Positions 1 through 64,000 of a stretch of 64,000 nucleotides of DNA are shown in pieces. The DNA lies in the NCBI GenBank assembly GCA_015056655.1, contig SVFV01000002.1:62001-126000 (forward strand), read 5' to 3'. Position 1 is the stretch's first letter. Each line of letters starts with the position of its first letter. This DNA comes from Butyrivibrio sp. (lineage in GTDB: Bacteria > Bacillota > Clostridia > Lachnospirales > Lachnospiraceae). The notes under the pieces were generated by a model. It was given only the letters and a program-made list of their open reading frames with translations, was not told where the DNA came from and made no database searches. Both the position numbers and the translations under genes were made by a program.

Positions 1-2072
1 TACTTCGATTTATAATACTCACCCGGAGTAATACCATGTCTTTCTCTAAAGCATCTGATGAGAGGTCTTGGTGTACTAAATCCAACTCTGTCCGCCGCAT
101 CTTTTACTGTAACGCCTTGTTCCATCAGTATTTCAGCGTTATCCAATCGCACGTTATTTATATATTCAAGCATACCTACATGGTATATCTGCTTGAATGT
201 TCTGGAAAGGTATGAATTATTAACAGCAAGTTCATCCGCTATGCTATTTACGTTCATATCCTTGTTCGCATACTCTCTATCAACGTATTCCTTTGCCTTT
301 TCAGCAAGAACTGCACTCTTACCACTTCGATCAGGCTCAAATTCGACTGCTTTTTCCTCTTCTGCTGTCTCAATAGCTGCAGAAACAAGGTCATTGATGA
401 GATTATTTGCTTCCTCAGGTCTGTGCAGACGGTACATATTCTGTACCTGTTCCATCTGATCCCAGGAAGTAAGTGTCTCTTTCGCATCATCATCCAGAGA
501 AAGTTCATTATAATAAGCTACGTTCTGAAGTGCACCTACATAAATACGGTATTCTCTTACAATCATGGATTCCTTATGGGCATCCGGTATACTTTTTTTG
601 CCATGGTGCAAATTTGATACATTGGCAACAAGCGCAATGTCAAATTTCTCACGTATAAAGCTGCAGACTGTATTTACCTGTTTTGATAGTTCCGCAGGCG
701 TAATGTCATTTTCTCCTGTAAGCTGAACGATATTGTAAAACCAATGTGCAAGTCCGCCGGTAGCCAGAAGGTGCTCTGGTCCGATAAGCTCTTCTGAAAC
801 ATTATGGATAATAAACCAAACCTGATCTCTGTCTATCTGCTCAAAGGACTCACCAGTGGGATTATCAATATCATAAGAGATAACTATATATCTGGCGTCC
901 TTCTCTTCTTCCTCATAAAATGGCTCTTTACCATAATTCAGAAGATTGACCAGTCTGGTCTCATTATTAGTTTTGAACTTATCCATCTCTTCTCTTGAGA
1001 CTTTAAGATCACTTGCAGATTTTACAAGACCTTCTTCTATGCGTTTAAATTCATCACGAGTCTTTTTGTCTACTTCAGGATTATCAACGCTTCTTTCATC
1101 CATAAACTTAAGTAGATGTTCGATTGGCTCATACTGTCTACGCATAAACGCAGTAACTACAACAGCCGTAACGACCATAACTACAATAAAGTAGAAAATA
1201 ACGCCAAGAATAAAAGGCTGTATAGCATTTTCAATGGTCCCAGGCTCCAGGATTGCTATAAGCTTTATTCCATAGGAGTTGGTTTCTGCTGAATAAACGG
1301 GTCTTCCGGAAATTTTCTTATGCCCTGTCTCAACTGCGAGGCACTCCGCTATAAATTCGTCGTCAAAACTCTCCTGCCCAAGCTGAATATATGAACCATC
1401 CCCTGTTACAATCAGGAAATTGGTATTGTTCGTCACAACTGACTGCAAGTAACTCTTCTGCAATTTAATAAGAAGAACCGCATCCTGATCCTCGAATGGA
1501 TCTGCGAAGGACTGCGACATGGAATAATAAAGCTGCTTGTCATTCTCAGGTCCGGCAATCTTAAACTTACTATAGGTCTGTCCGGTAAAAAGAACCTGAT
1601 TATAAGGCGCCTTCATATCAAGATTTGTTACAAAAGGTGTCTCTTCAGAAATTCTAAGGTATTCAGATTTTGTCAGAACTGCCATAGGCTCCTGTGAAGG
1701 GAAGAACAGAAAAACCTCTCCAAAGGAAGAGTGAACGGCCATATACTCATTGATGGTCCAATTAATTTCAGAAAGTCTCATACGATCTTCAATTGTCTCA
1801 TCTCCCCTTGCAATAGCAGCTTTTACCTGATTGCTACCAAGTAAGGTCTGAGCCCCCATGACTACTTCTTTATAGACACCATTGAGGTTTGCTCCATTTT
1901 CCTCAAGAATCTGAGCCTGGAGATCCTCCTCCTTGTGATACATCTGTCTGACCATAAAAAAAGCGGAAAGAATCATAACAAGACCGGTCATCAGTACAAT
2001 GACCAGCCCTGCAATAATCCATTTCCGTAAAATTGGACGATATTCTAAATACTTGCGTAATCTTTCAATCAT
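1..2072 (-). CDS. AraC-family regulator with membrane-bound extracellular sensor (3' end cut by window)
   Basis: The minus frame from the ATG at 2072 stays open to the window edge, giving about 690 residues. The N-terminus (MIERLRKYLEYRP) is followed by a hydrophobic helix at about residues 18-41. Next come about 240 residues of a likely extracellular sensor and a second membrane helix (ILGVIFYFIVVMVVTAVVV) at about 290-310. A HAMP-like stretch and a cytoplasmic linker follow. The end is a two-helix AraC DNA-binding domain: NSIADELAVNNSYLSRTFK, then VKDAADRVGFSTPRPLIRCF and the closing GITPGEYYKSK. This is the one-protein sensor/AraC architecture common in Lachnospiraceae and Paenibacillus next to carbohydrate genes. 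Only the last few codons should be missing. The ligand is unknown, and the target genes probably lie beyond the left edge. The architecture is clear; the function is inferred. Confidence 0.9.
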   Translation of the reverse strand, partial: MIERLRKYLEYRPILRKWIIAGLVIVLMTGLVMILSAFFMVRQMYHKEEDLQAQILEENGANLNGVYKEVVMGAQTLLGSNQVKAAIARGDETIEDRMRLSEINWTINEYMAVHSSFGEVFLFFPSQEPMAVLTKSEYLRISEETPFVTNLDMKAPYNQVLFTGQTYSKFKIAGPENDKQLYYSMSQSFADPFEDQDAVLLIKLQKSYLQSVVTNNTNFLIVTGDGSYIQLGQESFDDEFIAECLAVETGHKKISGRPVYSAETNSYGIKLIAILEPGTIENAIQPFILGVIFYFIVVMVVTAVVVTAFMRRQYEPIEHLLKFMDERSVDNPEVDKKTRDEFKRIEEGLVKSASDLKVSREEMDKFKTNNETRLVNLLNYGKEPFYEEEEKDARYIVISYDIDNPTGESFEQIDRDQVWFIIHNVSEELIGPEHLLATGGLAHWFYNIVQLTGENDITPAELSKQVNTVCSFIREKFDIALVANVSNLHHGKKSIPDAHKESMIVREYRIYVGALQNVAYYNELSLDDDAKETLTSWDQMEQVQNMYRLHRPEEANNLINDLVSAAIETAEEEKAVEFEPDRSGKSAVLAEKAKEYVDREYANKDMNVNSIADELAVNNSYLSRTFKQIYHVGMLEYINNVRLDNAEILMEQGVTVKDAADRVGFSTPRPLIRCFRERHGITPGEYYKSK

Positions 2073-2220
2073 CTCTATGATTTATTCTTTCTAAAGTATT
2101 CTTGGTGCCTTTGATTTCTAGTTAATTGCTTCGGAAATAATTGTGTATCTATTGAATTATACCATACATTCTTGAATAGCATTCTCACGAAATTTAGTTT
2201 AAGAGTTCACAATTTTTAAA

Positions 2221-3429
2221 TCAGATAATTGAGTTTTCTCTAAGACTTTCTACCCTCTCATCATCATAACCAAGCACTTCTTTGAGGACTTCTTCGTTGT
2301 CCTGACCAAGAGTAGGTGCCGGGCGGTTGATCCTTGGCATCATATCCATAAGCTTTATAGGATTGCCATTGACCTTCATTGGTCCGATTACCGGATGATC
2401 AACGTCTATGAACATCTCTCGCTCTACAGCAATATGATGGTCCTCAGTGATCTGCTTAACATCATAGATAGGTCCTGCAGGAATTCCTGCTCCAAGTACT
2501 GTGTCTACGACTTCATTTACAGTTTTTGTAAGAGTCCACTTCTCTATCTCTGCCTTCTGCTCAAGATTATTCTGAACTCTGAGAGGAACTGTTAAAAATC
2601 TCTCATCAGTGATCATATCTGCACGGTCAATTAGGTTACAGAATTTCTCATAAAGCTTCTGGTTGCCGCATGCAATGACAACAAAGCCGTCTTTTGCATG
2701 ATATGTATCATAAGGAGCTATTGATGCATAAGCATTTCCGTTCCTGACAGGAATCTGCTGAGAATCAAAGTATCTGATATAAGCATTCTCAAGGCTTGCA
2801 ACCACTGAGTCTACAAGAGATACATCCACTCTCTGTCCAACGCCTGTCTTCTCTCTTGCATGAAGAGCAAGAAGAACTCCCATAATCATGTTCATTCCGC
2901 CAAGGATGTCTCCCATGGCGCTTCCTGAACGTGTAGGATCTCCTCCAGGAGCTCCTGTTACTGACATAAGTCCGCCCATGGCCTGAGAAATAATGTCATA
3001 ACCAGGCCTCATACAGTATGAACCATAGCTACCAAAGCCAGAGCAGGCTGCATATATGATTCTGGGATTAATCTCCTTTAAAACATCATAGCCAAGCCCT
3101 AATTTATCCATTACACCGGGTCTGTAGTTTTCAAGAACTACATCTGACTTCTTAACAAGCTCCTTGAAGATTTCTTTACCTTCGTCGCTCTTTAGGTTTA
3201 ATGTGATTCCGCGCTTATTTCGGTTAAGATTGGCGTAATACATACTCTCGCCATTTCTGTAAGGGCCATAGCCTCTTGCATCATCACCTTTTCCCGGAAC
3301 TTCTATTTTTATTACATCTGCACCGAAATCTCCCAGAATTGATCCGCCATAAGGTCCTGCAACTACTCTGGTGAGATCCAGCACTCTGACTCCCTCTAAT
3401 GCCTGAGGGGTGTTGCCTGTATTACTCAT
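2221..3429 (-). CDS. CaiB/BaiF-type CoA-transferase (class III)
   Basis: 402 residues, the usual length for class III CoA-transferases (formyl-CoA transferase, CaiB, alpha-methylacyl-CoA racemase relatives). It opens with LEGVRVLDLTRVVAGPYGG, followed by GADVIKIE, the NRNKRGITLNLK segment and VLENYRPGVMDKLGLGYD. The catalytic Asp is expected after the GFGSYGSYCMRPGYD region. I chose the ATG at 3429: GGAGG lies six bases upstream, and the ATGAGTAA overlap with the stop of the preceding gene indicates translational coupling. A start at 3456 would lie inside the upstream gene. The enzyme would move CoA from an acyl-CoA donor to a carboxylic acid. It is the last gene of the AtuA operon, which suggests activation or handling of the acid used by that operon. 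The substrate cannot be read from sequence. Confidence 0.92.
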   Translation of the reverse strand: MSNTGNTPQALEGVRVLDLTRVVAGPYGGSILGDFGADVIKIEVPGKGDDARGYGPYRNGESMYYANLNRNKRGITLNLKSDEGKEIFKELVKKSDVVLENYRPGVMDKLGLGYDVLKEINPRIIYAACSGFGSYGSYCMRPGYDIISQAMGGLMSVTGAPGGDPTRSGSAMGDILGGMNMIMGVLLALHAREKTGVGQRVDVSLVDSVVASLENAYIRYFDSQQIPVRNGNAYASIAPYDTYHAKDGFVVIACGNQKLYEKFCNLIDRADMITDERFLTVPLRVQNNLEQKAEIEKWTLTKTVNEVVDTVLGAGIPAGPIYDVKQITEDHHIAVEREMFIDVDHPVIGPMKVNGNPIKLMDMMPRINRPAPTLGQDNEEVLKEVLGYDDERVESLRENSII

Positions 3430-3820
3430 TTTCAACCTCCGCATAAGGATCTTCATAATCCATAAGCGTCATTCCGCTTTTCTTAAGATCCTCAAGCTCT
3501 TCTTCGGAAACATTTATCTTCATTCTCATAACTGCTGATCCCATGGATTTTCCAAGGGAATCAAGTCTAAGGCTCATTGTTGCTCCGCCGCCAAGTGCAT
3601 GGTGCATTACAAGATTGATTCCTGAAAGGGTCTTTACCTCATATCTGGTAATATCGCCCTTCACCATATCTCCGAAATAACTCTTTAATCTCTCCGGTGT
3701 AACCTCTCTGATGATTATGTCATAATATTCCGGTTTTCTGGCAAATACACAGACATTGCTGGTATCACCTTTATCTCCACTTCTTCCATGTGCTATATCT
3801 ATTAAATGTATCTTTGGCAT
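3422..3820 (-). CDS. AtuA-like C-terminal (ferredoxin-fold) domain protein
   Basis: 132 residues. The opening IDIAHGRSGDKGDTSNVCVF is the hallmark of the C-terminal domain that in many AtuA proteins is fused behind the DUF1446 domain. The rest includes MHHALGGGATMSLRLD and a charged tail. Here it is a separate gene 60 bases downstream of the large AtuA domain gene, so the pair together equals one full AtuA protein. It overlaps the CoA-transferase by eight bases. AtuA is known from acyclic terpene and branched-chain acid use in Pseudomonas, where its biochemical role is still unclear. I infer that the two polypeptides form a complex. Confidence 0.85.
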   Translation of the reverse strand: MPKIHLIDIAHGRSGDKGDTSNVCVFARKPEYYDIIIREVTPERLKSYFGDMVKGDITRYEVKTLSGINLVMHHALGGGATMSLRLDSLGKSMGSAVMRMKINVSEEELEDLKKSGMTLMDYEDPYAEVENE

Positions 3821-3880
3821 AACGCCCTCCTTAAAACCCCTTTTTCATCCTGCTATAGTCTTTTTGTAATCAAGTGGCTT

Positions 3881-5269
3881 TTAAATTGTTAAAATGTGAC
3901 TTCTGACATCCAGTGCATCCCTCGGTATAACTGTGGGATAAAGTGCCATTACTTCCTGAACATGAGCTCTTCCTCCAAAGAAGGATGCGCCCTGTGGTCC
4001 ATTAAGCTGAAGAGGACTGATTTCAGGAATGATTTTTGCGCATTCATTCTTATCTTCAGAGAATACAGCGATTCTCATTACGCATTCGTTAAGTCTTGCT
4101 ATTGTCTCAGGACTCTTATCAGCAACTCCAAGGTGAAGTGAATCAAGACCAATAAAGCTGATATGTACATCATCTGCCTTCATGCCTTTTTCCTTCATCT
4201 TATTCATGATGATGTCAGCGCACATCTTTGCCTTCTCATAGGCATTAGGCCATGCAAATGAAAGCATTGATACTGTTTTCCAGCCCTTATGATATCCAAC
4301 GCAAAGCTTAATTGTGTCAGGTCTCTCTTTACCCTTAATTCCATCAACACGAACTCTGTTCTCTCCGTTCTGAGTAATAGTTGCATGGCTGATATCAACA
4401 TTTACATCAGGTGTAAGGTAATTTGCAGGGTCTAATACTTCATAAAGGAACTGCTCCTTTACGCTCTGCTCAGAGATAAGTCCACCGCAGTTAGGTGCTT
4501 TGGTGATCTCAAAGGTGTTCTCTGTAAGCTCAGCAATAGGGAATCCAAGATGTTCCATATCCGGTACACTTCTCCAGTCATACATGAAGTTACCGCCTGC
4601 TCCCTGTCCGCCACACTCAAGAAGGTGTCCTGCCATGATACCTCTTGCAAGGTTATCCCAGTCGTTTGTCTCCCATCCGAATTCATGGGCAAATGGTGCA
4701 AGGAAAAGTGCTGAATCTGCTGCTCTTCCAGTTATTACTGTGTCTGCGCCCTCTGCAATTGCTTCCTTTATCTTTTCATGACCAACGTAAGCATTGCAGT
4801 TATAAATCTTATCCTTAATATCATCAAAGGTTACGCCGCTCTCATCGTTACTTCCGGCTGTATCCATTGAAGGGAAATCCCATCCATCTTTTATAAGTTC
4901 AGGAATCTTATCCTTTATATCATCACCTATAACATAGCCGATCTTGTAGCCCTTAAGGTTCTCTCCTTCAGCCCATGACTTGATGGCATTAACACATCCA
5001 TCAACGTTCATTCCTCCGGCATTTGTCACAATCTTTATATTCTTATCCTTAGCTTCTTTTCCAGCTTCCTTAAGAAGTCTTGTTACGAAATCAGGTGCAT
5101 ATCCCTTAGTGGGATCCTTAATCTTCTGTCTCGCCATAATGGAAAGAGTAAGCTCTGCCAGATAATCGCATGCAAGGTACTGTATATCTGCATTTCTTAT
5201 CATATGAATAGCTGCATCCGGTGAATCGCCCCAGAAACCCTGTCCGCCTCCAATTGCTATCTTTTTCAT
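3881..5269 (-). CDS. AtuA N-terminal domain (DUF1446) protein
   Basis: 462 residues starting MKKIAIGGGQGFWGDSPDAA, with GAGGTGATAATGAA directly before the ATG. Family-typical blocks are YLACDYLAELTLSIMARQK, the glycine pair in IVTNAGGMN, the GADTVITGRAADSALFLAP region and HLLECGGQGAGG. These match the AtuA/DUF1446 family, the first domain of acyclic terpene utilisation protein A. It is the promoter-proximal gene of a three-gene unit (AtuA, AtuA C-domain, CoA-transferase). Family members occur with acyl-CoA carboxylases, dehydrogenases and CoA-transferases, so a role in catabolism of an unusual organic acid is likely. No carboxylase or dehydrogenase is present here, so the pathway is incomplete or differs from the Pseudomonas one. 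Confidence 0.88.
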   Translation of the reverse strand: MKKIAIGGGQGFWGDSPDAAIHMIRNADIQYLACDYLAELTLSIMARQKIKDPTKGYAPDFVTRLLKEAGKEAKDKNIKIVTNAGGMNVDGCVNAIKSWAEGENLKGYKIGYVIGDDIKDKIPELIKDGWDFPSMDTAGSNDESGVTFDDIKDKIYNCNAYVGHEKIKEAIAEGADTVITGRAADSALFLAPFAHEFGWETNDWDNLARGIMAGHLLECGGQGAGGNFMYDWRSVPDMEHLGFPIAELTENTFEITKAPNCGGLISEQSVKEQFLYEVLDPANYLTPDVNVDISHATITQNGENRVRVDGIKGKERPDTIKLCVGYHKGWKTVSMLSFAWPNAYEKAKMCADIIMNKMKEKGMKADDVHISFIGLDSLHLGVADKSPETIARLNECVMRIAVFSEDKNECAKIIPEISPLQLNGPQGASFFGGRAHVQEVMALYPTVIPRDALDVRSHILTI

Positions 5270-5305
5270 TTCATTATCACCTCGTAAATTATTTCATCAC
5301 GTCGG

Positions 5306-5317
5306 TACAACGTTGTA
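5306..5317. promoter_or_regulatory. LacI-type operator, perfect 12-bp palindrome
   Basis: TACAACGTTGTA reads identically on both strands and has the central CG of LacI/GalR operators. It lies just downstream of the predicted start of transcription of the AtuA operon, between promoter and ribosome site, a typical repressor position. The divergent LacI gene at 5582 is the obvious candidate to bind it. Confidence 0.7.
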
Positions 5318-5330
5318 TCTGATAAAAGCT

Positions 5331-5359
5331 ATTGTATTCCAAGTTTTTTGATTTGTAAA
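5331..5359 (-). promoter_or_regulatory. Sigma-A promoter of the AtuA operon
   Basis: Read on the minus strand, TTTACA (5359-5354) is followed by exactly 17 bases and TACAAT (5336-5331). That is a near-consensus vegetative promoter about 60 bases upstream of the AtuA start codon. Operator-like sites at 5306 and 5363 bracket it. Confidence 0.65.
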
Positions 5360-5362
5360 TAC

Positions 5363-5374
5363 TATATCGTTGTA
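5363..5374. promoter_or_regulatory. Second LacI-type operator (imperfect)
   Basis: TATATCGTTGTA shares the right half CGTTGTA with the perfect palindrome at 5306 and lies directly upstream of the -35 box. A repressor bound at both sites could loop or cover the promoter. Confidence 0.45.
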
Positions 5375-5490
5375 CTAAAGATTTTTGTGCATATAGCGAA
5401 TAAATAGCGTGCGTTTTTGTAAGAATTTCACCAAAATAGATTTATGTGATTATTTTATATTTTTGAGGATGATATCTATGGTATTATAGG

Positions 5491-5502
5491 TACAACGTTT
5501 GT
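5491..5502. promoter_or_regulatory. Third LacI-type operator, upstream of the regulator gene
   Basis: TACAACGTTTGT keeps the left half of the palindrome and sits just after TATTAT (5482-5487), a possible -10 box for the lacI-type gene. This suggests autoregulation of the LacI-MATE unit. Confidence 0.45.
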
Positions 5503-5581
5503 CCTACTAATAATTCGCCAGATAAGCGGGCTTTATGAGAGCAAATGTCATTCGAAAAAAGAGGGATGTGAGAAAAAAGTT

Positions 5582-6589
5582 ATGGTTACAATTAAAGACA
5601 TTGCAAAATATACAGGATTATCTCCAAGTACTGTTTCTATCGTGCTTAGAGGTCTTTCAGAGAAAAGGAATATATCTGATGCTACAAAGGAAAAGGTATT
5701 AGAGGCAGCAAAGTCTCTCGGATATACTCCCAATATGCAGTCGAAGCTTCTTAGGAGTAATCTCCCTAACCTTCCTGTCATCACACTTTTTTGGGATTCA
5801 TCCACAAGGCAGTACATACTTACCAGATTCCTTAAGGGGCTGCAGGACTCCATAATCAATAACGATTATAAATATGATCTGCAGGTTAAGCCCTATTCCA
5901 TCGATCATCTTGAAGAATCCATGACCGCCAGAACTCTCATGGGCAGTAATGGAATCATTATTTGTAATGCATCTGAAAAGGATATGGAATATCTTGAAAA
6001 TGCAGATTTGTCAGTGCCTGTTGTTCTATATAACAGAAGCTCTTCCAAATATCCTACAGTTAATATGAATGATGAAGAAATTGGCAGTTTGGCAGCTAAT
6101 GTCTTTGTAAGACATGGAAAAAAGCGACCTGTTATCATCTCTTCCAAAGCGAATTTTTCAGGTATGAATGTGCGTGAAGATGCTTTTTGTAAGGCCTTTG
6201 GTCCTCAGATAGGTGCAGAGGTTCAAAAAGTGCAGGTTGAAGATACTCCTTTAGGGGGCTATAATGGAGCACTGGAAATCATAGGCAGAAAACCTCTGCC
6301 TGACTGTATTTTATGTAGCTCAGACAATATCGCCTTTGGAGTATTAAAAGCTTTTCATGATAAAGGAATTAAGATACCAAAGCAGACAGAGCTAATCAGC
6401 ATTGGTAACGGAAGTCGTGACCATGAGGAATTCTCTGTCCCTTCACTATCAGTCGTTAGTCTCCCCATGGAAGCAATGGCAGACGCATGTCTTGCCAGAA
6501 TTACAAGGGCCATCACAGAAATGAACCTGAATCCTGATTCAAGAGAATTCACGGCTGAGTATATAGCCAGGGAGAGCTGCCCTTATTAA
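5582..6589 (+). CDS. LacI-family transcriptional regulator
   Basis: 335 residues. The N-terminus (MVTIKDIAKYTGLSPSTVSI) is a LacI helix-turn-helix, followed by the hinge region DATKEKVLEAAKSLGYTPN. The periplasmic-binding-like effector domain runs from about residue 60 to the end and contains PDCILCSSDNIAFGVLKAFHDKGIKIP, which is diagnostic. It is divergent from the AtuA operon and shares a 310-base regulatory region with three palindrome-like sites carrying TACAACG. It is followed after 19 bases by the MATE exporter, so the two are probably co-transcribed. The effector is probably a metabolite linked to the AtuA operon; its identity is not visible. Confidence 0.93.
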   Translation: MVTIKDIAKYTGLSPSTVSIVLRGLSEKRNISDATKEKVLEAAKSLGYTPNMQSKLLRSNLPNLPVITLFWDSSTRQYILTRFLKGLQDSIINNDYKYDLQVKPYSIDHLEESMTARTLMGSNGIIICNASEKDMEYLENADLSVPVVLYNRSSSKYPTVNMNDEEIGSLAANVFVRHGKKRPVIISSKANFSGMNVREDAFCKAFGPQIGAEVQKVQVEDTPLGGYNGALEIIGRKPLPDCILCSSDNIAFGVLKAFHDKGIKIPKQTELISIGNGSRDHEEFSVPSLSVVSLPMEAMADACLARITRAITEMNLNPDSREFTAEYIARESCPY

Positions 6590-6608
6590 GTGAAGGAGTA
6601 TACATAAC

Positions 6609-7979
6609 GTGAAACAGATTGACTTTAAAAATGGGAAGATTCTGAACATCATCCTTGCAACTGCCATTCCCATGCTGGTTGCTCAGATACTGAATCTCTT
6701 ATATAACATTGTAGACAGAATTTATATTGCCAGAATCCCAGAGGTTGGAACGGCTGCACTTGGAGCCGTTGGTCTCTGTTTTCCCGTAGTTATATTAGTT
6801 ACAGCTTTTACCAACATGTATGGAAGCGGTGGTGCACCGCTTTTTTCAATGGCAAGAGGCAGAGGAGATAAAAAAGAAGCTGCAGCAATTCAGAATACCT
6901 CTTTCTTTTTGCTGATAGTTACATCCGTTCCGCTTATTCTTATAGGTGAATTCTTTGGAGAACCAATCCTGAGGCTCTTTGGAGCATCAAGTGAAGCTCT
7001 TACTTTTGCCCTTCCCTATTTAAGAATTTATATGATTGGTACTGCTTTTTCCATGATCTCAACAGGAATGAATCCCTTTATAAATGCACAGGGCTTTTCA
7101 ATTGTTGGCATGACCACTGTAATTGTGGGTGCTGCTGCAAACATCATCCTTGATCCGATCTTTATCTTTGTACTGGGAATGGGAATTGAAGGCGCAGCTA
7201 TAGCAACTGTAATATCTCAGGCGCTGTCAGCGGCCTATGTTCTGAAGTTTTTATTTGGAAAAAAGGTAAGTATCCCGGTAAATCTGCTGAAATGGAGCGA
7301 GATAAAGGAGTGCGGTCAGCGAGCTGCCAATATTATGGGACTTGGAACCGCAGCATTTATCATGCAGTTCACCAACGCCCTGGTTCAGATATGCTGTAAC
7401 AACGTACTCGCAGATGTAGGCGGAGATATCTATATCTCTATAATGACAATCGTAAACAGCGCAAGACAGATGATAGAGACTCCTCTTTTGGCAATTACAG
7501 AGGGCTCCTCTCCTGTTATCAGCTACAACTACGGTGCCAAGAGATATGATAAATCCAAGAAGGCAATCCTTCTTATGTTCCTGTTGGATTTTGGATATTC
7601 AGTTATAATCTGGCTTTTCATCAGAATATTCCCAGAGAAAATCATCGGAATATTCAGCTCCGACAAGACAATTCTGATGGATGCTGTACCTGCATTTAAC
7701 CTGTATTTCTCAACCTTTATTTTTATGACCTTCCAGCACACAGGACAGATTGTGTTCAAATCCCTTGGAAGAAAAGGACACGCAATCTTCTTCTCATTGT
7801 TCAGGAAAGCTTTTATCGTGGTAACACTGACCTATGCACTGCCCTACCTGTTCCATATGGGAACTAATGGCGTATTCGCAGCAGAGCCTGTAAGTAATGT
7901 GGTCGGTGGTATGGCTTGCTTTATAACCATGCTCTTTACGGTTAAGAAGATGCTAAAAGAGCCGGAATATAGTGAATAA
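6609..7979 (+). CDS. MATE-family multidrug/metabolite efflux transporter
   Basis: 456 residues and about 12 hydrophobic segments, the usual MATE size. The protein begins with IDFKNGKILNIILATAIPML and repeats the same pattern in its second half. Other MATE-like blocks are GMNPFINAQGFSIVGM and SPVISYNYGAKRYDKSKKA. The start is GTG at 6609, preceded by AAGGAG. It follows the LacI gene closely and ends at a strong terminator. MATE proteins export cations or drugs against a Na+ or H+ gradient. Pairing with a LacI regulator and an AtuA operon suggests export of, or protection from, the compound handled by that operon. That link is inference. Confidence 0.93.
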   Translation: MKQIDFKNGKILNIILATAIPMLVAQILNLLYNIVDRIYIARIPEVGTAALGAVGLCFPVVILVTAFTNMYGSGGAPLFSMARGRGDKKEAAAIQNTSFFLLIVTSVPLILIGEFFGEPILRLFGASSEALTFALPYLRIYMIGTAFSMISTGMNPFINAQGFSIVGMTTVIVGAAANIILDPIFIFVLGMGIEGAAIATVISQALSAAYVLKFLFGKKVSIPVNLLKWSEIKECGQRAANIMGLGTAAFIMQFTNALVQICCNNVLADVGGDIYISIMTIVNSARQMIETPLLAITEGSSPVISYNYGAKRYDKSKKAILLMFLLDFGYSVIIWLFIRIFPEKIIGIFSSDKTILMDAVPAFNLYFSTFIFMTFQHTGQIVFKSLGRKGHAIFFSLFRKAFIVVTLTYALPYLFHMGTNGVFAAEPVSNVVGGMACFITMLFTVKKMLKEPEYSE

Positions 7980-8010
7980 TTCGAACGGTACTAATAGAAC
8001 AAGATAATTA

Positions 8011-8040
8011 AAGGCAGCTGATTTACTCAGCTGCCTTTTC
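8011..8040 (+). terminator. Bidirectional intrinsic terminator after the MATE gene
   Basis: AAGGCAGCTGA and TCAGCTGCCTT form an 11-bp perfect stem around TTTAC, followed by TTC. On the minus strand the same hairpin begins inside the last codons of the convergent ferredoxin-thioredoxin gene, so it probably ends both transcripts. Confidence 0.85.
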
Positions 8041-9426
8041 GTATAGCGATTCAAGAAGTTCTGGTGTAACTGAACCTACCTGATTATAAATAACCTCTCC
8101 ATTGCGGTTTAAGACTATTGTCTGGGGCAAAGCAAATGAACCACCCACAATTCCAAAGATTGTCTCATTATCATCATCTATAGCTATTGGAATATCCCAT
8201 CCCTTATCTGCTAAATACGCTTCAACGTCTTCTGTTGTAAGGTTTGCATGAACAGCAAGCATGGCTATATCGCCTTCATGCTCATGATACAGCTCATCAA
8301 AGTACGGGAGTTCCTTTACACACGGTCCGCAGTAGGTTGCCCACAGATTTATGAAAACAACCTTACCTTTTGTTTCCTTAAGCTTAAAAGTACTTCCATC
8401 AAGGCATTTTGCTTCAAAATCCTGAAGGCTGTTTCCCACTTCATATCCGGTAAATGCTGTGCTATCACCTGCTTTTAACGAAGGATCAAGGAAGTTCGCC
8501 CATATAAGCACTGCTGCAAGTGCGATAACTGCTATACTCCAGCATATTTTCTTACTGGTTTTGTCTACCTTCATAGAAATTGCACCCTGCTTGCAAACAG
8601 CTACACACTGGGCACAGTGTATGCACTCGTGATCTCCCACCTGCTTAATATCCATTTTGCAGCTCTTTACGCATGCGCCACAGTGATTACAGCGGCTTTC
8701 ATCAACCTTTACTCCCATAACTGCAAGCTTGTCGAAAATACCGTAGATTGCTCCAAGTGGGCATAAAAACCTGCAAAAAGACCTGTAACAGAAAATACAG
8801 GCAAGTATAACAATTACCATTATGATTATTTTCTGAGTGAAAATTGAGCCCAGCATGGACTTCCAGGATGGATTCTGTGGCAAAAGGGCTATTGCACCCT
8901 CTAAAGTTCCTGCAGGACAGATATATTTACAAAATCCGGGTACAGGAATATCCTTAAAAATCCCATAATAGACAGGAATAACGATAACAAAAACCACGAT
9001 TATAAGATATTTCAGATAACTAAGAGCCCTTGTGAAGCGGCTCTTTTTAAGTTTGACAGTGGGAATCATATGTAAAAACTCCTGTATAAGCCCAAAGGGG
9101 CATAACCATCCACAGATAGTTCTCCCAAGAAGAGCTCCATACAACATAATAATTCCAAAAATATAGAAGCCTACGTTCTTATTTAATGATCCCAAGGCGT
9201 TTTGTAATGCTCCCAGAGGGCAGGCAAAAGTAGCTCCTGGGCAGGAATAACAATTAAGGCCGGGAACGCAGACTGCTTTTGTGTTCCCGGCAAAAATTCT
9301 GCCTTCAGCAAAGCCTCGTAAATGCGCATTGTATAAAAGCGCACTATAAAGCTGAATTATTCTGCGCTTTGAGGGTTTATGCGTATCCCAAAAAGCTTTC
9401 TTTTTGTTTATCACACTATTATCCAA
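8023..9426 (-). CDS. NapH/YccM-like polyferredoxin membrane protein fused to a TlpA-type thioredoxin domain
   Basis: 467 residues. The first half has several membrane helices and cysteine motifs of the NapH/MauN type (CPGLNCYSCPGATFACPLGA, ICGWLCPFG, FCRFLCPLGA). Two 4Fe-4S motifs follow (CNHCGACVKSC and CIHCAQCVAVC) at about residues 255-295. After a last membrane helix near 300-320 comes a TlpA/redoxin domain with the active site WATYCGPC and the cis-Pro loop ALPQT. Helix order suggests the clusters are cytosolic and the thioredoxin domain extracellular, so electrons could pass across the membrane to a surface dithiol. The start is TTG at 9426, overlapping the stop of the CXXC peptide gene; no upstream ATG exists in frame. 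It is the last gene of the Feo operon. The electron donor and target are unknown. Confidence 0.88.
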   Translation of the reverse strand: MDNSVINKKKAFWDTHKPSKRRIIQLYSALLYNAHLRGFAEGRIFAGNTKAVCVPGLNCYSCPGATFACPLGALQNALGSLNKNVGFYIFGIIMLYGALLGRTICGWLCPFGLIQEFLHMIPTVKLKKSRFTRALSYLKYLIIVVFVIVIPVYYGIFKDIPVPGFCKYICPAGTLEGAIALLPQNPSWKSMLGSIFTQKIIIMVIVILACIFCYRSFCRFLCPLGAIYGIFDKLAVMGVKVDESRCNHCGACVKSCKMDIKQVGDHECIHCAQCVAVCKQGAISMKVDKTSKKICWSIAVIALAAVLIWANFLDPSLKAGDSTAFTGYEVGNSLQDFEAKCLDGSTFKLKETKGKVVFINLWATYCGPCVKELPYFDELYHEHEGDIAMLAVHANLTTEDVEAYLADKGWDIPIAIDDDNETIFGIVGGSFALPQTIVLNRNGEVIYNQVGSVTPELLESLYEKAAE

Positions 9427-9568
9427 GGCCTATACACTCCGTACATAACTTGGATGCCTTAATAAGCACATCGCTCATGCTTCCATTAAAGATACCGATA
9501 ATAATGAAAATGATAGCCAGTATAAAGATGACAAGTCTTATTTTGTTTGTCTTCTCCAATAAGTTCAT
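9419..9568 (-). CDS. Small CXXC membrane peptide (CD1871A-like)
   Basis: A 49-residue gene from the ATG at 9568 to the TAA at 9419. One hydrophobic helix (LVIFILAIIFIIIGIFNG) is followed by an amphipathic stretch and the C-terminal motif KLCTECIGLG. This fits the small CD1871A family of CXXC-motif proteins that lie beside redoxin and polyferredoxin genes in Clostridia. Its stop overlaps the TTG start of the ferredoxin-thioredoxin fusion by eight bases, so translation is probably coupled. The CXXC pair is a plausible redox partner of the neighbouring thioredoxin domain; this is inference. Confidence 0.78.
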   Translation of the reverse strand: MNLLEKTNKIRLVIFILAIIFIIIGIFNGSMSDVLIKASKLCTECIGLG

Positions 9569-9570
9569 TA

Positions 9571-9912
9571 TCATTCCTTCTCAAGTGTGATGGTCATATC
9601 ACTATAGTGATCCTCAGTTACATAAAGCGTTGAATCTTCTTTATATCCTTCTGCAGACTTTAAAATATGAATCTCATACTCTCCTTCCGGATCATCAAAG
9701 GAGACTTCTCCATTATCGTCTGTCACAACCATTTTGCAAAAATCTCCAGTGCAGAACTGAACTGTAACACCTTCTATGGGATTATCATCCTCATCCACTA
9801 CATGAATTGTATATGCATCCTGAACACTGTCTATATCTGAGTCGCATGCGACCACACCAAATGCAAGACAAAGCATTACGACTACAGCTAATTTACGATA
9901 AATCTTCTTCAC
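9571..9912 (-). CDS. Small lipoprotein with an Ig-like/carboxypeptidase-regulatory-like domain
   Basis: 113 residues. A lysine-rich N-terminus, a hydrophobic core and the lipobox FGVVAC (Cys at about 23) mark a lipoprotein. The mature part (YTIHVVDEDDNPIEGVTVQF, then TDDNGEVSFDDPEGEYEIHI) has the beta-sandwich pattern of CarboxypepD_reg/CNA-B-like domains. It includes a Cys pair, FCTGDFC. It lies 12 bases after feoAB and a few bases before the CXXC peptide gene, so it belongs to the same operon. The two cysteines separated by four residues could be a substrate of the neighbouring thioredoxin. No specific function is assigned. Confidence 0.8.
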   Translation of the reverse strand: MKKIYRKLAVVVMLCLAFGVVACDSDIDSVQDAYTIHVVDEDDNPIEGVTVQFCTGDFCKMVVTDDNGEVSFDDPEGEYEIHILKSAEGYKEDSTLYVTEDHYSDMTITLEKE

Positions 9913-9924
9913 TATTTACTCCTA

Positions 9925-12267
9925 TTACTGCATTCCCATTCCAAGGCCTATCATTCGTACGATAAATGCTGCTATCCAGGCAACCAGACACTGCCATCCG
10001 ACAACTCCTATTGCCCATTTGTTTCCAAGCTCTCTTCTGACTGCTGCAATTGCTGCAACACAAGGTGTGTAAAGAAGAGAAAATACCAGCAATGATGCGG
10101 CTGAAAGAGGTGTCATAACACCCGCTATGTTTTCTCCAAACAACACTTCCATGGTGGAAACAACGCTTTCCTTAGCCATAAATCCAGTAATCAGGGAAGT
10201 GCAGATTCTCCAGTCTCCAAGTCCAATTGGCTTCAAAATAGGTGCCAATATTCCAGCCACATAAGCGAGAATACTAGTCTGTGAATCGCTCACAAAGTTG
10301 AGATATGGATCAAAGCTCTGTAAAAGCCAAATAACAATCGTAGCTATAAGAATTACAGAGAACGCTCTCTGTAAGAAGTCTTTTACCTTTTCCCAAAGAA
10401 GCTGTAATACGTTCTTTGCACCGGGCATACGGTAGTTAGGAAGCTCCATGACAAAAGGAACAGCTTCGCCCTTAAACATAGTGCCTCTGTAGAAAAGTGC
10501 CACTATAATTCCCGCAAATATTCCAAGGAGATACAGTCCTGTCATTATAAGTCCGCCTCTGCCAGGGAAAAATGCACTTACAAGGAAGGCATATATCGGC
10601 AATTTAGCTGTACAACTCATAAAAGGTGTCAGAAGTATGGTCATTCTTCTGTCTCTCTCACTAGGAAGAGTTCTGGTTGCCATAACCGCAGGAACTGTGC
10701 ATCCAAAGCCAATAAGCATTGGTACTATACTTCTGCCGGACAGACCAATCTTTCTAAGAAGCTTGTCCATAACAAAGGCAACGCGTGCGATATATCCGCT
10801 GTCCTCCAAAAGTGACAGGAAGAAGAACAATGTAACGATTATTGGCAAAAAGCTTAAAACACTGCCTACGCCAGCAAAAATTCCATCAATAACAAGTCCA
10901 TGCAATGCTTCGTTAACATGTGCCGCAGTAAGAATATTATCAAAATTAGCAGCTATGCTATCAATAATAGTCTCCAAAAGCCCCTGGAAGAACGCTCCAA
11001 TAACATTAAAGGTGAGCCAGAAAACAAGGCCCATGATCAGAATAAACAGCGGGATAGCTGTGAATTTTCCAGTCAAAACACTGTCTATCTTCTCGCTTCT
11101 AATTCTCTCTCTGCTCTCTTCGGGCTTAGTTACAGACTGATCACATACCTTTTTAATATAGGCATAACGCATATCCGCTATAGCTGCGCTTCGGTCTAGT
11201 CCTCTCTCCTTCTCCATCTGAAGAACAATATGCTCAAGAGTCTCTACCTCATTCTGATCAAGCCCCAGCTTTGAAATAATCTTCTGATCACCCTCAATTA
11301 CCTTGCTTGCAGCAAATCTGACAGGAATTTTCTTAGCTACGCAGTGGTCTTCTATCAGATGAATTGTAGCGTGGATGCTTCTATGAACAGCGCCTCCACT
11401 CTCTGTCTCATCACAAAAATCCTGATTAACAGGCTTTTCCTGATATCTGGCAATGTGAATAGCATGACTTACAAGTTCCTCAATACCCTCGTTTTTAGCT
11501 GCAGAAATAGGAACCACCGGCACTCCAAGGAGTTCCTCCATGCGGTTTACATCAACAACTCCGTTGTTAGCAGTAAGCTCATCCATCATGTTGAGCGCTA
11601 CAACCACCGGAATATCCATCTCGAGAAGCTGCATGGTAAGGTATAGATTTCTCTCGATGTTAGTTGCATCAACGATATTTATGATAGCCTTTGGCTTTTC
11701 ATGCAAAACAAAATTTCTGGAAACAATCTCCTCGCTTGAATAAGGAGACATGGAGTATATTCCCGGAAGATCTGTGATAAGAGTCTCAGGATGGCCTATA
11801 ATTTCTCCATCCTTCCTATCAACAGTTACGCCGGGGAAATTGCCAACATGCTGCTTAGAGCCTGTAAGACGATTAAACAGTGTGGTCTTTCCGCTATTCT
11901 GGTTACCAACAAGCGCAAAAGTAAGAGTTTCGCCCTCCGGAAGTGGATTCCCGCTCCCCTTTGGATGAAATTTTCCACCCTCACCAAGACCTGGATGATC
12001 CGCCTTTTTGTTAACACTGCTGTGCTTTGGCTGATTCTCCTCCATTACAGGAGTAATCTCAATTTTCTCAGCATCTGCAAGTCGTAATGTGAGCTTATAT
12101 CCATGGATCATAAGCTCCATCGGGTCTCCCATGGGAGCATATTTCATAACTGTGAGCTTTGCTCCGGGGATTACACCCATATCTAAAAAATGCTGTCTTA
12201 AAGCGCCATCTCCACCCACACTCTCAATTACAGCGCTTTTGCCAATTTCTAAGTCTCTTAATGTCAT
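9925..12267 (-). CDS. feoB: Ferrous iron transporter, FeoA-FeoB fusion
   Basis: 780 residues. Residues 1-75 are a FeoA SH3-like domain (MTLRDLEIGKSAVI, then HFLDMGVIPGAKLTVMK). A roughly 35-residue linker rich in His, Lys and Gly follows. The FeoB GTPase has G1 at GNQNSGKTTLFN, the NFPGVTVDRKDG G2 region, G3 in TDLPGIYSM and G4 in NMMD. The membrane part has Gate-type repeats (SFLPIIVTLFFFLSLLEDSGYIAR and GCTVPAVMATRTL) and ends near IGLGMGMQ. FeoB imports Fe2+ under anaerobic conditions; FeoA stimulates it. In many bacteria the two are separate genes. It is the first gene of an operon with a lipoprotein, a CXXC peptide and a ferredoxin-thioredoxin protein. A Fur or DtxR site would be expected upstream, but I could not identify one. 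Confidence 0.95.
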   Translation of the reverse strand: MTLRDLEIGKSAVIESVGGDGALRQHFLDMGVIPGAKLTVMKYAPMGDPMELMIHGYKLTLRLADAEKIEITPVMEENQPKHSSVNKKADHPGLGEGGKFHPKGSGNPLPEGETLTFALVGNQNSGKTTLFNRLTGSKQHVGNFPGVTVDRKDGEIIGHPETLITDLPGIYSMSPYSSEEIVSRNFVLHEKPKAIINIVDATNIERNLYLTMQLLEMDIPVVVALNMMDELTANNGVVDVNRMEELLGVPVVPISAAKNEGIEELVSHAIHIARYQEKPVNQDFCDETESGGAVHRSIHATIHLIEDHCVAKKIPVRFAASKVIEGDQKIISKLGLDQNEVETLEHIVLQMEKERGLDRSAAIADMRYAYIKKVCDQSVTKPEESRERIRSEKIDSVLTGKFTAIPLFILIMGLVFWLTFNVIGAFFQGLLETIIDSIAANFDNILTAAHVNEALHGLVIDGIFAGVGSVLSFLPIIVTLFFFLSLLEDSGYIARVAFVMDKLLRKIGLSGRSIVPMLIGFGCTVPAVMATRTLPSERDRRMTILLTPFMSCTAKLPIYAFLVSAFFPGRGGLIMTGLYLLGIFAGIIVALFYRGTMFKGEAVPFVMELPNYRMPGAKNVLQLLWEKVKDFLQRAFSVILIATIVIWLLQSFDPYLNFVSDSQTSILAYVAGILAPILKPIGLGDWRICTSLITGFMAKESVVSTMEVLFGENIAGVMTPLSAASLLVFSLLYTPCVAAIAAVRRELGNKWAIGVVGWQCLVAWIAAFIVRMIGLGMGMQ

Positions 12268-12332
12268 CTAACCTTTGTATCTCCTACCTGATATAGCTTT
12301 ATTTTGCCATTTAAGCCATTTTGATTCCCCAA

Positions 12333-12905
12333 TCAGACTGTTAGCTTACCCTTCTTGAAATGCTTCCTGCAAAGGGCTATATAGCTTTCATTTCCACCCA
12401 TCAGAACCTGTTCACCGCTTCTTACGATCTTGCCATCGCAGATTCTGGCATTACAGGTTGCCTTTCGTCCGCACCAGCAGACGGTTTTAACTTCCTCAAT
12501 CTTATCTGCAATCTCCATAAGTCTTGCTGAACCAGGGAAAAATCTCTCCTGGAAGTCAGTTCTAAGACCATAGCAGATAACTGGTACCTTATCGAAATCC
12601 ACAATATCAGAGAGCATATCAACCTGTTCTGCAGTCAGGAACTGTGCTTCATCAACGATAATTGCGTCATATTTCTCAATCATCTTGTGTTTTCTTGTGT
12701 ATTCATCAAAAAAGTCCTCAACAAGCATACACTCTGCTTCAAGACCTATTCTTGAGCGAATGATGGTTGCTCCATCCCTATTCTCAAGTCCGGGCTTTAG
12801 AATAATAGAGTTTTTTCCTCTCTCATGATAGTTATAGTTCACCATAAGTGCATTTGCTGTCTTTGATGAACCCATTGCCCCGTATCTAAAGTATAGCTGT
12901 GCCAT
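12333..12905 (-). CDS. tdk: Thymidine kinase (type II)
   Basis: 190 residues, the normal length. The P-loop is GAMGSSKTANAL, a Gly/Ser-rich variant of the bacterial Tdk loop. DEAQFL is the Walker B motif, and the zinc-ribbon cysteines are in VCWCGRKATCNAR and ALCRKHF. It phosphorylates thymidine to dTMP in the salvage pathway. The start ATG at 12905 has GGAGGAGA upstream. The gene stands 65 bases ahead of feoAB on the same strand and may be a separate transcript. Confidence 0.95.
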   Translation of the reverse strand: MAQLYFRYGAMGSSKTANALMVNYNYHERGKNSIILKPGLENRDGATIIRSRIGLEAECMLVEDFFDEYTRKHKMIEKYDAIIVDEAQFLTAEQVDMLSDIVDFDKVPVICYGLRTDFQERFFPGSARLMEIADKIEEVKTVCWCGRKATCNARICDGKIVRSGEQVLMGGNESYIALCRKHFKKGKLTV

Positions 12906-12949
12906 AAAAATCTCCTCCTGATTCTTTGCGCCTATTTTTGCGCATAATC

Positions 12950-12955
12950 ATTATA
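12950..12955 (-). promoter_or_regulatory. Probable -10 box of tdk
   Basis: Minus-strand TATAAT lies about 45 bases upstream of the tdk start codon. I could not assign a good -35 box at the usual distance, so this is a partial call. Confidence 0.4.
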
Positions 12956-12995
12956 CCCTAACATGTCATTCTGTGCGCACAAAATTACACGACAA

Positions 12996-13029
12996 TGGCC
13001 GGACAGCTGAAAACTCAACCATCCGGCCA
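12996..13029. other. Hairpin between the GH3 and tdk genes
   Basis: TGGCCGGA and TCCGGCCA form an 8-bp GC-rich stem around an 18-base loop in the 220-base gap downstream of the GH3 gene. Neither flank has a strong T-run, so it may be a weak terminator or an mRNA 3' end structure of the GH3 transcript. Confidence 0.4.
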
Positions 13030-13125
13030 ATATCCTTTTCCCTATTTTCTATTGCTAACCCATAGAAATCCCTTTATTTATAAAGCTGTGCAAAGATTAC
13101 CCTATCACTCTGCAGGCTGTATAAA

Positions 13126-15684
13126 TCAATATCTGCACTCAAGTACACATGTAAGAATACGTCTTGCACAGGCCTGAAGTTCAGCTCTTGTAACACCATC
13201 ATTAAGAATGCTGTCTACGTCTTTCTGTGAGCCAGGCATTGTAAGATCATTACCACACTTTACGCAGTTTGCAGCTGTAGAATCGCCATACTTCATCTTG
13301 GAAGGATCTGCGAATGTGTTACCTGTTGTACCCCAATCAGTCATAACTACACCCTTGAAGCCCCACTCATTTCTGCAGATAGCTGTAAGAAGATCATAGT
13401 TATTAGCTGCATGAATACCGTTGATGAGGTTATAGCTTGTCATGATTGACAGAGGCTGTGACTCTCTAACTGCAACCTCGAAGCCCTTAAGATAGATTTC
13501 TCTAAGAGCACGCTCGCCAACATGAGCGTTGGTATGCATTCTGTTGTCTTCCTGGTTGTTACAAGCAAAGTGCTTGATTGTTGTTCCGCATCCCTTGTGC
13601 TTCTGTACTCCCTTTGTATCAGCTGCAGCACATCTTCCTGCAAGAAGCGGATCCTCTGAGTAATACTCGAAGTTTCTTCCGCAAAGAGGATTCTTCTGGA
13701 TGTTCATGCCAGGTGCAAGCCAGAGATTTACTCCAAACTCTTCCATCTCTGCTCCAACAAGGTCACCAGCTTCCTCTACAACATCCATATTCCAGGTCTG
13801 AGCAAGCATTGTAGCAATCGGAATAGCTGTGCAGTACTGATAGTACTTAGTAACTTCACCGACAATATTGGTCTTGGGCTGTTCCATCTCAAAGCCTACG
13901 AAATCAAAGCCCTTACTACTAAGCTCAGGAATAATCTTATTTTCCTCATCTACAGCGAAATAAGGTGTAAGACGAAGGCCTGCAGGTCCATCAGCGAGAA
14001 CGAGGTTGTGAACGCCTCTGTCCTTTACCATAAGAGTACTTGTATCACCAGCTGCTCCGGGAACTACCGCAGAAGCATTACCGATTACTGTCTCCTGACC
14101 AAAGCCGCCTCTTGCTGTACCTACGCAGAGGTCTGCCATCTCTTCATTTGTAAGCTGTCCAAGAAAGTCATCAAGAGTTGCCTTTCCAGCCTTAACATCT
14201 TCAAGAGAAAGCTTCTCTGTGCTGTCGTTGTTAAGCTCTACAGGCTCCTTCTCATATTCAGCTGTAACTGTCTTAATTGCATCTGCTGCAAGAGTAAGAA
14301 CCTTTGCAGAAGCCTTCTCAGCTTCTTCACCATCATAAGTAAGTGCCTTAGCGCCCTTAGCTGAGATTTCCTCAAACTGCTCATCCTTCTTCATTCTGTT
14401 GGAGAGCTTGTATGTAACAACTTCATCTGCAACCTCAACTGCTGCAACAACATGTGTATCGCAAGCATTTGCGCCTACTCTGATGAAGTATTTACCTGCC
14501 TCAAGAATGTAAGATGCAGAAGCATCATCATAGGATGCAAAATCTGAAACCTTTACTGTAATTGTAAGCTCATCTGCTTCGCCGGGAGCAAGCATCTTTG
14601 TCTTTGCAAAGCCTTTAAGCTCCTTAAGAGGCTTCTCAAGCTTTCCATCAGGTGCTGAAACATAAAGCTGAACAACTTCTTTTCCGCTGAACTTAGAACC
14701 AGTATTCTTTACAGAAACCTTAGCTGTAAGCTCTTCTCCCTTTAAGCTTACATCTTTTGTTTCAATAGCGAAGTCTGTATAAGACTTACCATATCCAAAA
14801 GGATATGCAGGCTTAACGCCAAATGTATCAAAATAGCGATATCCAACGAAGATACCCTCTTTATAATACTCATCATCAAGATCACCGTTCATGAAGCTGA
14901 ATGTATCGTATGACGGATAATCAGAGTAGTTCTCTGCCCATGTCATTGCAAGACGACCTGTAGGAGTAGTCTTTCCAAGAAGAGCATCAGCAAAAACTGT
15001 TCCGATTACGTTACCTGCCTGGCTCATAAGTAGCACAGCGCCGATACCTTCTGTACCACGAAGGAACTTGGTATCAACTACGCCACCAACATTAAGAGCA
15101 ACAACAAACTTGTCATAATGAGCTGCAAGTCTCTTAATTGTGTCTTTCTCGTTATCTGTAAGCTCATAATCGCCAGGAGCTGCCTTTCTGTCTGCACCTT
15201 CTCCTGAATCTCTTGCTACTACATAAACAGCAGCATCAGCGTCAACCATATCAGAATCATCAAGTGCCTGAATGTCAGGATCATGATAAGGATTGCTGAA
15301 TGCCTCAACAAAAGCCATCATAGGATCGCCTGTCTCTGCAATCTTATCCTGAACACTCTTCTTGTAGCTCTCTTTGGCATCCTCAACGCACTTATCGTAC
15401 TTATCAAGCCATGCGCCTGTAACGATATCAAGGCCAGCATCCTTAAGTCCCTGCTCAACGCCAACAACACTTCTGCTGTTAACGTCACCAGATCCCTTAC
15501 CGCCTTTGATCATGTGACGAGCACCATTACCAAAAAGTGCAAGCTTTTTAATATTTTCTAAAGGCATTGTTCCGTCGTTTTCAAGTAAAACCATACCTTC
15601 AGCAGCAAATTTACGAACTTTCTCCATGTGTGCCTTTTCTCTGGCAGACATTTCAGCCTCTTTAGAAGCTCTCCAAATACCCAT
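13126..15684 (-). CDS. GH3 beta-glucosidase/beta-glycosidase with permuted domain order
   Basis: 852 residues, no signal peptide, start ATG at 15684 with AAGGAGG upstream. Domain order is unusual. The alpha/beta-sandwich GH3 C-domain comes first (FAAEGMVLLEND, then GEGADRKAAPGDYEL). A fibronectin-III-like domain follows at about 320-430, and the catalytic TIM barrel comes last (GPAGLRL, FEYYSEDP, KHFACNNQE). The nucleophile Asp, in VVMTDWG, is near residue 783. A reversed order is known for Butyrivibrio fibrisolvens and Ruminococcus albus beta-glucosidases, which supports the taxonomic guess. The cytosolic location suggests hydrolysis of imported cello- or xylo-oligosaccharides. It is the last gene of the long minus-strand glycan region and is separated from GH5 by a hairpin. 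Confidence 0.92.
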   Translation of the reverse strand: MGIWRASKEAEMSAREKAHMEKVRKFAAEGMVLLENDGTMPLENIKKLALFGNGARHMIKGGKGSGDVNSRSVVGVEQGLKDAGLDIVTGAWLDKYDKCVEDAKESYKKSVQDKIAETGDPMMAFVEAFSNPYHDPDIQALDDSDMVDADAAVYVVARDSGEGADRKAAPGDYELTDNEKDTIKRLAAHYDKFVVALNVGGVVDTKFLRGTEGIGAVLLMSQAGNVIGTVFADALLGKTTPTGRLAMTWAENYSDYPSYDTFSFMNGDLDDEYYKEGIFVGYRYFDTFGVKPAYPFGYGKSYTDFAIETKDVSLKGEELTAKVSVKNTGSKFSGKEVVQLYVSAPDGKLEKPLKELKGFAKTKMLAPGEADELTITVKVSDFASYDDASASYILEAGKYFIRVGANACDTHVVAAVEVADEVVTYKLSNRMKKDEQFEEISAKGAKALTYDGEEAEKASAKVLTLAADAIKTVTAEYEKEPVELNNDSTEKLSLEDVKAGKATLDDFLGQLTNEEMADLCVGTARGGFGQETVIGNASAVVPGAAGDTSTLMVKDRGVHNLVLADGPAGLRLTPYFAVDEENKIIPELSSKGFDFVGFEMEQPKTNIVGEVTKYYQYCTAIPIATMLAQTWNMDVVEEAGDLVGAEMEEFGVNLWLAPGMNIQKNPLCGRNFEYYSEDPLLAGRCAAADTKGVQKHKGCGTTIKHFACNNQEDNRMHTNAHVGERALREIYLKGFEVAVRESQPLSIMTSYNLINGIHAANNYDLLTAICRNEWGFKGVVMTDWGTTGNTFADPSKMKYGDSTAANCVKCGNDLTMPGSQKDVDSILNDGVTRAELQACARRILTCVLECRY

Positions 15685-15711
15685 AAAATAAACCTCCTTA
15701 TATACTGCAAA

Positions 15712-15736
15712 AGCTTTCCCTTATTCAGGGAAAGCT
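15712..15736 (-). terminator. Hairpin between GH5 and GH3, possible terminator or attenuator
   Basis: AGCTTTCCC and GGGAAAGCT form a perfect 9-bp stem. On the minus strand it is followed by TTTT and then, about 20 bases later, by the GH3 start codon. It would end the GH5 transcript, or with read-through lie in the leader of GH3. Confidence 0.55.
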
Positions 15737-15864
15737 CCGCTTTGTTTAATTGACAGTATTCATTTTATTACAGTATTTTGGATGATAATATAAAAAATCA
15801 CTGATTTTTGTTTATTTTCACTTGCTATTTTTTAAAGATTTTGTCTGGCCGAAGTCAGGTTGTA

Positions 15865-17202
15865 TTACTCAACAGTCTCCTGAATAGCCTTTATAAGCTC
15901 AGGATAAGGAAGCTCCAGGGTTCTCCTATCGATAATTCCGAAGTTCTCTCCATCTGTATCGAAGCATCCATTGTCCCACCATACGCAGGGAACACCGATT
16001 TCCTTAGCTTTTCCAAGGTAATATTTTACCCATTCAGCTCTCTCAGCCTCATTGTCCTTATTAAGTGCACCAAATTCGCCAATTATTACAGGAATGTTGT
16101 TCTGGATGAACAATCTGTTGATATCTCTCATGATTCTGATGATATCTGCTGTGTCATTATCCCAAGTGCTTCTGCCCTGTGTATTTAAGGCAAATTCATA
16201 GGGTGAATAAGCATGTACTGATACAGCAACGCAGTCGTCATTTTCAGGCAGCTGTATTGCCTTTAAAACGTCCGTATAGGACGCTGCAGCATATCCAGGG
16301 AAAGTTATAAGCCTGGTTGCGTTATTGCCGCCCTTGGCCCTTATAACGTCATATGCGGCCATATTAACATCATTAACTACTTCTCTGCCCTCGTCATCAC
16401 CACCAGTCCATTCAACGTCTGTGCCGACCTTTCTGGGCTCATTCTGAAGCTCAAAAACAAGATGCTCATCATAATCTGCAAATCTGTCTGAAACCTGGCT
16501 CCAGATAGCTGTAATCTTCTCTATAGCCTGTTCCTGATTGTCATAGTAAGGATAGTTCCAGTCCTCATGATGAACGTTGATGATAACATAAGCGCCTTTG
16601 TTGTAAGCGTAGTCCACAATTTCGTTCACTCTGTCCATCCATGCAGGATCAATATTGTTCTCCTCATCAAGCTTATATCTCCATGTGATCGGGATTCTTA
16701 TTGTGTTAAATCCAAGATCCATGATGGCATCTATAAGCTCCTGAGTTGTTTCAGGGTTGCCCCAGCAGGTTTCCTGCTTTTTCGGATCATCTGTTATTTT
16801 AATTCCATCAACGTGTGCATCCAGAGTATTTCCGAGGTTCCAGCCCACCTTCATCTCATTTACAATCTTCCATGCAGGAGTGTTTCTAGTCTCATCTTCC
16901 ATGTCTTCATCCTCCTTTGTTTCTTCTTCAGAGGCAGTCTCAACCGATGCCTCCTCTGTAGATTCAGTCTCTTCTTCGACTGTCTCAGCAGCAACAGCTT
17001 CTTCCTCTACATCAGTGCTTTCTTTTGTTACCGCATCTTCAGTAGCAGGAGTCTCCGTGGTTTCTTCCGTTACAACTTCTTCAGCTGCAGGGGGCCGCAC
17101 AGGATTCTCCAAGGGCTCTGTCGGCGCAGTACAGCCGCTTAAAACAAGCATTGTTGTCATCGTCATTACAACTACAAATTTCATCAGGTTTTTTTTGATC
17201 AT
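15865..17202 (-). CDS. GH5 endoglucanase-type lipoprotein
   Basis: 445 residues. I chose the ATG at 17202 because AAGGATG lies at good distance; the ATG at 17223 lies inside the upstream gene. The signal peptide ends in a lipobox (LVLSGC), followed by about 75 residues of Thr/Glu-rich linker. The catalytic domain starts at MKVGWNLGNTLDAH. GH5 hallmarks are FNTIRIPITW, VIINVHHEDW, the acid/base Glu in FELQNEPRK and the nucleophile Glu in IIGEFGAL. The pattern resembles GH5_4-type endoglucanases that act on beta-glucan, xyloglucan or carboxymethyl cellulose. It would be anchored on the outer face of the cell membrane. It overlaps no domain of, but lies 12 bases behind, the U32-like gene. Confidence 0.93.
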   Translation of the reverse strand: MIKKNLMKFVVVMTMTTMLVLSGCTAPTEPLENPVRPPAAEEVVTEETTETPATEDAVTKESTDVEEEAVAAETVEEETESTEEASVETASEEETKEDEDMEDETRNTPAWKIVNEMKVGWNLGNTLDAHVDGIKITDDPKKQETCWGNPETTQELIDAIMDLGFNTIRIPITWRYKLDEENNIDPAWMDRVNEIVDYAYNKGAYVIINVHHEDWNYPYYDNQEQAIEKITAIWSQVSDRFADYDEHLVFELQNEPRKVGTDVEWTGGDDEGREVVNDVNMAAYDVIRAKGGNNATRLITFPGYAAASYTDVLKAIQLPENDDCVAVSVHAYSPYEFALNTQGRSTWDNDTADIIRIMRDINRLFIQNNIPVIIGEFGALNKDNEAERAEWVKYYLGKAKEIGVPCVWWDNGCFDTDGENFGIIDRRTLELPYPELIKAIQETVE

Positions 17203-17213
17203 TTTGTCATCCT

Positions 17214-18167
17214 TTATGGCCATACGCCGGGTCTTGGTTTTTTTACGCCGATAATTCCTGAAGCCTCAAGGTTTCTCATAAGAAGAAGTCTTGCTTCTCC
17301 AACCTTTTCAGGCTTTATCATGTAGAAACAATATGTTTCTATAAGTGAAAACAGGTTACCTGTTCTTCCTTCAATCTTGAAGTTGTTAATACCCATGGGA
17401 ACATATTTATTCCAAATTAAGTCAGGAGAAACAAAAGTAGAGTACTCCTGAATTGTATAAATACAGTTTTTATCACCATATTCGCATGTCCAAGGCACTA
17501 TAGGCTTTCTTTTCTCTTTTGGAAGCTTTCTGTTCTCGAGAGTTGTACGCTGATTTATAGCAATATTCTTATAGTGATCGCCGCGTCTCTTGCAATCCGG
17601 CACACAGCAGGCATTGATGAGAACCTCAAGCTTTTCCTTATGTTCAACTTTTTCTAATATATCCCAATGATTGTTGAGATTGTAATCAAGGACAACATAT
17701 TTGTAATCCTTGTTCATTTCTTCGTTAAGTGCTTCAACATCACGGATTTCCTTACAGGTTGTGCTGTTGAAAGCGTATGAGGGGTACTTTTCCCTAAGGT
17801 ATTTCTCCAGAATTTCAGAGAAAACAAGAACCTCGTTCATTCCGTTATCTGCTACTTCCATGAGGAAATTGCAATAAGGATCATCTAAGTCTTTTTCAGT
17901 TAAAAGCGGATTAGTAAAGGTATAACGAATCGGAATGCCCTTTGAATTTATGGTTTTTACAACGTTTTTTACAAAAGCAGCATCACACTGGTCATTACCA
18001 AGGAATCTGCCGCCGTTCCAAAGTGCAAGCGGAAATGCGCCAAAAAATGAAGCTATTTCTATGCCCTCTCTGAAGTATTCAGGGTGCTGCTCCATCAGGC
18101 TTATCCAAAACATATTTAAGGGGAAATTATATCTAAGTCCCGGTAAATGAAACTTAACCTTACTCAT
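17214..18167 (-). CDS. U32-peptidase-like TIM-barrel protein, function unknown
   Basis: 317 residues, no signal peptide, ATG at 18167 after AGAGG. The pattern is a (beta/alpha)8 barrel, and the C-terminal NNFKIEGRTGN resembles the IEGR block of U32-family proteins. Cysteines cluster in NSTTCKEI, NACCVPDCKRRG and WTCEYGDKNC. U32 relatives such as UbiU/UbiV and TrhP bind a 4Fe-4S cluster with four cysteines, so a cluster is conceivable here. It sits between an ABC solute-binding protein and the GH5 endoglucanase, although a terminator-like hairpin precedes it. I do not recognise a defined family. A redox or modifying enzyme is possible, and a peptidase function is not supported by anything I can see. 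Confidence 0.6.
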   Translation of the reverse strand: MSKVKFHLPGLRYNFPLNMFWISLMEQHPEYFREGIEIASFFGAFPLALWNGGRFLGNDQCDAAFVKNVVKTINSKGIPIRYTFTNPLLTEKDLDDPYCNFLMEVADNGMNEVLVFSEILEKYLREKYPSYAFNSTTCKEIRDVEALNEEMNKDYKYVVLDYNLNNHWDILEKVEHKEKLEVLINACCVPDCKRRGDHYKNIAINQRTTLENRKLPKEKRKPIVPWTCEYGDKNCIYTIQEYSTFVSPDLIWNKYVPMGINNFKIEGRTGNLFSLIETYCFYMIKPEKVGEARLLLMRNLEASGIIGVKKPRPGVWP

Positions 18168-18221
18168 AGTAAAACCTCTTAATTCTTTTAATTATCTGGC
18201 TGTCTATCTAATGAGCTAAAA

Positions 18222-18247
18222 GAGGCGACCTGGAAAAGCGCCGCCTC
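18222..18247 (-). terminator. Terminator-like hairpin after the 510-residue solute-binding protein gene
   Basis: GAGGCG and CGCCTC pair on the minus strand and are followed by TTTTAG. It lies 35 bases after the stop of the solute-binding protein gene and could give partial termination before the U32-GH5 genes. Confidence 0.6.
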
Positions 18248-18281
18248 CTTTTATCTCATCTTATGCTAATTCTTTTCAGAA

Positions 18282-19814
18282 TTATTTGTTTGCTTCGTCG
18301 ATGTAAGCCTTCCATGTATCAGCGATAGCTTCAACCTGCTCAGATACAACACAACCAGGTGTGATGTTCCAGATGAAGTCTGAACCAATGCTCATGTTAG
18401 GAATCATGCCGTGGTATGCAATTGTGCCGTGCTCAGGCTGAGTCATCATTGTGATTGTCTCATCAACTGCTCTTGTATCGAAGATACCGTTACGAGCTGT
18501 AGAGATGTTACCATTGAAGTCCTCATAGCCTTCAGGCTGGTTTGTCCAAAGGTTCCAAGCAAATGCAAGCTTCCAAGCCTTGTCAGCGTCATAGCAAGCA
18601 GGAATTGCAACCGGGTTGTTTGTCCAAACGTTGATGTAATCCTTACCCTTAGGTCCCTTAGGGAACATTACGAAACCAACTTCGTCTTCCATATCCTCAA
18701 GGAAGTTACCAGGGCAGCCTGCGTACTCATCTTCAGGCATGAATGCAGCCTGACCGTTGATGAACTGCTCTTTGTAGTAATCCCACTCAGCGCCTTCAGG
18801 GTTAGCAACTTCAGCATCATACTTTGTGAACATATCTACTGTCCAATCAAGAGCCTCAAGAGTCTCAGGATTCTCAAGGTCGTATGTGTACTTACCGTCA
18901 GCACCCTTACCTACGATGTCACCACCGTTAGAGAAGATTGCTACTGTTGTCATGTTACCTTCGTTAAGTGTCATACCGTAAATATCGATAACACCGTCGT
19001 TGTCTACATCACGCTGAACCTTTTCCATGAGATCTGCGAAAGCATCCCATGTCCATGTTCCGTCTGCCTGCATGTCATAGATTGACTCAGGATCGATACC
19101 AGCTTCTGTAAGAAGTCTCTTGTTGAAGTATACACCAGTTCTGGGCTCTGAATAGCCAGCGTACATAGCGTAGATCTTGCCGTCCTTTGAATACTGCTCA
19201 TGAAGCTTGTTTCTCTGGAACTTGTCAGCTGAGAAATCAAGGCAATCAAGAGTTGAGAGGTCATACATAAGACCACTTGAAATAGCAGATGTGATAGCCG
19301 GATCATCACGAAGGATGAAGATGTAGTTCTCGTCGCCGCCTACTGTAGCGTAGTCTACGAAATCAGCGGGTGTTGAGCCCCAATCAGAGATAGCCTGCTG
19401 CTTGATTGTGAAGTTGTATGTCTCCTGAGCCCAATCTCTGTACTCCTGCTGAGCCTCTTCATAATCGTTAGCGGGTTCTGTCGGGTCGCCTGACCACCAG
19501 TCACGAATGATGATTTCCATACCGCCGAGATCGATTGGATTACCATCAGCATCTGTCTGAACTTCCCAGATATCGCTGCTCTCAGAAGCTTCTTCTGTAG
19601 CTTCTTCCTCTGTAGCTGCTTCTTCTGTACTAGCCTCTTCGGTAGTCTCTTCTGCAGCTGCCTCTTCTGTTGAAGCTGCCTCTTCTGTAGCTTCTGTTGA
19701 GGTTGCAGTTGTTGTGTCACCTGTGCTTGAGTTGGTGCTGCATCCTACAGCACTCATTGTCATTGCTGCAAGAGTAACTGCAGCTGTGACTTTTGTTGTT
19801 AATGCCCTTTTCAT
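18282..19814 (-). CDS. ABC transporter extracellular solute-binding lipoprotein (sugar type)
   Basis: 510 residues. It has a lipoprotein signal (MSAVGCS), then about 60 residues of Thr/Glu/Ala linker (TEEAASTEEAAAEETTEEAS), then a family 1 solute-binding domain. The blocks RTGVYFNKRLLTEAGIDPESI, TWDAFADLMEKV and FINGQAAFMPEDEYAG are typical of sugar-binding proteins. GGAGGAAAAAA precedes the ATG. It is the last gene of the permease cluster; a hairpin at 19849 separates it from the permeases, as often seen when binding proteins are made in excess. It would present a beta-glucan or xylan oligosaccharide to the permeases at 19946-21914. Confidence 0.92.
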   Translation of the reverse strand: MKRALTTKVTAAVTLAAMTMSAVGCSTNSSTGDTTTATSTEATEEAASTEEAAAEETTEEASTEEAATEEEATEEASESSDIWEVQTDADGNPIDLGGMEIIIRDWWSGDPTEPANDYEEAQQEYRDWAQETYNFTIKQQAISDWGSTPADFVDYATVGGDENYIFILRDDPAITSAISSGLMYDLSTLDCLDFSADKFQRNKLHEQYSKDGKIYAMYAGYSEPRTGVYFNKRLLTEAGIDPESIYDMQADGTWTWDAFADLMEKVQRDVDNDGVIDIYGMTLNEGNMTTVAIFSNGGDIVGKGADGKYTYDLENPETLEALDWTVDMFTKYDAEVANPEGAEWDYYKEQFINGQAAFMPEDEYAGCPGNFLEDMEDEVGFVMFPKGPKGKDYINVWTNNPVAIPACYDADKAWKLAFAWNLWTNQPEGYEDFNGNISTARNGIFDTRAVDETITMMTQPEHGTIAYHGMIPNMSIGSDFIWNITPGCVVSEQVEAIADTWKAYIDEANK

Positions 19815-19848
19815 TTTTTTCCTCCTTTAAAGAAAGTTTATATAGAAG

Positions 19849-19891
19849 CCATCTGTCCCAGCGCATTCCCGGGTGCAGCCAGAACAGATGG
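19849..19891 (-). other. Intercistronic hairpin upstream of the solute-binding protein gene
   Basis: CCATCTGT and ACAGATGG form an 8-bp stem with a 27-base GC-rich loop, between the permease stop and the ribosome site of the binding-protein gene. Such structures often stabilise the binding-protein part of the mRNA. Confidence 0.5.
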
Positions 19892-19945
19892 GCATTCCCT
19901 GATAAGAAAAATTATATTGACTCCGTCTCTCACACGCGGAGTTAA

Positions 19946-21007
19946 TTACATCTTGATACCAGTATTTGCAATACTCTCAACGAATGCACGCTGTGCGAAC
20001 AGGTAAAGAATAATAAGTGGCATGATGATCATGAGTGTACCTGTTGCAAGGATACAGTTGGAATATGCAACTGAAACGGTTGTCTTAACACCATTTATAC
20101 GCTGAATGTATGCACCAAGACTATCGATAATGCGTGAAAGGCTGGTACTTACAAGCTTTGTGTTTCCAAGGAACATTCTGGAGTAGAATCCATCTGTCCA
20201 CTGCCATACAAAGGCAAACAGGAAACATGATGTGATAGGTGGCTTAGCCTGTGGAAGCATGATTCTTACGAATGTCTTAAGCATTCCACAACCATCTACA
20301 TAAGCAGCCTCTTCAAGATCTACGGGAAGACCTCTGAAGAACTGTCTTATCATAAAGATGTAAAGACCATTCTTAAGTCCCATACAGCCCGCACTCATGA
20401 GGTAGTAAGGAACAACTGAACCTCTGAGGTTAAGTGAGCCGCCAAGCAAAAGCTTGAAGATTCCGAAAATATCGAAGAATCTGAAGGACAAGTGCAGTGA
20501 ACTTGCAATTGTCTGCGGAGGAATGAGGATTACAAGAATAACGAATGCAAACCACATCTTTTTAAGAGGGAATTCGAATCTTGCGAAACCGTATCCTACA
20601 AGTGTGCAGACTGCAATCTGCAGTGTTGCAATAGTAAGTGATATTATTATTGAATTAACCAGTGACTGACTGTAGTTCATAAGGTTAGCAGCCAACTGAT
20701 AATTTGCTGTTGTAAAGTGCTCAGGAATAGCTATAACAATAGGGTTATACAAATCCTGCTCTGTCATGAAGCTTACAGATATTTTGTTAAGAATAGGCTG
20801 CAGGATCATGAAGCACATTCCGAAAAGCAGGATAAAACGTACAATACTTACGCCAACATCCATTATTCTCTTTTTTAAGAGATATCCATCTGAAAGTCTG
20901 TTTCTCTCCCAGAAGGTTCTTTCGTTGTGGTTTGTTGTAGTTTTTTCTGCGTGTTTCTTTTTCTTCTCCACAGCGCTCATCTTCTGTGTCAATGCTATAT
21001 CAGTCAT
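19946..21007 (-). CDS. Carbohydrate ABC transporter permease (MalG type)
   Basis: 353 residues, about six membrane helices after a roughly 50-residue charged cytoplasmic N-terminus. The ATPase-contact EAA loop reads LEEAAYVDGCGMLKTFVRIM. The start codon overlaps the upstream permease by eight bases and GGGAG stands nine bases before it. It forms a heterodimeric channel with the MalF-type partner at 21000-21914. No ATP-binding protein is encoded nearby; such importers in Firmicutes usually share an MsmX-type ATPase. Confidence 0.93.
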   Translation of the reverse strand: MTDIALTQKMSAVEKKKKHAEKTTTNHNERTFWERNRLSDGYLLKKRIMDVGVSIVRFILLFGMCFMILQPILNKISVSFMTEQDLYNPIVIAIPEHFTTANYQLAANLMNYSQSLVNSIIISLTIATLQIAVCTLVGYGFARFEFPLKKMWFAFVILVILIPPQTIASSLHLSFRFFDIFGIFKLLLGGSLNLRGSVVPYYLMSAGCMGLKNGLYIFMIRQFFRGLPVDLEEAAYVDGCGMLKTFVRIMLPQAKPPITSCFLFAFVWQWTDGFYSRMFLGNTKLVSTSLSRIIDSLGAYIQRINGVKTTVSVAYSNCILATGTLMIIMPLIILYLFAQRAFVESIANTGIKM

Positions 21008-21914
21008 AGTAGTAAACTCCCTTCGATATTACAAGAGATGTAATTCCTACAAATGCAAGAACAACAATAAAGTATATCCATGACATTGCAGAAGCGCTGC
21101 CATACTGCATCTGTTCGATCATTACCTTCTGGATCTTCTCAATAACGCCATTATCAGATCTCATACAGAAATCAACTACTGTGTAGAGCCAGTTTACAAG
21201 GAACAATGAGCTGATCATAGGGAATGTGATCTTCCAAAGGCTTTCCCACTTTGTACATCCCTCGATATCAGCAGCCTCATACATACTGGATGAGATACTC
21301 TGAAGTCCTGAGAGGAAGATGATGATCTGAATACCTGAGGAAATAGCTACATCATAGATGTTGTCGATTACCTCGAATACCTTCTCATAAGCTCTTACAC
21401 CAACTCCGGCTGTTCTAAGAACACTCTCCATAGCTGCTGTAATGCTGACACCCTCTGTTGTCTGCTCAATTGTCTGAGCAAGAGCTGCCATAAGCTGGTT
21501 GTTAGACTCAAGTCCAACAATAACACCTGATGACAAAATAACAGGAAGGAAGAATATTGCTCTTACAAGCGCTCTACCCTTGAACTTCTGGTTAAGAACA
21601 AGAGCTACGAAGAAACTAAATACGATGATGGCAAGTGAATAAACTACCATTCTTGATAACTCTTCAACCAGTAGTCTGTTGTACTCAGGATCTACTCTGA
21701 AAGCATATATATAGTTTTCAAGACCAGTCCATATTTCGTTAAAGTTACCTGCTCCGAGCTCTACATTGCAGAAGCTCATGTGCAGTGACTGCCAGAGAGG
21801 TCTTAACATGAATACTAAGAATCCAATGACAAAAGGTGATATGAAGGCATATCCGGCCTTAGCTTTTCTCTTCTGCAGTCCTACTACCTTTTTCTTTTGT
21901 TTTAGCTTTTCCAT
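21000..21914 (-). CDS. Sugar ABC transporter permease (MalF type)
   Basis: About 304 residues. The N-terminus MEKLKQKKKVVGLQKRKAKA leads into six helices; GYAFISPFVIGFLVFMLRP and the EAA loop YEAADIEGCTKWESLWKITFP are typical. I prefer the ATG at 21914, with AGAGG ten bases upstream. An ATG at 21932, overlapping the DUF5696 stop, is also possible. An unusual feature is the long second periplasmic loop (about residues 140-185, MAALAQTIEQTTEGVSITAA). Partner of the MalG-type permease that follows. Confidence 0.92.
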   Translation of the reverse strand: MEKLKQKKKVVGLQKRKAKAGYAFISPFVIGFLVFMLRPLWQSLHMSFCNVELGAGNFNEIWTGLENYIYAFRVDPEYNRLLVEELSRMVVYSLAIIVFSFFVALVLNQKFKGRALVRAIFFLPVILSSGVIVGLESNNQLMAALAQTIEQTTEGVSITAAMESVLRTAGVGVRAYEKVFEVIDNIYDVAISSGIQIIIFLSGLQSISSSMYEAADIEGCTKWESLWKITFPMISSLFLVNWLYTVVDFCMRSDNGVIEKIQKVMIEQMQYGSASAMSWIYFIVVLAFVGITSLVISKGVYYYD

Positions 21915-21928
21915 AAAACCATTTCCTC

Positions 21929-24508
21929 TCATCTGACAACCAGATAATCTCTGGCAGGAACAGTCTTTCCGTCCGGTGTCTGTGCATCGCTGTAACCGTA
22001 ATTTACATAGACATTTGTTCCATCCGCATACTCTGTGCGGGATAAATCTTCTGTGATATTCTCGTGACCTGTCATTTCCTGGTTAAAGGTATGTCCAAGT
22101 TCCTCGTTATATCTTGTGTAGATGGCGAGCATCTTATCTTTCCATGAATCGTAGTTTGCTCCGTAGTAGTCTGTGTAAAGTGTCTTCTGCGTAGCAAATG
22201 AATCTTCCTTCATGAATGTGAAGTACAAACCTGCGCCATATTCAGCACTGTAAAGGAGTTCATTTTCCTGATTGCCACCTACGTTGATTGAATCACCTGT
22301 GTAATCAACTCTTCCATGTACAGCCAGCTGATAGAACGGTATGCACTGGTCAAGTATTGTGTACTCGCTACCTCTAAGATCCATCTTAGTTACCATGCTT
22401 GCATAAGGTACTGCATAATCATTACCCATGTTGATCATGATAGGTGTTCCGCTCTCGTTCATTGCCTTAAACTTCTCTTCCTGAAGTGCTAATACGCTCT
22501 GGCGGCTCTGAAGCTTCTTTCTATAGAAATCTGAAGAAAGGTCTTCTCCAAGATCCTGGAAAGCAACACCGCTTCCATACTTATTAGCAGCCTTATTGAG
22601 GTTATCTACCATCTTCATAGATAAATCTGTATGAAGCAGATAATATAAGTGATCTGAGTTCTCTCTCTGAGCATAGGTTATATGGCTATACTCATAAAGC
22701 TTTGCCTGCTCTTTACTGATGAGCTTTGCTGCATCTGTATATGAGAAGAATCCATCAAGGATATTACTGTCGTACGCATACTGTGTAGCACCGTTAAGAT
22801 ATACCTTTGCGCCGTTCTCTTCTCCTGTTTTTACAAGGTTCTTTAAGTCTTTCTTACTTCCAAGTGCTCCGATAGTCTTAACAGATTTCAAAATTCTCTG
22901 ATCAACACCGCCGTTACACCAGCCTGTCAGCTTAACTGACATATTTCCAACACCGTTGGCTGCCAGATCCTTGATTATCTCACCAGCTTCCTTATAGCTT
23001 GTAAGCTTTAAAGGTCTCTTTACAGGAACACCAAGAATCTGCTTTACCTTATCGATGGCACCAACCATCTCGATAGCAACAGGAGCCTGTGTATCTTCGT
23101 TCATTTTCAGAGCGTCACCGTAAGTCTCCTGGAGATATGAGCCATATTTCTTAGCCATATCAACATAGCTGCCTGAATTTATGAAGCTGTATCTGCGTGT
23201 AAGTGTTTCATCGGGAAGTGAAGGTACATATTCATATACATCACTGTTTGCGATATCACCTACATCATACTGCTCTCTCTGGCAGATACTGTAAACTGCA
23301 TTTACATAGTTGTAACTGTTGTTCTTTCCACTTATGTCAGCCTGAATTGATGCATAAGGGCTTCCCTCTTCAAGTATGCAGATGAAGGAATCATTTCCCT
23401 CTGCTACACCAAATACACCGTAATAAGCTCTGGTGTTATGTACTACTGCATCTCGGCTAAGGCACATATCCCAGCCATAAACATTTGTGTAATAGCTGCT
23501 CTGTGAAACCTTTCCGTTGTTGAAGTTGATGGTTGCTCCACCACCTTCGGGAACGAACATATAACCTTCATCATCTTTACCACCTGCTCCAAAGTAAGGA
23601 AGAGGAGTAAGTGTGTAAATCGGGTTATTCTCGTTGTACTCAAGATCCTTCATAGGAATCTCAACAACGAAATCATCTCCATCAAGCTTGTAAACAACAC
23701 TAACGTTGAATACCGGCTTATCTGAGCTCTTTGTTGAAAGATCAAGCTCTTTATCCTTTAAGAAATCATCATAGGTATATCCAACATCTGCGAATGACTT
23801 CTCCATTTTCTTTCTTACGTTCTCTTTTGTCTTATCACGAAGAACATAGATTACGTTGTCTGCAAGTGAAGGATAGTTTGCAAGGAGTTCCTCTTCGTTA
23901 TCCTTCTTACCAAGCTTATTGATGTCGTACTTTTTATAGTACTGCTGGATAAAGTTAACTGACTCTTTATCCATCTTGCCAAGCCATTCATCAAACTCAG
24001 TCTCTGTGATTACCGGAGGAATTACATATTCCTTAATTACATCACCAAGTGAATAATCTACTCTGATTGAATCACCATCTTTTGTGATGTTGTAAATTCC
24101 ATTGCCTGTACTGTATGAATGAGTATTGTATGTTGTCTCAAGACCAGTAGCCACTGAATATGACATAATGAGCGGTGACTGCATGTTAGCCTTCTCTTCA
24201 GGAAGAGCAACTGTATCATTAGCAGCATCCTGAGGATTTGAGTACCATACCTTACCAGTATCCTTAACTGTGATAGAAAACTGAGTTGTTACAGGATCCA
24301 TCTCAAGCTTTAATTTGTCATTCTCAAGAACAACCGGCTCATCTGTACTGCCTTCAAAAGAATATGGCGCAACAGCTTCACCTGATTCTGTAGCATTCTT
24401 ATGATTGATTATAAAAATTACGGCCACGAGAATAACGATACATAATATTACAGGAACCGCAAGGCTTTTTGCAATTTGTAGTATTTTTGAGTTCTTTTTT
24501 TCGTTCAT
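21929..24508 (-). CDS. DUF5696-family membrane-anchored extracellular protein
   Basis: 859 residues. One N-terminal membrane anchor (AVPVILCIVILVAVIFIIN, about residues 15-35) has no lipobox or cleavage motif, so the protein is held outside. The middle is beta-rich (VLENDKLKLEMDPVTTQFSI, then YFGAGGKDDEGYMFVPEGGG). From about residue 480 an alternating pattern resembles a glycosidase-like TIM barrel: MSVKLTGWCNGG, KVYLNGATQYAYD, GVAFQDLGEDLSSDF. I recognise this as DUF5696, a family without established activity. I infer a glycan-binding or hydrolytic role from context. ATG at 24508 has GGGAG five bases upstream; an ATG at 24520 is an alternative. It lies 21 bases behind the YIP1 gene and directly ahead of the permeases. 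Confidence 0.8.
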   Translation of the reverse strand: MNEKKNSKILQIAKSLAVPVILCIVILVAVIFIINHKNATESGEAVAPYSFEGSTDEPVVLENDKLKLEMDPVTTQFSITVKDTGKVWYSNPQDAANDTVALPEEKANMQSPLIMSYSVATGLETTYNTHSYSTGNGIYNITKDGDSIRVDYSLGDVIKEYVIPPVITETEFDEWLGKMDKESVNFIQQYYKKYDINKLGKKDNEEELLANYPSLADNVIYVLRDKTKENVRKKMEKSFADVGYTYDDFLKDKELDLSTKSSDKPVFNVSVVYKLDGDDFVVEIPMKDLEYNENNPIYTLTPLPYFGAGGKDDEGYMFVPEGGGATINFNNGKVSQSSYYTNVYGWDMCLSRDAVVHNTRAYYGVFGVAEGNDSFICILEEGSPYASIQADISGKNNSYNYVNAVYSICQREQYDVGDIANSDVYEYVPSLPDETLTRRYSFINSGSYVDMAKKYGSYLQETYGDALKMNEDTQAPVAIEMVGAIDKVKQILGVPVKRPLKLTSYKEAGEIIKDLAANGVGNMSVKLTGWCNGGVDQRILKSVKTIGALGSKKDLKNLVKTGEENGAKVYLNGATQYAYDSNILDGFFSYTDAAKLISKEQAKLYEYSHITYAQRENSDHLYYLLHTDLSMKMVDNLNKAANKYGSGVAFQDLGEDLSSDFYRKKLQSRQSVLALQEEKFKAMNESGTPIMINMGNDYAVPYASMVTKMDLRGSEYTILDQCIPFYQLAVHGRVDYTGDSINVGGNQENELLYSAEYGAGLYFTFMKEDSFATQKTLYTDYYGANYDSWKDKMLAIYTRYNEELGHTFNQEMTGHENITEDLSRTEYADGTNVYVNYGYSDAQTPDGKTVPARDYLVVR

Positions 24509-24529
24509 GTCTGCTCCCATCCGTAATTC

Positions 24530-25180
24530 CTATAGTCGGAACAAAAATTCCTTACCCAGAGATATGAAATAGGAAACTCCCTGGGAAATCATGCTGAAGA
24601 AGATCATTAAAATGAAGATCATTACCAGCATGGCAAAAAGTGTTGCCACAGTGAATAACAGGTTTTTACCTGCAGAATATTCATGAATCTGTCCCATGGC
24701 TACCACTATCAGAATCGCTGCATATATCAGCGATATAGCACTTACCATTGAGTAAAACTCAGCTTCTTCTACCGTTACGAAATTACTGAAAATCATAAGC
24801 GGAAGCTGGAATAACGGATATGGTGTAAGTGCGTAACAGGTGGCCATATATACCTGACCGAGCCTTCCTTTTCCATCAAACAATGTTGTAAGGCCCCAGT
24901 TACCAACTACCCACAGGCACAGCGGGAAAACCACACTCGCCAGATACAGGAAGATATTCAGATCCTCCCAGTACACTGTTATGAATATGAAGCTTGTATA
25001 TCTGAGCTTCAGTATTCTCATCAGAAGTGTTGCGATGAGTATTGTATTAGCCGCTGCATAGGTTCCTCTTTTTTCATGTGTGAGATCCCAGAATCCATCA
25101 AGTGGATGTGAGATGCAGTATAGAGCGAACTTCAGCGAGTCAAGATAATGGTCATATTTCTCTTTTGTAATTGCTGTCAT
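24530..25180 (-). CDS. YIP1-family integral membrane protein
   Basis: 216 residues, five or so membrane helices, start ATG at 25180 after GGGGAAG. The N-terminal HPLDGFWDLTHEKRGTYAAA and the later CYALTPYPLFQLPLMIFSNF fit the bacterial YIP1 family, which has no defined function. It lies between the NHL/TPR protein and the DUF5696 protein and is packed within 20 bases of both. I infer that it is a structural partner of that membrane complex. Confidence 0.82.
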   Translation of the reverse strand: MTAITKEKYDHYLDSLKFALYCISHPLDGFWDLTHEKRGTYAAANTILIATLLMRILKLRYTSFIFITVYWEDLNIFLYLASVVFPLCLWVVGNWGLTTLFDGKGRLGQVYMATCYALTPYPLFQLPLMIFSNFVTVEEAEFYSMVSAISLIYAAILIVVAMGQIHEYSAGKNLLFTVATLFAMLVMIFILMIFFSMISQGVSYFISLGKEFLFRL

Positions 25181-25198
25181 TATTCTTCCCCGTCCTAA

Positions 25199-26704
25199 TT
25201 AGTTCCTGAAAATATCTGCTGTATCAATTTCATGTCGGATTCTCTTTACCTTTCCGATTCCAAATGGAACAAGGAAAAGCGCAAGAATTACAATTACGAT
25301 AATAACTATGTGATCTTCTACCCATACTTTTCTGTACTGCTTATAAGCTTTTGAGTAGTTTTCACCGTCATATTTCAGTTCGAAGTATTCCATTGCCTCT
25401 TTATATCTCTTCTGACGAAGAAGTGATCTTCCGATTCCAATATAAGCAAGGTCATAGTTACCATTCTGCTTAAGAACATTTTCCCAGGATTCTCCTGACT
25501 CGTTGTACTGACCCTGGTCAAACTGTTCGATTGCATCATATACAAGCTGTCCGAACTCTGTTGGTACTAAAACGGTTATTGAATTATCAAGGGCATCTAC
25601 AATGTAGAGGTCGTGACCCATGCGGTCAATTGCTGTGGGTCTGCGGAAATATCCGTTCATATTACCATTTCCGCCGAAGCCGAATACCATATTACCCTGA
25701 TCATCATATCCAAAGCATCTGCCTCGGTTTCTATCAAGGCAAACATAGATATCATTTTCCATGACAGTTACGTCAGTGAATATTGAAGGTCCTTCATATC
25801 CACCGCCGGAGCCCCAGTAAAGATCACCGAGTACTCCCCACTCGCCATTGTTGACGAGAATGTCATTACCCATGAGGTTGAGCTTTCTTACAGCACAATC
25901 TGTATCAGAAGCCTTTTCCTCGTTGAGTGCCATTGTTGCATATATGAATCCTTCATAATCCATGAAGATATTCTCATACTCTGTAGGAACAAAGGATTCC
26001 ATCTTTGCTCTCTGTTCCTGAGAAGCAAATTTCTTCCAAATATAATCGGTCCAGTCAAACTTTACCTTGGTAGCTCCAACGAATCCTGAGAAAGTACCAT
26101 CAGCCTCGTATTTGATAAGACCTTTATTGATTCCGGTAGCTATGCAGTAAACACGGCCTGCAGTATCAATAGCGAGCTTTTTGGGCTGGAATACAAGATT
26201 GGGATCCAGTGTGTTGTCGTCAGGCTTTATGAAGGATCTTACATACTGAAGGTCCTTATCAAGCTTTAAAACTCTCGCATTGCCCTGATCTGCTATATAG
26301 AAGTCTCCTTCTTCAGAAACAGCTACATCTGTAGGGTTTGCAAAGGTTTTGACATCACAGTCACCTTCGAAGGAATCAATGATCCTTACGAGTTCCAGCT
26401 TTTCTGATGAATCTCTCTTAAGCTCAAGGATTCTGTTGTTTCCGCTGTCGCAAAGATAAATCAGATTGCCGTATGTGAATATTCCTTCAGGGCTATTCAG
26501 GTTTGTCTCAAGTCCGAGGTCAGCGCCTGTAAATACCTTACAAACTGTGTAGAAGTCCGGACTTTCCTGAACATCACCCCAATAATCGTAGTTATAGGTG
26601 TATCCATATTCACCTGCTAATGCCGTCAGAGGAGTTGCGGTTATTACGAACAATCCTGCTAATACTGCAGCTGCTCCTCTTACGATTTTTTTCATAGTCT
26701 GCAT
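25199..26704 (-). CDS. Extracellular NHL-repeat/TPR protein with C-terminal membrane anchor
   Basis: 501 residues. A signal peptide (AAAVLAGLFVITATPLTALA) is followed by six or so NHL/beta-propeller blades, each with the pattern ANPTDVAVSEEGDFYIADQGNARVLKL or similar, at about residues 55-360. Two TPR-like helices-turns follow (YNESGESWENVLKQNGNYDLAYIGIG, YKEAMEYFELKYDGEN). A membrane helix near 463-483 (HIVIIVIVILALFLVPFGIG) and a basic tail close the protein. Such propellers bind glycans or proteins. It is co-directional with YIP1, DUF5696 and the four permeases. The ATG at 26704 has AAAGGTG six bases ahead. Its role in the transporter is unknown. Confidence 0.85.
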   Translation of the reverse strand: MQTMKKIVRGAAAVLAGLFVITATPLTALAGEYGYTYNYDYWGDVQESPDFYTVCKVFTGADLGLETNLNSPEGIFTYGNLIYLCDSGNNRILELKRDSSEKLELVRIIDSFEGDCDVKTFANPTDVAVSEEGDFYIADQGNARVLKLDKDLQYVRSFIKPDDNTLDPNLVFQPKKLAIDTAGRVYCIATGINKGLIKYEADGTFSGFVGATKVKFDWTDYIWKKFASQEQRAKMESFVPTEYENIFMDYEGFIYATMALNEEKASDTDCAVRKLNLMGNDILVNNGEWGVLGDLYWGSGGGYEGPSIFTDVTVMENDIYVCLDRNRGRCFGYDDQGNMVFGFGGNGNMNGYFRRPTAIDRMGHDLYIVDALDNSITVLVPTEFGQLVYDAIEQFDQGQYNESGESWENVLKQNGNYDLAYIGIGRSLLRQKRYKEAMEYFELKYDGENYSKAYKQYRKVWVEDHIVIIVIVILALFLVPFGIGKVKRIRHEIDTADIFRN

Positions 26705-26735
26705 AACTTACACCTTTCAAATGGTTTCTTTATCG

Positions 26736-27653
26736 TCAATCCTTCAAACCAGAGCTTGCCATTGTCTCGAGGATCTGACTCTGAGAGAATATAAAGATGA
26801 TAATCGGTACGATCATTACTACAACCAGTACGGCTGCGCCCTGACCTGTTCTTGCGATACCACCACTCTGAATCTGCTGAAGTGCAAATACCAGTGTCTT
26901 TTTCTCTTCTGAATAAATAAAGGTTGATGCTCTATTATTCCAAAGTGCCTGTACTGAGAAGATGATCAATGTCATCCATGCAGGTTTAACATTTGGCATT
27001 ACAATTCCTGAGAATACCTTCCACTCATTAGCACCATCGATTTTAGCTGCTTCGATAAGTGATGTCGGAAGTCCTTCCATGAACTGCTTCATAAGGAAAA
27101 GTCCCATAGGAGAAGCAAATGCCGGAATTATGATTGCCCAGTAGGTATCGATCCATCCGAGCTTGTTCAGGATAATGTAGTTAGGAATAGCTGTTACATA
27201 TCCTGTGAACATCATCGCTACGGTTACAAGTTTGAAGAATGCCGCATTTCCAGGGAATTCATACTTAGCAAGTACGAATGCTGCCATGGATGCAATGATC
27301 AGATGTCCGAATGTTCCTACAAAAGTGATAAATACTGTATTGAACAGGTATCTTGAGAAAGTTACCCATGATTTACCCATTGTTACGAACAGATCCGAGA
27401 AGTTATCCATTGTCGGATGCTGAGGGAAAATCGTCGGCGGGAACTTAAACAACTCATCCAAAGGCTTTAAGGCGCTGCTCACCGCATAAATAAGCGGGAA
27501 TGCCATTACCAGTGCTACTAATACCAGGAATAAGTACAGGAAAAAATCACCTACTATTGAACGGTTTGGCTTCCTCTTCTTGATCAGCTTTTTACGGTAA
27601 ACCTGTTCTTTCTGTTCTTTTTCAATTTTCTTCTTGCTATTTAATTTACTCAT
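26736..27653 (-). CDS. Carbohydrate ABC transporter permease (MalG type)
   Basis: 305 residues. A lysine-rich N-terminus precedes six helices; the EAA loop reads SLIEAAKIDGANEWKVFSGIVMP and the end is ETMASSGLKD, typical of MalG-type permeases. It starts one base after the stop of the partner gene. Its location beside the 981-residue binding protein makes it part of the first of two importers in this cluster. Confidence 0.93.
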   Translation of the reverse strand: MSKLNSKKKIEKEQKEQVYRKKLIKKRKPNRSIVGDFFLYLFLVLVALVMAFPLIYAVSSALKPLDELFKFPPTIFPQHPTMDNFSDLFVTMGKSWVTFSRYLFNTVFITFVGTFGHLIIASMAAFVLAKYEFPGNAAFFKLVTVAMMFTGYVTAIPNYIILNKLGWIDTYWAIIIPAFASPMGLFLMKQFMEGLPTSLIEAAKIDGANEWKVFSGIVMPNVKPAWMTLIIFSVQALWNNRASTFIYSEEKKTLVFALQQIQSGGIARTGQGAAVLVVVMIVPIIIFIFSQSQILETMASSGLKD

Positions 27654-27654
27654 G

Positions 27655-28593
27655 TCAGGTTCCCACTCTCCTTAAGAGGCTCTGAATTGCTTTATTACAT
27701 AAAATCATCATCAGGAACAGGATAGTTGCTATTGCACATGCATATCCCATTTCAAATCTCAGTGAACCGTAGTCGATAAGGTGAGCTACGATTGTTCTTG
27801 CTGCGTAATCCGTACTAGGGAATCCGCAGAGCTGCATTGTTACGTCAGCTACGTTGAATGCCTGTGTTATTGACATAACCGCACCGAACATCAGCATAGG
27901 CTTCATGTTGGGCAGTGTGATGAACCAAAGCTCCTGCCAGCGGTTTTTAACACCATCCATGTATCCGGCTTCAAACTGTGATTTATCTACACCCTGAAGA
28001 CCAGCTACGAAGGAAAGGAATCCTGAACCAAGTGACATCCAGAGGATAACTACCATACAGATTGGTAACATATACTGAGGATTTACAAGCCAGAGGATAG
28101 GGGTGTCAATGACACCTATATTCATCAAAAATGCATTTGCATAACCATAAGCATCACCTCTGAACAATACAGAGAAGATTACGAAGCAGTTACCTGCGAT
28201 TGAAGGTGCGTAGAAGACCATAACCGCTATGCTTCGTACCCATCTTGGCAACTCATTTATCAGCCATGCAAAAAGGAATGACATTATGTAACCAAGTGGT
28301 CCGGTTATTACTGCTATCAATAACGTGTTTTTCAAACCTATCAGGAAGATATCATCCTGCAGAACCAGGCTTATGTAGTTCTGCAATCCGATGAATCTTG
28401 GCGCTTCCAAAACATTGTAGTAAGTGAAACTAAAATATATGGATGCCAGAACCGGACAGATATAAAACAATGTGAACAAAATCGCGTAAGGTGCAAGGAA
28501 TGCATAGCACATTTTTCGATTTTTAGCCTTTTTATATGCCACCTGCGCATTGTGTTTGCGCAGGGCTATATACTTTTGAAGATACTCTTTCAT
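27655..28593 (-). CDS. Sugar ABC transporter permease (MalF type)
   Basis: 312 residues, six helices, TAGGAGAG before the ATG. Typical blocks are CYAFLAPYAILFTLFYICPV and the EAA-type loop FEAGYMDGVKNRWQELWFITLP, in which the usual EAA is EAG. It pairs with the MalG-type permease one base downstream and follows the giant binding protein by 44 bases. Confidence 0.92.
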   Translation of the reverse strand: MKEYLQKYIALRKHNAQVAYKKAKNRKMCYAFLAPYAILFTLFYICPVLASIYFSFTYYNVLEAPRFIGLQNYISLVLQDDIFLIGLKNTLLIAVITGPLGYIMSFLFAWLINELPRWVRSIAVMVFYAPSIAGNCFVIFSVLFRGDAYGYANAFLMNIGVIDTPILWLVNPQYMLPICMVVILWMSLGSGFLSFVAGLQGVDKSQFEAGYMDGVKNRWQELWFITLPNMKPMLMFGAVMSITQAFNVADVTMQLCGFPSTDYAARTIVAHLIDYGSLRFEMGYACAIATILFLMMILCNKAIQSLLRRVGT

Positions 28594-28637
28594 TCTTTCT
28601 CTCCTAGATTTCTCGGATTATTGTGCCTTGTGCGTTG

Positions 28638-31583
28638 TTATTCAAGAGGCATTCCAAACTCTTTCCTCTTCTTCACGATCTCTTCGTCAATCATGATTGA
28701 GTAATCGATAATCGTCTCTCGTGAATCAACCTTTTCGTTGATAACCTTACGAATCGCGTTGGAAATGTGACGTCCTGTGAAGTATCCACCAGGAACTTCT
28801 CTGATTCCAACTGTCTGATCCCACTGTTCATCAAGTACTTCTATATCATCTGCGCTCCAGGACAGATTCTTGAATGCATCTCTGTTTGCTGTTGCATATC
28901 TTGCAGAAGATCCCAAAAGTGCCTCGATCTCTCGACCAAATCTTACCTGTGTATCAGCATCTGCCCACCACTTCATGAATTCCCATGAGTTGTTTCGAAG
29001 CTCATCATTCTCAGTCTTGATCATCATGGTAGCACTACCTGTGATGAAGTCTGATCTGTCGATGTTTCCATCTGGCATTTCAGTTCCGGGAATCAGTGTG
29101 AAGTCCCAAAGGCCTCTGATTTCGGGTGCTGATACCATAAGTGTGTTGTAGGTTGAGTATGCAGCGACACCAATCGGCATCTCACCTGATCTGAATCTGC
29201 TGACAAAGTCATAAATTACAGGAAGACCATAATCATTGAAATATCTTACGTAATCATCAAATGCTTTAACACCAGCTTCAGTATTTACTGTAGTCTTTGT
29301 ACCGTTTTCGTTGTACATGTCACCGCCATACTGATAAAGAAGTGCGAAGTACATTGAAAGATCAGGTACGTTTGACATGATAGCTGTTGAAGATGCTGCA
29401 GCACCGCTACTTCCGGCTGCTGTAGGAAGTCCTACTGAAAGGTTGTTACCCTGGATTGTAGGAAGCATCTCGATAAGCTCCTGCCATGTCTGCGGAGGCT
29501 CAAGTCCAAGTTCTTCAAGTACGTCCTTTCTATAGAACATAACGTTGAAGGTCTGTGTCTCCGGAATGCCATAAAGATGGCCGTCGAGTCCGTACTGTTC
29601 GTATGAGCTCTTTGAATAATGAGAAAGAACTTCTTCCCAACCATCAAACTGAGTAATATCTTCAGCCGCTCCACGAAGTGCGTAGTTTACAGGCTGATCT
29701 GCACCAACTGAAAGAACTACGTTCGGTCCTCTTCCAGCAAGTACTGCATTCAGAAGTGCATCTGGTGCAACGATTTCTACGTTAACCTTGATTCCACTCT
29801 CAGGTGTGAAAGTATCATCAACCATTGACTTCAAGATTGTTCCCTGATCTCGTCCTGTAAGGATCCATACCTTAACGACCTGATCAGAAGAATTCTCATC
29901 ATATACATCGCCGACTGAGTTGTAGTCTACAAAGAAGGAAGCAACGAATGACTTAATCTCGTGCCCTGCCTTTGTTAAGAAGTTTGCGTGATCCTTCTTA
30001 GGCTTTGCATTTGTACCTGAAACTGTCAGGTAATCGATATCCAGCTTGGTATCACTCATGTTAAGTGATGCTGTACCAAGTGCTGTAATATTATCTTTGA
30101 ATGATACAAACTCTGTTGTAATCTTCTGTGGTTTCTCACAGAATCTTTCGAGCTGCTGAGCTACAGTCTGAGCAGATGCAATCTGGTCTGCCTTCTGTCC
30201 ACTGTATGCTGTCATATCATCAACTATCTTATAGAGACGCTTTGCTTCGAGATCCATAGCCTGCATAATTTCAGGATATGTCTTCTCTATATGATAATCT
30301 CTGTAGATATCAGGGTTAGCACCTGTATAAACCAGGATTCTTCTGTAAATCTGATTCAATCTGTAGGTTGAATCCTCAAGTGCTTCAAGGATTTCACCAG
30401 CACCACCAAGTGTTGCCTCTAATCTGATTGTGTGGCTTCCCTTTGTAAGATAGATGTTATAAGGGTTACCATTTTCATCTGCAAGATCTAAGCAATTCCA
30501 GTCGTTTTCGAAGGGGAATGAAACCTCGTTCAATTCCTTGAAAGGAACTTCGCCATCGATCAGTACCTTTCTGCTGGATACTGTTCCTCGTGAGTAGTTC
30601 TGGCGTCCCTTTACCATGATGTTATAGAATCCATCATCCGGAACCTCGAAATTCCACTCGATCCACTGGCCTGAGCTTCTCCAGCTGTCACCACCTACGT
30701 AGTTAAGAACTGTATTTGTAACACTGTTCGGAACTGTTGTCGGTGAAGCTCTGTCGTATTTTGCATAAAGTGATGATTCAGATCTCAAGGTTGAATCCTC
30801 ACCCTGAATAACTCCTATGTAATTCTTTGCCTCGTCGCTTCCTTCTTTTCCGCCGCAGGAGCTAAGGTACTCTTCGTAACTCTTTTCCTCTAAGATAGGT
30901 CTGATCTCTAATGAAGAAAGGATCATAGGCTCGTTCTCAGCTTCAAGTGAAAGTGTATTCACACCCTGTTCGAAGTAAAACTGATAGGGTTCAACGATGA
31001 ATCCCATATCATCTCTGAAGTATGCCTTCTGCCAGTCATAAACCTCAACCTGTGTGGGACGGATTTCATTGCCCTGGTTATCAACCTTCACATCGCCGCC
31101 GTTAGTCCAGATTCTTGTGAAAGTAACGTTTCTTGCATCTTCAAAAGGAACTTCTTCATTAATATATACTGCTCTTTCAGCAGCAACTCCTCTTGATTCA
31201 GGAATCAGATAATTGACATAGAGGTTATACATACCGGCTTCAGGAACATTGACTTCCCAAGTCACTTTAGAACCTGTTCCTGTGTAAAGCCCTTTATCAA
31301 CTCCACCCTCAAGACCAGTCTCTTCACGAACATCGCCTTCGCTTGTCTGATTGAAAAGGTCAACTTCTATAGTAGAAGAAGGTCTCTTGGCATCCTTGTG
31401 CTCATTTAAGTAGAGTGTGTAGGTTCCGGTTCGTTCCATTCCTTCAACTTCTGTTGTAAGGTCTGAACCCTCATACTTATCTTTGAAGTTTTCGATACCT
31501 CTCATTGAGAGAAGTACACAGATCAGTGTAATTACAGCAACCACACCGAGAAGAATTAGTAATGTTTTGGTATTTTTTTTCAT
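28638..31583 (-). CDS. Giant membrane-anchored solute-binding protein with N-terminal carbohydrate-binding-like modules
   Basis: 981 residues, about twice the normal size. GGGGGATAAC precedes the ATG at 31583; a longer reading to 31631 would overlap the GH10 gene. The N-terminal helix (TLLILLGVVAVITLICVLLS) has no lipobox, so it is a membrane anchor. Two beta-sandwich modules follow at about residues 60-225 and 255-420, with similar GMYNLYVNYLIPESRG and GFYNIMVKGRQNYSRG blocks, both CBM35/CBM6-like. A helical linker (about 425-500) leads to a family 1 solute-binding domain from about 580 onward (KVWILTGRDQGTI, YGIPETQTFNVMFYRKDVLE). It would catch glycan chains at the surface and hand oligosaccharides to the following permeases. 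The module assignment is inferred from sequence pattern. Confidence 0.85.
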   Translation of the reverse strand: MKKNTKTLLILLGVVAVITLICVLLSMRGIENFKDKYEGSDLTTEVEGMERTGTYTLYLNEHKDAKRPSSTIEVDLFNQTSEGDVREETGLEGGVDKGLYTGTGSKVTWEVNVPEAGMYNLYVNYLIPESRGVAAERAVYINEEVPFEDARNVTFTRIWTNGGDVKVDNQGNEIRPTQVEVYDWQKAYFRDDMGFIVEPYQFYFEQGVNTLSLEAENEPMILSSLEIRPILEEKSYEEYLSSCGGKEGSDEAKNYIGVIQGEDSTLRSESSLYAKYDRASPTTVPNSVTNTVLNYVGGDSWRSSGQWIEWNFEVPDDGFYNIMVKGRQNYSRGTVSSRKVLIDGEVPFKELNEVSFPFENDWNCLDLADENGNPYNIYLTKGSHTIRLEATLGGAGEILEALEDSTYRLNQIYRRILVYTGANPDIYRDYHIEKTYPEIMQAMDLEAKRLYKIVDDMTAYSGQKADQIASAQTVAQQLERFCEKPQKITTEFVSFKDNITALGTASLNMSDTKLDIDYLTVSGTNAKPKKDHANFLTKAGHEIKSFVASFFVDYNSVGDVYDENSSDQVVKVWILTGRDQGTILKSMVDDTFTPESGIKVNVEIVAPDALLNAVLAGRGPNVVLSVGADQPVNYALRGAAEDITQFDGWEEVLSHYSKSSYEQYGLDGHLYGIPETQTFNVMFYRKDVLEELGLEPPQTWQELIEMLPTIQGNNLSVGLPTAAGSSGAAASSTAIMSNVPDLSMYFALLYQYGGDMYNENGTKTTVNTEAGVKAFDDYVRYFNDYGLPVIYDFVSRFRSGEMPIGVAAYSTYNTLMVSAPEIRGLWDFTLIPGTEMPDGNIDRSDFITGSATMMIKTENDELRNNSWEFMKWWADADTQVRFGREIEALLGSSARYATANRDAFKNLSWSADDIEVLDEQWDQTVGIREVPGGYFTGRHISNAIRKVINEKVDSRETIIDYSIMIDEEIVKKRKEFGMPLE

Positions 31584-31600
31584 GTTATCCCCCAGAGCCC

Positions 31601-33079
31601 TTATTCTGTTTGCGTAAATACATAGAAGCAAGGTTTGGGCTCGTAGTTGTTATCAAATAGTAGCGGGCACTGTGACGCTCCTGTCTTGTTTCCACCACCA
31701 ACATTCGATCTGAACTGTAGCCAGGAATACTTATCAATTGTTCCCCAAAAAGTAATACCTGTGATTTTCACATCTCCGGAATTCTGAGCAGCGAAAAGAC
31801 CATAATACTGAAGGTTATACATCTTTCTCTGATTCTCATATTCCTTTGTTACAAGATCGGGATCTGCACTGTCGAACTCATCGCTGGCGCTCATATCCCA
31901 TTCTGTGATCTGAACATTTCCTACTACTTTTCCGTAGGCTTTAGCGCTCGCTTCGACTTCTGCATTTGTGGGACCGTTTATACCGTAGTGTCCTTGCATT
32001 CCCATTGCGGTAATTCGTGTTCCCTCACCTGGTGCTCCCTCGGCTTCTTTAACAGCCGTGAGCAATTCTATAATTCCAGCTCTCTTTTTAGCATCACATT
32101 CGTTGTAATCGTTGTAATACAATTCGAGAGATTCAGGTGCATATTTGTTTGCATATTTAAATGCATTAATAATGAAGCTTTCATTCTGATATACATGCCA
32201 CCAACTGGAGTTGCCTCCATGAGTGTCCTGTAAAAGGTCTTCATCAGGTCTCTCTGTATCCGTTCTGTATGTTCCAGTGGCATCAGATATTGCTTCGTTA
32301 ACCACATCCCATCCATAAAACAGATCCTTGTACTCGCTGTCCTCGCCCACAAAGTGTTCAAGTACTGACTTTATGTACCATTCCTGACGCTTGTCCATCA
32401 CCTCAGCGCTTACATAAGGTTTTTCCTTATCGTAATCTTCATGAAAGAACCACTCAGGTGTCTGTGAATGCCACAGAAGAACATGCCCTCTAACCTGCAA
32501 TGCTTTGTCCGGATTAGCCTCATTCCATTTAAGTATCTTATTTAAGATCTTTTCTGGATTTTTGAAGTTCAGAACCGGAACTGTTATTGTTTCACCATTA
32601 AGCTCAACTTCTTCCGTTCCAGGACATTTCGCATTGCTATATCCAAAAAGTGAATCAGGCTTTAGCTCATTTCCAAGGGTTACACAGTTGAATTGTTCTG
32701 TAACCAGATTCCAGAGCTTAACATCCCAAGGCTCCTGCCCTGTTATTGCGCATCCGAATCTGCAACCCATTTTTTGCTCAACACAATCCTTTAATATAGG
32801 AAGTTGTTCTTCAATCTCTTCTGCAGCCTGATCAGTCGTATCAGCGCTATCTTCTGCATCTGCATCAGCTTCTGCAGCCTCTTCTGATGTCTCCTCAGCT
32901 GAATTATCAGTTATTGCTGTATCCTCCGCTTCGGCTTCTTCACTTACCGAAGCCTCTGTTTCTGCGGTATTTCCTGCAACCTCTGCGCTATTTGCGCATC
33001 CTGCTGCAAATATTGCTACTGATGAAGCGATTGTTAAAGCTATTATTTTTGATTTGTTCATGAGATCGTCTTTTTTCAT
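31601..33079 (-). CDS. GH10 endo-1,4-beta-xylanase lipoprotein
   Basis: 492 residues. ATG at 33079 has AAGGAG six bases upstream, better than the ATG at 33103. The lipobox is AIFAAGC, followed by an acidic Ser/Glu/Ala linker of about 70 residues. The GH10 barrel contains FNCVTLGNELKPDSLFGY, QVRGHVLLWHSQTPEWF, the acid/base Glu in WDVVNEAISDATG and the nucleophile Glu in VQITEWDMS. It cleaves the xylan backbone outside the cell. It is the first gene of the long minus-strand run and is divergent from the AraC regulator at 33565. The giant solute-binding protein follows by 17 bases, which ties xylan cleavage to uptake. Confidence 0.96.
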   Translation of the reverse strand: MKKDDLMNKSKIIALTIASSVAIFAAGCANSAEVAGNTAETEASVSEEAEAEDTAITDNSAEETSEEAAEADADAEDSADTTDQAAEEIEEQLPILKDCVEQKMGCRFGCAITGQEPWDVKLWNLVTEQFNCVTLGNELKPDSLFGYSNAKCPGTEEVELNGETITVPVLNFKNPEKILNKILKWNEANPDKALQVRGHVLLWHSQTPEWFFHEDYDKEKPYVSAEVMDKRQEWYIKSVLEHFVGEDSEYKDLFYGWDVVNEAISDATGTYRTDTERPDEDLLQDTHGGNSSWWHVYQNESFIINAFKYANKYAPESLELYYNDYNECDAKKRAGIIELLTAVKEAEGAPGEGTRITAMGMQGHYGINGPTNAEVEASAKAYGKVVGNVQITEWDMSASDEFDSADPDLVTKEYENQRKMYNLQYYGLFAAQNSGDVKITGITFWGTIDKYSWLQFRSNVGGGNKTGASQCPLLFDNNYEPKPCFYVFTQTE

Positions 33080-33564
33080 GAAGCACTCCTTACTAATTGT
33101 CACTTCTTGCGAAAAGGCGTAAAAGCTTCGTCGTTACTTTAGCTTATCTCCAAATAGCTTTACATGCTTATCACATTTTGCTTTTGCTTGTGCGCTTATT
33201 GCTTTACAGTCTCCAAATTCGACTATTATTTTTTGTGCACATTTCACAATCAACAATATGTCAACCATTCTGGAGTTAATTTTTTATTTATAATTTCTAC
33301 ATATCTTCTTCATAATAGCAAAATGAGCACATCACTATTCTATCATTTTTCTCACGAAATGTTGCTAACTGATGCTCACTTCTTGCGCTTATGGTGCCAA
33401 AATTACACTCTCAAAATTGGATATATTTCACAAACCCGCATAAAATGTACGTTTTCATTTGTAATAACAAGCAATATATGGTAGAGTTTGTAATTGCACA
33501 GATTGCTTTTAGCAATTTTTGCGCAAAATTATCAATTATTGATTTTCATTTAGAGGATTAGAGT
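33080..33564. promoter_or_regulatory. Divergent regulatory region between GH10 operon and AraC gene
   Basis: 485 bases without a gene, AT-rich. It holds two copies of TCACTTCTTGCG (33100-33111 and 33376-33387) and two of ATTTCACAA (33241-33249 and 33425-33433). There is also an inverted repeat, ATTGC-TTTTA-GCAAT, at about 33505-33519. A minus-strand TTGACA is at 33264-33259 without a good -10 box, as expected for an activator-dependent promoter. ATTTCACA also occurs upstream of the GH43 genes (37601-37879). These are candidate sites for the AraC regulator, unproven. Confidence 0.45.
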
Positions 33565-34536
33565 ATGAAAACAAGAACAAGCCGAATGGATCTCAATTTC
33601 TATGAGCAGAATTCAGACTTCCGAAACAGAGTTTTGGTTGCTGAAAAAGAAAATTCAATCTTTGCCAAGGATACCTCTGTAAGAATTTGGTATAACGTCG
33701 AAATAATGGATTTCCCTGCGCACTGGCATGATGCCATGGAGGTAATCATTCCTATAGAGAACTATTACGATGTTGAAGTTGATAATACTTCTTATCATAT
33801 ACTTCCAGGTGAAATTTTTATGATATCCCCCCGCAAAATGCATACACTCAAGGCACCTTCCTCAGGAGCAAGATTTGTCTGCCTTTTCAATGTAGACTTT
33901 TTTACTCCTATCAAGGATTATTCCGGTATGCTTTTTGTTAAAAACGGATGTATTCACGTAACTCCCGAGAGCTATGCTCCCGTATACAGCGAAGTTTATG
34001 ACTTATTTACACAGATCTGGAATGAATATTTCCATTTTACAGAATTCTATGAATTCTCAATTTACTCCAATCTGTTAAAAGCGTTTACACTTCTTACCAG
34101 ATGCCAGCTTAGCCAGATTCATCTCTTTACAGAGAGCAGCCCTAATAAGAGAAGAGACTACTTCACAAGGTTAAATGGCGTTCTGGAATACATTGATGAG
34201 CACTACACTGAAGATCTGTCACTTGATGATGTGGCTGAATTCAGCGGTTTCTCCAAATTCCATTTCACAAGACTCTTTAAAGAGTACATGGATACTACAT
34301 TTTATGACTATTTGGTTGGTCGCAGGCTGAAAGCCGCAGAGATTCTCCTGTCTCAGAACGATCTGTCAATCACAGATGTAGCACTTCAGTCAGGATTTTC
34401 AAGTATTTCAACCTTTAACCGAACCTTCAAGACCAAGAAGGGTTGTACACCCGGCGATTACAGAGCTCTCTTCCACTGTGGAGAAGACGCATATAGCAAA
34501 GCAATGAGGCCGGATGACAACGTGCAGGCTATATAA
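33565..34536 (+). CDS. AraC-family regulator with cupin sensor
   Basis: 323 residues, GAGGATTAGAGT before the ATG. The N-terminal cupin has FPAHWHDAMEVIIPIE and the YHILPGEIFMISPRKMHTL block, both usual in sugar-sensing AraC proteins. The DNA-binding domain is at about 205-305, with LSLDDVAEFSGFSKFHFTRLF and SITDVALQSGFSSISTFNRTF. It is divergent from the GH10 xylanase operon and convergent with the GH43 genes, so it most likely activates the xylan genes on one or both sides. The inducer is probably a xylo- or arabinoxylo-oligosaccharide, by analogy. Confidence 0.93.
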   Translation: MKTRTSRMDLNFYEQNSDFRNRVLVAEKENSIFAKDTSVRIWYNVEIMDFPAHWHDAMEVIIPIENYYDVEVDNTSYHILPGEIFMISPRKMHTLKAPSSGARFVCLFNVDFFTPIKDYSGMLFVKNGCIHVTPESYAPVYSEVYDLFTQIWNEYFHFTEFYEFSIYSNLLKAFTLLTRCQLSQIHLFTESSPNKRRDYFTRLNGVLEYIDEHYTEDLSLDDVAEFSGFSKFHFTRLFKEYMDTTFYDYLVGRRLKAAEILLSQNDLSITDVALQSGFSSISTFNRTFKTKKGCTPGDYRALFHCGEDAYSKAMRPDDNVQAI

Positions 34537-34550
34537 CACCTGTTACTTAA

Positions 34551-36134
34551 TTAATAAACTTCATACTTGAAGTTAGAAAAAGCGGCGGTTCCGCCGCTTT
34601 TTTGTGTGCTAAAACAAAAAAGCGCAAAACGACATCCAACAAAATGTCCCAATGTGAATTTCAAACTTTTTGCAAAAGGAAGTGCCTTAAATTTATCCTC
34701 CGATACTCTGCGATAAAAGACTGTAGCATTTCCCACAGGAGCAAATGTATTAGCATCTACCCTGAATTCAAGCGGTCCTTCGGACATCTCATTGCTTGAC
34801 CAGAGGACTTCTTCCTTATCATCTTCCTTCGATACAAGCACGATTGCCATTCCATCAGCCTTTTTCTCAAGAGCAAGATACAGATAATTCTCGCAAAGAA
34901 TTGCTATTCCTGCTCTATCGCCAGCATTAAGAAGTGCACCATCAACTACTACACTGGCTCTACTTCTCGGAAGCGTCATTCTCTGTGTCAAAGTGTTTTT
35001 GGATGCATCAAACTTATAGCAGATTTCTCCGGTTTTTATAAGGAGCTTTCTCTTATTAACATCCTGGCTGATCAGATCAAGCACAGGTTCATGGTTGAAC
35101 TGCCAAAAGCTCTTCATTCCAAAGGAATCATAGCTTGAATCAGTTACTTTTCTGCGGTCAGCATCCAGTGCATTAAGCTTAAAAACACTGAAATCATCAC
35201 TTCCAGCAAGTGGCAGATATTCGTGATCGGGTCTAGTGCTCTTTATCTCCATTTCAAGAGGTAAATTACCATGCTCTTCTATTACAGGAAGTCCGTTTTT
35301 CCATTTGAGAGGTAAAAGTACCGGAGTTCTTCCAACGCCGCCTCTATCCTGGAAAAGTACAGCAAACCATCTGCCGTCAGGAGTATCAACAATACCTCCC
35401 TGAGCAACTCCCTGTCCAAAATATCCCATATCTTCGCATAAGATTTCTCCGCCTCTGAAATCACCATCAAGTGAATTCGCCCAGAAGCAGCATTGTGTTC
35501 TCATCCATCTGTCAGGTCTTGAATGGATGAGGAAAACGAAGTATTTGTCATGAATTTTATATAAATGGCATCCTTCGTATGAAAGGAAATGATTATTTTC
35601 CTCTTTTATAATTGTTCTGCTTAAGCCACCTTTTTTAGGACCACTTAAGTCGCTTTCGAGCTCCAGAAGCTTTATCTCCCTATTTCCATAAGCAATAAAA
35701 ACTCTGTCCTCGTCAAACAAAAGGCTACCATCATGATAAAAGCCTTCTATATTGTGCTTTTCCCAGGGTCCCTCTATCTTCTCTGAAGTATAAAGATAGG
35801 TTTTTCCTGTGTCATTTGCGCAAAAGCTCAAATAAAAACACCCGTTATGCCTTCTTAAAGATGGCGCCCACATGCCTTTTCCATAGATATTTTCTCCATT
35901 TTCAAGGCGCTGTGCTGTTGTACTATCTAAACGATCATACACATATGCAGCATGTTCCCAGTGCAAAAGGTCATAGGACCTTAGTATCTCGCAACCGGGA
36001 AAAAAGTGCATAGTTGTACTTGCCATATAATATGTATCCTCAACCCTGATAACATCCGGATCCGGATAGTCCATTGGAATAAGAGGATTTACATCACATA
36101 TAGAAACCTTTGATGATATCTTCTCATTTATCAT
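34551..36134 (-). CDS. GH43 beta-xylosidase/alpha-arabinofuranosidase
   Basis: 527 residues, no signal peptide. The start ATG at 36134 overlaps the stop of the preceding GH43 gene (ATGA), with GGAG upstream, so the two are translationally coupled. Residues 1-310 form a five-bladed propeller: base Asp25 in YPDPDVI, the pKa-modulating Asp in YHDGSLLFDED and the acid Glu in SYEGCHLYK. The rest is a beta-sandwich of the beta-xylosidase C-terminal type. Blocks such as YYMASTTMHFFPGCEIL fit cytosolic beta-xylosidases that trim xylo-oligosaccharides from the non-reducing end. The hairpin at 34576 lies inside its last codons. Confidence 0.92.
   Translation of the reverse strand: MINEKISSKVSICDVNPLIPMDYPDPDVIRVEDTYYMASTTMHFFPGCEILRSYDLLHWEHAAYVYDRLDSTTAQRLENGENIYGKGMWAPSLRRHNGCFYLSFCANDTGKTYLYTSEKIEGPWEKHNIEGFYHDGSLLFDEDRVFIAYGNREIKLLELESDLSGPKKGGLSRTIIKEENNHFLSYEGCHLYKIHDKYFVFLIHSRPDRWMRTQCCFWANSLDGDFRGGEILCEDMGYFGQGVAQGGIVDTPDGRWFAVLFQDRGGVGRTPVLLPLKWKNGLPVIEEHGNLPLEMEIKSTRPDHEYLPLAGSDDFSVFKLNALDADRRKVTDSSYDSFGMKSFWQFNHEPVLDLISQDVNKRKLLIKTGEICYKFDASKNTLTQRMTLPRSRASVVVDGALLNAGDRAGIAILCENYLYLALEKKADGMAIVLVSKEDDKEEVLWSSNEMSEGPLEFRVDANTFAPVGNATVFYRRVSEDKFKALPFAKSLKFTLGHFVGCRFALFCFSTQKSGGTAAFSNFKYEVY
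34576..34603 (+). terminator. Terminator of the AraC gene, inside the convergent GH43 coding end
   Basis: AAAAAGCGGCGG and CCGCCGCTTTTTT form a 12-bp GC-rich stem with a two-base loop and a T6 run. It lies 40 bases after the AraC stop. The same bases encode Ser-Gly-Gly-Thr-Ala-Ala near the end of the GH43 protein, 25 bases before its stop, so one hairpin serves two convergent genes. Confidence 0.88.
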
Positions 36135-37600
36135 TTTAAAAATCTCCATGAAAGGAGCTCGTAATTGTCCCCCATAAATGTAAAGTAAACATCGTGTTTT
36201 CCGGAAAATTCACATTCAACCGGAACTTCAATAGTGGTGAAGTCTCTTCCAGGCGCTTTCACCGGAATATATGCAATAGTCTCGCCATCCACAGAATCAA
36301 GGCTAACTTTTATAGCACCATTTCCCCTGCCTCGTACATTTACTTCAAGTCCCAGGGGCTTGCCATATTCAAACTGTGCACCCTCTACGCAGGTCCAGCT
36401 TCCATCCTGAATTCCAGTGAGGATCATCTCACCAGAGCCGTATCTTACTGCATCAGGACCGTTCTGTCTGGTAGTTACTCCAGAAGAATTCGCCATTGTT
36501 ACAGCCATAACTTCGTTGTACGGATTTAATGGCTTTACCTGCTTAACACCCTGTCTGGTAGCCTCAGATTTGCAAGGGCCACCATTCTCATCCAGGTTAA
36601 GCTGGTCAATGCTTGTACTACGATATCCACTGGTAATACCCATTGCCTCCTCAAGGATTCTGGTGTGATAAGCAATATACCATTGACCCTTGAACTCAAA
36701 CATACAGTGGTGGTTGTTACCTCCAAGACCAAAGAAGTAACCCGGATTCTTAAGAACCGGCTTATACATTTCAAAAGGTCCCATCGGATCCTTTGAAACC
36801 ATTGTGACTATCTCTCCCTCAGAAAAGCCAAGTTCCTTCTCTGCTTCAGGTGTCATGCTGAAATTCGAGCAATAAGAGTAATAATAGCTATCCCCCACTC
36901 TGTTTATTCCCGAATCCTCAAAAAGATAGTCAACATCCGCAATCACTTTAGGATCGCCATCAAGGCTGATCATATCGTCAGAAAGCTTTGCCACCCTGGC
37001 TGTACCCGGGTTAGCTGCTTTGTCGGGAGATGGAACTCCACCTCCAAAATATATGTAAGAATTACCGTCATCATCCATCAGAACAGCCGGGTCAAATAGC
37101 CATGTTACCTCAGCACAGGTTGGCGTGTTCCTTGAAATGAGCGGAGCATCCAGTGGATCAGTAAAAGGTCCTACAGGACTGTCAGCTGTAAGAACTGCTA
37201 TTCCATTACCATTATTTGCAAAGTAAAGGAAGAATTTGTCCTTTCCATCAATGTTCTTATACGCTGCAGCGGGTGCCCATGAATTTGCTCCCCACTTAGC
37301 TGCGCCCTTATCTCCGGCAGCATAGATTGTTCCATGATCAGTCCAGTTCACCAGATCGTCAGATGAAATCACATTGATAGTATTGATATTGCCGTATGTG
37401 TTTTCCTCAATTTCGCCATTTTTATTATAAGTAGGCGCATCACCTGTCATATAAAGGTAAACTCTTCCGTCATAGACAAGAGCATAAGGATCCGCTCCAA
37501 ATCTCTGTGTCATAACAGGGTTGTGCTCGTTAAAGCTTTTTACATCTTTTGCGATTTCGATATTCTCAAATATCTCCGCAGCCATCATGTCCATGATCAT
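36131..37600 (-). CDS. GH43 arabinoxylan arabinofuranohydrolase (XynD-like) with C-terminal CBM6-like domain
   Basis: 489 residues, ATG at 37600 after GGAGG. The sequence follows Bacillus subtilis XynD closely: catalytic Asp37 in FGADPYALVYDGRVYLY, INTINVISSDDLVNWTDHG, SWAPAAAYKNIDGKDKFFLYFANNGNG, the VTWLFDPAVLMDDDG block, the Glu in LFEDSGINRV and GGNNHHCMFEF. The last 130 residues form a CBM6-like sandwich. XynD-type enzymes remove arabinose from mono-substituted xylose in arabinoxylan. Unlike secreted XynD it shows no signal peptide and would act on imported arabinoxylo-oligosaccharides. First gene of a two-gene unit with the GH43 xylosidase. Confidence 0.92.
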   Translation of the reverse strand: MIMDMMAAEIFENIEIAKDVKSFNEHNPVMTQRFGADPYALVYDGRVYLYMTGDAPTYNKNGEIEENTYGNINTINVISSDDLVNWTDHGTIYAAGDKGAAKWGANSWAPAAAYKNIDGKDKFFLYFANNGNGIAVLTADSPVGPFTDPLDAPLISRNTPTCAEVTWLFDPAVLMDDDGNSYIYFGGGVPSPDKAANPGTARVAKLSDDMISLDGDPKVIADVDYLFEDSGINRVGDSYYYSYCSNFSMTPEAEKELGFSEGEIVTMVSKDPMGPFEMYKPVLKNPGYFFGLGGNNHHCMFEFKGQWYIAYHTRILEEAMGITSGYRSTSIDQLNLDENGGPCKSEATRQGVKQVKPLNPYNEVMAVTMANSSGVTTRQNGPDAVRYGSGEMILTGIQDGSWTCVEGAQFEYGKPLGLEVNVRGRGNGAIKVSLDSVDGETIAYIPVKAPGRDFTTIEVPVECEFSGKHDVYFTFMGDNYELLSWRFLK

Positions 37601-37879
37601 TAAATTTTGCCCTCCAAAAACACCTCTCCATAAGAAATTTAGGCTATGTGACTCACCATTTCACATTTTCAGCCCATACAAAATTATAAAAAATCCACTG
37701 TTACCATTCCACAAACTAATTGCTGACTTCATTTCACAAATTGCGCTGTATTTAGCAATCTTTAAACACAAAAAAGCAATAATGGAATAGACCATGTAAA
37801 TCGCCCATCATTAAAATCATACTTACAGACTAAATTTAAACGTATTTGACTGGATTTTACGTTATTAGGAGGTATTTCT
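37601..37879. promoter_or_regulatory. Divergent promoter region between the GH43 pair and the esterase-GH43 fusion
   Basis: 279 bases, AT-rich. Motifs shared with the region ahead of GH10 are ATTTCACAT at 37658 and ATTTCACAAA at 37731, with the close copy ATTCCACAAA exactly 25 bases before it (37706). TTTAGCAAT at about 37751 also occurs at about 33511. This fits direct-repeat sites for an AraC activator. No consensus promoter is evident. Confidence 0.45.
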
Positions 37880-40648
37880 ATGCTTAGAAAAACGGCCGTT
37901 GAAAACGGTATGGTTCAGGGTCTTCCGGGCTCTGATCCCAGAGTAACGGTATATAAGGGTATTCCATTCGCAGCACCGCCAGTTGGTAAAAACAGATGGC
38001 GCGCTCCTCAGCCTGCAGCAGACTGGGATGGCGTCCTCAATGCCTATGAATATGGCCCGATTTCTGTTCAGGATACTCCCGGCCTTGGCACAGATATTTA
38101 CTGCAAGGAATGGCATGTAGATCCTGAAATAGCAATGGATGAGGATTGCCTTTACCTCAATGTATGGACACCTGCCAAGAAGGCAGATGAGAAGCTCCCT
38201 GTCCTTGTATGGTTCTTTGGCGGCGGTTTTCAGTGGGGTTACACTGCCGAGATGGAATTCGATGGAGAAAAGCTTGCTCGTCGCGGTGTAATCGTCGTTA
38301 GTGTCAACTATCGTCTTGCACTTTTCGGATTCCTCTCTCATCCCGAGATTACTGCTGAAGCCAAGGACGCACCCGGAAACTTCGGACTTCTTGACCAGAA
38401 GGCAGGCCTTCACTGGGTTCACAGAAATATTGCTGCCTTTGGTGGTGATCCTGACCGTATTACAATCGCAGGTCAGTCTGCTGGTGGTTCTAGTACAATG
38501 CATCAGCTCACCTGCAAGGACAATTTCGATATTGTTAAGGGCGCTTGCATTTTCAGCGGAATTATCAGACATCCTGACGAGGGCGCCGATATTTTCAAGC
38601 CCATCTCACTCTCTGAGGCAGAAAAACGAGGCGAGGATTTCTTTGAATTCCTGGGCGTAAAGAACCTTGAAGAAGCAAGAGGCCTTGACGCTTTCTATCT
38701 TCGTGGAAAATATGGTGAATATGTTGCGACTCATCCTCGTATGTTCCCCATCAGGGATGGTGTTTTCTGCGATAACGACGCTGTTGAGAACTTTGTTGCC
38801 GGTAAATGCGCTAATGCTCCTGTTTTATCCGGAAATACTTCAGATGAATTCCTTGAAAATGGCGAGAGCATAGTTGAAAGATCTGTTAAGGATGCATTCC
38901 TTGATGCTAAGAAAAATGGAAGCAAGCAGAACTTCTATTACTATAGATTTGATCCTGATATGCCCGGTGATGATCATCCCGGAACCTTCCATTCAGTTGA
39001 TCTGTGGTTTTTCTTTGAATCACTTTCAAAATGCTGGAGACCTTTGAAGGGCCGTCATTTCGACCTGGCAAGACAGATGTGCGACATGTTCGCAAACTTC
39101 ATCAAGACAGGCAATCCTAACGGAAAAGGCTGGAACGGCGAGGAACTTCCTACCTGGGAGCCCTATACTGATGAGAACAAAGCAGAAATGATTTTTGACG
39201 GCAGAGGAGCTGTAACTGCTCACGAGGGCGGCATTCGCCTTGGTATTACTGGTAAAAAGCAGGCAGTTAACCCTTACCTTCCTTCATGGGAGTATATTCC
39301 TGATGGCGAGCCATACGTATTTGGCGACAGAGTGTATGTTTACGGCTCTCACGACCTTTACAATGGCGAAACCTTCTGCCTTGGAGACTATGTATGCTGG
39401 TCAGCTCCTGTAAATGACCTCGGCAACTGGCATTATGAGGGTGTTATTTATCCCAAAACAGCTGATCCTTTAAACAAGGATGGTCATATGTGTCTGTATG
39501 CGCCTGATGTTACTGTAGGCCCTGATGGTCGCTATTATCTGTACTATGTACTTGATAAGATTTCCATAGTGTCTGTTGCAGTTTGCGACACACCTGCTGG
39601 CAAATATGAATTCCTTGGCTATGTACATTATCCGGACGGAACAAAGCTTGGTGAAAAGGATGGCGATGAGCCTCAGTTCGATCCCGGCGTCCTTACAGAA
39701 AATGGCAAAACATACTTGTTTACCGGCTTCTGCGGACAGGGCGACAAGAGCCGTCATGGCGCAATGCTCACAGTTCTTGGAGAAGACATGCTCACAGTAG
39801 AAAAGGCTCCTGTAATCGTGGCTCCCGGCAACTGCTACAGCCAGGGAACACCTTATGAAGGACATGCTTTCTTTGAAGCTCCTTCCATTCGAAAGAAGGA
39901 TGGCAAATACTTCTTTATCTACTCTTCAGAAGTTATGCATGAGCTTTGCTACGCTACATCTGACTCACCTGAGGGTCCTTTTACCTACGGTGGCGTCATT
40001 GTCAGCAACTGTGACCTTCACATTGATTCCTACAAGCCCGCAGATATGCCTATGGCAAGCGGCGCCAACAACCACGGAAGCATGGTACAGATTAAAAATG
40101 ATTGGTATATCTTCTATCATCGTCACACCAACAACACCTGGTACAGCAGACAGGGATGTGCCGAGAAGCTCTCATTTAGAGATGACAGAAGCATAATCCA
40201 GCCTGAAATCACATCCTGTGGCTTAAACGGCGGTCCTTTGACTGATGTAGGCGAATATCCTGCATATATTGTCTGCAACCTCTTTACACCTGAACATGCT
40301 ATGTATGTAGGCAAGCCCGGGCCCAGAGTCGTTCAGGACGGTGGTGATGGAGATCATGAGATCGGATATATCAGATATATCGAGAATGGCTCAACAGCAG
40401 GCTTCAAGTATTTCGATTTGAAGAATGTTACTGGTCTTAACATCTGGACACGAGGCTACCTTAACGGTAAGTTCCAGGTTAAGACAGCTTGGGACGGCGA
40501 AGTTCTTGGTGAAATCGAAGTGAACTCCCAGAACATCTGGACAAAGTGGAACTGCTCCTTCGCTCCTATCTCAGGCGTTCACGCTCTGTACCTGACATTT
40601 GTTGGTACCGGAACCGGCGCTCTGAAGAGCTTCGAGTTTGTGCATTAA
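37880..40648 (+). CDS. Bifunctional carboxylesterase (type B) - GH43 fusion
   Basis: 922 residues, AGGAGG before the ATG, no signal peptide. Residues 1-450 are a type-B carboxylesterase: YKGIPFAAPPVGKNRW, EDCLYLNVWTP, oxyanion FFGGGF, nucleophile Ser200 in GQSAGG and His371 in TFHSVDLWFFF. Residues 463-800 are a GH43 propeller: base Asp475 in EYIPDGEPYVFGDRVYVYGS, LYAPDVTVGPDGRYYLYY, DPGVLTENGKTYLF, the Glu in YEGHAFFEAPSIRKKDG and NNHGSMVQIKNDWYIFYHR. A CBM6-like end follows. It would strip ester groups (acetyl or feruloyl) and arabinose or xylose from the same intracellular xylo-oligosaccharide. The fusion is in one uninterrupted frame. Confidence 0.93.
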   Translation: MLRKTAVENGMVQGLPGSDPRVTVYKGIPFAAPPVGKNRWRAPQPAADWDGVLNAYEYGPISVQDTPGLGTDIYCKEWHVDPEIAMDEDCLYLNVWTPAKKADEKLPVLVWFFGGGFQWGYTAEMEFDGEKLARRGVIVVSVNYRLALFGFLSHPEITAEAKDAPGNFGLLDQKAGLHWVHRNIAAFGGDPDRITIAGQSAGGSSTMHQLTCKDNFDIVKGACIFSGIIRHPDEGADIFKPISLSEAEKRGEDFFEFLGVKNLEEARGLDAFYLRGKYGEYVATHPRMFPIRDGVFCDNDAVENFVAGKCANAPVLSGNTSDEFLENGESIVERSVKDAFLDAKKNGSKQNFYYYRFDPDMPGDDHPGTFHSVDLWFFFESLSKCWRPLKGRHFDLARQMCDMFANFIKTGNPNGKGWNGEELPTWEPYTDENKAEMIFDGRGAVTAHEGGIRLGITGKKQAVNPYLPSWEYIPDGEPYVFGDRVYVYGSHDLYNGETFCLGDYVCWSAPVNDLGNWHYEGVIYPKTADPLNKDGHMCLYAPDVTVGPDGRYYLYYVLDKISIVSVAVCDTPAGKYEFLGYVHYPDGTKLGEKDGDEPQFDPGVLTENGKTYLFTGFCGQGDKSRHGAMLTVLGEDMLTVEKAPVIVAPGNCYSQGTPYEGHAFFEAPSIRKKDGKYFFIYSSEVMHELCYATSDSPEGPFTYGGVIVSNCDLHIDSYKPADMPMASGANNHGSMVQIKNDWYIFYHRHTNNTWYSRQGCAEKLSFRDDRSIIQPEITSCGLNGGPLTDVGEYPAYIVCNLFTPEHAMYVGKPGPRVVQDGGDGDHEIGYIRYIENGSTAGFKYFDLKNVTGLNIWTRGYLNGKFQVKTAWDGEVLGEIEVNSQNIWTKWNCSFAPISGVHALYLTFVGTGTGALKSFEFVH

Positions 40649-40661
40649 GGTCGAAATAAAG

Positions 40662-40700
40662 ACCGCCATCCGAAAATGAATATTTTTGGATGGCGGTTTT
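40662..40700 (+). terminator. Terminator of the esterase-GH43 gene
   Basis: ACCGCCATCC and GGATGGCGGT form a perfect 10-bp stem, followed by TTTT, 13 bases after the stop codon. Confidence 0.9.
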
Positions 40701-41138
40701 GCTATGCAGCTATGCTTTTACTTGCCTGTTTTGAACTTATGCGTGGATGTTTTGAGCTTATGCGTGGATGTTTTGCGTATATTGGGTACCAAATTTCTAT
40801 TTTGCCCCATATTTTTCCAATCATTTTGCGGACTTAGTGGTTTTGGGAAAAATACGGGGGTATTTAAAAATTTAGCACCCATTTTAAACCAAATATTGTT
40901 ACTCTCTTATCTATATTTAGATATGCTGCATGCATTTTGGAAATAGGGACCTCTCTATAAAAAATGGCATCCATTTCACATCATGAAATGGGTACCAATT
41001 TTTCAAAATAAGCCTTATATTTCCAAAACTCAAATATTCTTTTGTTACATTTCTATTTTTGGGGAATATTACCCCAAATATGTCAAAATTCCATAAACCA
41101 GCCCCCAAATACGGATTTCTGACAATATAATCATGCTG
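40701..41138. other. Non-coding, AT-rich stretch
   Basis: No convincing gene in 438 bases. It contains the 21-bp tandem repeat described separately, two copies of GGGTACCAA (40784-40792 and 40988-40996) and several T-rich and G-rich runs. Small frames here lack ribosome sites. Confidence 0.5.
40728..40769 (+). repeat. Tandem repeat, two copies of 21 bp
   Basis: Copy 1 at 40728-40748 and copy 2 at 40749-40769 begin GTTTTGA and end TTATGCGTGGAT. They differ at one base (A or G after GTTTTGA). A partial third copy, GTTTTG, follows. The repeat is a multiple of three, but no supported gene covers it. Confidence 0.85.
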
Positions 41139-41696
41139 TCATTCAGCTATATTTCTTTCAAAAACCTCTTTAGGAAGAATCATCCTGTAAAATGATACAT
41201 ACAGCTCTCGCAAACTATCTATATCCCTACATTTACTATTTCCAAGCACCAGAATCTGGAACGGTACCTGGAAGCATTTCATCCTAAGCCCGGTGTCTGT
41301 ACAGCCATTTCTAAGATAAAAGGCCCTGCGTCTTGACTGTAAATCCCTATCCTCATCAGTTTCAGCCTTATCAGGATCCTCAACTTCAAGAAGGACCGTG
41401 TCAGCATCAGCATAGTGCTCCTTTAGCATTTTAAGCATTTTGGCACCGATACCTTTATTTCTATGTTCAGGACTTATAGCCAGATAATCCAGCATAAAAC
41501 TGTTATCCTTCTTAAGGAGAAAAGCGTAGCCGATCAACTCATTCCCGTCATAAAGGCCATAACAATCACACATTCCCTTCTCAATGGTTGAAATGATTAT
41601 CCTAAGCGGCCGAAGCTCATCTGCAGGAAAGTCGACCGACATCCTCTCGTTGTAGATGTTCTCTACCTGTTCAATATTCAGACTTTCTAGTCTCAT
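41139..41696 (-). CDS. GNAT-family N-acetyltransferase
   Basis: 185 residues. The acetyl-CoA-binding motif A is DYLAISPEHRNKGIGAKMLKML, with motif B in FYLRNGCTDTG. AAGGATAG precedes the ATG. The C-terminal 50 residues (FQVPFQILVLGNSKCRDIDS) form an extra segment ending in a helix. The gene follows the Rpn-type gene by nine bases. Substrate unknown. Confidence 0.87.
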   Translation of the reverse strand: MRLESLNIEQVENIYNERMSVDFPADELRPLRIIISTIEKGMCDCYGLYDGNELIGYAFLLKKDNSFMLDYLAISPEHRNKGIGAKMLKMLKEHYADADTVLLEVEDPDKAETDEDRDLQSRRRAFYLRNGCTDTGLRMKCFQVPFQILVLGNSKCRDIDSLRELYVSFYRMILPKEVFERNIAE

Positions 41697-41705
41697 ATTC
41701 TATCC

Positions 41706-42578
41706 TTATGTATCAGATTCTTCATTCTCTCTTTTTTCAAGAATAGCTTCTACTATTTTGTCGACATCATACTCTGGCGCATAATTTTCTGCGACTTCCA
41801 GTATTTCACGAACAGTATCCTCTGTCGTATCAAGAGCATCTGCTATTTCAGCAACATCCCGATTCTTCTGCTTGTTTTTGAGCACCTGTTTTACCAACAG
41901 TTTGAGCTCGCCCTCATCTACTCCTCGATCATATTCATCATACAGCATATCCTGAAATGTCATATATTCTGCCCTCCACCTCTTATCTTCTCGTGCTTCG
42001 CGTACTTTACTGTCTAAATCTTGTACAAGGGAGTTATCACTAACCACCCCAGTTAAATAGTCAATAAATGAAGCCAACTCCGGTGATACATCATTTTTAT
42101 CACCACCAGCACATATGAATATACGATTAGTGCCATCATCTAGTTTGATAGAATTGTCCTCTTTACAGGTTGGATCAAAACTATATTTATGGTAGCCTCG
42201 ATTAAAACAATCAAATGTACATAGAAAAATGATATAGCTATCTGGTAAATCCTTATATCTTTTGCCGGATTTAAGATAATTCAAATCCAACATCCCCTGA
42301 TAATAGCGACTTCTCTTTGGCAATTCTGATTTCTTCGAAGTCTGCATCTCAATGTCATAAATCCTTTTATTATCATCCTCGAAATAAACGTCAAACCTTA
42401 TACCATGGCCATCAGGCGTAAGTTTTATGGCTTTTTCTGTAACCGGATCCTTAACAAGATTGCCAATCTTCCTCCCTAGGATTAGCTCCGTCATTTCTTT
42501 ACATAAATCCTCGTTTTCCTCAAGGATTTTGCAAAACATAAAATTGTCTGCAAAGGTTAATTCATCATAGTTTTTCAA
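41706..42578 (-). CDS. Rpn-family / PD-(D/E)XK nuclease-transposase protein
   Basis: 290 residues. The start is TTG at 42578, with GGAGGAGAG upstream; no ATG is available in frame. The N-terminal block LTFADNFMFCKILEENEDL and the nuclease core GIRFDVYFEDD plus YDIEMQTSKKSELPKRSRYY (Asp, Glu and Gln of PD-(D/E)XK) are diagnostic. The domain ends near SFIDYLTG, and the C-terminal part is a helical region with DALDTTEDTVREILEVAENY. Many copies of this family occur in Lachnospiraceae genomes, and members are called recombination-promoting nucleases or putative transposases. It marks a mobile or variable patch. Confidence 0.9.
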   Translation of the reverse strand: MKNYDELTFADNFMFCKILEENEDLCKEMTELILGRKIGNLVKDPVTEKAIKLTPDGHGIRFDVYFEDDNKRIYDIEMQTSKKSELPKRSRYYQGMLDLNYLKSGKRYKDLPDSYIIFLCTFDCFNRGYHKYSFDPTCKEDNSIKLDDGTNRIFICAGGDKNDVSPELASFIDYLTGVVSDNSLVQDLDSKVREAREDKRWRAEYMTFQDMLYDEYDRGVDEGELKLLVKQVLKNKQKNRDVAEIADALDTTEDTVREILEVAENYAPEYDVDKIVEAILEKRENEESDT

Positions 42579-42937
42579 TTACTCTCCTCCTATTCTAGCC
42601 GAAAAGAGGGTAAAAGACCACAGATTCCGACTATTACTGCATTATATTGTTAAAAATTGGGAATCATGTGGAAGAAATTCCACGAAGATTTACCTACACA
42701 AAACGTGCAGAAGTTAAATTATCATATTACTATTTTGCAGTCAAGATTTTTCTCTTAGACCTAACTATATTAGCTTCTACTCTATGTAATTTATGCTATT
42801 CAGATTCCAGTAAAAAGGACTATTCCGTCTGGAATAATCCTTTTACTAAATAACCCTTAGAAGAGTTCTTTTATCACTCATTCAAAATTGTTCTGAATTT
42901 CTTGTATACACTTGACTTCTTCGATTTATTAAAATAT
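42579..42937. other. Intergenic region with a bidirectional hairpin
   Basis: 359 bases. The main feature is a hairpin at 42809-42847: AGTAAAAAGGACTATTCC pairs with GGAATAATCCTTTTACT around GTCT. A small frame at 42647-42853 runs through the hairpin and has no ribosome site, so I do not call a gene. Confidence 0.5.
42809..42847. terminator. Bidirectional terminator hairpin downstream of the resolvase-like gene
   Basis: A 17-18 base stem with a four-base loop; both outer arms are A/T-rich (TTTTACT on plus, TTTTTACT on minus), so it can act in either direction. It lies about 90 bases after the stop of the minus-strand gene. Confidence 0.75.
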
Positions 42938-43780
<843 letters not shown>

Positions 43781-43821
43781 TTACGTCTAGGTTTTCCGCA
43801 ACTACCATAACAACACAAAAT

Positions 43822-43860
43822 AAAAAAGTCTCAATGAATTTTATCCATTAAGACTTTTTT
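43822..43860. terminator. Bidirectional terminator
   Basis: AAAAAAGTCTCAATG and CATTAAGACTTTTTT form a 15-bp stem with one mismatch; T6 ends both strands. It lies between the resolvase-like gene and the amidotransferase gene and insulates both. Confidence 0.85.
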
Positions 43861-43946
43861 CATAATCCGTTCTTGAGGCTTCATATCTTGCATTCAAATG
43901 ACTAGTTAGTAGCCTAAGTTCCTGAATTGCAGTGAAATAGAAAAAA

Positions 43947-44648
43947 TCAGTAACAATTTTCCATAAAAGCTTTAAATATCTTTACACTGTTAGCATCCAC
44001 TTTGTATGAATATTCCGGATGCCACTGAACTGCCCAGACAAAGCGCTTTTCTGGCATCTCTATGGCCTCTACAAGTCCATCTTCGGATAATGCCATAGCT
44101 TTCAGGCTGTCAGCAAGGTCTTTTACTGCCTGATGGTGGTAACTGTTAACCGCTATTGTTTTTTCCTGCAAAAGCTTATAAAGGCTGCTTTCTTCAAGAA
44201 TATTTACCTTATGGACTGGTACATCATAGGGCGGAGTCTGATGGTGTTCTGTGTCAGATGGACGCTGAGCTGGAAGATCCTGGTACAGCGTTCCGCCAAG
44301 AAATGCATTAAGAAACTGGATTCCGCGGCAAATTCCAAGTACAGGGATATCTTTTTCCAGGGCCTGTTTTAGCACCTCTGATTCCATGCGGTCTCGTTCA
44401 TCACATGGAACAACATTAGTTCCTATCGGGGCTTCGCCGTATATAGCTGGATTTACATCATGTCCTCCTGTAAGCAAAATGCCATCAACTCCTTGAAGGA
44501 GCTGTTCTATATCGTCTGGATTATCTGTAACAGGAAACATGACAGGTATTCCGCCTGCTTCGGTTATTCCATCCATATACCCGGGAAGCATCCATAAACT
44601 GTCTTTTTTCTCATCAACAAGGGGCATTACTCCAATTATCGGCTTCAT
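43947..44648 (-). CDS. Class I glutamine amidotransferase-like gamma-glutamyl-GABA hydrolase (PuuD type)
   Basis: 233 residues. The nucleophile Cys is in LGICRGIQFLNAFLGG; His and Glu are in VQWHPEYSYK. The oxyanion motif is LLTGGHDVNPAIYGE. This is the PuuD/peptidase C26 pattern: hydrolysis of gamma-glutamyl-gamma-aminobutyrate or a related gamma-glutamyl amide. GGAGG lies six bases ahead of the ATG at 44648; a GTG three bases earlier is possible. It stands alone, so the true substrate is open. Confidence 0.9.
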   Translation of the reverse strand: MKPIIGVMPLVDEKKDSLWMLPGYMDGITEAGGIPVMFPVTDNPDDIEQLLQGVDGILLTGGHDVNPAIYGEAPIGTNVVPCDERDRMESEVLKQALEKDIPVLGICRGIQFLNAFLGGTLYQDLPAQRPSDTEHHQTPPYDVPVHKVNILEESSLYKLLQEKTIAVNSYHHQAVKDLADSLKAMALSEDGLVEAIEMPEKRFVWAVQWHPEYSYKVDANSVKIFKAFMENCY

Positions 44649-44671
44649 CACAAACCTCCAAAAAATTAAAT

Positions 44672-44708
44672 AAAAAGAGGCAAAGACACCATTAATAGCA
44701 TCTTTGCC
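44672..44708 (-). terminator. Terminator of the methyltransferase gene
   Basis: On the minus strand GGCAAAGA and TCTTTGCC form an 8-bp stem, followed by TCTTTTTATTT, 39 bases after the stop of the methyltransferase gene. Confidence 0.85.
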
Positions 44709-44746
44709 TTTTACTAACTATATCACATTTATTATGCGGTAGCACT

Positions 44747-45535
44747 TTATTTATTGACCTTTAATTCAGCTATAGACGCATAATGCTTTACCATGAAGCT
44801 CTCATTAGCCTCTTTTTCAAGCATTTCCATGTGCTCCTTATCCCAGGCCTTGATGGCTTCAGGATTCATTGAAGCCCCAACTCCTCTACAAGCTCGCATT
44901 CTTCCATGCCAGCCCTCCCTTGAGAAGGGAATATCCACTCTGAACTCATTACGGGATAACAGAGTAAAATGCGATAAATACTGATCAGGCACCCATACAG
45001 GGTGAACGGTATCGCCATAGGAAGTCCAGTTGGGATTGTGTTTTAAGATGATTTCTTCGCTTTTCCCTGCAATTTTATCTTCATAGGGAAGCCATCCCAT
45101 ATATAAAATAAGGAATTTGCCACCAGGCTTTAGCATTTTTGCAAAATTAGGCGCTGTAATATCGTGGTCAAAATACCAGATGCACTGGCATGATGTAATG
45201 ACATCAAAAGTGTTATCAGGGAAAGATACTTCTTCTGCCCTTGAAGTGAAGAAATTGATATCCATTCCGGCTTCTTTGGCGAGTTCTTTTGCCTGGGCGA
45301 TCTGATTTTCAGCGATGTCAGTTCCTGTCCATTTTGCGCCATATTTATACATATTTCTGGGAAGTACACCGGTTCCGGTACCGATATCCAGTACGTTCTG
45401 GCCATCCTTACAACAGCCCAGATTCAGGATATAATCATAAAACTCCTGGGGATAGATATCTCTGTATTTTGCATAGTCCTTTGACGTTTTGCCCCAGTCA
45501 AATTCCTTGCCCTTATCAATGTCTTGGATTATCAT
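44747..45535 (-). CDS. Class I SAM-dependent methyltransferase
   Basis: 262 residues, GGAGGTGCCGT before the ATG. Motif I is NVLDIGTGTGVLPRNMY; the acidic residue of motif II is in WTGTDIAENQI; the post-I and motif III regions are FDVITSCQCIWYFDHD and LKPGGKFLILYMGW. The fold is certain. The acceptor is not: members of this group are annotated as UbiE/COQ5-like without proof. Single-gene transcript with its own terminator. Confidence 0.9.
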   Translation of the reverse strand: MIIQDIDKGKEFDWGKTSKDYAKYRDIYPQEFYDYILNLGCCKDGQNVLDIGTGTGVLPRNMYKYGAKWTGTDIAENQIAQAKELAKEAGMDINFFTSRAEEVSFPDNTFDVITSCQCIWYFDHDITAPNFAKMLKPGGKFLILYMGWLPYEDKIAGKSEEIILKHNPNWTSYGDTVHPVWVPDQYLSHFTLLSRNEFRVDIPFSREGWHGRMRACRGVGASMNPEAIKAWDKEHMEMLEKEANESFMVKHYASIAELKVNK

Positions 45536-45742
45536 ACGGCACCTCCCTACAGTTTTATATTGCTGAAATAATACAATTTATTACGAATGAATGTCAATAT
45601 AATAACGATATATGGATATATTTGTCATGTCGGTAGTGACAATATTATTCTGAATCAAATTATTAAATTTCGGAAATGAGCTATTTTTTCCGGCAAAATC
45701 AATTAAAATAGCAGAAGAAGATAAAGTTCGGGGGATGAATTC

Positions 45743-47482
45743 ATGAAAATTTCCACTCTTATAAGTAAATTTACACTAAAGGCCTCTGTTTGCGCAGCTG
45801 CTGCGGTTTTGGCGCTTTTCCCAGTTAAGGCAAGTGCTGTCGAAACTGTTTCACTTCCTGTGACAGGCACATACGAGCAGACAAGTGCGAGGCAGATGAT
45901 AAACAAAATAAATGCGTTCAGAACAAGTGGAACCGCATGGTATTGGAATGAAGGCAATACTACGCAGGTTCAGTGCGGAACGCTTCCTGCACTTACATAT
46001 GATTATAATCTTGAGCAGGCAGCCATGCTTAGGGCTATGGAGATTTCTGTTTACTATGATCATGCCAGACCAAATGGAACACGTTGTTTTACTGCATATT
46101 CGCATTATGCTGCAGCGGAGAATATAGCTGCTGGTTTTACAACTGCTGACAGTGTTTTTGAGGCATGGAAAGAGGAAGATGAATACTATAGTGGACAGGG
46201 ACACAGAAGGAATATGCTTTCAGATAGCGTTACCGCAGTTGGAATAGGACACGTAATACGTGGAGGTAAGCATTTCTGGGTGCAGGAATTCCGATCACCA
46301 ACAGGCTCTACTACTGTCACAACTGTGACAAATGGCAGTAAAACACTCATGATTGATGTGGAGAAATCAAAGTTAACTGCCTCCCTCGGATTTAAGGAGG
46401 CCAATACTTCTCGTGGAATTTATCCTGGGGACACGCTGGATCTGTCAGATTTGGCAGAAATGGTATATTATGGCGAGGCAAGCTACTGGAATCTGCCTAT
46501 TCCTATGCCACTTAATTCAGCAGTTACTGTTTCTTCTGATTCTCCTGCGACGATTTCCGGTAATACGCTTACAGCAACAGGAGCCGGTAATATAACTTTA
46601 TCGGCTGTAAGCTCATATACAGGGCAGACAATTACTTGCTCTGTAAAGGTGAATAGATATAGTCTTTATTACGCTGATTGCAGCATGGATTTTGATAATG
46701 AGTATACAGGGGAGCCTATTGAGCCCAAGCCAGTAATCACATATAATTCTAAAACTCTTGTCGAAAATGTGGATTACACCATGAGCTATAGCGATAATAC
46801 TGACGTTGGCTATGCATACTATAAGGTCACAGGTATTGGCAACTACACAGGCACAATAACAGGAGTTTTCTATATCAGCCCCAAAGCCATAACCAAGAGT
46901 ATGGTCAAACTGGATAAAGAAAGATATGAGTATAATGGCTCAGCTGTAGAACCGGTCGTAACAGTAACCTGCAATGGAAAAACACTTACTGATGGTACGG
47001 ATTATACGATTGCTTATGGTAACAATAATCGTGCAGGAACAGGATATGTTTATGTGACAGGTCATGGCAATTATGGTGGTAGTGTATCCGTAAGCTTTAC
47101 CATAACAAAGAAAGGCATGAAATCTGATGATTCCGATGCGGATGATTCTGAAGAAGGAACCTCAAAAACAGAGAAAAATGAGATAGTGACCTCAAAGCTT
47201 AAAACGCCATCCCTTTCAAAGCCTAAGCAGGGCAAAAAGAGCTTTACAGCCTCATGGAAGAAGGTTTCATCTGTAAGTGGCTACCAGCTTCAATATTCAA
47301 CAGACAAGAAGTTTAAGAAGTACACACTCAACACCTACAAGGGAAATAAAAAGACTAAGACTACCATCAAAAAGCTTAAGTCCAAGAAAACCTATTATGT
47401 CAGAGTCCGATCCTATAAGATCTCAAAGGGCAAGACCACCTATTCGAAGTGGAGTGGAGTAAAGAAGGTTAAGACGAAGTGA
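45743..47482 (+). CDS. Secreted CAP-domain (SCP/PR1-like) protein with Ig-like and FnIII repeats
   Basis: 579 residues. A signal peptide (AAAAVLALFPVKASA) precedes the CAP domain at about residues 45-185. CAP blocks include NLEQAAMLRAMEISVYYDHARPNG, AAENIAAGFTTADSVFEAWKEE and HRRNMLSDSVTAVGIGHVI. A bacterial Ig-like domain follows at about 190-300. Two repeats of about 80 residues share the block YNxSKTLxxxVDYTxSY...GxGNYTGTITGVFYI. A lysine-rich linker (DSDADDSEEGTSK) and a fibronectin-III domain near residue 480 with KKTYYVRVRSYK end it. No sortase motif is present. Likely a surface or secreted protein of unknown role. Confidence 0.9.
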   Translation: MKISTLISKFTLKASVCAAAAVLALFPVKASAVETVSLPVTGTYEQTSARQMINKINAFRTSGTAWYWNEGNTTQVQCGTLPALTYDYNLEQAAMLRAMEISVYYDHARPNGTRCFTAYSHYAAAENIAAGFTTADSVFEAWKEEDEYYSGQGHRRNMLSDSVTAVGIGHVIRGGKHFWVQEFRSPTGSTTVTTVTNGSKTLMIDVEKSKLTASLGFKEANTSRGIYPGDTLDLSDLAEMVYYGEASYWNLPIPMPLNSAVTVSSDSPATISGNTLTATGAGNITLSAVSSYTGQTITCSVKVNRYSLYYADCSMDFDNEYTGEPIEPKPVITYNSKTLVENVDYTMSYSDNTDVGYAYYKVTGIGNYTGTITGVFYISPKAITKSMVKLDKERYEYNGSAVEPVVTVTCNGKTLTDGTDYTIAYGNNNRAGTGYVYVTGHGNYGGSVSVSFTITKKGMKSDDSDADDSEEGTSKTEKNEIVTSKLKTPSLSKPKQGKKSFTASWKKVSSVSGYQLQYSTDKKFKKYTLNTYKGNKKTKTTIKKLKSKKTYYVRVRSYKISKGKTTYSKWSGVKKVKTK

Positions 47483-47625
47483 ATTTATTTAATCCCTCGA
47501 TGCAGAAACCTTGCATTTACTACGGATTATTATAAAATGATTGAGTACGATTAAATTCGGAATAAATGTTCAGCCTGTGGGCAATCTCCTAATAATTCCA
47601 CGGTTGGAAGAAAGAGGTACTATAT

Positions 47626-49137
47626 ATGAATCAGACAACACAGGAAAAGCTTGAATTAGTTAGAAATATAGAGAAAGAAGCTGCCATTTACGCACATGCA
47701 GCAGCTGTTCTCAGCTATGACCAGGAAACCATCTGCCCTATTAAAGGTATGGAGGAGCAGGGTGAAGTAACTGCGTTCATGGAAAACCAGGCATTTAAGC
47801 TCGAGAAAGACGAAAAGTTCATCGAGGCTGCAGAATACCTTTATGAGCATAAGGATGAGCTTGAAGAATTCGATAGAGCTATGGCAGAGCAGCTTCATCG
47901 CAACTATATGAAGCGCAAGAATATCACTGCTGAGAAGCAGATGGAGATCTCCCTTACTTACAACAAAGCATTTGTAGACTGGTCAAATGCCAGAAATGCT
48001 TCTGATTTCTCAATGTTTAAGGAATCCCTTACAAAGGTTCGCGATATCAACAAGGAGATTGTAGCTCTTAGAACCGACAGAACTACAAAGACTGTCTATG
48101 ATGAGCTTCTTGACGATTATGAAGCAGGCATTTCTTCTGAAAAGATCGATGAATGCTTCGAAAAGTGCAAGAAAAGACTCATTCCTCTTCTTAAGAAAAT
48201 CATGAATAGCAAAAAGCAGATCCGCAGAGACTTCATGTCCATAGAGGTTACTGACGAACAGCAGGCTAAGATGGCAAGATGGCTCCTTGAGACAATGAAT
48301 TTTGACCTTGAAAGAGGTGCATTCACAACATCTGAGCACCCCTTTACAAGCGGCCTTGGCAAGGATGACACCCGCGTAACAACTCACTACTATCCTACAA
48401 ACTTTGCAGGAAGCATCTACTCAATAGTTCACGAAGGTGGACACGCTCTGTTTGACAGTCTTCAGCCCAGAGAGAACTATGAGCACTTCATTACAGGCGG
48501 AAAAACCATGGGAATGCATGAGTCTGTTTCCAGAATGTACGAGAACAGAATCGGCAGATCTAAGGAATTCGTTCATCTGATCTATCCCAAGGTTTGTGAA
48601 GTATTCCCTCAGGTAATGAAAGGTGTTTCAGAAAACGAGCTATATGAAGCCCTTAACATAGCTGAGCCTTCACTTATCAGAACAGAAGCTGACGAGCTTA
48701 CCTACACATTCCATATCATCATCAGATATGAGATTGAAAAGGCTCTTTTAGACGGAGATCTCGCTATAGATGATGTTCCAAAGATGTGGAACGAGAAATA
48801 CAAGGAATACCTTGGAATCGAGCCTGATTGCGATAGAGACGGCGTACTTCAGGATGTACACTGGACATTTGGATTTGGTTATTTCCCTGCTTACGCAATC
48901 GGAAATATGTACAATGCTATCTACTACAACCGCATGAAGAATGAAATTGATATCAATTCACTGGTTGCAAAGGGTGATTTTGCTACTATCAATAACTGGA
49001 TGAAGGAAAATGTATTTAAGAAGGCTGATCGCCTTACTCCTTCTGAATGGCTTATGGATATCACTGGAAAGGACCTTTCCGCTGATGAATTCCTCGATTA
49101 CCTTGAGGCTAAATATACAGAGCTTTACGAACTCTAA
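47626..49137 (+). CDS. M32 family carboxypeptidase (carboxypeptidase Taq)
   Basis: 503 residues, the family length. The zinc motif HEGGH is in SIVHEGGHALFDSLQPRE, with the family blocks MGMHESVSRMYENRIGRS (third ligand Glu), HIIIRYEIEKALLDGDL and DVHWTFGFGYFPAYAIGN. The ribosome site is AGAGG. It removes C-terminal residues from peptides in the cytosol. Followed by the AEC transporter after 19 bases, so co-transcribed. Confidence 0.95.
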   Translation: MNQTTQEKLELVRNIEKEAAIYAHAAAVLSYDQETICPIKGMEEQGEVTAFMENQAFKLEKDEKFIEAAEYLYEHKDELEEFDRAMAEQLHRNYMKRKNITAEKQMEISLTYNKAFVDWSNARNASDFSMFKESLTKVRDINKEIVALRTDRTTKTVYDELLDDYEAGISSEKIDECFEKCKKRLIPLLKKIMNSKKQIRRDFMSIEVTDEQQAKMARWLLETMNFDLERGAFTTSEHPFTSGLGKDDTRVTTHYYPTNFAGSIYSIVHEGGHALFDSLQPRENYEHFITGGKTMGMHESVSRMYENRIGRSKEFVHLIYPKVCEVFPQVMKGVSENELYEALNIAEPSLIRTEADELTYTFHIIIRYEIEKALLDGDLAIDDVPKMWNEKYKEYLGIEPDCDRDGVLQDVHWTFGFGYFPAYAIGNMYNAIYYNRMKNEIDINSLVAKGDFATINNWMKENVFKKADRLTPSEWLMDITGKDLSADEFLDYLEAKYTELYEL

Positions 49138-49156
49138 TTAAAAAGCGGAGTGTATT

Positions 49157-50110
49157 ATGAATTTTTTACCTGTCTTTGCCAAAATGGTGGAGCTGTTTCT
49201 AATAGTGATTATCAGCTATGTAGCCGCCAGATTTGGTGTTATGAACCGCACCGTTAAGGCGTCGCTTAGCAAAATAATACTTAATATTTCCCTGCCCTGC
49301 ACAATACTAGCATCTGTTGCATCGGCAAAGGATTTTCCCACAGGACCACAGCTTGCAAAACTGCTTGCAGTCTCATTTTCAAGCTATCTTGTGCTCTATA
49401 TACTCGCAAAGATTACAGGTGTTATTTTAGGATTTAAGGGAAAACAGAGAGGCGCAGCTGAATTTGGAATCATGTTCTGTAACGTTGGTTTCATTGGCTA
49501 TCCTGTTACTCAGGCCATTTTTGGCAATGATTCACTCCTGTACACAACCATGTTCAACCTGCCCTTCAATCTTTTGTGCTATTCACTTGGCGTATCGATG
49601 ATAACTGGTGGAAGCGAAAAAAAGAACAACGAAGAAAAAACCAATTATTTAGAGAAATTGAAGTCAATTCTTCTGACTCCTGCCATGATAGCGAGCATAG
49701 TTGCTCTGATCATGGCACTTGCGCAGGTTAAGCCTCCTGTACTCCTTGGAGATACTTTCACCATAGTAGGTGGAATCACAACTCCCGGAGCACTTCTGGT
49801 AATAGGCGCTGCCCTTGCTGAAATGCCTGTTAAAGATATGTTCTCAAACGCCAAAGCGTATATTTATACTCTTATTTCAGTCATTATTACGCCGCTTATT
49901 ATCTTTGCAACCTACAGGCCATTTACAGCGGATGATCCGCTGCTCCTTGGCGTTGCAGTTATAATCAGTGCTATGCCTGTTGCAACAGCAGGAACCATGC
50001 TTTGTGTAGAATATGGTGGCGACGAAAAGCTAATGGCGCAGGTTACCTTTTTAACCACCGTCATATCTGTTATTACCATTCCACTGTTGGCAGTACTTTT
50101 GCCTTCATAA
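49157..50110 (+). CDS. AEC-family (auxin efflux carrier-like) transporter
   Basis: 317 residues, ten hydrophobic segments, GGAG before the ATG. Blocks include LSKIILNISLPCTILASV, the EFGIMFCNVGFIGYPV segment and ISAMPVATAGTMLCVEYGGDEK. The family (TC 2.A.69) carries organic acids and related solutes. Co-transcribed with the M32 peptidase and closed by a strong terminator. Substrate not deducible. Confidence 0.92.
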   Translation: MNFLPVFAKMVELFLIVIISYVAARFGVMNRTVKASLSKIILNISLPCTILASVASAKDFPTGPQLAKLLAVSFSSYLVLYILAKITGVILGFKGKQRGAAEFGIMFCNVGFIGYPVTQAIFGNDSLLYTTMFNLPFNLLCYSLGVSMITGGSEKKNNEEKTNYLEKLKSILLTPAMIASIVALIMALAQVKPPVLLGDTFTIVGGITTPGALLVIGAALAEMPVKDMFSNAKAYIYTLISVIITPLIIFATYRPFTADDPLLLGVAVIISAMPVATAGTMLCVEYGGDEKLMAQVTFLTTVISVITIPLLAVLLPS

Positions 50111-50135
50111 GCGTAAATATGGTTAATACAGAGCA

Positions 50136-50176
50136 TAAAAAAACGCAATCCTGGTAATCACCAGAATTGCATTTTT
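50136..50176. terminator. Bidirectional terminator between convergent genes
   Basis: AAAAAAACGCAATCCTGGT and ACCAGAATTGCATTTTT pair as GCAAT(C/A)CTGGT with A- and T-runs on both ends. It lies between the AEC gene and the lipoprotein gene, which ends two bases after it. Confidence 0.88.
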
Positions 50177-50177
50177 G

Positions 50178-50849
50178 TTAAAATCCGAAATTATCCAGGC
50201 TGAACTCCTTGCCGGTTCTGTCTTCATAAATTTCATCAAAATCTTTTCCCTGATCCTTTGGATCAAAATCCACATCCTTCGCATGAGACTTCATAGCATT
50301 ATCATCTGGCAATATCTCATAAGCTATATTGTGCTGAAGCCATTCATACGCCATATCTTCCGCTGTTCTATACGACGCCATGTCACTGCCATGAATAGGG
50401 TGCTCATCAATGAGCGCCTGGCAGATTATATAGTTATCATCGACATTTGTAATCTTGTAGGAATCTAATATTTTCCAATTGTCCTCCGTGTAAATAGCGG
50501 AGAATTCCTCATCCCCATAGGTGAAGGTATAGTGTTTACCATCTCCTGTATCTGTAAGATTAACATCCTCAGTAGATGAAAGAAGTCCCTGTCCTTCTTC
50601 GCGGGCTTGAACCTCGTCAATAAGCTCATCAAAATCTGTCGATTCCGCCTTATCATTCACAAAATCTTTAAGCTCATCCTTGGCCACAGAGGCTTTACCA
50701 TCTTTTATATTAGAAACCGTTTCCTTGACCTCTGAGAGGGTTTCTTTGCTGCTTTTTAGCGAATCCTTTATCTCAGATACTTCACTGCATGCAGCAAGCA
50801 TAAAAACGGCCATAATAGCCAAAATCACGCTAGTAATTCCTTTTTTCAA
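50178..50849 (-). CDS. Lipoprotein of unknown function
   Basis: 223 residues. The start is TTG at 50849, overlapping the stop of the esterase gene as TTGA; GGAGTTGG is upstream. The lipobox is FMLAAC. After it comes a coiled-coil-like region (EVSEIKDSLKSSKETLSEVK). Then a small alpha/beta domain (YTFTYGDEEFSAIYTEDNWKILDSY) and a tail (DQGKDFDEIYEDRTG) follow. No family recognised. Translational coupling to the CE2-like gene suggests they are made together. Confidence 0.8.
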   Translation of the reverse strand: MKKGITSVILAIMAVFMLAACSEVSEIKDSLKSSKETLSEVKETVSNIKDGKASVAKDELKDFVNDKAESTDFDELIDEVQAREEGQGLLSSTEDVNLTDTGDGKHYTFTYGDEEFSAIYTEDNWKILDSYKITNVDDNYIICQALIDEHPIHGSDMASYRTAEDMAYEWLQHNIAYEILPDDNAMKSHAKDVDFDPKDQGKDFDEIYEDRTGKEFSLDNFGF

Positions 50850-51994
50850 AATCCCAACTCCTTAATTTTTTTCACAAGACGTTCCGATGCATTCTTGTGT
50901 GACTTATGTCCCGGGTGGCTTCTTGATCCAAAACCATCTCCTTCAGTAGCTTGAAGCTGCACATAATATGCGTTGGTATCACCGGATTTTGCAACATATT
51001 CTTCAACTGCGCCAGAGAGAATCTCTCTCATCTGCTGGTCTATGTGCTCTGCCTCCTGTCCCAGCATTCCATAAGCCCATATTATCTTTGCATTTGGGTT
51101 TTTCTCCCTTATAAGTGTTATAAAGTTAACTGCTGATTTCTTTAAAAACTCAATATCTTTTGCAGGAATAAAGCCCTTTTCATCGCGGTTATGATCATTG
51201 TTAAAATTCATCTGCTCCGCGTTTAAATGCCCGTTATCTGTGTATGCTCCGACATCATTCGTGCCAAGATTAACAACTACCACATCAGGCCTAAAGCCAT
51301 TAAAATCCCATTTTTCATGGAATCCGTTATCTTTTGCCATATCTCCTGGAACTATGCCACAAATCTGCTCATAGTAAAGAGGCATGCGCTCCATGGGGTT
51401 TCCATACCATGACCAGCAAAAGCCCCATCCACTCTGGCTATACACGTTATAATCAGCCTTTAACGCACTTGCTGTCATATACGCATAATTATCTACTACA
51501 TCAAAGCATGAACTGTTCCAGTCCATCTCATCATGGGGGCCTATTCCGCCCTCTCCTGATGTAATACTGTCACCAATAAACTCGATTCTCATTGCAGGTT
51601 CGCCAATTTCCTCAAAGGTTCCATCAGCAAATATCGCCTCAATTTGAATCATAGTCTTCTGATCTCCGGGCATAGCCGGTGTATCTCGAATTATTCTGAT
51701 ATTTCTTACAGGTGCTTCCATTCCTGCAGCTGTTTCTGTACTGTTCCAGATAGTAATCTCATGAACGCCCTTTTCAAGAGGTCTCTTCTGATAGCGAACA
51801 CCATTTACGATCACGCTAATCCAGGGCTCAAATACGTTGTAATCTGCTTTGTATCTGATTCTAAGAGCACTACCCTTATAGTTCATCTCTATGCCTGATG
51901 CCGTCCAGAGTAATGAAAGCGGATCCTTTTTACCAGTCGTTCTCCCATGAATCTTAATGTTTTCTATGTCTGATATTTTGTATTCTTTAAGCAT
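50846..51994 (-). CDS. CE2-like SGNH/GDSL esterase with N-terminal beta-sandwich
   Basis: 382 residues. The ATG at 51994 has GGAGGTAGGAA upstream; a GTG at 52012 is weaker. Residues 1-135 form a jelly-roll (MNYKGSALRIRYKADYNVF, VNGVRYQKRPLEKGVHEI). The SGNH domain carries the Ser in IEFIGDSITSGEGG, Gly and Asn in NLGTNDVG and the His in SHPGHKSHKNAS. This is the CE2 acetyl-xylan-esterase plan, like Est2A of Butyrivibrio. No signal peptide, so likely cytosolic deacetylation of oligosaccharides. It is distant from the xylan cluster here. Confidence 0.85.
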   Translation of the reverse strand: MLKEYKISDIENIKIHGRTTGKKDPLSLLWTASGIEMNYKGSALRIRYKADYNVFEPWISVIVNGVRYQKRPLEKGVHEITIWNSTETAAGMEAPVRNIRIIRDTPAMPGDQKTMIQIEAIFADGTFEEIGEPAMRIEFIGDSITSGEGGIGPHDEMDWNSSCFDVVDNYAYMTASALKADYNVYSQSGWGFCWSWYGNPMERMPLYYEQICGIVPGDMAKDNGFHEKWDFNGFRPDVVVVNLGTNDVGAYTDNGHLNAEQMNFNNDHNRDEKGFIPAKDIEFLKKSAVNFITLIREKNPNAKIIWAYGMLGQEAEHIDQQMREILSGAVEEYVAKSGDTNAYYVQLQATEGDGFGSRSHPGHKSHKNASERLVKKIKELGF

Positions 51995-52111
51995 TTTCCT
52001 ACCTCCAAGCACATTTATAATGATTTTAATATCATATAGGAAAATATTAAAGCCTTAATTTTTGATGTCTATACATCATAACATCATGTTGTGCTAACAT
52101 CAAAATGAATC

Positions 52112-54592
52112 TTATCTATTTAAGCTTTCCAGAATTTTCTTTTCGTACTTTTTCTGAAGGCGCATTGTCTGCTCTACAATATCATTTTCATCATCAAAAT
52201 AACTGATATATCCCTGCAAAGACTGAGCCTTCTGCTGGAGTGTCTTTGAATGGCTCCAGATCAGGATCGCGGATTTTCCCTTTCCATTCTTTGCCTCCTG
52301 AATCAGATTGGCAGCTGCACTATTTCCATCGAAAGCAACAACAAGGGACGGACGTCTCTCGAATATTTCGTAGTTAAAGCTCTTATAGATTCCCATGCCC
52401 TCAGCTTCTGTAGAAACACGAATACTAACCCCTGCATTTTTGAGCTTTGCGCTCTCCTTTTTGGATATGAGCGAAGGAACAACAGAATAAATCCTAAATC
52501 CCTTCTCATTGTGCTCCAATAGATATTTCTCGTAGCCTGAAAGCTTATAGCCAATAACAAAAACCACTTCATCCGGATTAAGGTAATCAAGCAGAGCGTC
52601 CATTTGCTTAGCGCCTTCAGCTGTCACTCTGGTTGACCTGCTCTCGGTATTAAAGCTTCCACCAAGCAATACAACCGGGAATCTGTCCCAAGGAAGCTCT
52701 CTTATCTGATCCTTAAGCTCCTCGTTAGTATCCATCTTTTTAACGCCAGCGCCCACGCTCTTGGATATCTTAACTGTCTTCATTTTTTCAAGGAGGACCT
52801 CTCCCATGTCACGCCCCTTAAGCATTGCATAAAACGCTGCCTTCTTTTCTGAATAGGCGGCCTGGTTACTCTCGATAATTCCACTCTCTGCTTCCTTCAT
52901 CTGACGTAGTTCATCCTCAGTAAGGTCCAGCATTTTTGCAAGAGATAACTGTTCATCAATTGAGCCCGTGCCATATAAAGCAGCTCCGTCAGTACCCTGA
53001 ACACAGCGGATACCATGCTTTAAATAGTACTTTAGAGGGTGATTTTCCAGTGAATTGAGGTTGTTCAGGCGAACATTACTTGTAATCTGGAACTCCAGCA
53101 CCACATTGTTTTCTTTTAACTGCTTCAGCACCTCTTTTCCCTTTTTCGATCTGGGAGAATAGGAGTAAAGGCCATGCCCCAGTCTCATCTGTGGCATAGG
53201 CTGACCAGGCAAAAGAAAGTCCTTAACACAGGCTATACTATGAGCTATATTGTCCTTCTGGCTGTCATTTTCGCCTGCATGTACACGGATTACAAATGAA
53301 GGGTCTATAGCAGCAAACTTTACAAGTTCCTTAAATACAGGACGTAAAGTAATGATATCGTTGATTTCTTCTCCTACAAAGTCGCAGCCAGCCACATAAG
53401 GATCAAGGAAAGTGGCACGAAGAACCTCAAGGTTCTGTTCAAGATAATTCGAAGGCGTAACCGCATCTTTTACGATAGTCAATGGAATTCTTCGAATCGC
53501 AGCCAGGAACCTTATCATTACACCCGTTTCCTGGTAGATTTTGGGCATGACATCATGTACCTGTCTGAGCATTTCTATGGATTCATATTTTTTGACTAGT
53601 GTAGTATCACTTATCTCAGCGTAGCAAACTCCCTGCCTTTTATAATTTCTGGCAATCCACAGGAGCTTATCCTGGAAAATGGTATTATTGCAGTAATCTG
53701 CGCTCTCTTTGTCCCTGAGCATCTGCTTCAATGTGTTTTTGACATCTTCGTCAGGAATCTGATTTATGCTGTGAAGCTCTATCTTTTCCTCACTTTCTAC
53801 ACCTTTTGCAAAAACATATCGATAGAGATAAACCTTCTCAAGATTTGTGAAAACCGCCTGTCCATCCTTTATAACAGCCAGTGAACCTCGTATTTTCACT
53901 ATATTCATCTCTGCATTATCGAGATTATTTAAAATTAAATCCGCAAAATTAATAAATGTATTATCGTTAATTCGTCTATCGAGATATTTTCCCTTTAACT
54001 GTGAGGATACAAACTGTCTGGCAACCTTCTCTCGCTGGGCATTTACCTTTTCCCATTGCTCATCAGTGAGCTTTAAATCCAGCTTTTTAACATAATAAAG
54101 TGGATACCTTATCTGATGATATATTCCAAGAGCGATCAGTATATCTCCCGGAAGATTTCCATTCATGTGCGTATGCAGATCAGCTCTGAATTTAAGATCC
54201 TTTTTTACGAAAGTTTTGAAAATTGTTTTTGATAAATCCAGCTTATAATCCTTTGTCTGGCTCATTAAAGTCTTGGCAATAGCCGGAATTGCTGCCTTCA
54301 TCTCTACTTTGCCATCAGGATAAATATTTGCGACATCTATGTCACCCAGCCTGAAAACATAAATGTCATTGTTGTCCGCATCAACAAAACAAGGCACCTC
54401 GCCCTTTATGACAAGCATGCCTTCTTCATTTTCTGAAATGGGAAGATTACATATCTTCGCCAGATTCCTTATTAAGTTCCCTGTGTGATGGTTTGGTGTT
54501 GAGAGCACATAATACAGCCTCTCCAAATCCTTGAAGAGACTGACTATCATATCCTTTTCTGTGTCTAGAAAAAAGCTTGTAAAATAGGTCAT
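52112..54592 (-). CDS. Adenosine-deaminase-like protein with C-terminal SLOG-like nucleotide-binding domain
   Basis: About 826 residues, more than twice a normal deaminase. I chose the ATG at 54592 with GGAAGG upstream. Residues 1-125 are not recognised. Residues 135-600 carry the amidohydrolase metal and catalytic motifs in order: RADLHTHMNG (His-X-His), VRVHAGE as VIRVHAGEND, LGHGLYSYSP, EFQITSNVRLNN and CVQGTDGAALYGTG. The usual Asp-Asp is Asp-Gly here. From about 615, VVLLGGSFNTESRSTRVTAEGA, VVPSLISKKESAKLK, EGMGIYKSFNYEIFERRPSL and VVAFDGNSAAANLI resemble a SLOG (DprA/LOG-like) Rossmann domain. It ends an operon with MgtC and the permease-kinase. Deamination of an adenine nucleoside or nucleotide is likely; the exact substrate and the sensory role are inference. 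Confidence 0.75.
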   Translation of the reverse strand: MTYFTSFFLDTEKDMIVSLFKDLERLYYVLSTPNHHTGNLIRNLAKICNLPISENEEGMLVIKGEVPCFVDADNNDIYVFRLGDIDVANIYPDGKVEMKAAIPAIAKTLMSQTKDYKLDLSKTIFKTFVKKDLKFRADLHTHMNGNLPGDILIALGIYHQIRYPLYYVKKLDLKLTDEQWEKVNAQREKVARQFVSSQLKGKYLDRRINDNTFINFADLILNNLDNAEMNIVKIRGSLAVIKDGQAVFTNLEKVYLYRYVFAKGVESEEKIELHSINQIPDEDVKNTLKQMLRDKESADYCNNTIFQDKLLWIARNYKRQGVCYAEISDTTLVKKYESIEMLRQVHDVMPKIYQETGVMIRFLAAIRRIPLTIVKDAVTPSNYLEQNLEVLRATFLDPYVAGCDFVGEEINDIITLRPVFKELVKFAAIDPSFVIRVHAGENDSQKDNIAHSIACVKDFLLPGQPMPQMRLGHGLYSYSPRSKKGKEVLKQLKENNVVLEFQITSNVRLNNLNSLENHPLKYYLKHGIRCVQGTDGAALYGTGSIDEQLSLAKMLDLTEDELRQMKEAESGIIESNQAAYSEKKAAFYAMLKGRDMGEVLLEKMKTVKISKSVGAGVKKMDTNEELKDQIRELPWDRFPVVLLGGSFNTESRSTRVTAEGAKQMDALLDYLNPDEVVFVIGYKLSGYEKYLLEHNEKGFRIYSVVPSLISKKESAKLKNAGVSIRVSTEAEGMGIYKSFNYEIFERRPSLVVAFDGNSAAANLIQEAKNGKGKSAILIWSHSKTLQQKAQSLQGYISYFDDENDIVEQTMRLQKKYEKKILESLNR

Positions 54593-54607
54593 TGCGCAAC
54601 CTTCCAT

Positions 54608-55300
54608 TTAAATTTCTTCAACGTAGTTTACAAATTCCTGCTCACTAAGGAAGGTAATTACCTCCCTGTGAGGTCTGTTTTTATCAAGATCCACATCAAT
54701 AATAATTGCCACATCCGAAGGCTGCAGGGTTTTTTCCTTGCTCTTGGATATACTGCTGATGCTATATCCCATGCCATTGATGCATCTGCTAAGCCTGCCA
54801 ACTCCGCCTTCCTTGTCCACCTCGACATATATGCTCATATATTTGCTGTGTTCTTCAACTGCTGTACTTACATGCATCAGAGCCACATTTGCAATCATTA
54901 TTAAGATAAAACAAACTGTTCCTATCATCAGATAGCCGCCGCCGAGAGCCATTCCCATGCAGGCAGTAACCCATAATGATGCAGCTGTCGTAAGTCCTTT
55001 TATCTGCTTTCTACCAGTGACAAGTATTGTTCCAGCTCCCAGAAAGCCTATTCCACTGACTACGCCTGCGGGAATTCTGCTGACATCAGCGTTCATTCCA
55101 GGAATCTGAGCCAGATATATGTTAAGAGCTGTTGCCACCGCTGAACCCAGACTTACCAGAGCAAAGGTCTTAATTCCTGCACTGTGCTTTGTATAAATCC
55201 TCTCCCATCCGACAAGGCTTCCAAAAACAAGTGCAAGAACAAGTCTTAATGCCACCGCTATATCATTTGAACTATCCAAAAAATCCAGTAATCCTATCAT
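54608..55300 (-). CDS. MgtC/SapB-family membrane protein
   Basis: 230 residues. The start at 55300 overlaps the kinase stop as ATGA. Four to five helices are followed by a cytosolic ACT-like C-terminal domain (MSIYVEVDKEGGVGRLSRCI). Diagnostic blocks are LVLALVFGSLVGWERIYTKHSAGIKTFALVSLGSA and GIGFLGAGTILVTG. MgtC proteins inhibit the F-type ATP synthase and affect Mg2+ and phosphate homeostasis in Salmonella. Placement between a polyphosphate-related gene cluster member and a deaminase is in line with an adenylate/phosphate balance role; that is inference. Confidence 0.9.
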   Translation of the reverse strand: MIGLLDFLDSSNDIAVALRLVLALVFGSLVGWERIYTKHSAGIKTFALVSLGSAVATALNIYLAQIPGMNADVSRIPAGVVSGIGFLGAGTILVTGRKQIKGLTTAASLWVTACMGMALGGGYLMIGTVCFILIMIANVALMHVSTAVEEHSKYMSIYVEVDKEGGVGRLSRCINGMGYSISSISKSKEKTLQPSDVAIIIDVDLDKNRPHREVITFLSEQEFVNYVEEI

Positions 55301-58233
55301 TCTTCCTCCCACAGTAGAACTTCGGTTATAGTATCCATCATTGTCCTCGGGTCTATGGGCTTTGCAATATGAGCATCCATTCCTGCATCATGAGCATGCT
55401 GAACGTCCTCGGAAAATGCATTGGCCGTCATGGCGATTATTGGCGTTTTACGGCCCCTTTCTTCATCAAGCTGACGAATTGCCTTAGTGGCATCATAACC
55501 GTTCATTACGGGCATCTGAATGTCCATAAGAACTAAATCATAATAGCCTGGCATAGATTCCTTAACCTTATCAACTGCTTCCTGACCATTCTCTGCAGTA
55601 TCAACCATGAATCCCTGCCTTTTAAGTAACCTGGCAGCAATCTCGCGGTTTACCTCTATATCCTCAGTCAGGAGCACTCTCTTAGTCCTAAAGTCTATAA
55701 CACTTTCTCCGGAACTTCCACCCTCAGCTTCTTTGTATGCCTTATGAAGATCACCAAGCGGAAGCGAAACGTTTATAACGAATATCGTTCCCTCACCAGG
55801 GGCAGTTATAACATTGATCCGTCCACCCATGAGGTCAACTATGTTCTTTGTTATGGCCATTCCAAGGCCAGTGCCCTGAATTCCACTGACTGTACTGGTC
55901 CGCTCTCTCTCGAAAGCCTCAAATACCTTTTCAGCGAACTCCCTGGACATACCAATTCCGCTATCACTTACCCTGATCTCATAATCCGCCTGCCCATTAT
56001 GAGCAACGCCCTTTTGTTTTACGCTTACATTAACCTCTCCACCCTCAGGTGTGAACTTATATGCATTACTTATGAGATTTAATAACATGCGGTTGTAGTG
56101 GCTTTTATCGAGCATTACTACTCTGTCTTTAATGTCGATACAGTCCACAATGAAAGTGATTTTCTTTTCCTGCATCTGTGTCACAAAAAGATCTTTTACA
56201 GAATTTGTCAGATGAACAATATCTGCATCTTCCTTTGCCAGCTCAATTCTTCCATTCTCAATTCTGCTCATTTCCAGAATGTCATTTATAAGCTCCAGTA
56301 AATGCTTACTTGAATCTTCTATCTTATTCATGCATTCCTTCATTTCAGGAAGCGTAATATCCTCTTTTTTCGATAAATTGACATATCCCATGATGGCATT
56401 CATAGGTGTACGGATGTCGTGGGACATATTTGATAAAAAGGTGGTCTTAGCCTTGCTATTTTCCTCAGCCTTGATTTTTTCGCTGACTATTTTCTTTTCG
56501 CGCTTCTGCAAATGAGCATATACGTTAAAGAAAATGGCAATAGCTCCAAGAATAAGGGTCATTTGTATGATCGAGTTGCTTAAAAGAATATCGCTGACCT
56601 TATCAACGTCCATCGCTAAAACAGCATCTTCTTCCTTAATATTTCTTTCCTCTATTGGAATACCAAGCTCGCTCATCTCCTGACTATAATATTGTGTAAT
56701 ATCAGTCAAAAGGCTCTCTACATGGCTATGAGTTGTTTGCCTTGTCCACATAAGGGAAGAAAAGAAAATGACGAATACCATTGCAATCCACATAATGGTC
56801 GATTTACCAAGCTTTTGTTCTTCATCTATAGAAAATACCCATCTGAAGAAAATAAAGCCCAGAATGCTCCATATTGCAAGAATAAGGTATGATTCTGCAG
56901 CCATGGCTGATAATAGCCACAGATTAGGTACAACAAGGAACATTCCAAAAAATAGCGATGCCACTATTCCCAGTCCACCTGTCATCTCATAGAAGCCAAT
57001 ACCCTCTCGTTTTGCCCTCTTGTACGCTGCAGCGGAAGTAAAGCCGTATGCTATTGTTGCACCGACTGTAGTCACGTCAACGATCCAGCCCGTTGCAGTT
57101 CTTCCGAAAAACGGAATTACACAGGATATAAGGAAAATAAACTGAATGGCATTTTGAGGAAGCCCTGTTTCTGTCAGCTCTGAAAATCTTTTAGGAAGCA
57201 TATTTTCCCTGGACATTGACACCATAAGGCGGCTTGCAGCAATCATGTTACCAATTATTCCTGTTAAAATAGCTGCGCCTAATACAAATCCAAGAAAAGC
57301 TATGCCAATATTTCCGGCACTTTTATGGACACCATAAAATATAGGAATACTGCTTAGTCCGACTTTATTTCCAAGATCTTTAAAGTACTCAAACCAGTTG
57401 CTATAACCCTCAGGATGGATGAAAACAGCGACGAATACCAGAAGGACATAGGCAAGAAAAATGGTTATCACCGTGAAAATCATTATTCCTGTGGTCTTTT
57501 TTTCCTCAAAATTGAAGCCCTCTACCGAATGTGAAACGGATTCAAATCCAATAAAAGCCCAGGGAACAAGCACTATAATATTGATTATTTGCGAAAAAAT
57601 CCCTTTTTCCGGAACGAATAAAGGCTCAATAGATGCCCCGCCCATAGCAGAGCTTGCATTAGATACAACAATATATATGACTATAATTCCAAGCATCAAT
57701 AATAGCGCCAGAATTATCTGCATATTCTCTGCAAGAAACTTCCTTTTAGCGCAAACAAGTGCACACAGCCAGAATACTGTTATTTCGAAAATTATCTCTC
57801 CGAAATATATTTCGTACCCAGCGATATTATAATGGAGCCCCACTTCAAAGAGGGTAACACCGCAGTTTCTAAATATCAGAGCCAGTGCTGTCATATTAGC
57901 CCAAGCAATGGCAACATAAGTCAGAATCAAAAACCAGGCGCTCAAAAAGCCATGATCATAACCAAATTCTTTACAGGTATAAATAAATGTACCACCTGCA
58001 TCAGGATAACAATGCATCAAATAGCGATAGTTCATGCCTATAATAAGCATTATCGCAGAACCTATCGCCAAACCAATTGCTGTACCTATTGGTCCAGCCA
58101 CAGGCATAAAGGTAGATCCGGGCATGATAAATGCTCCCCATCCGACACTACAGCCAAATGAGAGCGCCCACACACCAAGAGGTGATAAGTATTTGGTCAA
58201 ACCCTGTGCATGCTTCTCCTGGTTGTTCTCCAT
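55297..58233 (-). CDS. APC-family amino acid permease fused to a hybrid histidine kinase and receiver
   Basis: 978 residues in one uninterrupted frame. Residues 1-460 are an APC-superfamily transporter with 12 or so helices: LGVWALSFGCSVGWGAFIMPG, YPDAGGTFIYTCKEFG, PWAFIGFESVSHSVEGF and AASRLMVSMSRENMLPKRF. Then come two further helices around an extracellular segment (SLLTDITQYYSQEM). The kinase follows: phospho-acceptor His605 in NMSHDIRTPMNAI, N-box NRMLLNLISNAYKFT, G1 VSDSGIGMS, G2 GTGLGMAI. The receiver has Asp904 in LVLMDIQMPVMNG. The protein would sense or transport a solute and start a phosphorelay. A separate output regulator is not in the window. It is 42 bases behind the polyphosphate enzyme gene and overlaps MgtC. 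Confidence 0.93.
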   Translation of the reverse strand: MENNQEKHAQGLTKYLSPLGVWALSFGCSVGWGAFIMPGSTFMPVAGPIGTAIGLAIGSAIMLIIGMNYRYLMHCYPDAGGTFIYTCKEFGYDHGFLSAWFLILTYVAIAWANMTALALIFRNCGVTLFEVGLHYNIAGYEIYFGEIIFEITVFWLCALVCAKRKFLAENMQIILALLLMLGIIVIYIVVSNASSAMGGASIEPLFVPEKGIFSQIINIIVLVPWAFIGFESVSHSVEGFNFEEKKTTGIMIFTVITIFLAYVLLVFVAVFIHPEGYSNWFEYFKDLGNKVGLSSIPIFYGVHKSAGNIGIAFLGFVLGAAILTGIIGNMIAASRLMVSMSRENMLPKRFSELTETGLPQNAIQFIFLISCVIPFFGRTATGWIVDVTTVGATIAYGFTSAAAYKRAKREGIGFYEMTGGLGIVASLFFGMFLVVPNLWLLSAMAAESYLILAIWSILGFIFFRWVFSIDEEQKLGKSTIMWIAMVFVIFFSSLMWTRQTTHSHVESLLTDITQYYSQEMSELGIPIEERNIKEEDAVLAMDVDKVSDILLSNSIIQMTLILGAIAIFFNVYAHLQKREKKIVSEKIKAEENSKAKTTFLSNMSHDIRTPMNAIMGYVNLSKKEDITLPEMKECMNKIEDSSKHLLELINDILEMSRIENGRIELAKEDADIVHLTNSVKDLFVTQMQEKKITFIVDCIDIKDRVVMLDKSHYNRMLLNLISNAYKFTPEGGEVNVSVKQKGVAHNGQADYEIRVSDSGIGMSREFAEKVFEAFERERTSTVSGIQGTGLGMAITKNIVDLMGGRINVITAPGEGTIFVINVSLPLGDLHKAYKEAEGGSSGESVIDFRTKRVLLTEDIEVNREIAARLLKRQGFMVDTAENGQEAVDKVKESMPGYYDLVLMDIQMPVMNGYDATKAIRQLDEERGRKTPIIAMTANAFSEDVQHAHDAGMDAHIAKPIDPRTMMDTITEVLLWEEE

Positions 58234-58275
58234 AACAACCCCCTCGAAAAAAGTCTTATTTTAAGAAAACCGTCC

Positions 58276-59754
58276 TTATCTGTTCAGGGCAGCCTTCAAC
58301 TGTTCAATAACAATCCTTAAAGCCTTTATTCTTGCATATTTCTTATCTACAGACTCAAGGATGTACCAGGGAGCAAACTCTGTACTAGTCTTTGCGATCA
58401 TTTCATCGATAGCAGTTTCGTACTGATCCCACTTTTCTCTGTTTCTCCAATCCTCGTCCGTGATCTTCCACTGCTTTTCAGGTGTATTCTGTCTGTCAGT
58501 AAAGCGCTGAAGCTGCGTCTCATTATCTATCTGTACCCAGAACTTAATGATTACTGCTCCCCAGTCGCTAAGTTCCTTTTCGAACTCATTTATCTCGTTA
58601 TAGGCCCTCTGCCAGTCATTTTCCGAGCAAAATCCCTCTAGTCTCTCAACCATCACTCTTCCATACCAGGTTCTGTCAAAAATGGTGATATGACCAGTCT
58701 TTGGAAGCCTTGTCCAAAATCTCCACAGATAATGACGCGCCTTTTCGTGTGGTTCAGGACTTGCTATAGGCTCTACAACATAGTCTCTTGGATCAAGAGC
58801 AGCTGTTATTCTTTTGATATTTCCGCCTTTTCCTGCGGCATCCCATCCCTCATATGCGATAATTACTGGGATTTTCTTACGATATATCTTATTGTTCAAG
58901 TCTTTCAATTCTTTTTGTAGAACTTTAAGCTCGATTTCATATTCCTCATCCGTCATGGTTTTATCTGCAAGAGATATGTCCGAAAGCTTTCCTACCTTTT
59001 TAAGTGGGAAAGTATTTTGAAGAATCGGAACATTCATTGAATGATTTTTTAGGGCGGTATCAATTCCCTGATTAAGGAACTGAAGAACCTGTAACTCGGC
59101 CCACTTCTTCTCAGTGGCATCTATAATGTACCAGGGTGCTCTTGACTGGTTTGTATCGCTTAAATACCTGTCATAAACCTCCTGACATTTTTCGTAATGT
59201 TTATTCTGCAAAAGATCCTCTTTTTGTACTCTCCAGCTGGTATCCTTACTCTCCTGCAAAGCATCGAGGCGCTTTTTCTGTTCCTTTTTCGAGATATTGA
59301 AGAAGAACTTCACGACAAGGTATCCATTATCGCAGAGTTGCCTCTCAATTACGTTGATAGAATGCACTCTTTGCTCGTAGACTTCGTCGGTCAATTCTCC
59401 ATTCATTACGCCGTCCACGATCTCTTCCATCCAGCAGGTGTCGAAAAATCTGAACTTTCCAGCCTCCGGAATCTCCTTCATATATCTATATAAAAACGGA
59501 TAGCGCTTCTCTTCTTCATTTGGCTCTCTATCAAGAGTAGCTACTTTGAAGAATCTGGGATCGATATTTCTTATAACCTTGCCAATAATTGCCCCTTTTC
59601 CAGCGGCATTCCACCCCTCAAAGAGCACCATTACAGGAAGTGATGCTTCTTTTATCTTCATTTGGAAGGAAGATAGCTTTGCTCTTTCCTCCTTTAGCTT
59701 TTCAGAAATTTCTTTTTCATCCGGAAGATCGGTTTTAACAAAGTCCTTTAGCAT
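58276..59754 (-). CDS. pap: Polyphosphate:AMP phosphotransferase (two PPK2 domains)
   Basis: 492 residues. The ATG at 59754 has AAGGAGG eight bases upstream; the longer reading to 59790 lacks a site. Two PPK2 domains are in tandem, each with a Walker A loop: FEGWNAAGKGAIIGKVI near residue 50 and YEGWDAAGKGGNIKRI near residue 300. Each also has a lid and Walker B (FFDTCWME..; IFDRTWYGRVMVER). Two-domain PPK2 proteins, as in Acinetobacter, transfer phosphate from polyphosphate to AMP to give ADP. The gene is the first of the minus-strand cluster with the permease-kinase, MgtC and the deaminase-like gene. Confidence 0.93.
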   Translation of the reverse strand: MLKDFVKTDLPDEKEISEKLKEERAKLSSFQMKIKEASLPVMVLFEGWNAAGKGAIIGKVIRNIDPRFFKVATLDREPNEEEKRYPFLYRYMKEIPEAGKFRFFDTCWMEEIVDGVMNGELTDEVYEQRVHSINVIERQLCDNGYLVVKFFFNISKKEQKKRLDALQESKDTSWRVQKEDLLQNKHYEKCQEVYDRYLSDTNQSRAPWYIIDATEKKWAELQVLQFLNQGIDTALKNHSMNVPILQNTFPLKKVGKLSDISLADKTMTDEEYEIELKVLQKELKDLNNKIYRKKIPVIIAYEGWDAAGKGGNIKRITAALDPRDYVVEPIASPEPHEKARHYLWRFWTRLPKTGHITIFDRTWYGRVMVERLEGFCSENDWQRAYNEINEFEKELSDWGAVIIKFWVQIDNETQLQRFTDRQNTPEKQWKITDEDWRNREKWDQYETAIDEMIAKTSTEFAPWYILESVDKKYARIKALRIVIEQLKAALNR

Positions 59755-59913
59755 CAGAAATACCTCCTTAAAAGCGTTAATTAAGCGCATACTATCTGCA
59801 ATATAACCCTATTTCCATAATAGTATACAGGTATAACCTTTTCAGAAAATATTTGTAAATTTACAATGAAATGATTTATATTTCGATTCTATTTCAGCCT
59901 TAAAATAGACAAA

Positions 59914-59945
59914 AAAATTCCGGTGAGATAACCCACCGGAATTTT
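59914..59945 (-). terminator. Terminator of the LplABC-type operon
   Basis: AAATTCCGGTG and CACCGGAATTT form an 11-bp stem with a loop of about eight bases; A/T runs on both sides. It lies about 30 bases after the solute-binding protein stop. Confidence 0.88.
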
Positions 59946-59975
59946 AAACTACCTATTTAACTCTTAAGTAACGAA

Positions 59976-61589
59976 TTACTTAGAAGCCTTCCACTCGTCG
60001 TACTGCTTCTGGAACTCAGCAAGAACGTCCTGGTAACCAGCTTCGTCAAGAGCTGCCTGGTAAGCTTCGATTGTAGCTGCAACGTCTGATGCAGGGATAC
60101 CACCGTTCTCAAGGTTGAATCCGTACTCACCAGATACGTTAGCACATGCTGCATACTGGCTCTCTACAGGGCTCTTATCAAATCTGAATCCAGCTGCGCT
60201 AGATGTGTTAGCACCACCGTTGAATGCATCATAGAGCTCAGCCTTGTTTGCAGGCTCGTTGTCAAGAGGAGTAACGATTGTAGCATTAGCTGACTCCCAC
60301 ATTGAGTGGTTGTACTTCTCAGATGTCTGTGTAACCTGACCGTTAGCATCGTATGTGAAGTCCTCACCCTCGATACCGAATGTGTAAAGATCTGCAAGCT
60401 TAGAATCTGTGTAAAGAAGTCCAAGGAAATCTACACAAGCCTGTGCCTGCTCAGGTGTAGAATTAGCTGTTACGCAGTAGCAAGAACCAAGAGCTGATGT
60501 TGAGTGTGCCCATCTGTTTGTTGCAGGCTGCATTGTAACGTCCTGACCATAACGAGAATCTGCTTCGTCATTAACCGGGATATCTGTCCACCATGAAACA
60601 GCCCAATCCTGTGTCTGTGTTGTTGTATCTGTTGTTACCTTTGTGTAGTCATCTTCTGAGATGTAACCCTTGTCAGCCCACTCACCCATAAGTGTGCAGA
60701 ACTCAAGGTACTCAGGTGTAAGAATAGTATCAACTACTTCATCAGAAGCTCTGTCTACTGCAACAAAGTTTGTAGCAGAATCAGCTGTGAAGAAATCAAA
60801 CTTATCAATATACCATCTGTAGAACATAGCTGTCTTCTGTGTAAGGAAAGGATATTTAAGACCATCGTTCTTAGCATCCTCAAGCATGGGCTCAAGATCC
60901 TTAAGCTCCTTAACACTTGAGATGTCCCAGTTGTGCTGATCGATAAGATCCTGACGGAACATGAAGTCATAACCTTCTACGTTATCCTTGTATACAGGTA
61001 CGAAATAGATCTTGCCATCGTACTTAGCAGCTTCCCACTGGCCCTCAGCCATTGAGCTGTAGAGAGGAGTTCCAGGAAGGAGATCTGTCAGATCATAAAC
61101 TGCGTTTGCAGGATAAAGATCGTTAGTACCGATTGTGCCTTCCCATGATGCTGTCCAAAGAAGGTTGATCTCGTTGTTTGCAAGAGCAAGGTTAGCCTTG
61201 TCTGTATACTCACCAGATCCAACATCTGTAAGGTTGATCTTTACATTGATCTTGTCAGCGATGTAATCATTGATTGCATCCTGAACCTTTGCAACCTGCT
61301 CAGAATCAGGGTTTGCAAGGTTGAAAGTACATCTGTAAACATTGATTTCTGTAGCATCTCCACTTGCAGCTGTTGTGTCTGCAGCTTCTTCAGTTGTGTC
61401 TGCAGCAGCTTCTTCTGTTGTGTCTGCAGCAGCTTCTTCTGTCTTCTCTTCAGCAGCTGCCTCAGTTGTAGAATCAGCTGTATCTGCAGCCGGTTCTGTT
61501 GCGGGTGTAGCAGAAGATCCGCCACATCCAGCGAGCATTGACATTGTCATTGCTGTAGCCATGAGTGTTGAAATAACTTTTTTCTTCAT
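59976..61589 (-). CDS. ABC transporter solute-binding lipoprotein (LplA type)
   Basis: 537 residues, GGGGGG before the ATG. The lipobox is MSMLAGC; the linker carries a 10- to 12-residue repeat (EEAAADTTEEAAADTTEEAA). The binding domain has NEINLLWTASWEGTIGTND, the FLTQKTAMFYRWYIDKFDFF block and a C-terminal part resembling DUF3502, as in LplA-type proteins. The upstream hairpin at 61630 separates it from its permeases. The ligand is likely a complex oligosaccharide; LplA homologues are often in beta-glycan or pectin loci. No glycosidase is nearby to tell which. Confidence 0.9.
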   Translation of the reverse strand: MKKKVISTLMATAMTMSMLAGCGGSSATPATEPAADTADSTTEAAAEEKTEEAAADTTEEAAADTTEEAADTTAASGDATEINVYRCTFNLANPDSEQVAKVQDAINDYIADKINVKINLTDVGSGEYTDKANLALANNEINLLWTASWEGTIGTNDLYPANAVYDLTDLLPGTPLYSSMAEGQWEAAKYDGKIYFVPVYKDNVEGYDFMFRQDLIDQHNWDISSVKELKDLEPMLEDAKNDGLKYPFLTQKTAMFYRWYIDKFDFFTADSATNFVAVDRASDEVVDTILTPEYLEFCTLMGEWADKGYISEDDYTKVTTDTTTQTQDWAVSWWTDIPVNDEADSRYGQDVTMQPATNRWAHSTSALGSCYCVTANSTPEQAQACVDFLGLLYTDSKLADLYTFGIEGEDFTYDANGQVTQTSEKYNHSMWESANATIVTPLDNEPANKAELYDAFNGGANTSSAAGFRFDKSPVESQYAACANVSGEYGFNLENGGIPASDVAATIEAYQAALDEAGYQDVLAEFQKQYDEWKASK

Positions 61590-61629
61590 TTTGGCCCCCC
61601 TTTAGGCTTATGATTTTTTTTATATTCAT

Positions 61630-61650
61630 CCTCTGGCACTATGCCAGAGG
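61630..61650 (-). other. Intercistronic hairpin upstream of the solute-binding protein gene
   Basis: CCTCTGGC and GCCAGAGG form a perfect 8-bp stem with a five-base loop, 40 bases ahead of the binding-protein start. The following T/A-rich bases on the minus strand give no clear T-run, so it is more likely a stabilising or processing element than a terminator. Confidence 0.6.
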
Positions 61651-61688
61651 CAGAATATCAATTTGATTTTTGTGATTCACAAGAAAGA

Positions 61689-62612
61689 TCAACCCTTTAC
61701 AGATCCAACTGTGAGACCCTTGATAAAGTATTTCTGGAAGAACGGATAAACTACCATGATAGGTCCGATAACGACAAGCACTGTTGCCATTGTTGCGGAG
61801 TACTGCGGTATTGTTCCTCCCATTGCTGCTCTTGCAGAAGCAGGTACGTTAGAGTTGTTAAGCAAGAACTCAATACTCTTCTGAATATTGATCAGAAGGA
61901 GCTGCAGAGGCTTCTTAGCATCAGAATCGATGTAAAGAAGTGCATTCTGCCAGTCATTCCAGTAAGCTGTAGCCATCATGAAACCAACAGCTGCAAGTGA
62001 AGGCTTAAGAAGAGGAAGTGTGATCTGGAAGAAGGTTCTGTACTCACCAGCTCCATCGATCTTTGCAGCTTCCATAAGCTCTCCAGGAATACTGTTGACT
62101 ATGTAAGTTCTAAGAATGATTACGTTCATCGTTGATACGCACAGAGGCAGGATTAAGAGCCAAAGGCTATCTTTAAGATGATAGTAACTTGTGAAAATAA
62201 TGTATCCTGAAAGTGTTCCTCCATTGAAAAGCATGGGGATCAACAGGAATATTGATAAAAACTTTGCAAGGTAGAACTCTTTACGGCTGATTGAATATGC
62301 GAACATACTCATGAATAAAAGTCCCATAAAGGTTCCAACTACAGTAACGAAAATTGTAACTCCGTATGACTTAGCAAGCTGCTGTCCATATCTGAGGACG
62401 GTTCCAATACCTGCAAGTGACCACTGAAGTGGCCAGAATCTGAATCCATTCTGTGTGATACTCTTTTCATCTGTGAACGCAGCCACAAATGTAAGTTCAA
62501 CAGGCATGAATGCGAATACTGTAAATGCTAAAAGGATAATTGCCAGAATAATCTGACCAAAAGTAACTTTCTCTTTTTTAGAAGGCTCTAAATCTTTGTT
62601 TTTCTTTGCCAT
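61689..62612 (-). CDS. Carbohydrate ABC transporter permease (LplC/YtcP type)
   Basis: 307 residues, six helices, GGGGAG before the ATG. Blocks are AFMPVELTFVAAFTDEKSIT and the EAA loop ELMEAAKIDGAGEYRTFFQITLP. The C-terminus PFFQKYFIKGLTVGSVKG is the usual ending of this family. Channel partner of the permease at 62634. Confidence 0.93.
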   Translation of the reverse strand: MAKKNKDLEPSKKEKVTFGQIILAIILLAFTVFAFMPVELTFVAAFTDEKSITQNGFRFWPLQWSLAGIGTVLRYGQQLAKSYGVTIFVTVVGTFMGLLFMSMFAYSISRKEFYLAKFLSIFLLIPMLFNGGTLSGYIIFTSYYHLKDSLWLLILPLCVSTMNVIILRTYIVNSIPGELMEAAKIDGAGEYRTFFQITLPLLKPSLAAVGFMMATAYWNDWQNALLYIDSDAKKPLQLLLINIQKSIEFLLNNSNVPASARAAMGGTIPQYSATMATVLVVIGPIMVVYPFFQKYFIKGLTVGSVKG

Positions 62613-62633
62613 TTTTCAAACTCCCCTTTCCAA

Positions 62634-63539
62634 TTAGAACAATGCATTTTCCGGTGCGATCTTGCGAACCGAGAAATTAGCCAGCAGCATAAGCAAAAGT
62701 CCTACTATAGACTGGAAGAATGAAGTTGCTGCAACGAATCCAAAGTTAGAATTCTTGAAAATCGCATTAAGTACGTATGCGTCAATAACCTGCGTTGTAC
62801 TGTAAAGTGTTCCACTGTTACGTGTTACCTGATAGAAAAGACCTGTATCAGAGTGCATTACTGTACCAACTGACAGAAGAAGCATTACTGTGATCATCGG
62901 CACAAGTGAAGGAAGTGTGATATGCCAGATCTTCTGCCATGAATTTGCACCATCAATATCAGCTGCTTCGTAAAGCTCTGCGTCAATACCAGCAAGTACT
63001 GACATGTAAAGAACTGAACCATAACCTGTGTCCTTCCACATCTTTACAATAAGAAGTATCCAAGGCCAAAGCTTAGCAGTTGAGTAAAATCTTGTTGAAG
63101 TACCAAGCATGTGATTGATGATACCTGTATCTGAACTGATAAAAGCATATACAATGAACTGAACTGCTGCATAAGAGATGAACACAGGGATGATCATCAA
63201 TGTCTGCATTGTCTTTGCCATACGCTTGAATACCAGACGATCAATCATAATAGCAAGTGTTACGTTAAGAAATGTACCAACTAATGTGAAAAGTAAATAA
63301 TATAAAATAGTGTTCTTTGTTATAGAAATGAATGTTGCTTTTGAAGCCAGCAGGAACTTAAAGTTATCAAGTCCGTTCCAAGGGCTCTTCCAAATACCAT
63401 CGGCATAGTTGAAATTCTTAAATGCCATTACAAGACCTGCCATAGGTACATACATGATAAAAAACAGAATGAGGAAAACAGGTAATGCCATGATTACATG
63501 TGCTCTGTGTTTCCATGTGTTCTCCATAAACTTCTTCAT
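62634..63539 (-). CDS. Sugar ABC transporter permease (LplB type)
   Basis: 301 residues, six helices. Typical LplB blocks are RAHVIMALPVFLILFFIMYVPMAGLVMAFKNFNY and the EAA loop LYEAADIDGANSWQKIWHITLP. GGGAG precedes the ATG. It follows the LacI gene by 34 bases, so the regulator is probably the first gene of the operon. Confidence 0.93.
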   Translation of the reverse strand: MKKFMENTWKHRAHVIMALPVFLILFFIMYVPMAGLVMAFKNFNYADGIWKSPWNGLDNFKFLLASKATFISITKNTILYYLLFTLVGTFLNVTLAIMIDRLVFKRMAKTMQTLMIIPVFISYAAVQFIVYAFISSDTGIINHMLGTSTRFYSTAKLWPWILLIVKMWKDTGYGSVLYMSVLAGIDAELYEAADIDGANSWQKIWHITLPSLVPMITVMLLLSVGTVMHSDTGLFYQVTRNSGTLYSTTQVIDAYVLNAIFKNSNFGFVAATSFFQSIVGLLLMLLANFSVRKIAPENALF

Positions 63540-63573
63540 TTGTTTCTCCCTTTTGCTTTTTCAAGCGTGTTTT

Positions 63574-64000
63574 TTATAGTTGACCAACTGACTCCCCTTC
63601 ATTGAGCTTTCCAGTGACAACTACCTGTTCACTGAAGGTGGTCTTCGGATTTTCGATAGAATCGATTAGCTTTTCAGCTGCTCTTCTTCCAAGTAATTCA
63701 GTATCCTGAACTATTGTAGTGAGTTGCGGACTGTAACGCATTGCAATCTCAATTCCGTCGTATCCTGCTATCGATATATCATCTGGAATCTTCATACCCC
63801 TTCGCCTTATAGCATTTACTCCTCCAAAGGCTGAGAAATCATCCGGATACAAAATACACGTAGGTCTGTCCTTCAGGTCTAACAGCTTATCTGTTGCCTC
63901 CAGAGCAGCTATCGTGTCACGATAGTCAATTTCTAATATATATTCATCTGGTATTTCCAATCCCAGCTCCATGGCTGTCTTGTAAAAGCTCTTAAGACGT
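63574..64000 (-). CDS. LacI-family regulator, C-terminal part (5' end beyond window)
   Basis: The frame is open past the right edge; 141 residues are visible. The effector domain shows PTCILYPDDFSAFGGVNAIRRRGMKIPDDISIAGYDGIEI and the closing RRAAEKLIDSIENPK, which identify LacI/GalR. The residues before the visible Met (RLKSFYKTA) fit the family, so the real start lies outside. It heads the LplABC-type operon and probably controls it. Confidence 0.9.
   Translation of the reverse strand, partial: RLKSFYKTAMELGLEIPDEYILEIDYRDTIAALEATDKLLDLKDRPTCILYPDDFSAFGGVNAIRRRGMKIPDDISIAGYDGIEIAMRYSPQLTTIVQDTELLGRRAAEKLIDSIENPKTTFSEQVVVTGKLNEGESVGQL

Follow-up and report, generated by a model that had tools for sequence, protein, structure and literature searches.

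A lineage-restricted four-gene set in Butyrivibrio with an APC permease-histidine kinase fusion and an ADA-SLOG protein

In the present study, a 64,000-nucleotide stretch of a Butyrivibrio genome (G000), hereafter referred to as the window, was found to carry a cluster of four genes (Table 1), two of which, encoding a permease-kinase and an ADA-SLOG protein, are unusual fusions. The four genes are adjacent in 2 of the 79 genus genomes, have an upstream block in common there, and differ in their histories. We consider these observations to be best explained, with a probability slightly above one half, by a lineage-specific operon, in which four independently inherited genes became joined behind one promoter near the ancestor of two Butyrivibrio-type genomes. 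The cluster itself is a local assembly and carries less weight than the fusions.

Table 1. Features of the cluster and its upstream flank (positions in the window)
Feature	Position	Strand	Basis
Polyphosphate:AMP phosphotransferase (PAP), two PPK2 domains	58276..59754	-	TIGR03708 above cut-off; PF03976 two stretches
APC permease–two-TM linker–HisKA–HATPase–receiver hybrid kinase (transceptor), 978 aa	55297..58233	-	Pfam, motifs, hydropathy
MgtC family membrane protein, 230 aa	54608..55300	-	PF02308
ADA-SLOG protein, 826 aa	52112..54592	-	PF00962 62 bits; AlphaFold models and fold comparisons
SLOG-type domain of the ADA-SLOG protein, residues 620-826	52112..52735	-	
Upstream block common to G195, with CTGAAA-17-TATTAT promoter-like pair	59817..59874	-	Local alignment
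Terminator-like hairpin closing the sugar-ABC genes upstream of the cluster	59914..59945	-	

The genes follow each other in the order PAP, permease-kinase, MgtC, and ADA-SLOG, and the gaps of 42, -4, and 15 bases given in the initial annotation agree with the coordinates. The start of MgtC overlaps the stop of the permease-kinase gene (ATGA), and PAP starts with ATG preceded by AAGGAGG. The claim that the first gene encodes a two-domain PPK2 polyphosphate:AMP phosphotransferase was confirmed by two PPK2 stretches and a score of 574.5 bits against the curated TIGR03708 cut-off of 547.65, a likeness qualified by the failure of PAP to reach NF050016, a model of the same name (392.3 of 800 bits). 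MgtC had also been correctly named (PF02308, 119.2 bits against a cut-off of 31.4), although it does not reach the equivalog NF007431 (97.1 of 214 bits); a second copy, 70% identical, is present at G000:C63:34239-34919. MgtC proteins are known as inhibitors of ATP synthase, a role that the present protein may also have.

The same gene order was found in a second genome, G195 (locus L216), with gaps of 23, -4, and 18 bases. Since synonymous divergence between the two genomes is saturated or nearly so, this recurrence indicates that the arrangement is not an assembly accident. The dN/dS ratio was 0.064 for the kinase and 0.048 for MgtC, the genes for which it was calculable (PAP and ADA were not). 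The promoter-like pair at 59845-59817, 5' of PAP, is weak when taken alone (24 sites in the promoter scan against 21.1 expected), and Rfam at gathering thresholds gave no match anywhere in the window. The surrounding upstream block aligned to the corresponding region of G195 with a local score of 91, which was reached by 0 of 200 shuffles; the upstream regions of 28 other PAP genes scored 13-22, among which the scores of G145, G136, and G137 were reached by 6, 7, and 9 of 200 shuffles, respectively. The block is common to G195 and not clearly to these 28 genes. An intact set in two genomes together with a common upstream block makes co-transcription there plausible.

An alternative explanation is that a rearrangement united the four genes by chance, and that regional synteny between two close species kept them together with no common function. 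Synteny between G000 and G195 does extend beyond the cluster, to the sugar-ABC genes upstream and to GDSL and lipoprotein genes downstream, so that retention of the set may be plain synteny; the confinement of the set to two genomes points the same way, as do the absence of the arrangement from G177, a near relative by ADA, and the finding, described below, that the kinase co-occurs with neither ADA nor MgtC. On the other hand, the tight spacing and the -4 overlap in both genomes despite their synonymous divergence, the upstream block, and a genus-wide kinase–PAP co-occurrence argue against chance adjacency, which we regard as possible, but rather unlikely.

The lineage-specific operon is also consistent with the distribution and phylogeny of the individual genes. 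Another 17 genomes contain all four genes, but, according to the listed coordinates, on separate contigs or with 24 kb or more between them. The ADA protein is present in 57 of the 79 genomes and MgtC in 62, a count that takes in distant matches down to E 7e-21, and both also occur without other cluster members. In the PAP tree, G000 and G195 group with G136 and G137 (support 0.975), and G000 also groups with these in the rpoB tree (0.998), from which 21 of the 79 genomes were left out for want of an rpoB match; G195 and G177 are not on this tree. The kinase groups with G159 and G695 of another genus (0.997), and MgtC with G144 (0.998). Less favorable to this explanation is the ADA tree, in which G000 and G195 are joined with a support of 0.341 and these two plus G177 with 0.997, and thus G195 is not resolved as closer than G177. 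Since no such set surrounds the ADA gene of G177 in the 18 kb fetched, several dates for the formation of the set are possible.

The initial annotation had proposed that the four genes may form one system through which an extracellular solute tunes the adenylate pool. Family-level functions are compatible with this proposal and the spacing is operon-like, and what stands of it is the intact set in two genomes and the PAP–kinase co-occurrence. The genome-neighborhood search that it had suggested, using the ADA protein and the permease-kinase as queries, did not support it: among 87 ADA loci fetched (86 distinct, since L010 and L084 are the same sequence), the other three genes were present at one, from G195, and PAP, MgtC, or ADA was found at none of 18 foreign kinase loci (13-20 kb fetched). 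The full 10 kb upstream was available for 57 of 80 named ADA loci, and kinase-part matches of 27-53% identity at four loci (L012, L019, L022, and L027) were taken as unrelated kinases. Considering the restriction of the set to two genomes, the occurrence of ADA and MgtC apart from the others, and the frequency of other kinase neighbors elsewhere, a conserved four-gene system is rejected, and a single adenylate-pool system appears very improbable.

PAP and the permease-kinase co-occur across the genus although they are not neighbors. PAP was detected in 25 of 27 kinase genomes versus 15 of 52 without the kinase, and, on the rpoB tree, in 20 of 20 versus 10 of 38 (Pagel's test, LR 18.7, p 0.0009; the test may be inflated by few events, and the kinase shows 6 parsimony changes). 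The 27 genomes leave out G174, G180, and G185 of an initial 30, in which the match was partial with 34-38% identity, and include G194, which matches only up to residue 796. The kinase showed no co-occurrence with ADA (Fisher p 0.29; Pagel p 0.62) or MgtC (Fisher p 0.39; Pagel p 0.20). These findings raise the possibility that the permease-kinase and PAP form a functional pair, in which the phosphorelay of the transceptor either regulates the supply of ADP driven by polyphosphate or relies on it, with MgtC and ADA-SLOG as passengers. We consider this pairing to be improbable because the independent events are few, PAP is absent from the 18 foreign kinase loci in the 13-20 kb fetched, larger genomes could hold both genes, the control genes were limited to ADA and MgtC, and the co-occurrence of PAP with HPt (Pagel p 0.004) may be the same signal.

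Regarding the permease-kinase, the predicted APC-permease/histidine-kinase/receiver fusion was verified: AA_permease_2, AA_permease, HisKA, HATPase_c, and Response_reg all exceeded their Pfam cut-offs, and the phosphoacceptor His605 in HisKA and Asp904 in the receiver are both present, which identifies a hybrid histidine kinase. HPt was present in 26 of the 27 kinase genomes versus 7 of 52 others (Pagel LR 30.3, p 4e-6, with the same caution about few events), at a cut-off of E 1e-20 that was chosen after the list had been inspected. At the 18 foreign kinase loci, HPt lies within two genes at 7 and REC-GGDEF at 10, and neither does at 8; both identities are based on one Pfam-scanned member each and clustering. 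Homologues of both are encoded in G000 outside the cluster, with HPt on G000:C85 and a REC-GGDEF protein on C63. Judging from these sequence data, the conserved partner of the kinase appears to be HPt rather than its operon neighbors.

Transporter domains joined to histidine kinases in one polypeptide are represented by the SLC5-STAC 'transceptors' CbrA and CrbS, as described in PMC13022988, PMC5715377, and PMC9100948, and by the Kuenenia ammonium-transporter sensor kinase (PMC5764959), in which the transporter is of another family. The present protein differs from CbrA and CrbS in having an APC permease instead of SLC5, AA_permease_2 and AA_permease being the only transporter families, with no SLC5 domain, at E 0.001. 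A two-TM segment (479-567) between permease and kinase appears to sit where CbrA has STAC, for which a Pfam scan at E 0.001 gave no match. A further difference from CbrA and CrbS is that other proteins carry the permease module with GGDEF or EAL outputs (18 permease fusions, domain-scanned except for L328, L329, L332, and L335). If the APC permease itself acts as the signaling input and its kinase, GGDEF, and EAL outputs are swappable, amino-acid-type sensing in the Lachnospiraceae of gut and rumen could be tested directly.

If the lineage-specific operon is accepted, the four genes would be co-transcribed and have one growth state in common, probably one of limited nutrients or energy. PAP would then make ADP from AMP using polyphosphate, while the APC transceptor may sense an extracellular (amino acid-type) solute and pass phosphate from the kinase to its own receiver, then to HPt encoded elsewhere, and on to REC-GGDEF regulators of c-di-GMP. 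MgtC would act at the membrane, and ADA-SLOG may deaminate an adenine nucleoside or nucleotide under the control of a nucleotide ligand bound to its SLOG domain.

The fourth gene had been annotated as encoding a deaminase-like protein, which is correct for residues of about 128-582, where both the PF00962 family score and the barrel fold of ADA were found; the remainder of the 826 aa comprises an N-terminal domain (1-127) and, at about 620-826, a SLOG-type fold (AlphaFold models and fold comparisons). The protein does not reach the adenosine deaminase equivalog TIGR01430 (53.7 versus 216.55 bits). H140, H142, H438, E441, H473, and D535, in the HxH, HAGE, GHG, and TD motifs, which we take to be the metal ligands and catalytic Glu/His, are invariant in 84 of 84 distinct sequences. 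Gly536, also present in 84 of 84, is aligned with the second Asp of TDD in solved ADAs, Asp296 of mouse ADA, which has a role in base recognition. The alignment comprised 84 ADA loci and the window (84 distinct), with the incomplete L015, L016, and L068 left out; L015 and L016 are two pieces of one genome. The C-terminal domain was assigned to the SLOG superfamily by fold comparison, a fold common to DprA, LOG, Moco carrier, and TRPM N-terminal domains. Pfam gave no hit in the C-terminal part of three proteins scanned, and a sequence profile (A4) against the PDB, which gave three weak protein-kinase hits, did not identify this domain. The RADAR deaminase RdrB was absent from the fold-comparison rows, an absence that carries no evidential weight.

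A SLOG-type domain beside an effector is also found in TRPM2, according to fold-comparison entry titles, and in ThsA, a SIR2-SLOG protein whose SLOG binds a cyclic ADP-ribose signal, as stated in PMC12948488; the effector in ADA-SLOG is instead an ADA barrel. The combination of this barrel with a SLOG-type domain suggests nucleotide-ligand gating of purine deamination outside CRISPR defense. We tentatively propose, as a reading that is somewhat doubtful as a whole, that ADA-SLOG proteins are ligand-gated deaminases outside CRISPR. A nucleotide bound to SLOG (e.g., an ADP-ribose or NAD-derived signal) would switch the ADA barrel, whose base recognition would be altered by Gly in place of Asp296, and purine deamination would then come under second-messenger control. 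In the same reading, the APC module would be a widely used bacterial receptor domain for amino acids, fitted to kinases and to enzymes of c-di-GMP metabolism. Among the matches listed, the literature contained neither APC-kinase nor ADA-SLOG fusions. An earlier listing of the ADA-SLOG architecture is possible, for example in a 2015 survey of nucleotide-centered conflict systems that reportedly covered SLOG families.

ADA-SLOG may also be viewed as an anti-phage effector similar to Cad1, with an infection-made ligand binding SLOG and turning on nucleotide deamination. This role is highly unlikely given the wide presence of the protein in the genus, the lack of a confirmed relative in one pattern-based viral-contig scan (26 stretches matched, 0 confirmed), and its changing neighbors, the named ones being house-keeping (YfbR, NUDIX, SpoU, and Crp) and most being unnamed, in a table of a different 84 loci (without L016, L068, and L076). 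Spread by phage or plasmid was not supported by that scan or by a plasmid search, in which 7 records matched 17-33% of the query length at 26-29% identity. Cad1 is a CARF-ADA protein (PMC11645235) linked to type III CRISPR, and ADA-SLOG appears to have a C-terminal SLOG-type domain instead of CARF; ADA-SLOG further differs in bearing an extra N-terminal domain and in occurring in 57/79 genomes of one genus. The PADLOC CARF_ADA match covers the ADA part only (308-565).

The source genome of the window (G000, 4.0 Mb in 96 contigs, the window being G000:C5:62001-126000) carries on one strand, in this order, the genes for a polyphosphate:AMP phosphotransferase (PAP), an APC permease-HisKA-HATPase-receiver protein (the kinase), an MgtC family protein, and a protein of 826 aa that contains an ADA domain. 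The adjacency of these genes described in the initial annotation was confirmed, as were its intergenic gaps of 42, -4, and 15 nt. Upstream of PAP, a terminator-like hairpin, which belongs to the preceding sugar-ABC genes, is present together with a promoter-like pair.

Coordinates of the four genes, their downstream neighbors, and two distant homologues
Feature	Location	Strand	Remark
PAP	window 59754-58276	minus
Kinase	window 58233-55297	minus
MgtC	window 55300-54608	minus
ADA (ADA-SLOG)	window 54592-52112	minus
GDSL / carbohydrate-esterase-2-like gene	window 50846-51997		downstream of ADA
Lipoprotein-like gene	window 50178-50849		no Pfam match
Second permease-kinase of G000	G000:C78:42271-45141 (L218:8260-11190)		35% identical, same domain set
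Distant ADA-SLOG relative	L247:871-3219		27% identical

The four genes had also been proposed to form one system that tunes the adenylate pool to an extracellular solute, which was not confirmed for the set as a whole. When each protein was searched against 79 genus genomes, G000 among them, ADA was found in 57, PAP in 40, MgtC in 62 (some matches distant), and the permease-kinase in 30 (the window type in 27). All four were present in 19 genomes and adjacent in two, G000 and G195; in the remaining 17 the listed positions fall on separate contigs or are separated by no less than 24 kb, with the kinase and PAP of G135 closest to each other. Among 87 fetched ADA loci (86 distinct; 7 from family genomes and 80 named, with the full 10 kb 5' of ADA available for 57), the other three genes were beside ADA in one (tblastn, E 1e-8), a contig of the same G195 (L026). 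The neighborhood search from the kinase placed PAP, MgtC, and ADA near none of 18 foreign kinase loci (13-20 kb fetched), two of which are the 35-36% paralogues of G000 and G195. We conclude that the set is a lineage-specific assembly.

Regarding its history, G195 keeps the gene order of G000 with gaps of 23, -4, and 18 nt, and the amino acid identities are 91% (PAP), 75% (kinase), 80% (MgtC), and 87% (ADA). dS is 2.8 for the kinase and 3.0 for MgtC (dN/dS 0.064 and 0.048), and was not calculable for PAP and ADA. A 58-nt block 5' of PAP is common to both genomes, with a score reached by none of 200 shuffles; 28 other PAP upstream regions held no clear counterpart, the nearest being those of G145, G136, and G137 (6, 7, and 9 of 200 shuffles). 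The set more probably represents an operon of this lineage behind one promoter than a chance adjacency lacking a common function. Since the flanks of both sets are also syntenic, ordinary synteny may have retained it. The PAP tree groups G000 and G195 with G136 and G137 (support 0.975), in agreement with the rpoB tree, in which G000 groups with G136 and G137 (0.998) and G195, having no rpoB match, is absent. The window kinase groups with those of G159 and, from another genus, G695 (0.997), and the MgtC of the set with that of G144 (0.998), the second MgtC of G000 being placed elsewhere. ADA of G000, G195, and G177 form a group (0.997), and no such set surrounds the G177 gene in the 18 kb fetched; the support for G000 and G195 as a pair is only 0.341, which moves slight weight from the operon to chance adjacency.

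The closest named relatives of the ADA protein are from Butyrivibrio. Its neighbors outside the set vary, the commonest next gene being common to 6 of 84 loci on the 5' side and to 4 of 84 on the 3' side. As identified from one scanned member per cluster, they include a YfbR-like 5'-deoxynucleotidase immediately 5' of ADA in 5 of 84 loci, a Crp-type regulator, a SpoU methylase, and a NUDIX protein. The GDSL-like gene is also 3' of ADA in G195, with three predicted frames intervening, and the lipoprotein-like gene resembles, by eye, the gene immediately 5' of ADA in four other loci, those of cluster c4 (L054, L055, L058, and L063). The distant relative in L247, whose 1.2 Mb genome belongs to a different family, is usable as an outgroup.

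What stands of the proposed system is at most a possible link between PAP and the kinase, suggested by their co-occurrence in the genus. PAP was found in 25 of 27 kinase genomes versus 15 of 52 without the kinase (Fisher 4e-8), and, on an rpoB tree covering 58 of the 79 genomes, in 20/20 versus 10/38 (Pagel LR 18.7-18.8, p 0.0009); these statistics are support rather than proof because the kinase shows 6 parsimony changes on this tree and the model does not include genome size. The kinase was not associated on the same tree with ADA (p 0.62) or MgtC (p 0.20).

Within two genes of the kinase, a REC-GGDEF gene was found in 10 of the 18 foreign loci and an HPt gene in 7; eight had neither nearby, and in two of these an EAL-GGDEF gene adjoins the kinase. 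An HPt of this type (matches to E 1e-20, a limit chosen after the list was seen) occurred in 26/27 kinase genomes versus 7/52 others (Pagel LR 30.3, p 4e-6). G000 itself has an HPt homologue on contig C85 (50% identical) and REC-GGDEF homologues on C63 (54%), C28 (46%), and C5 (42%). The HPts of G127, G171, G183, and G162 share 93-96% identity with the G144 HPt. The kinases of G127 (L224) and G144 (L223) adjoin on very short branches despite the distance of these genomes on the rpoB tree; judging from these sequences, an HPt/kinase cassette may have been recently transferred among such genomes.

A search of 250 family genomes found the permease part in 19. Among the 28 matches listed, 23 fall in frames of at least 741 aa and 5 in frames about as long as a permease on its own (453-505 aa). 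The APC permease fusions are similar in logic to CbrA, with a different transporter family (PMC13022988, PMC11109136). Both fusion families, the APC permease-kinases and ADA-SLOG, merit follow-up. Eighteen APC fusion proteins were fetched (17 from the family permease search and L345 from the genus kinase search), and the 14 that were domain-scanned carried HK-REC (7, including L334 with some 800 residues beyond its assigned domains), HK with two receivers (2), GGDEF (1), PAS-GGDEF (1), or GGDEF-REC-EAL (3) outputs. Besides the kinase form, Lachnospiraceae have APC modules with the latter three outputs (L337, L338, L339, L344, and L345). Matches to the GGDEF forms extend to query residue 548-590 and so cover part or all of the two-TM linker (479-567) present in the kinase form.
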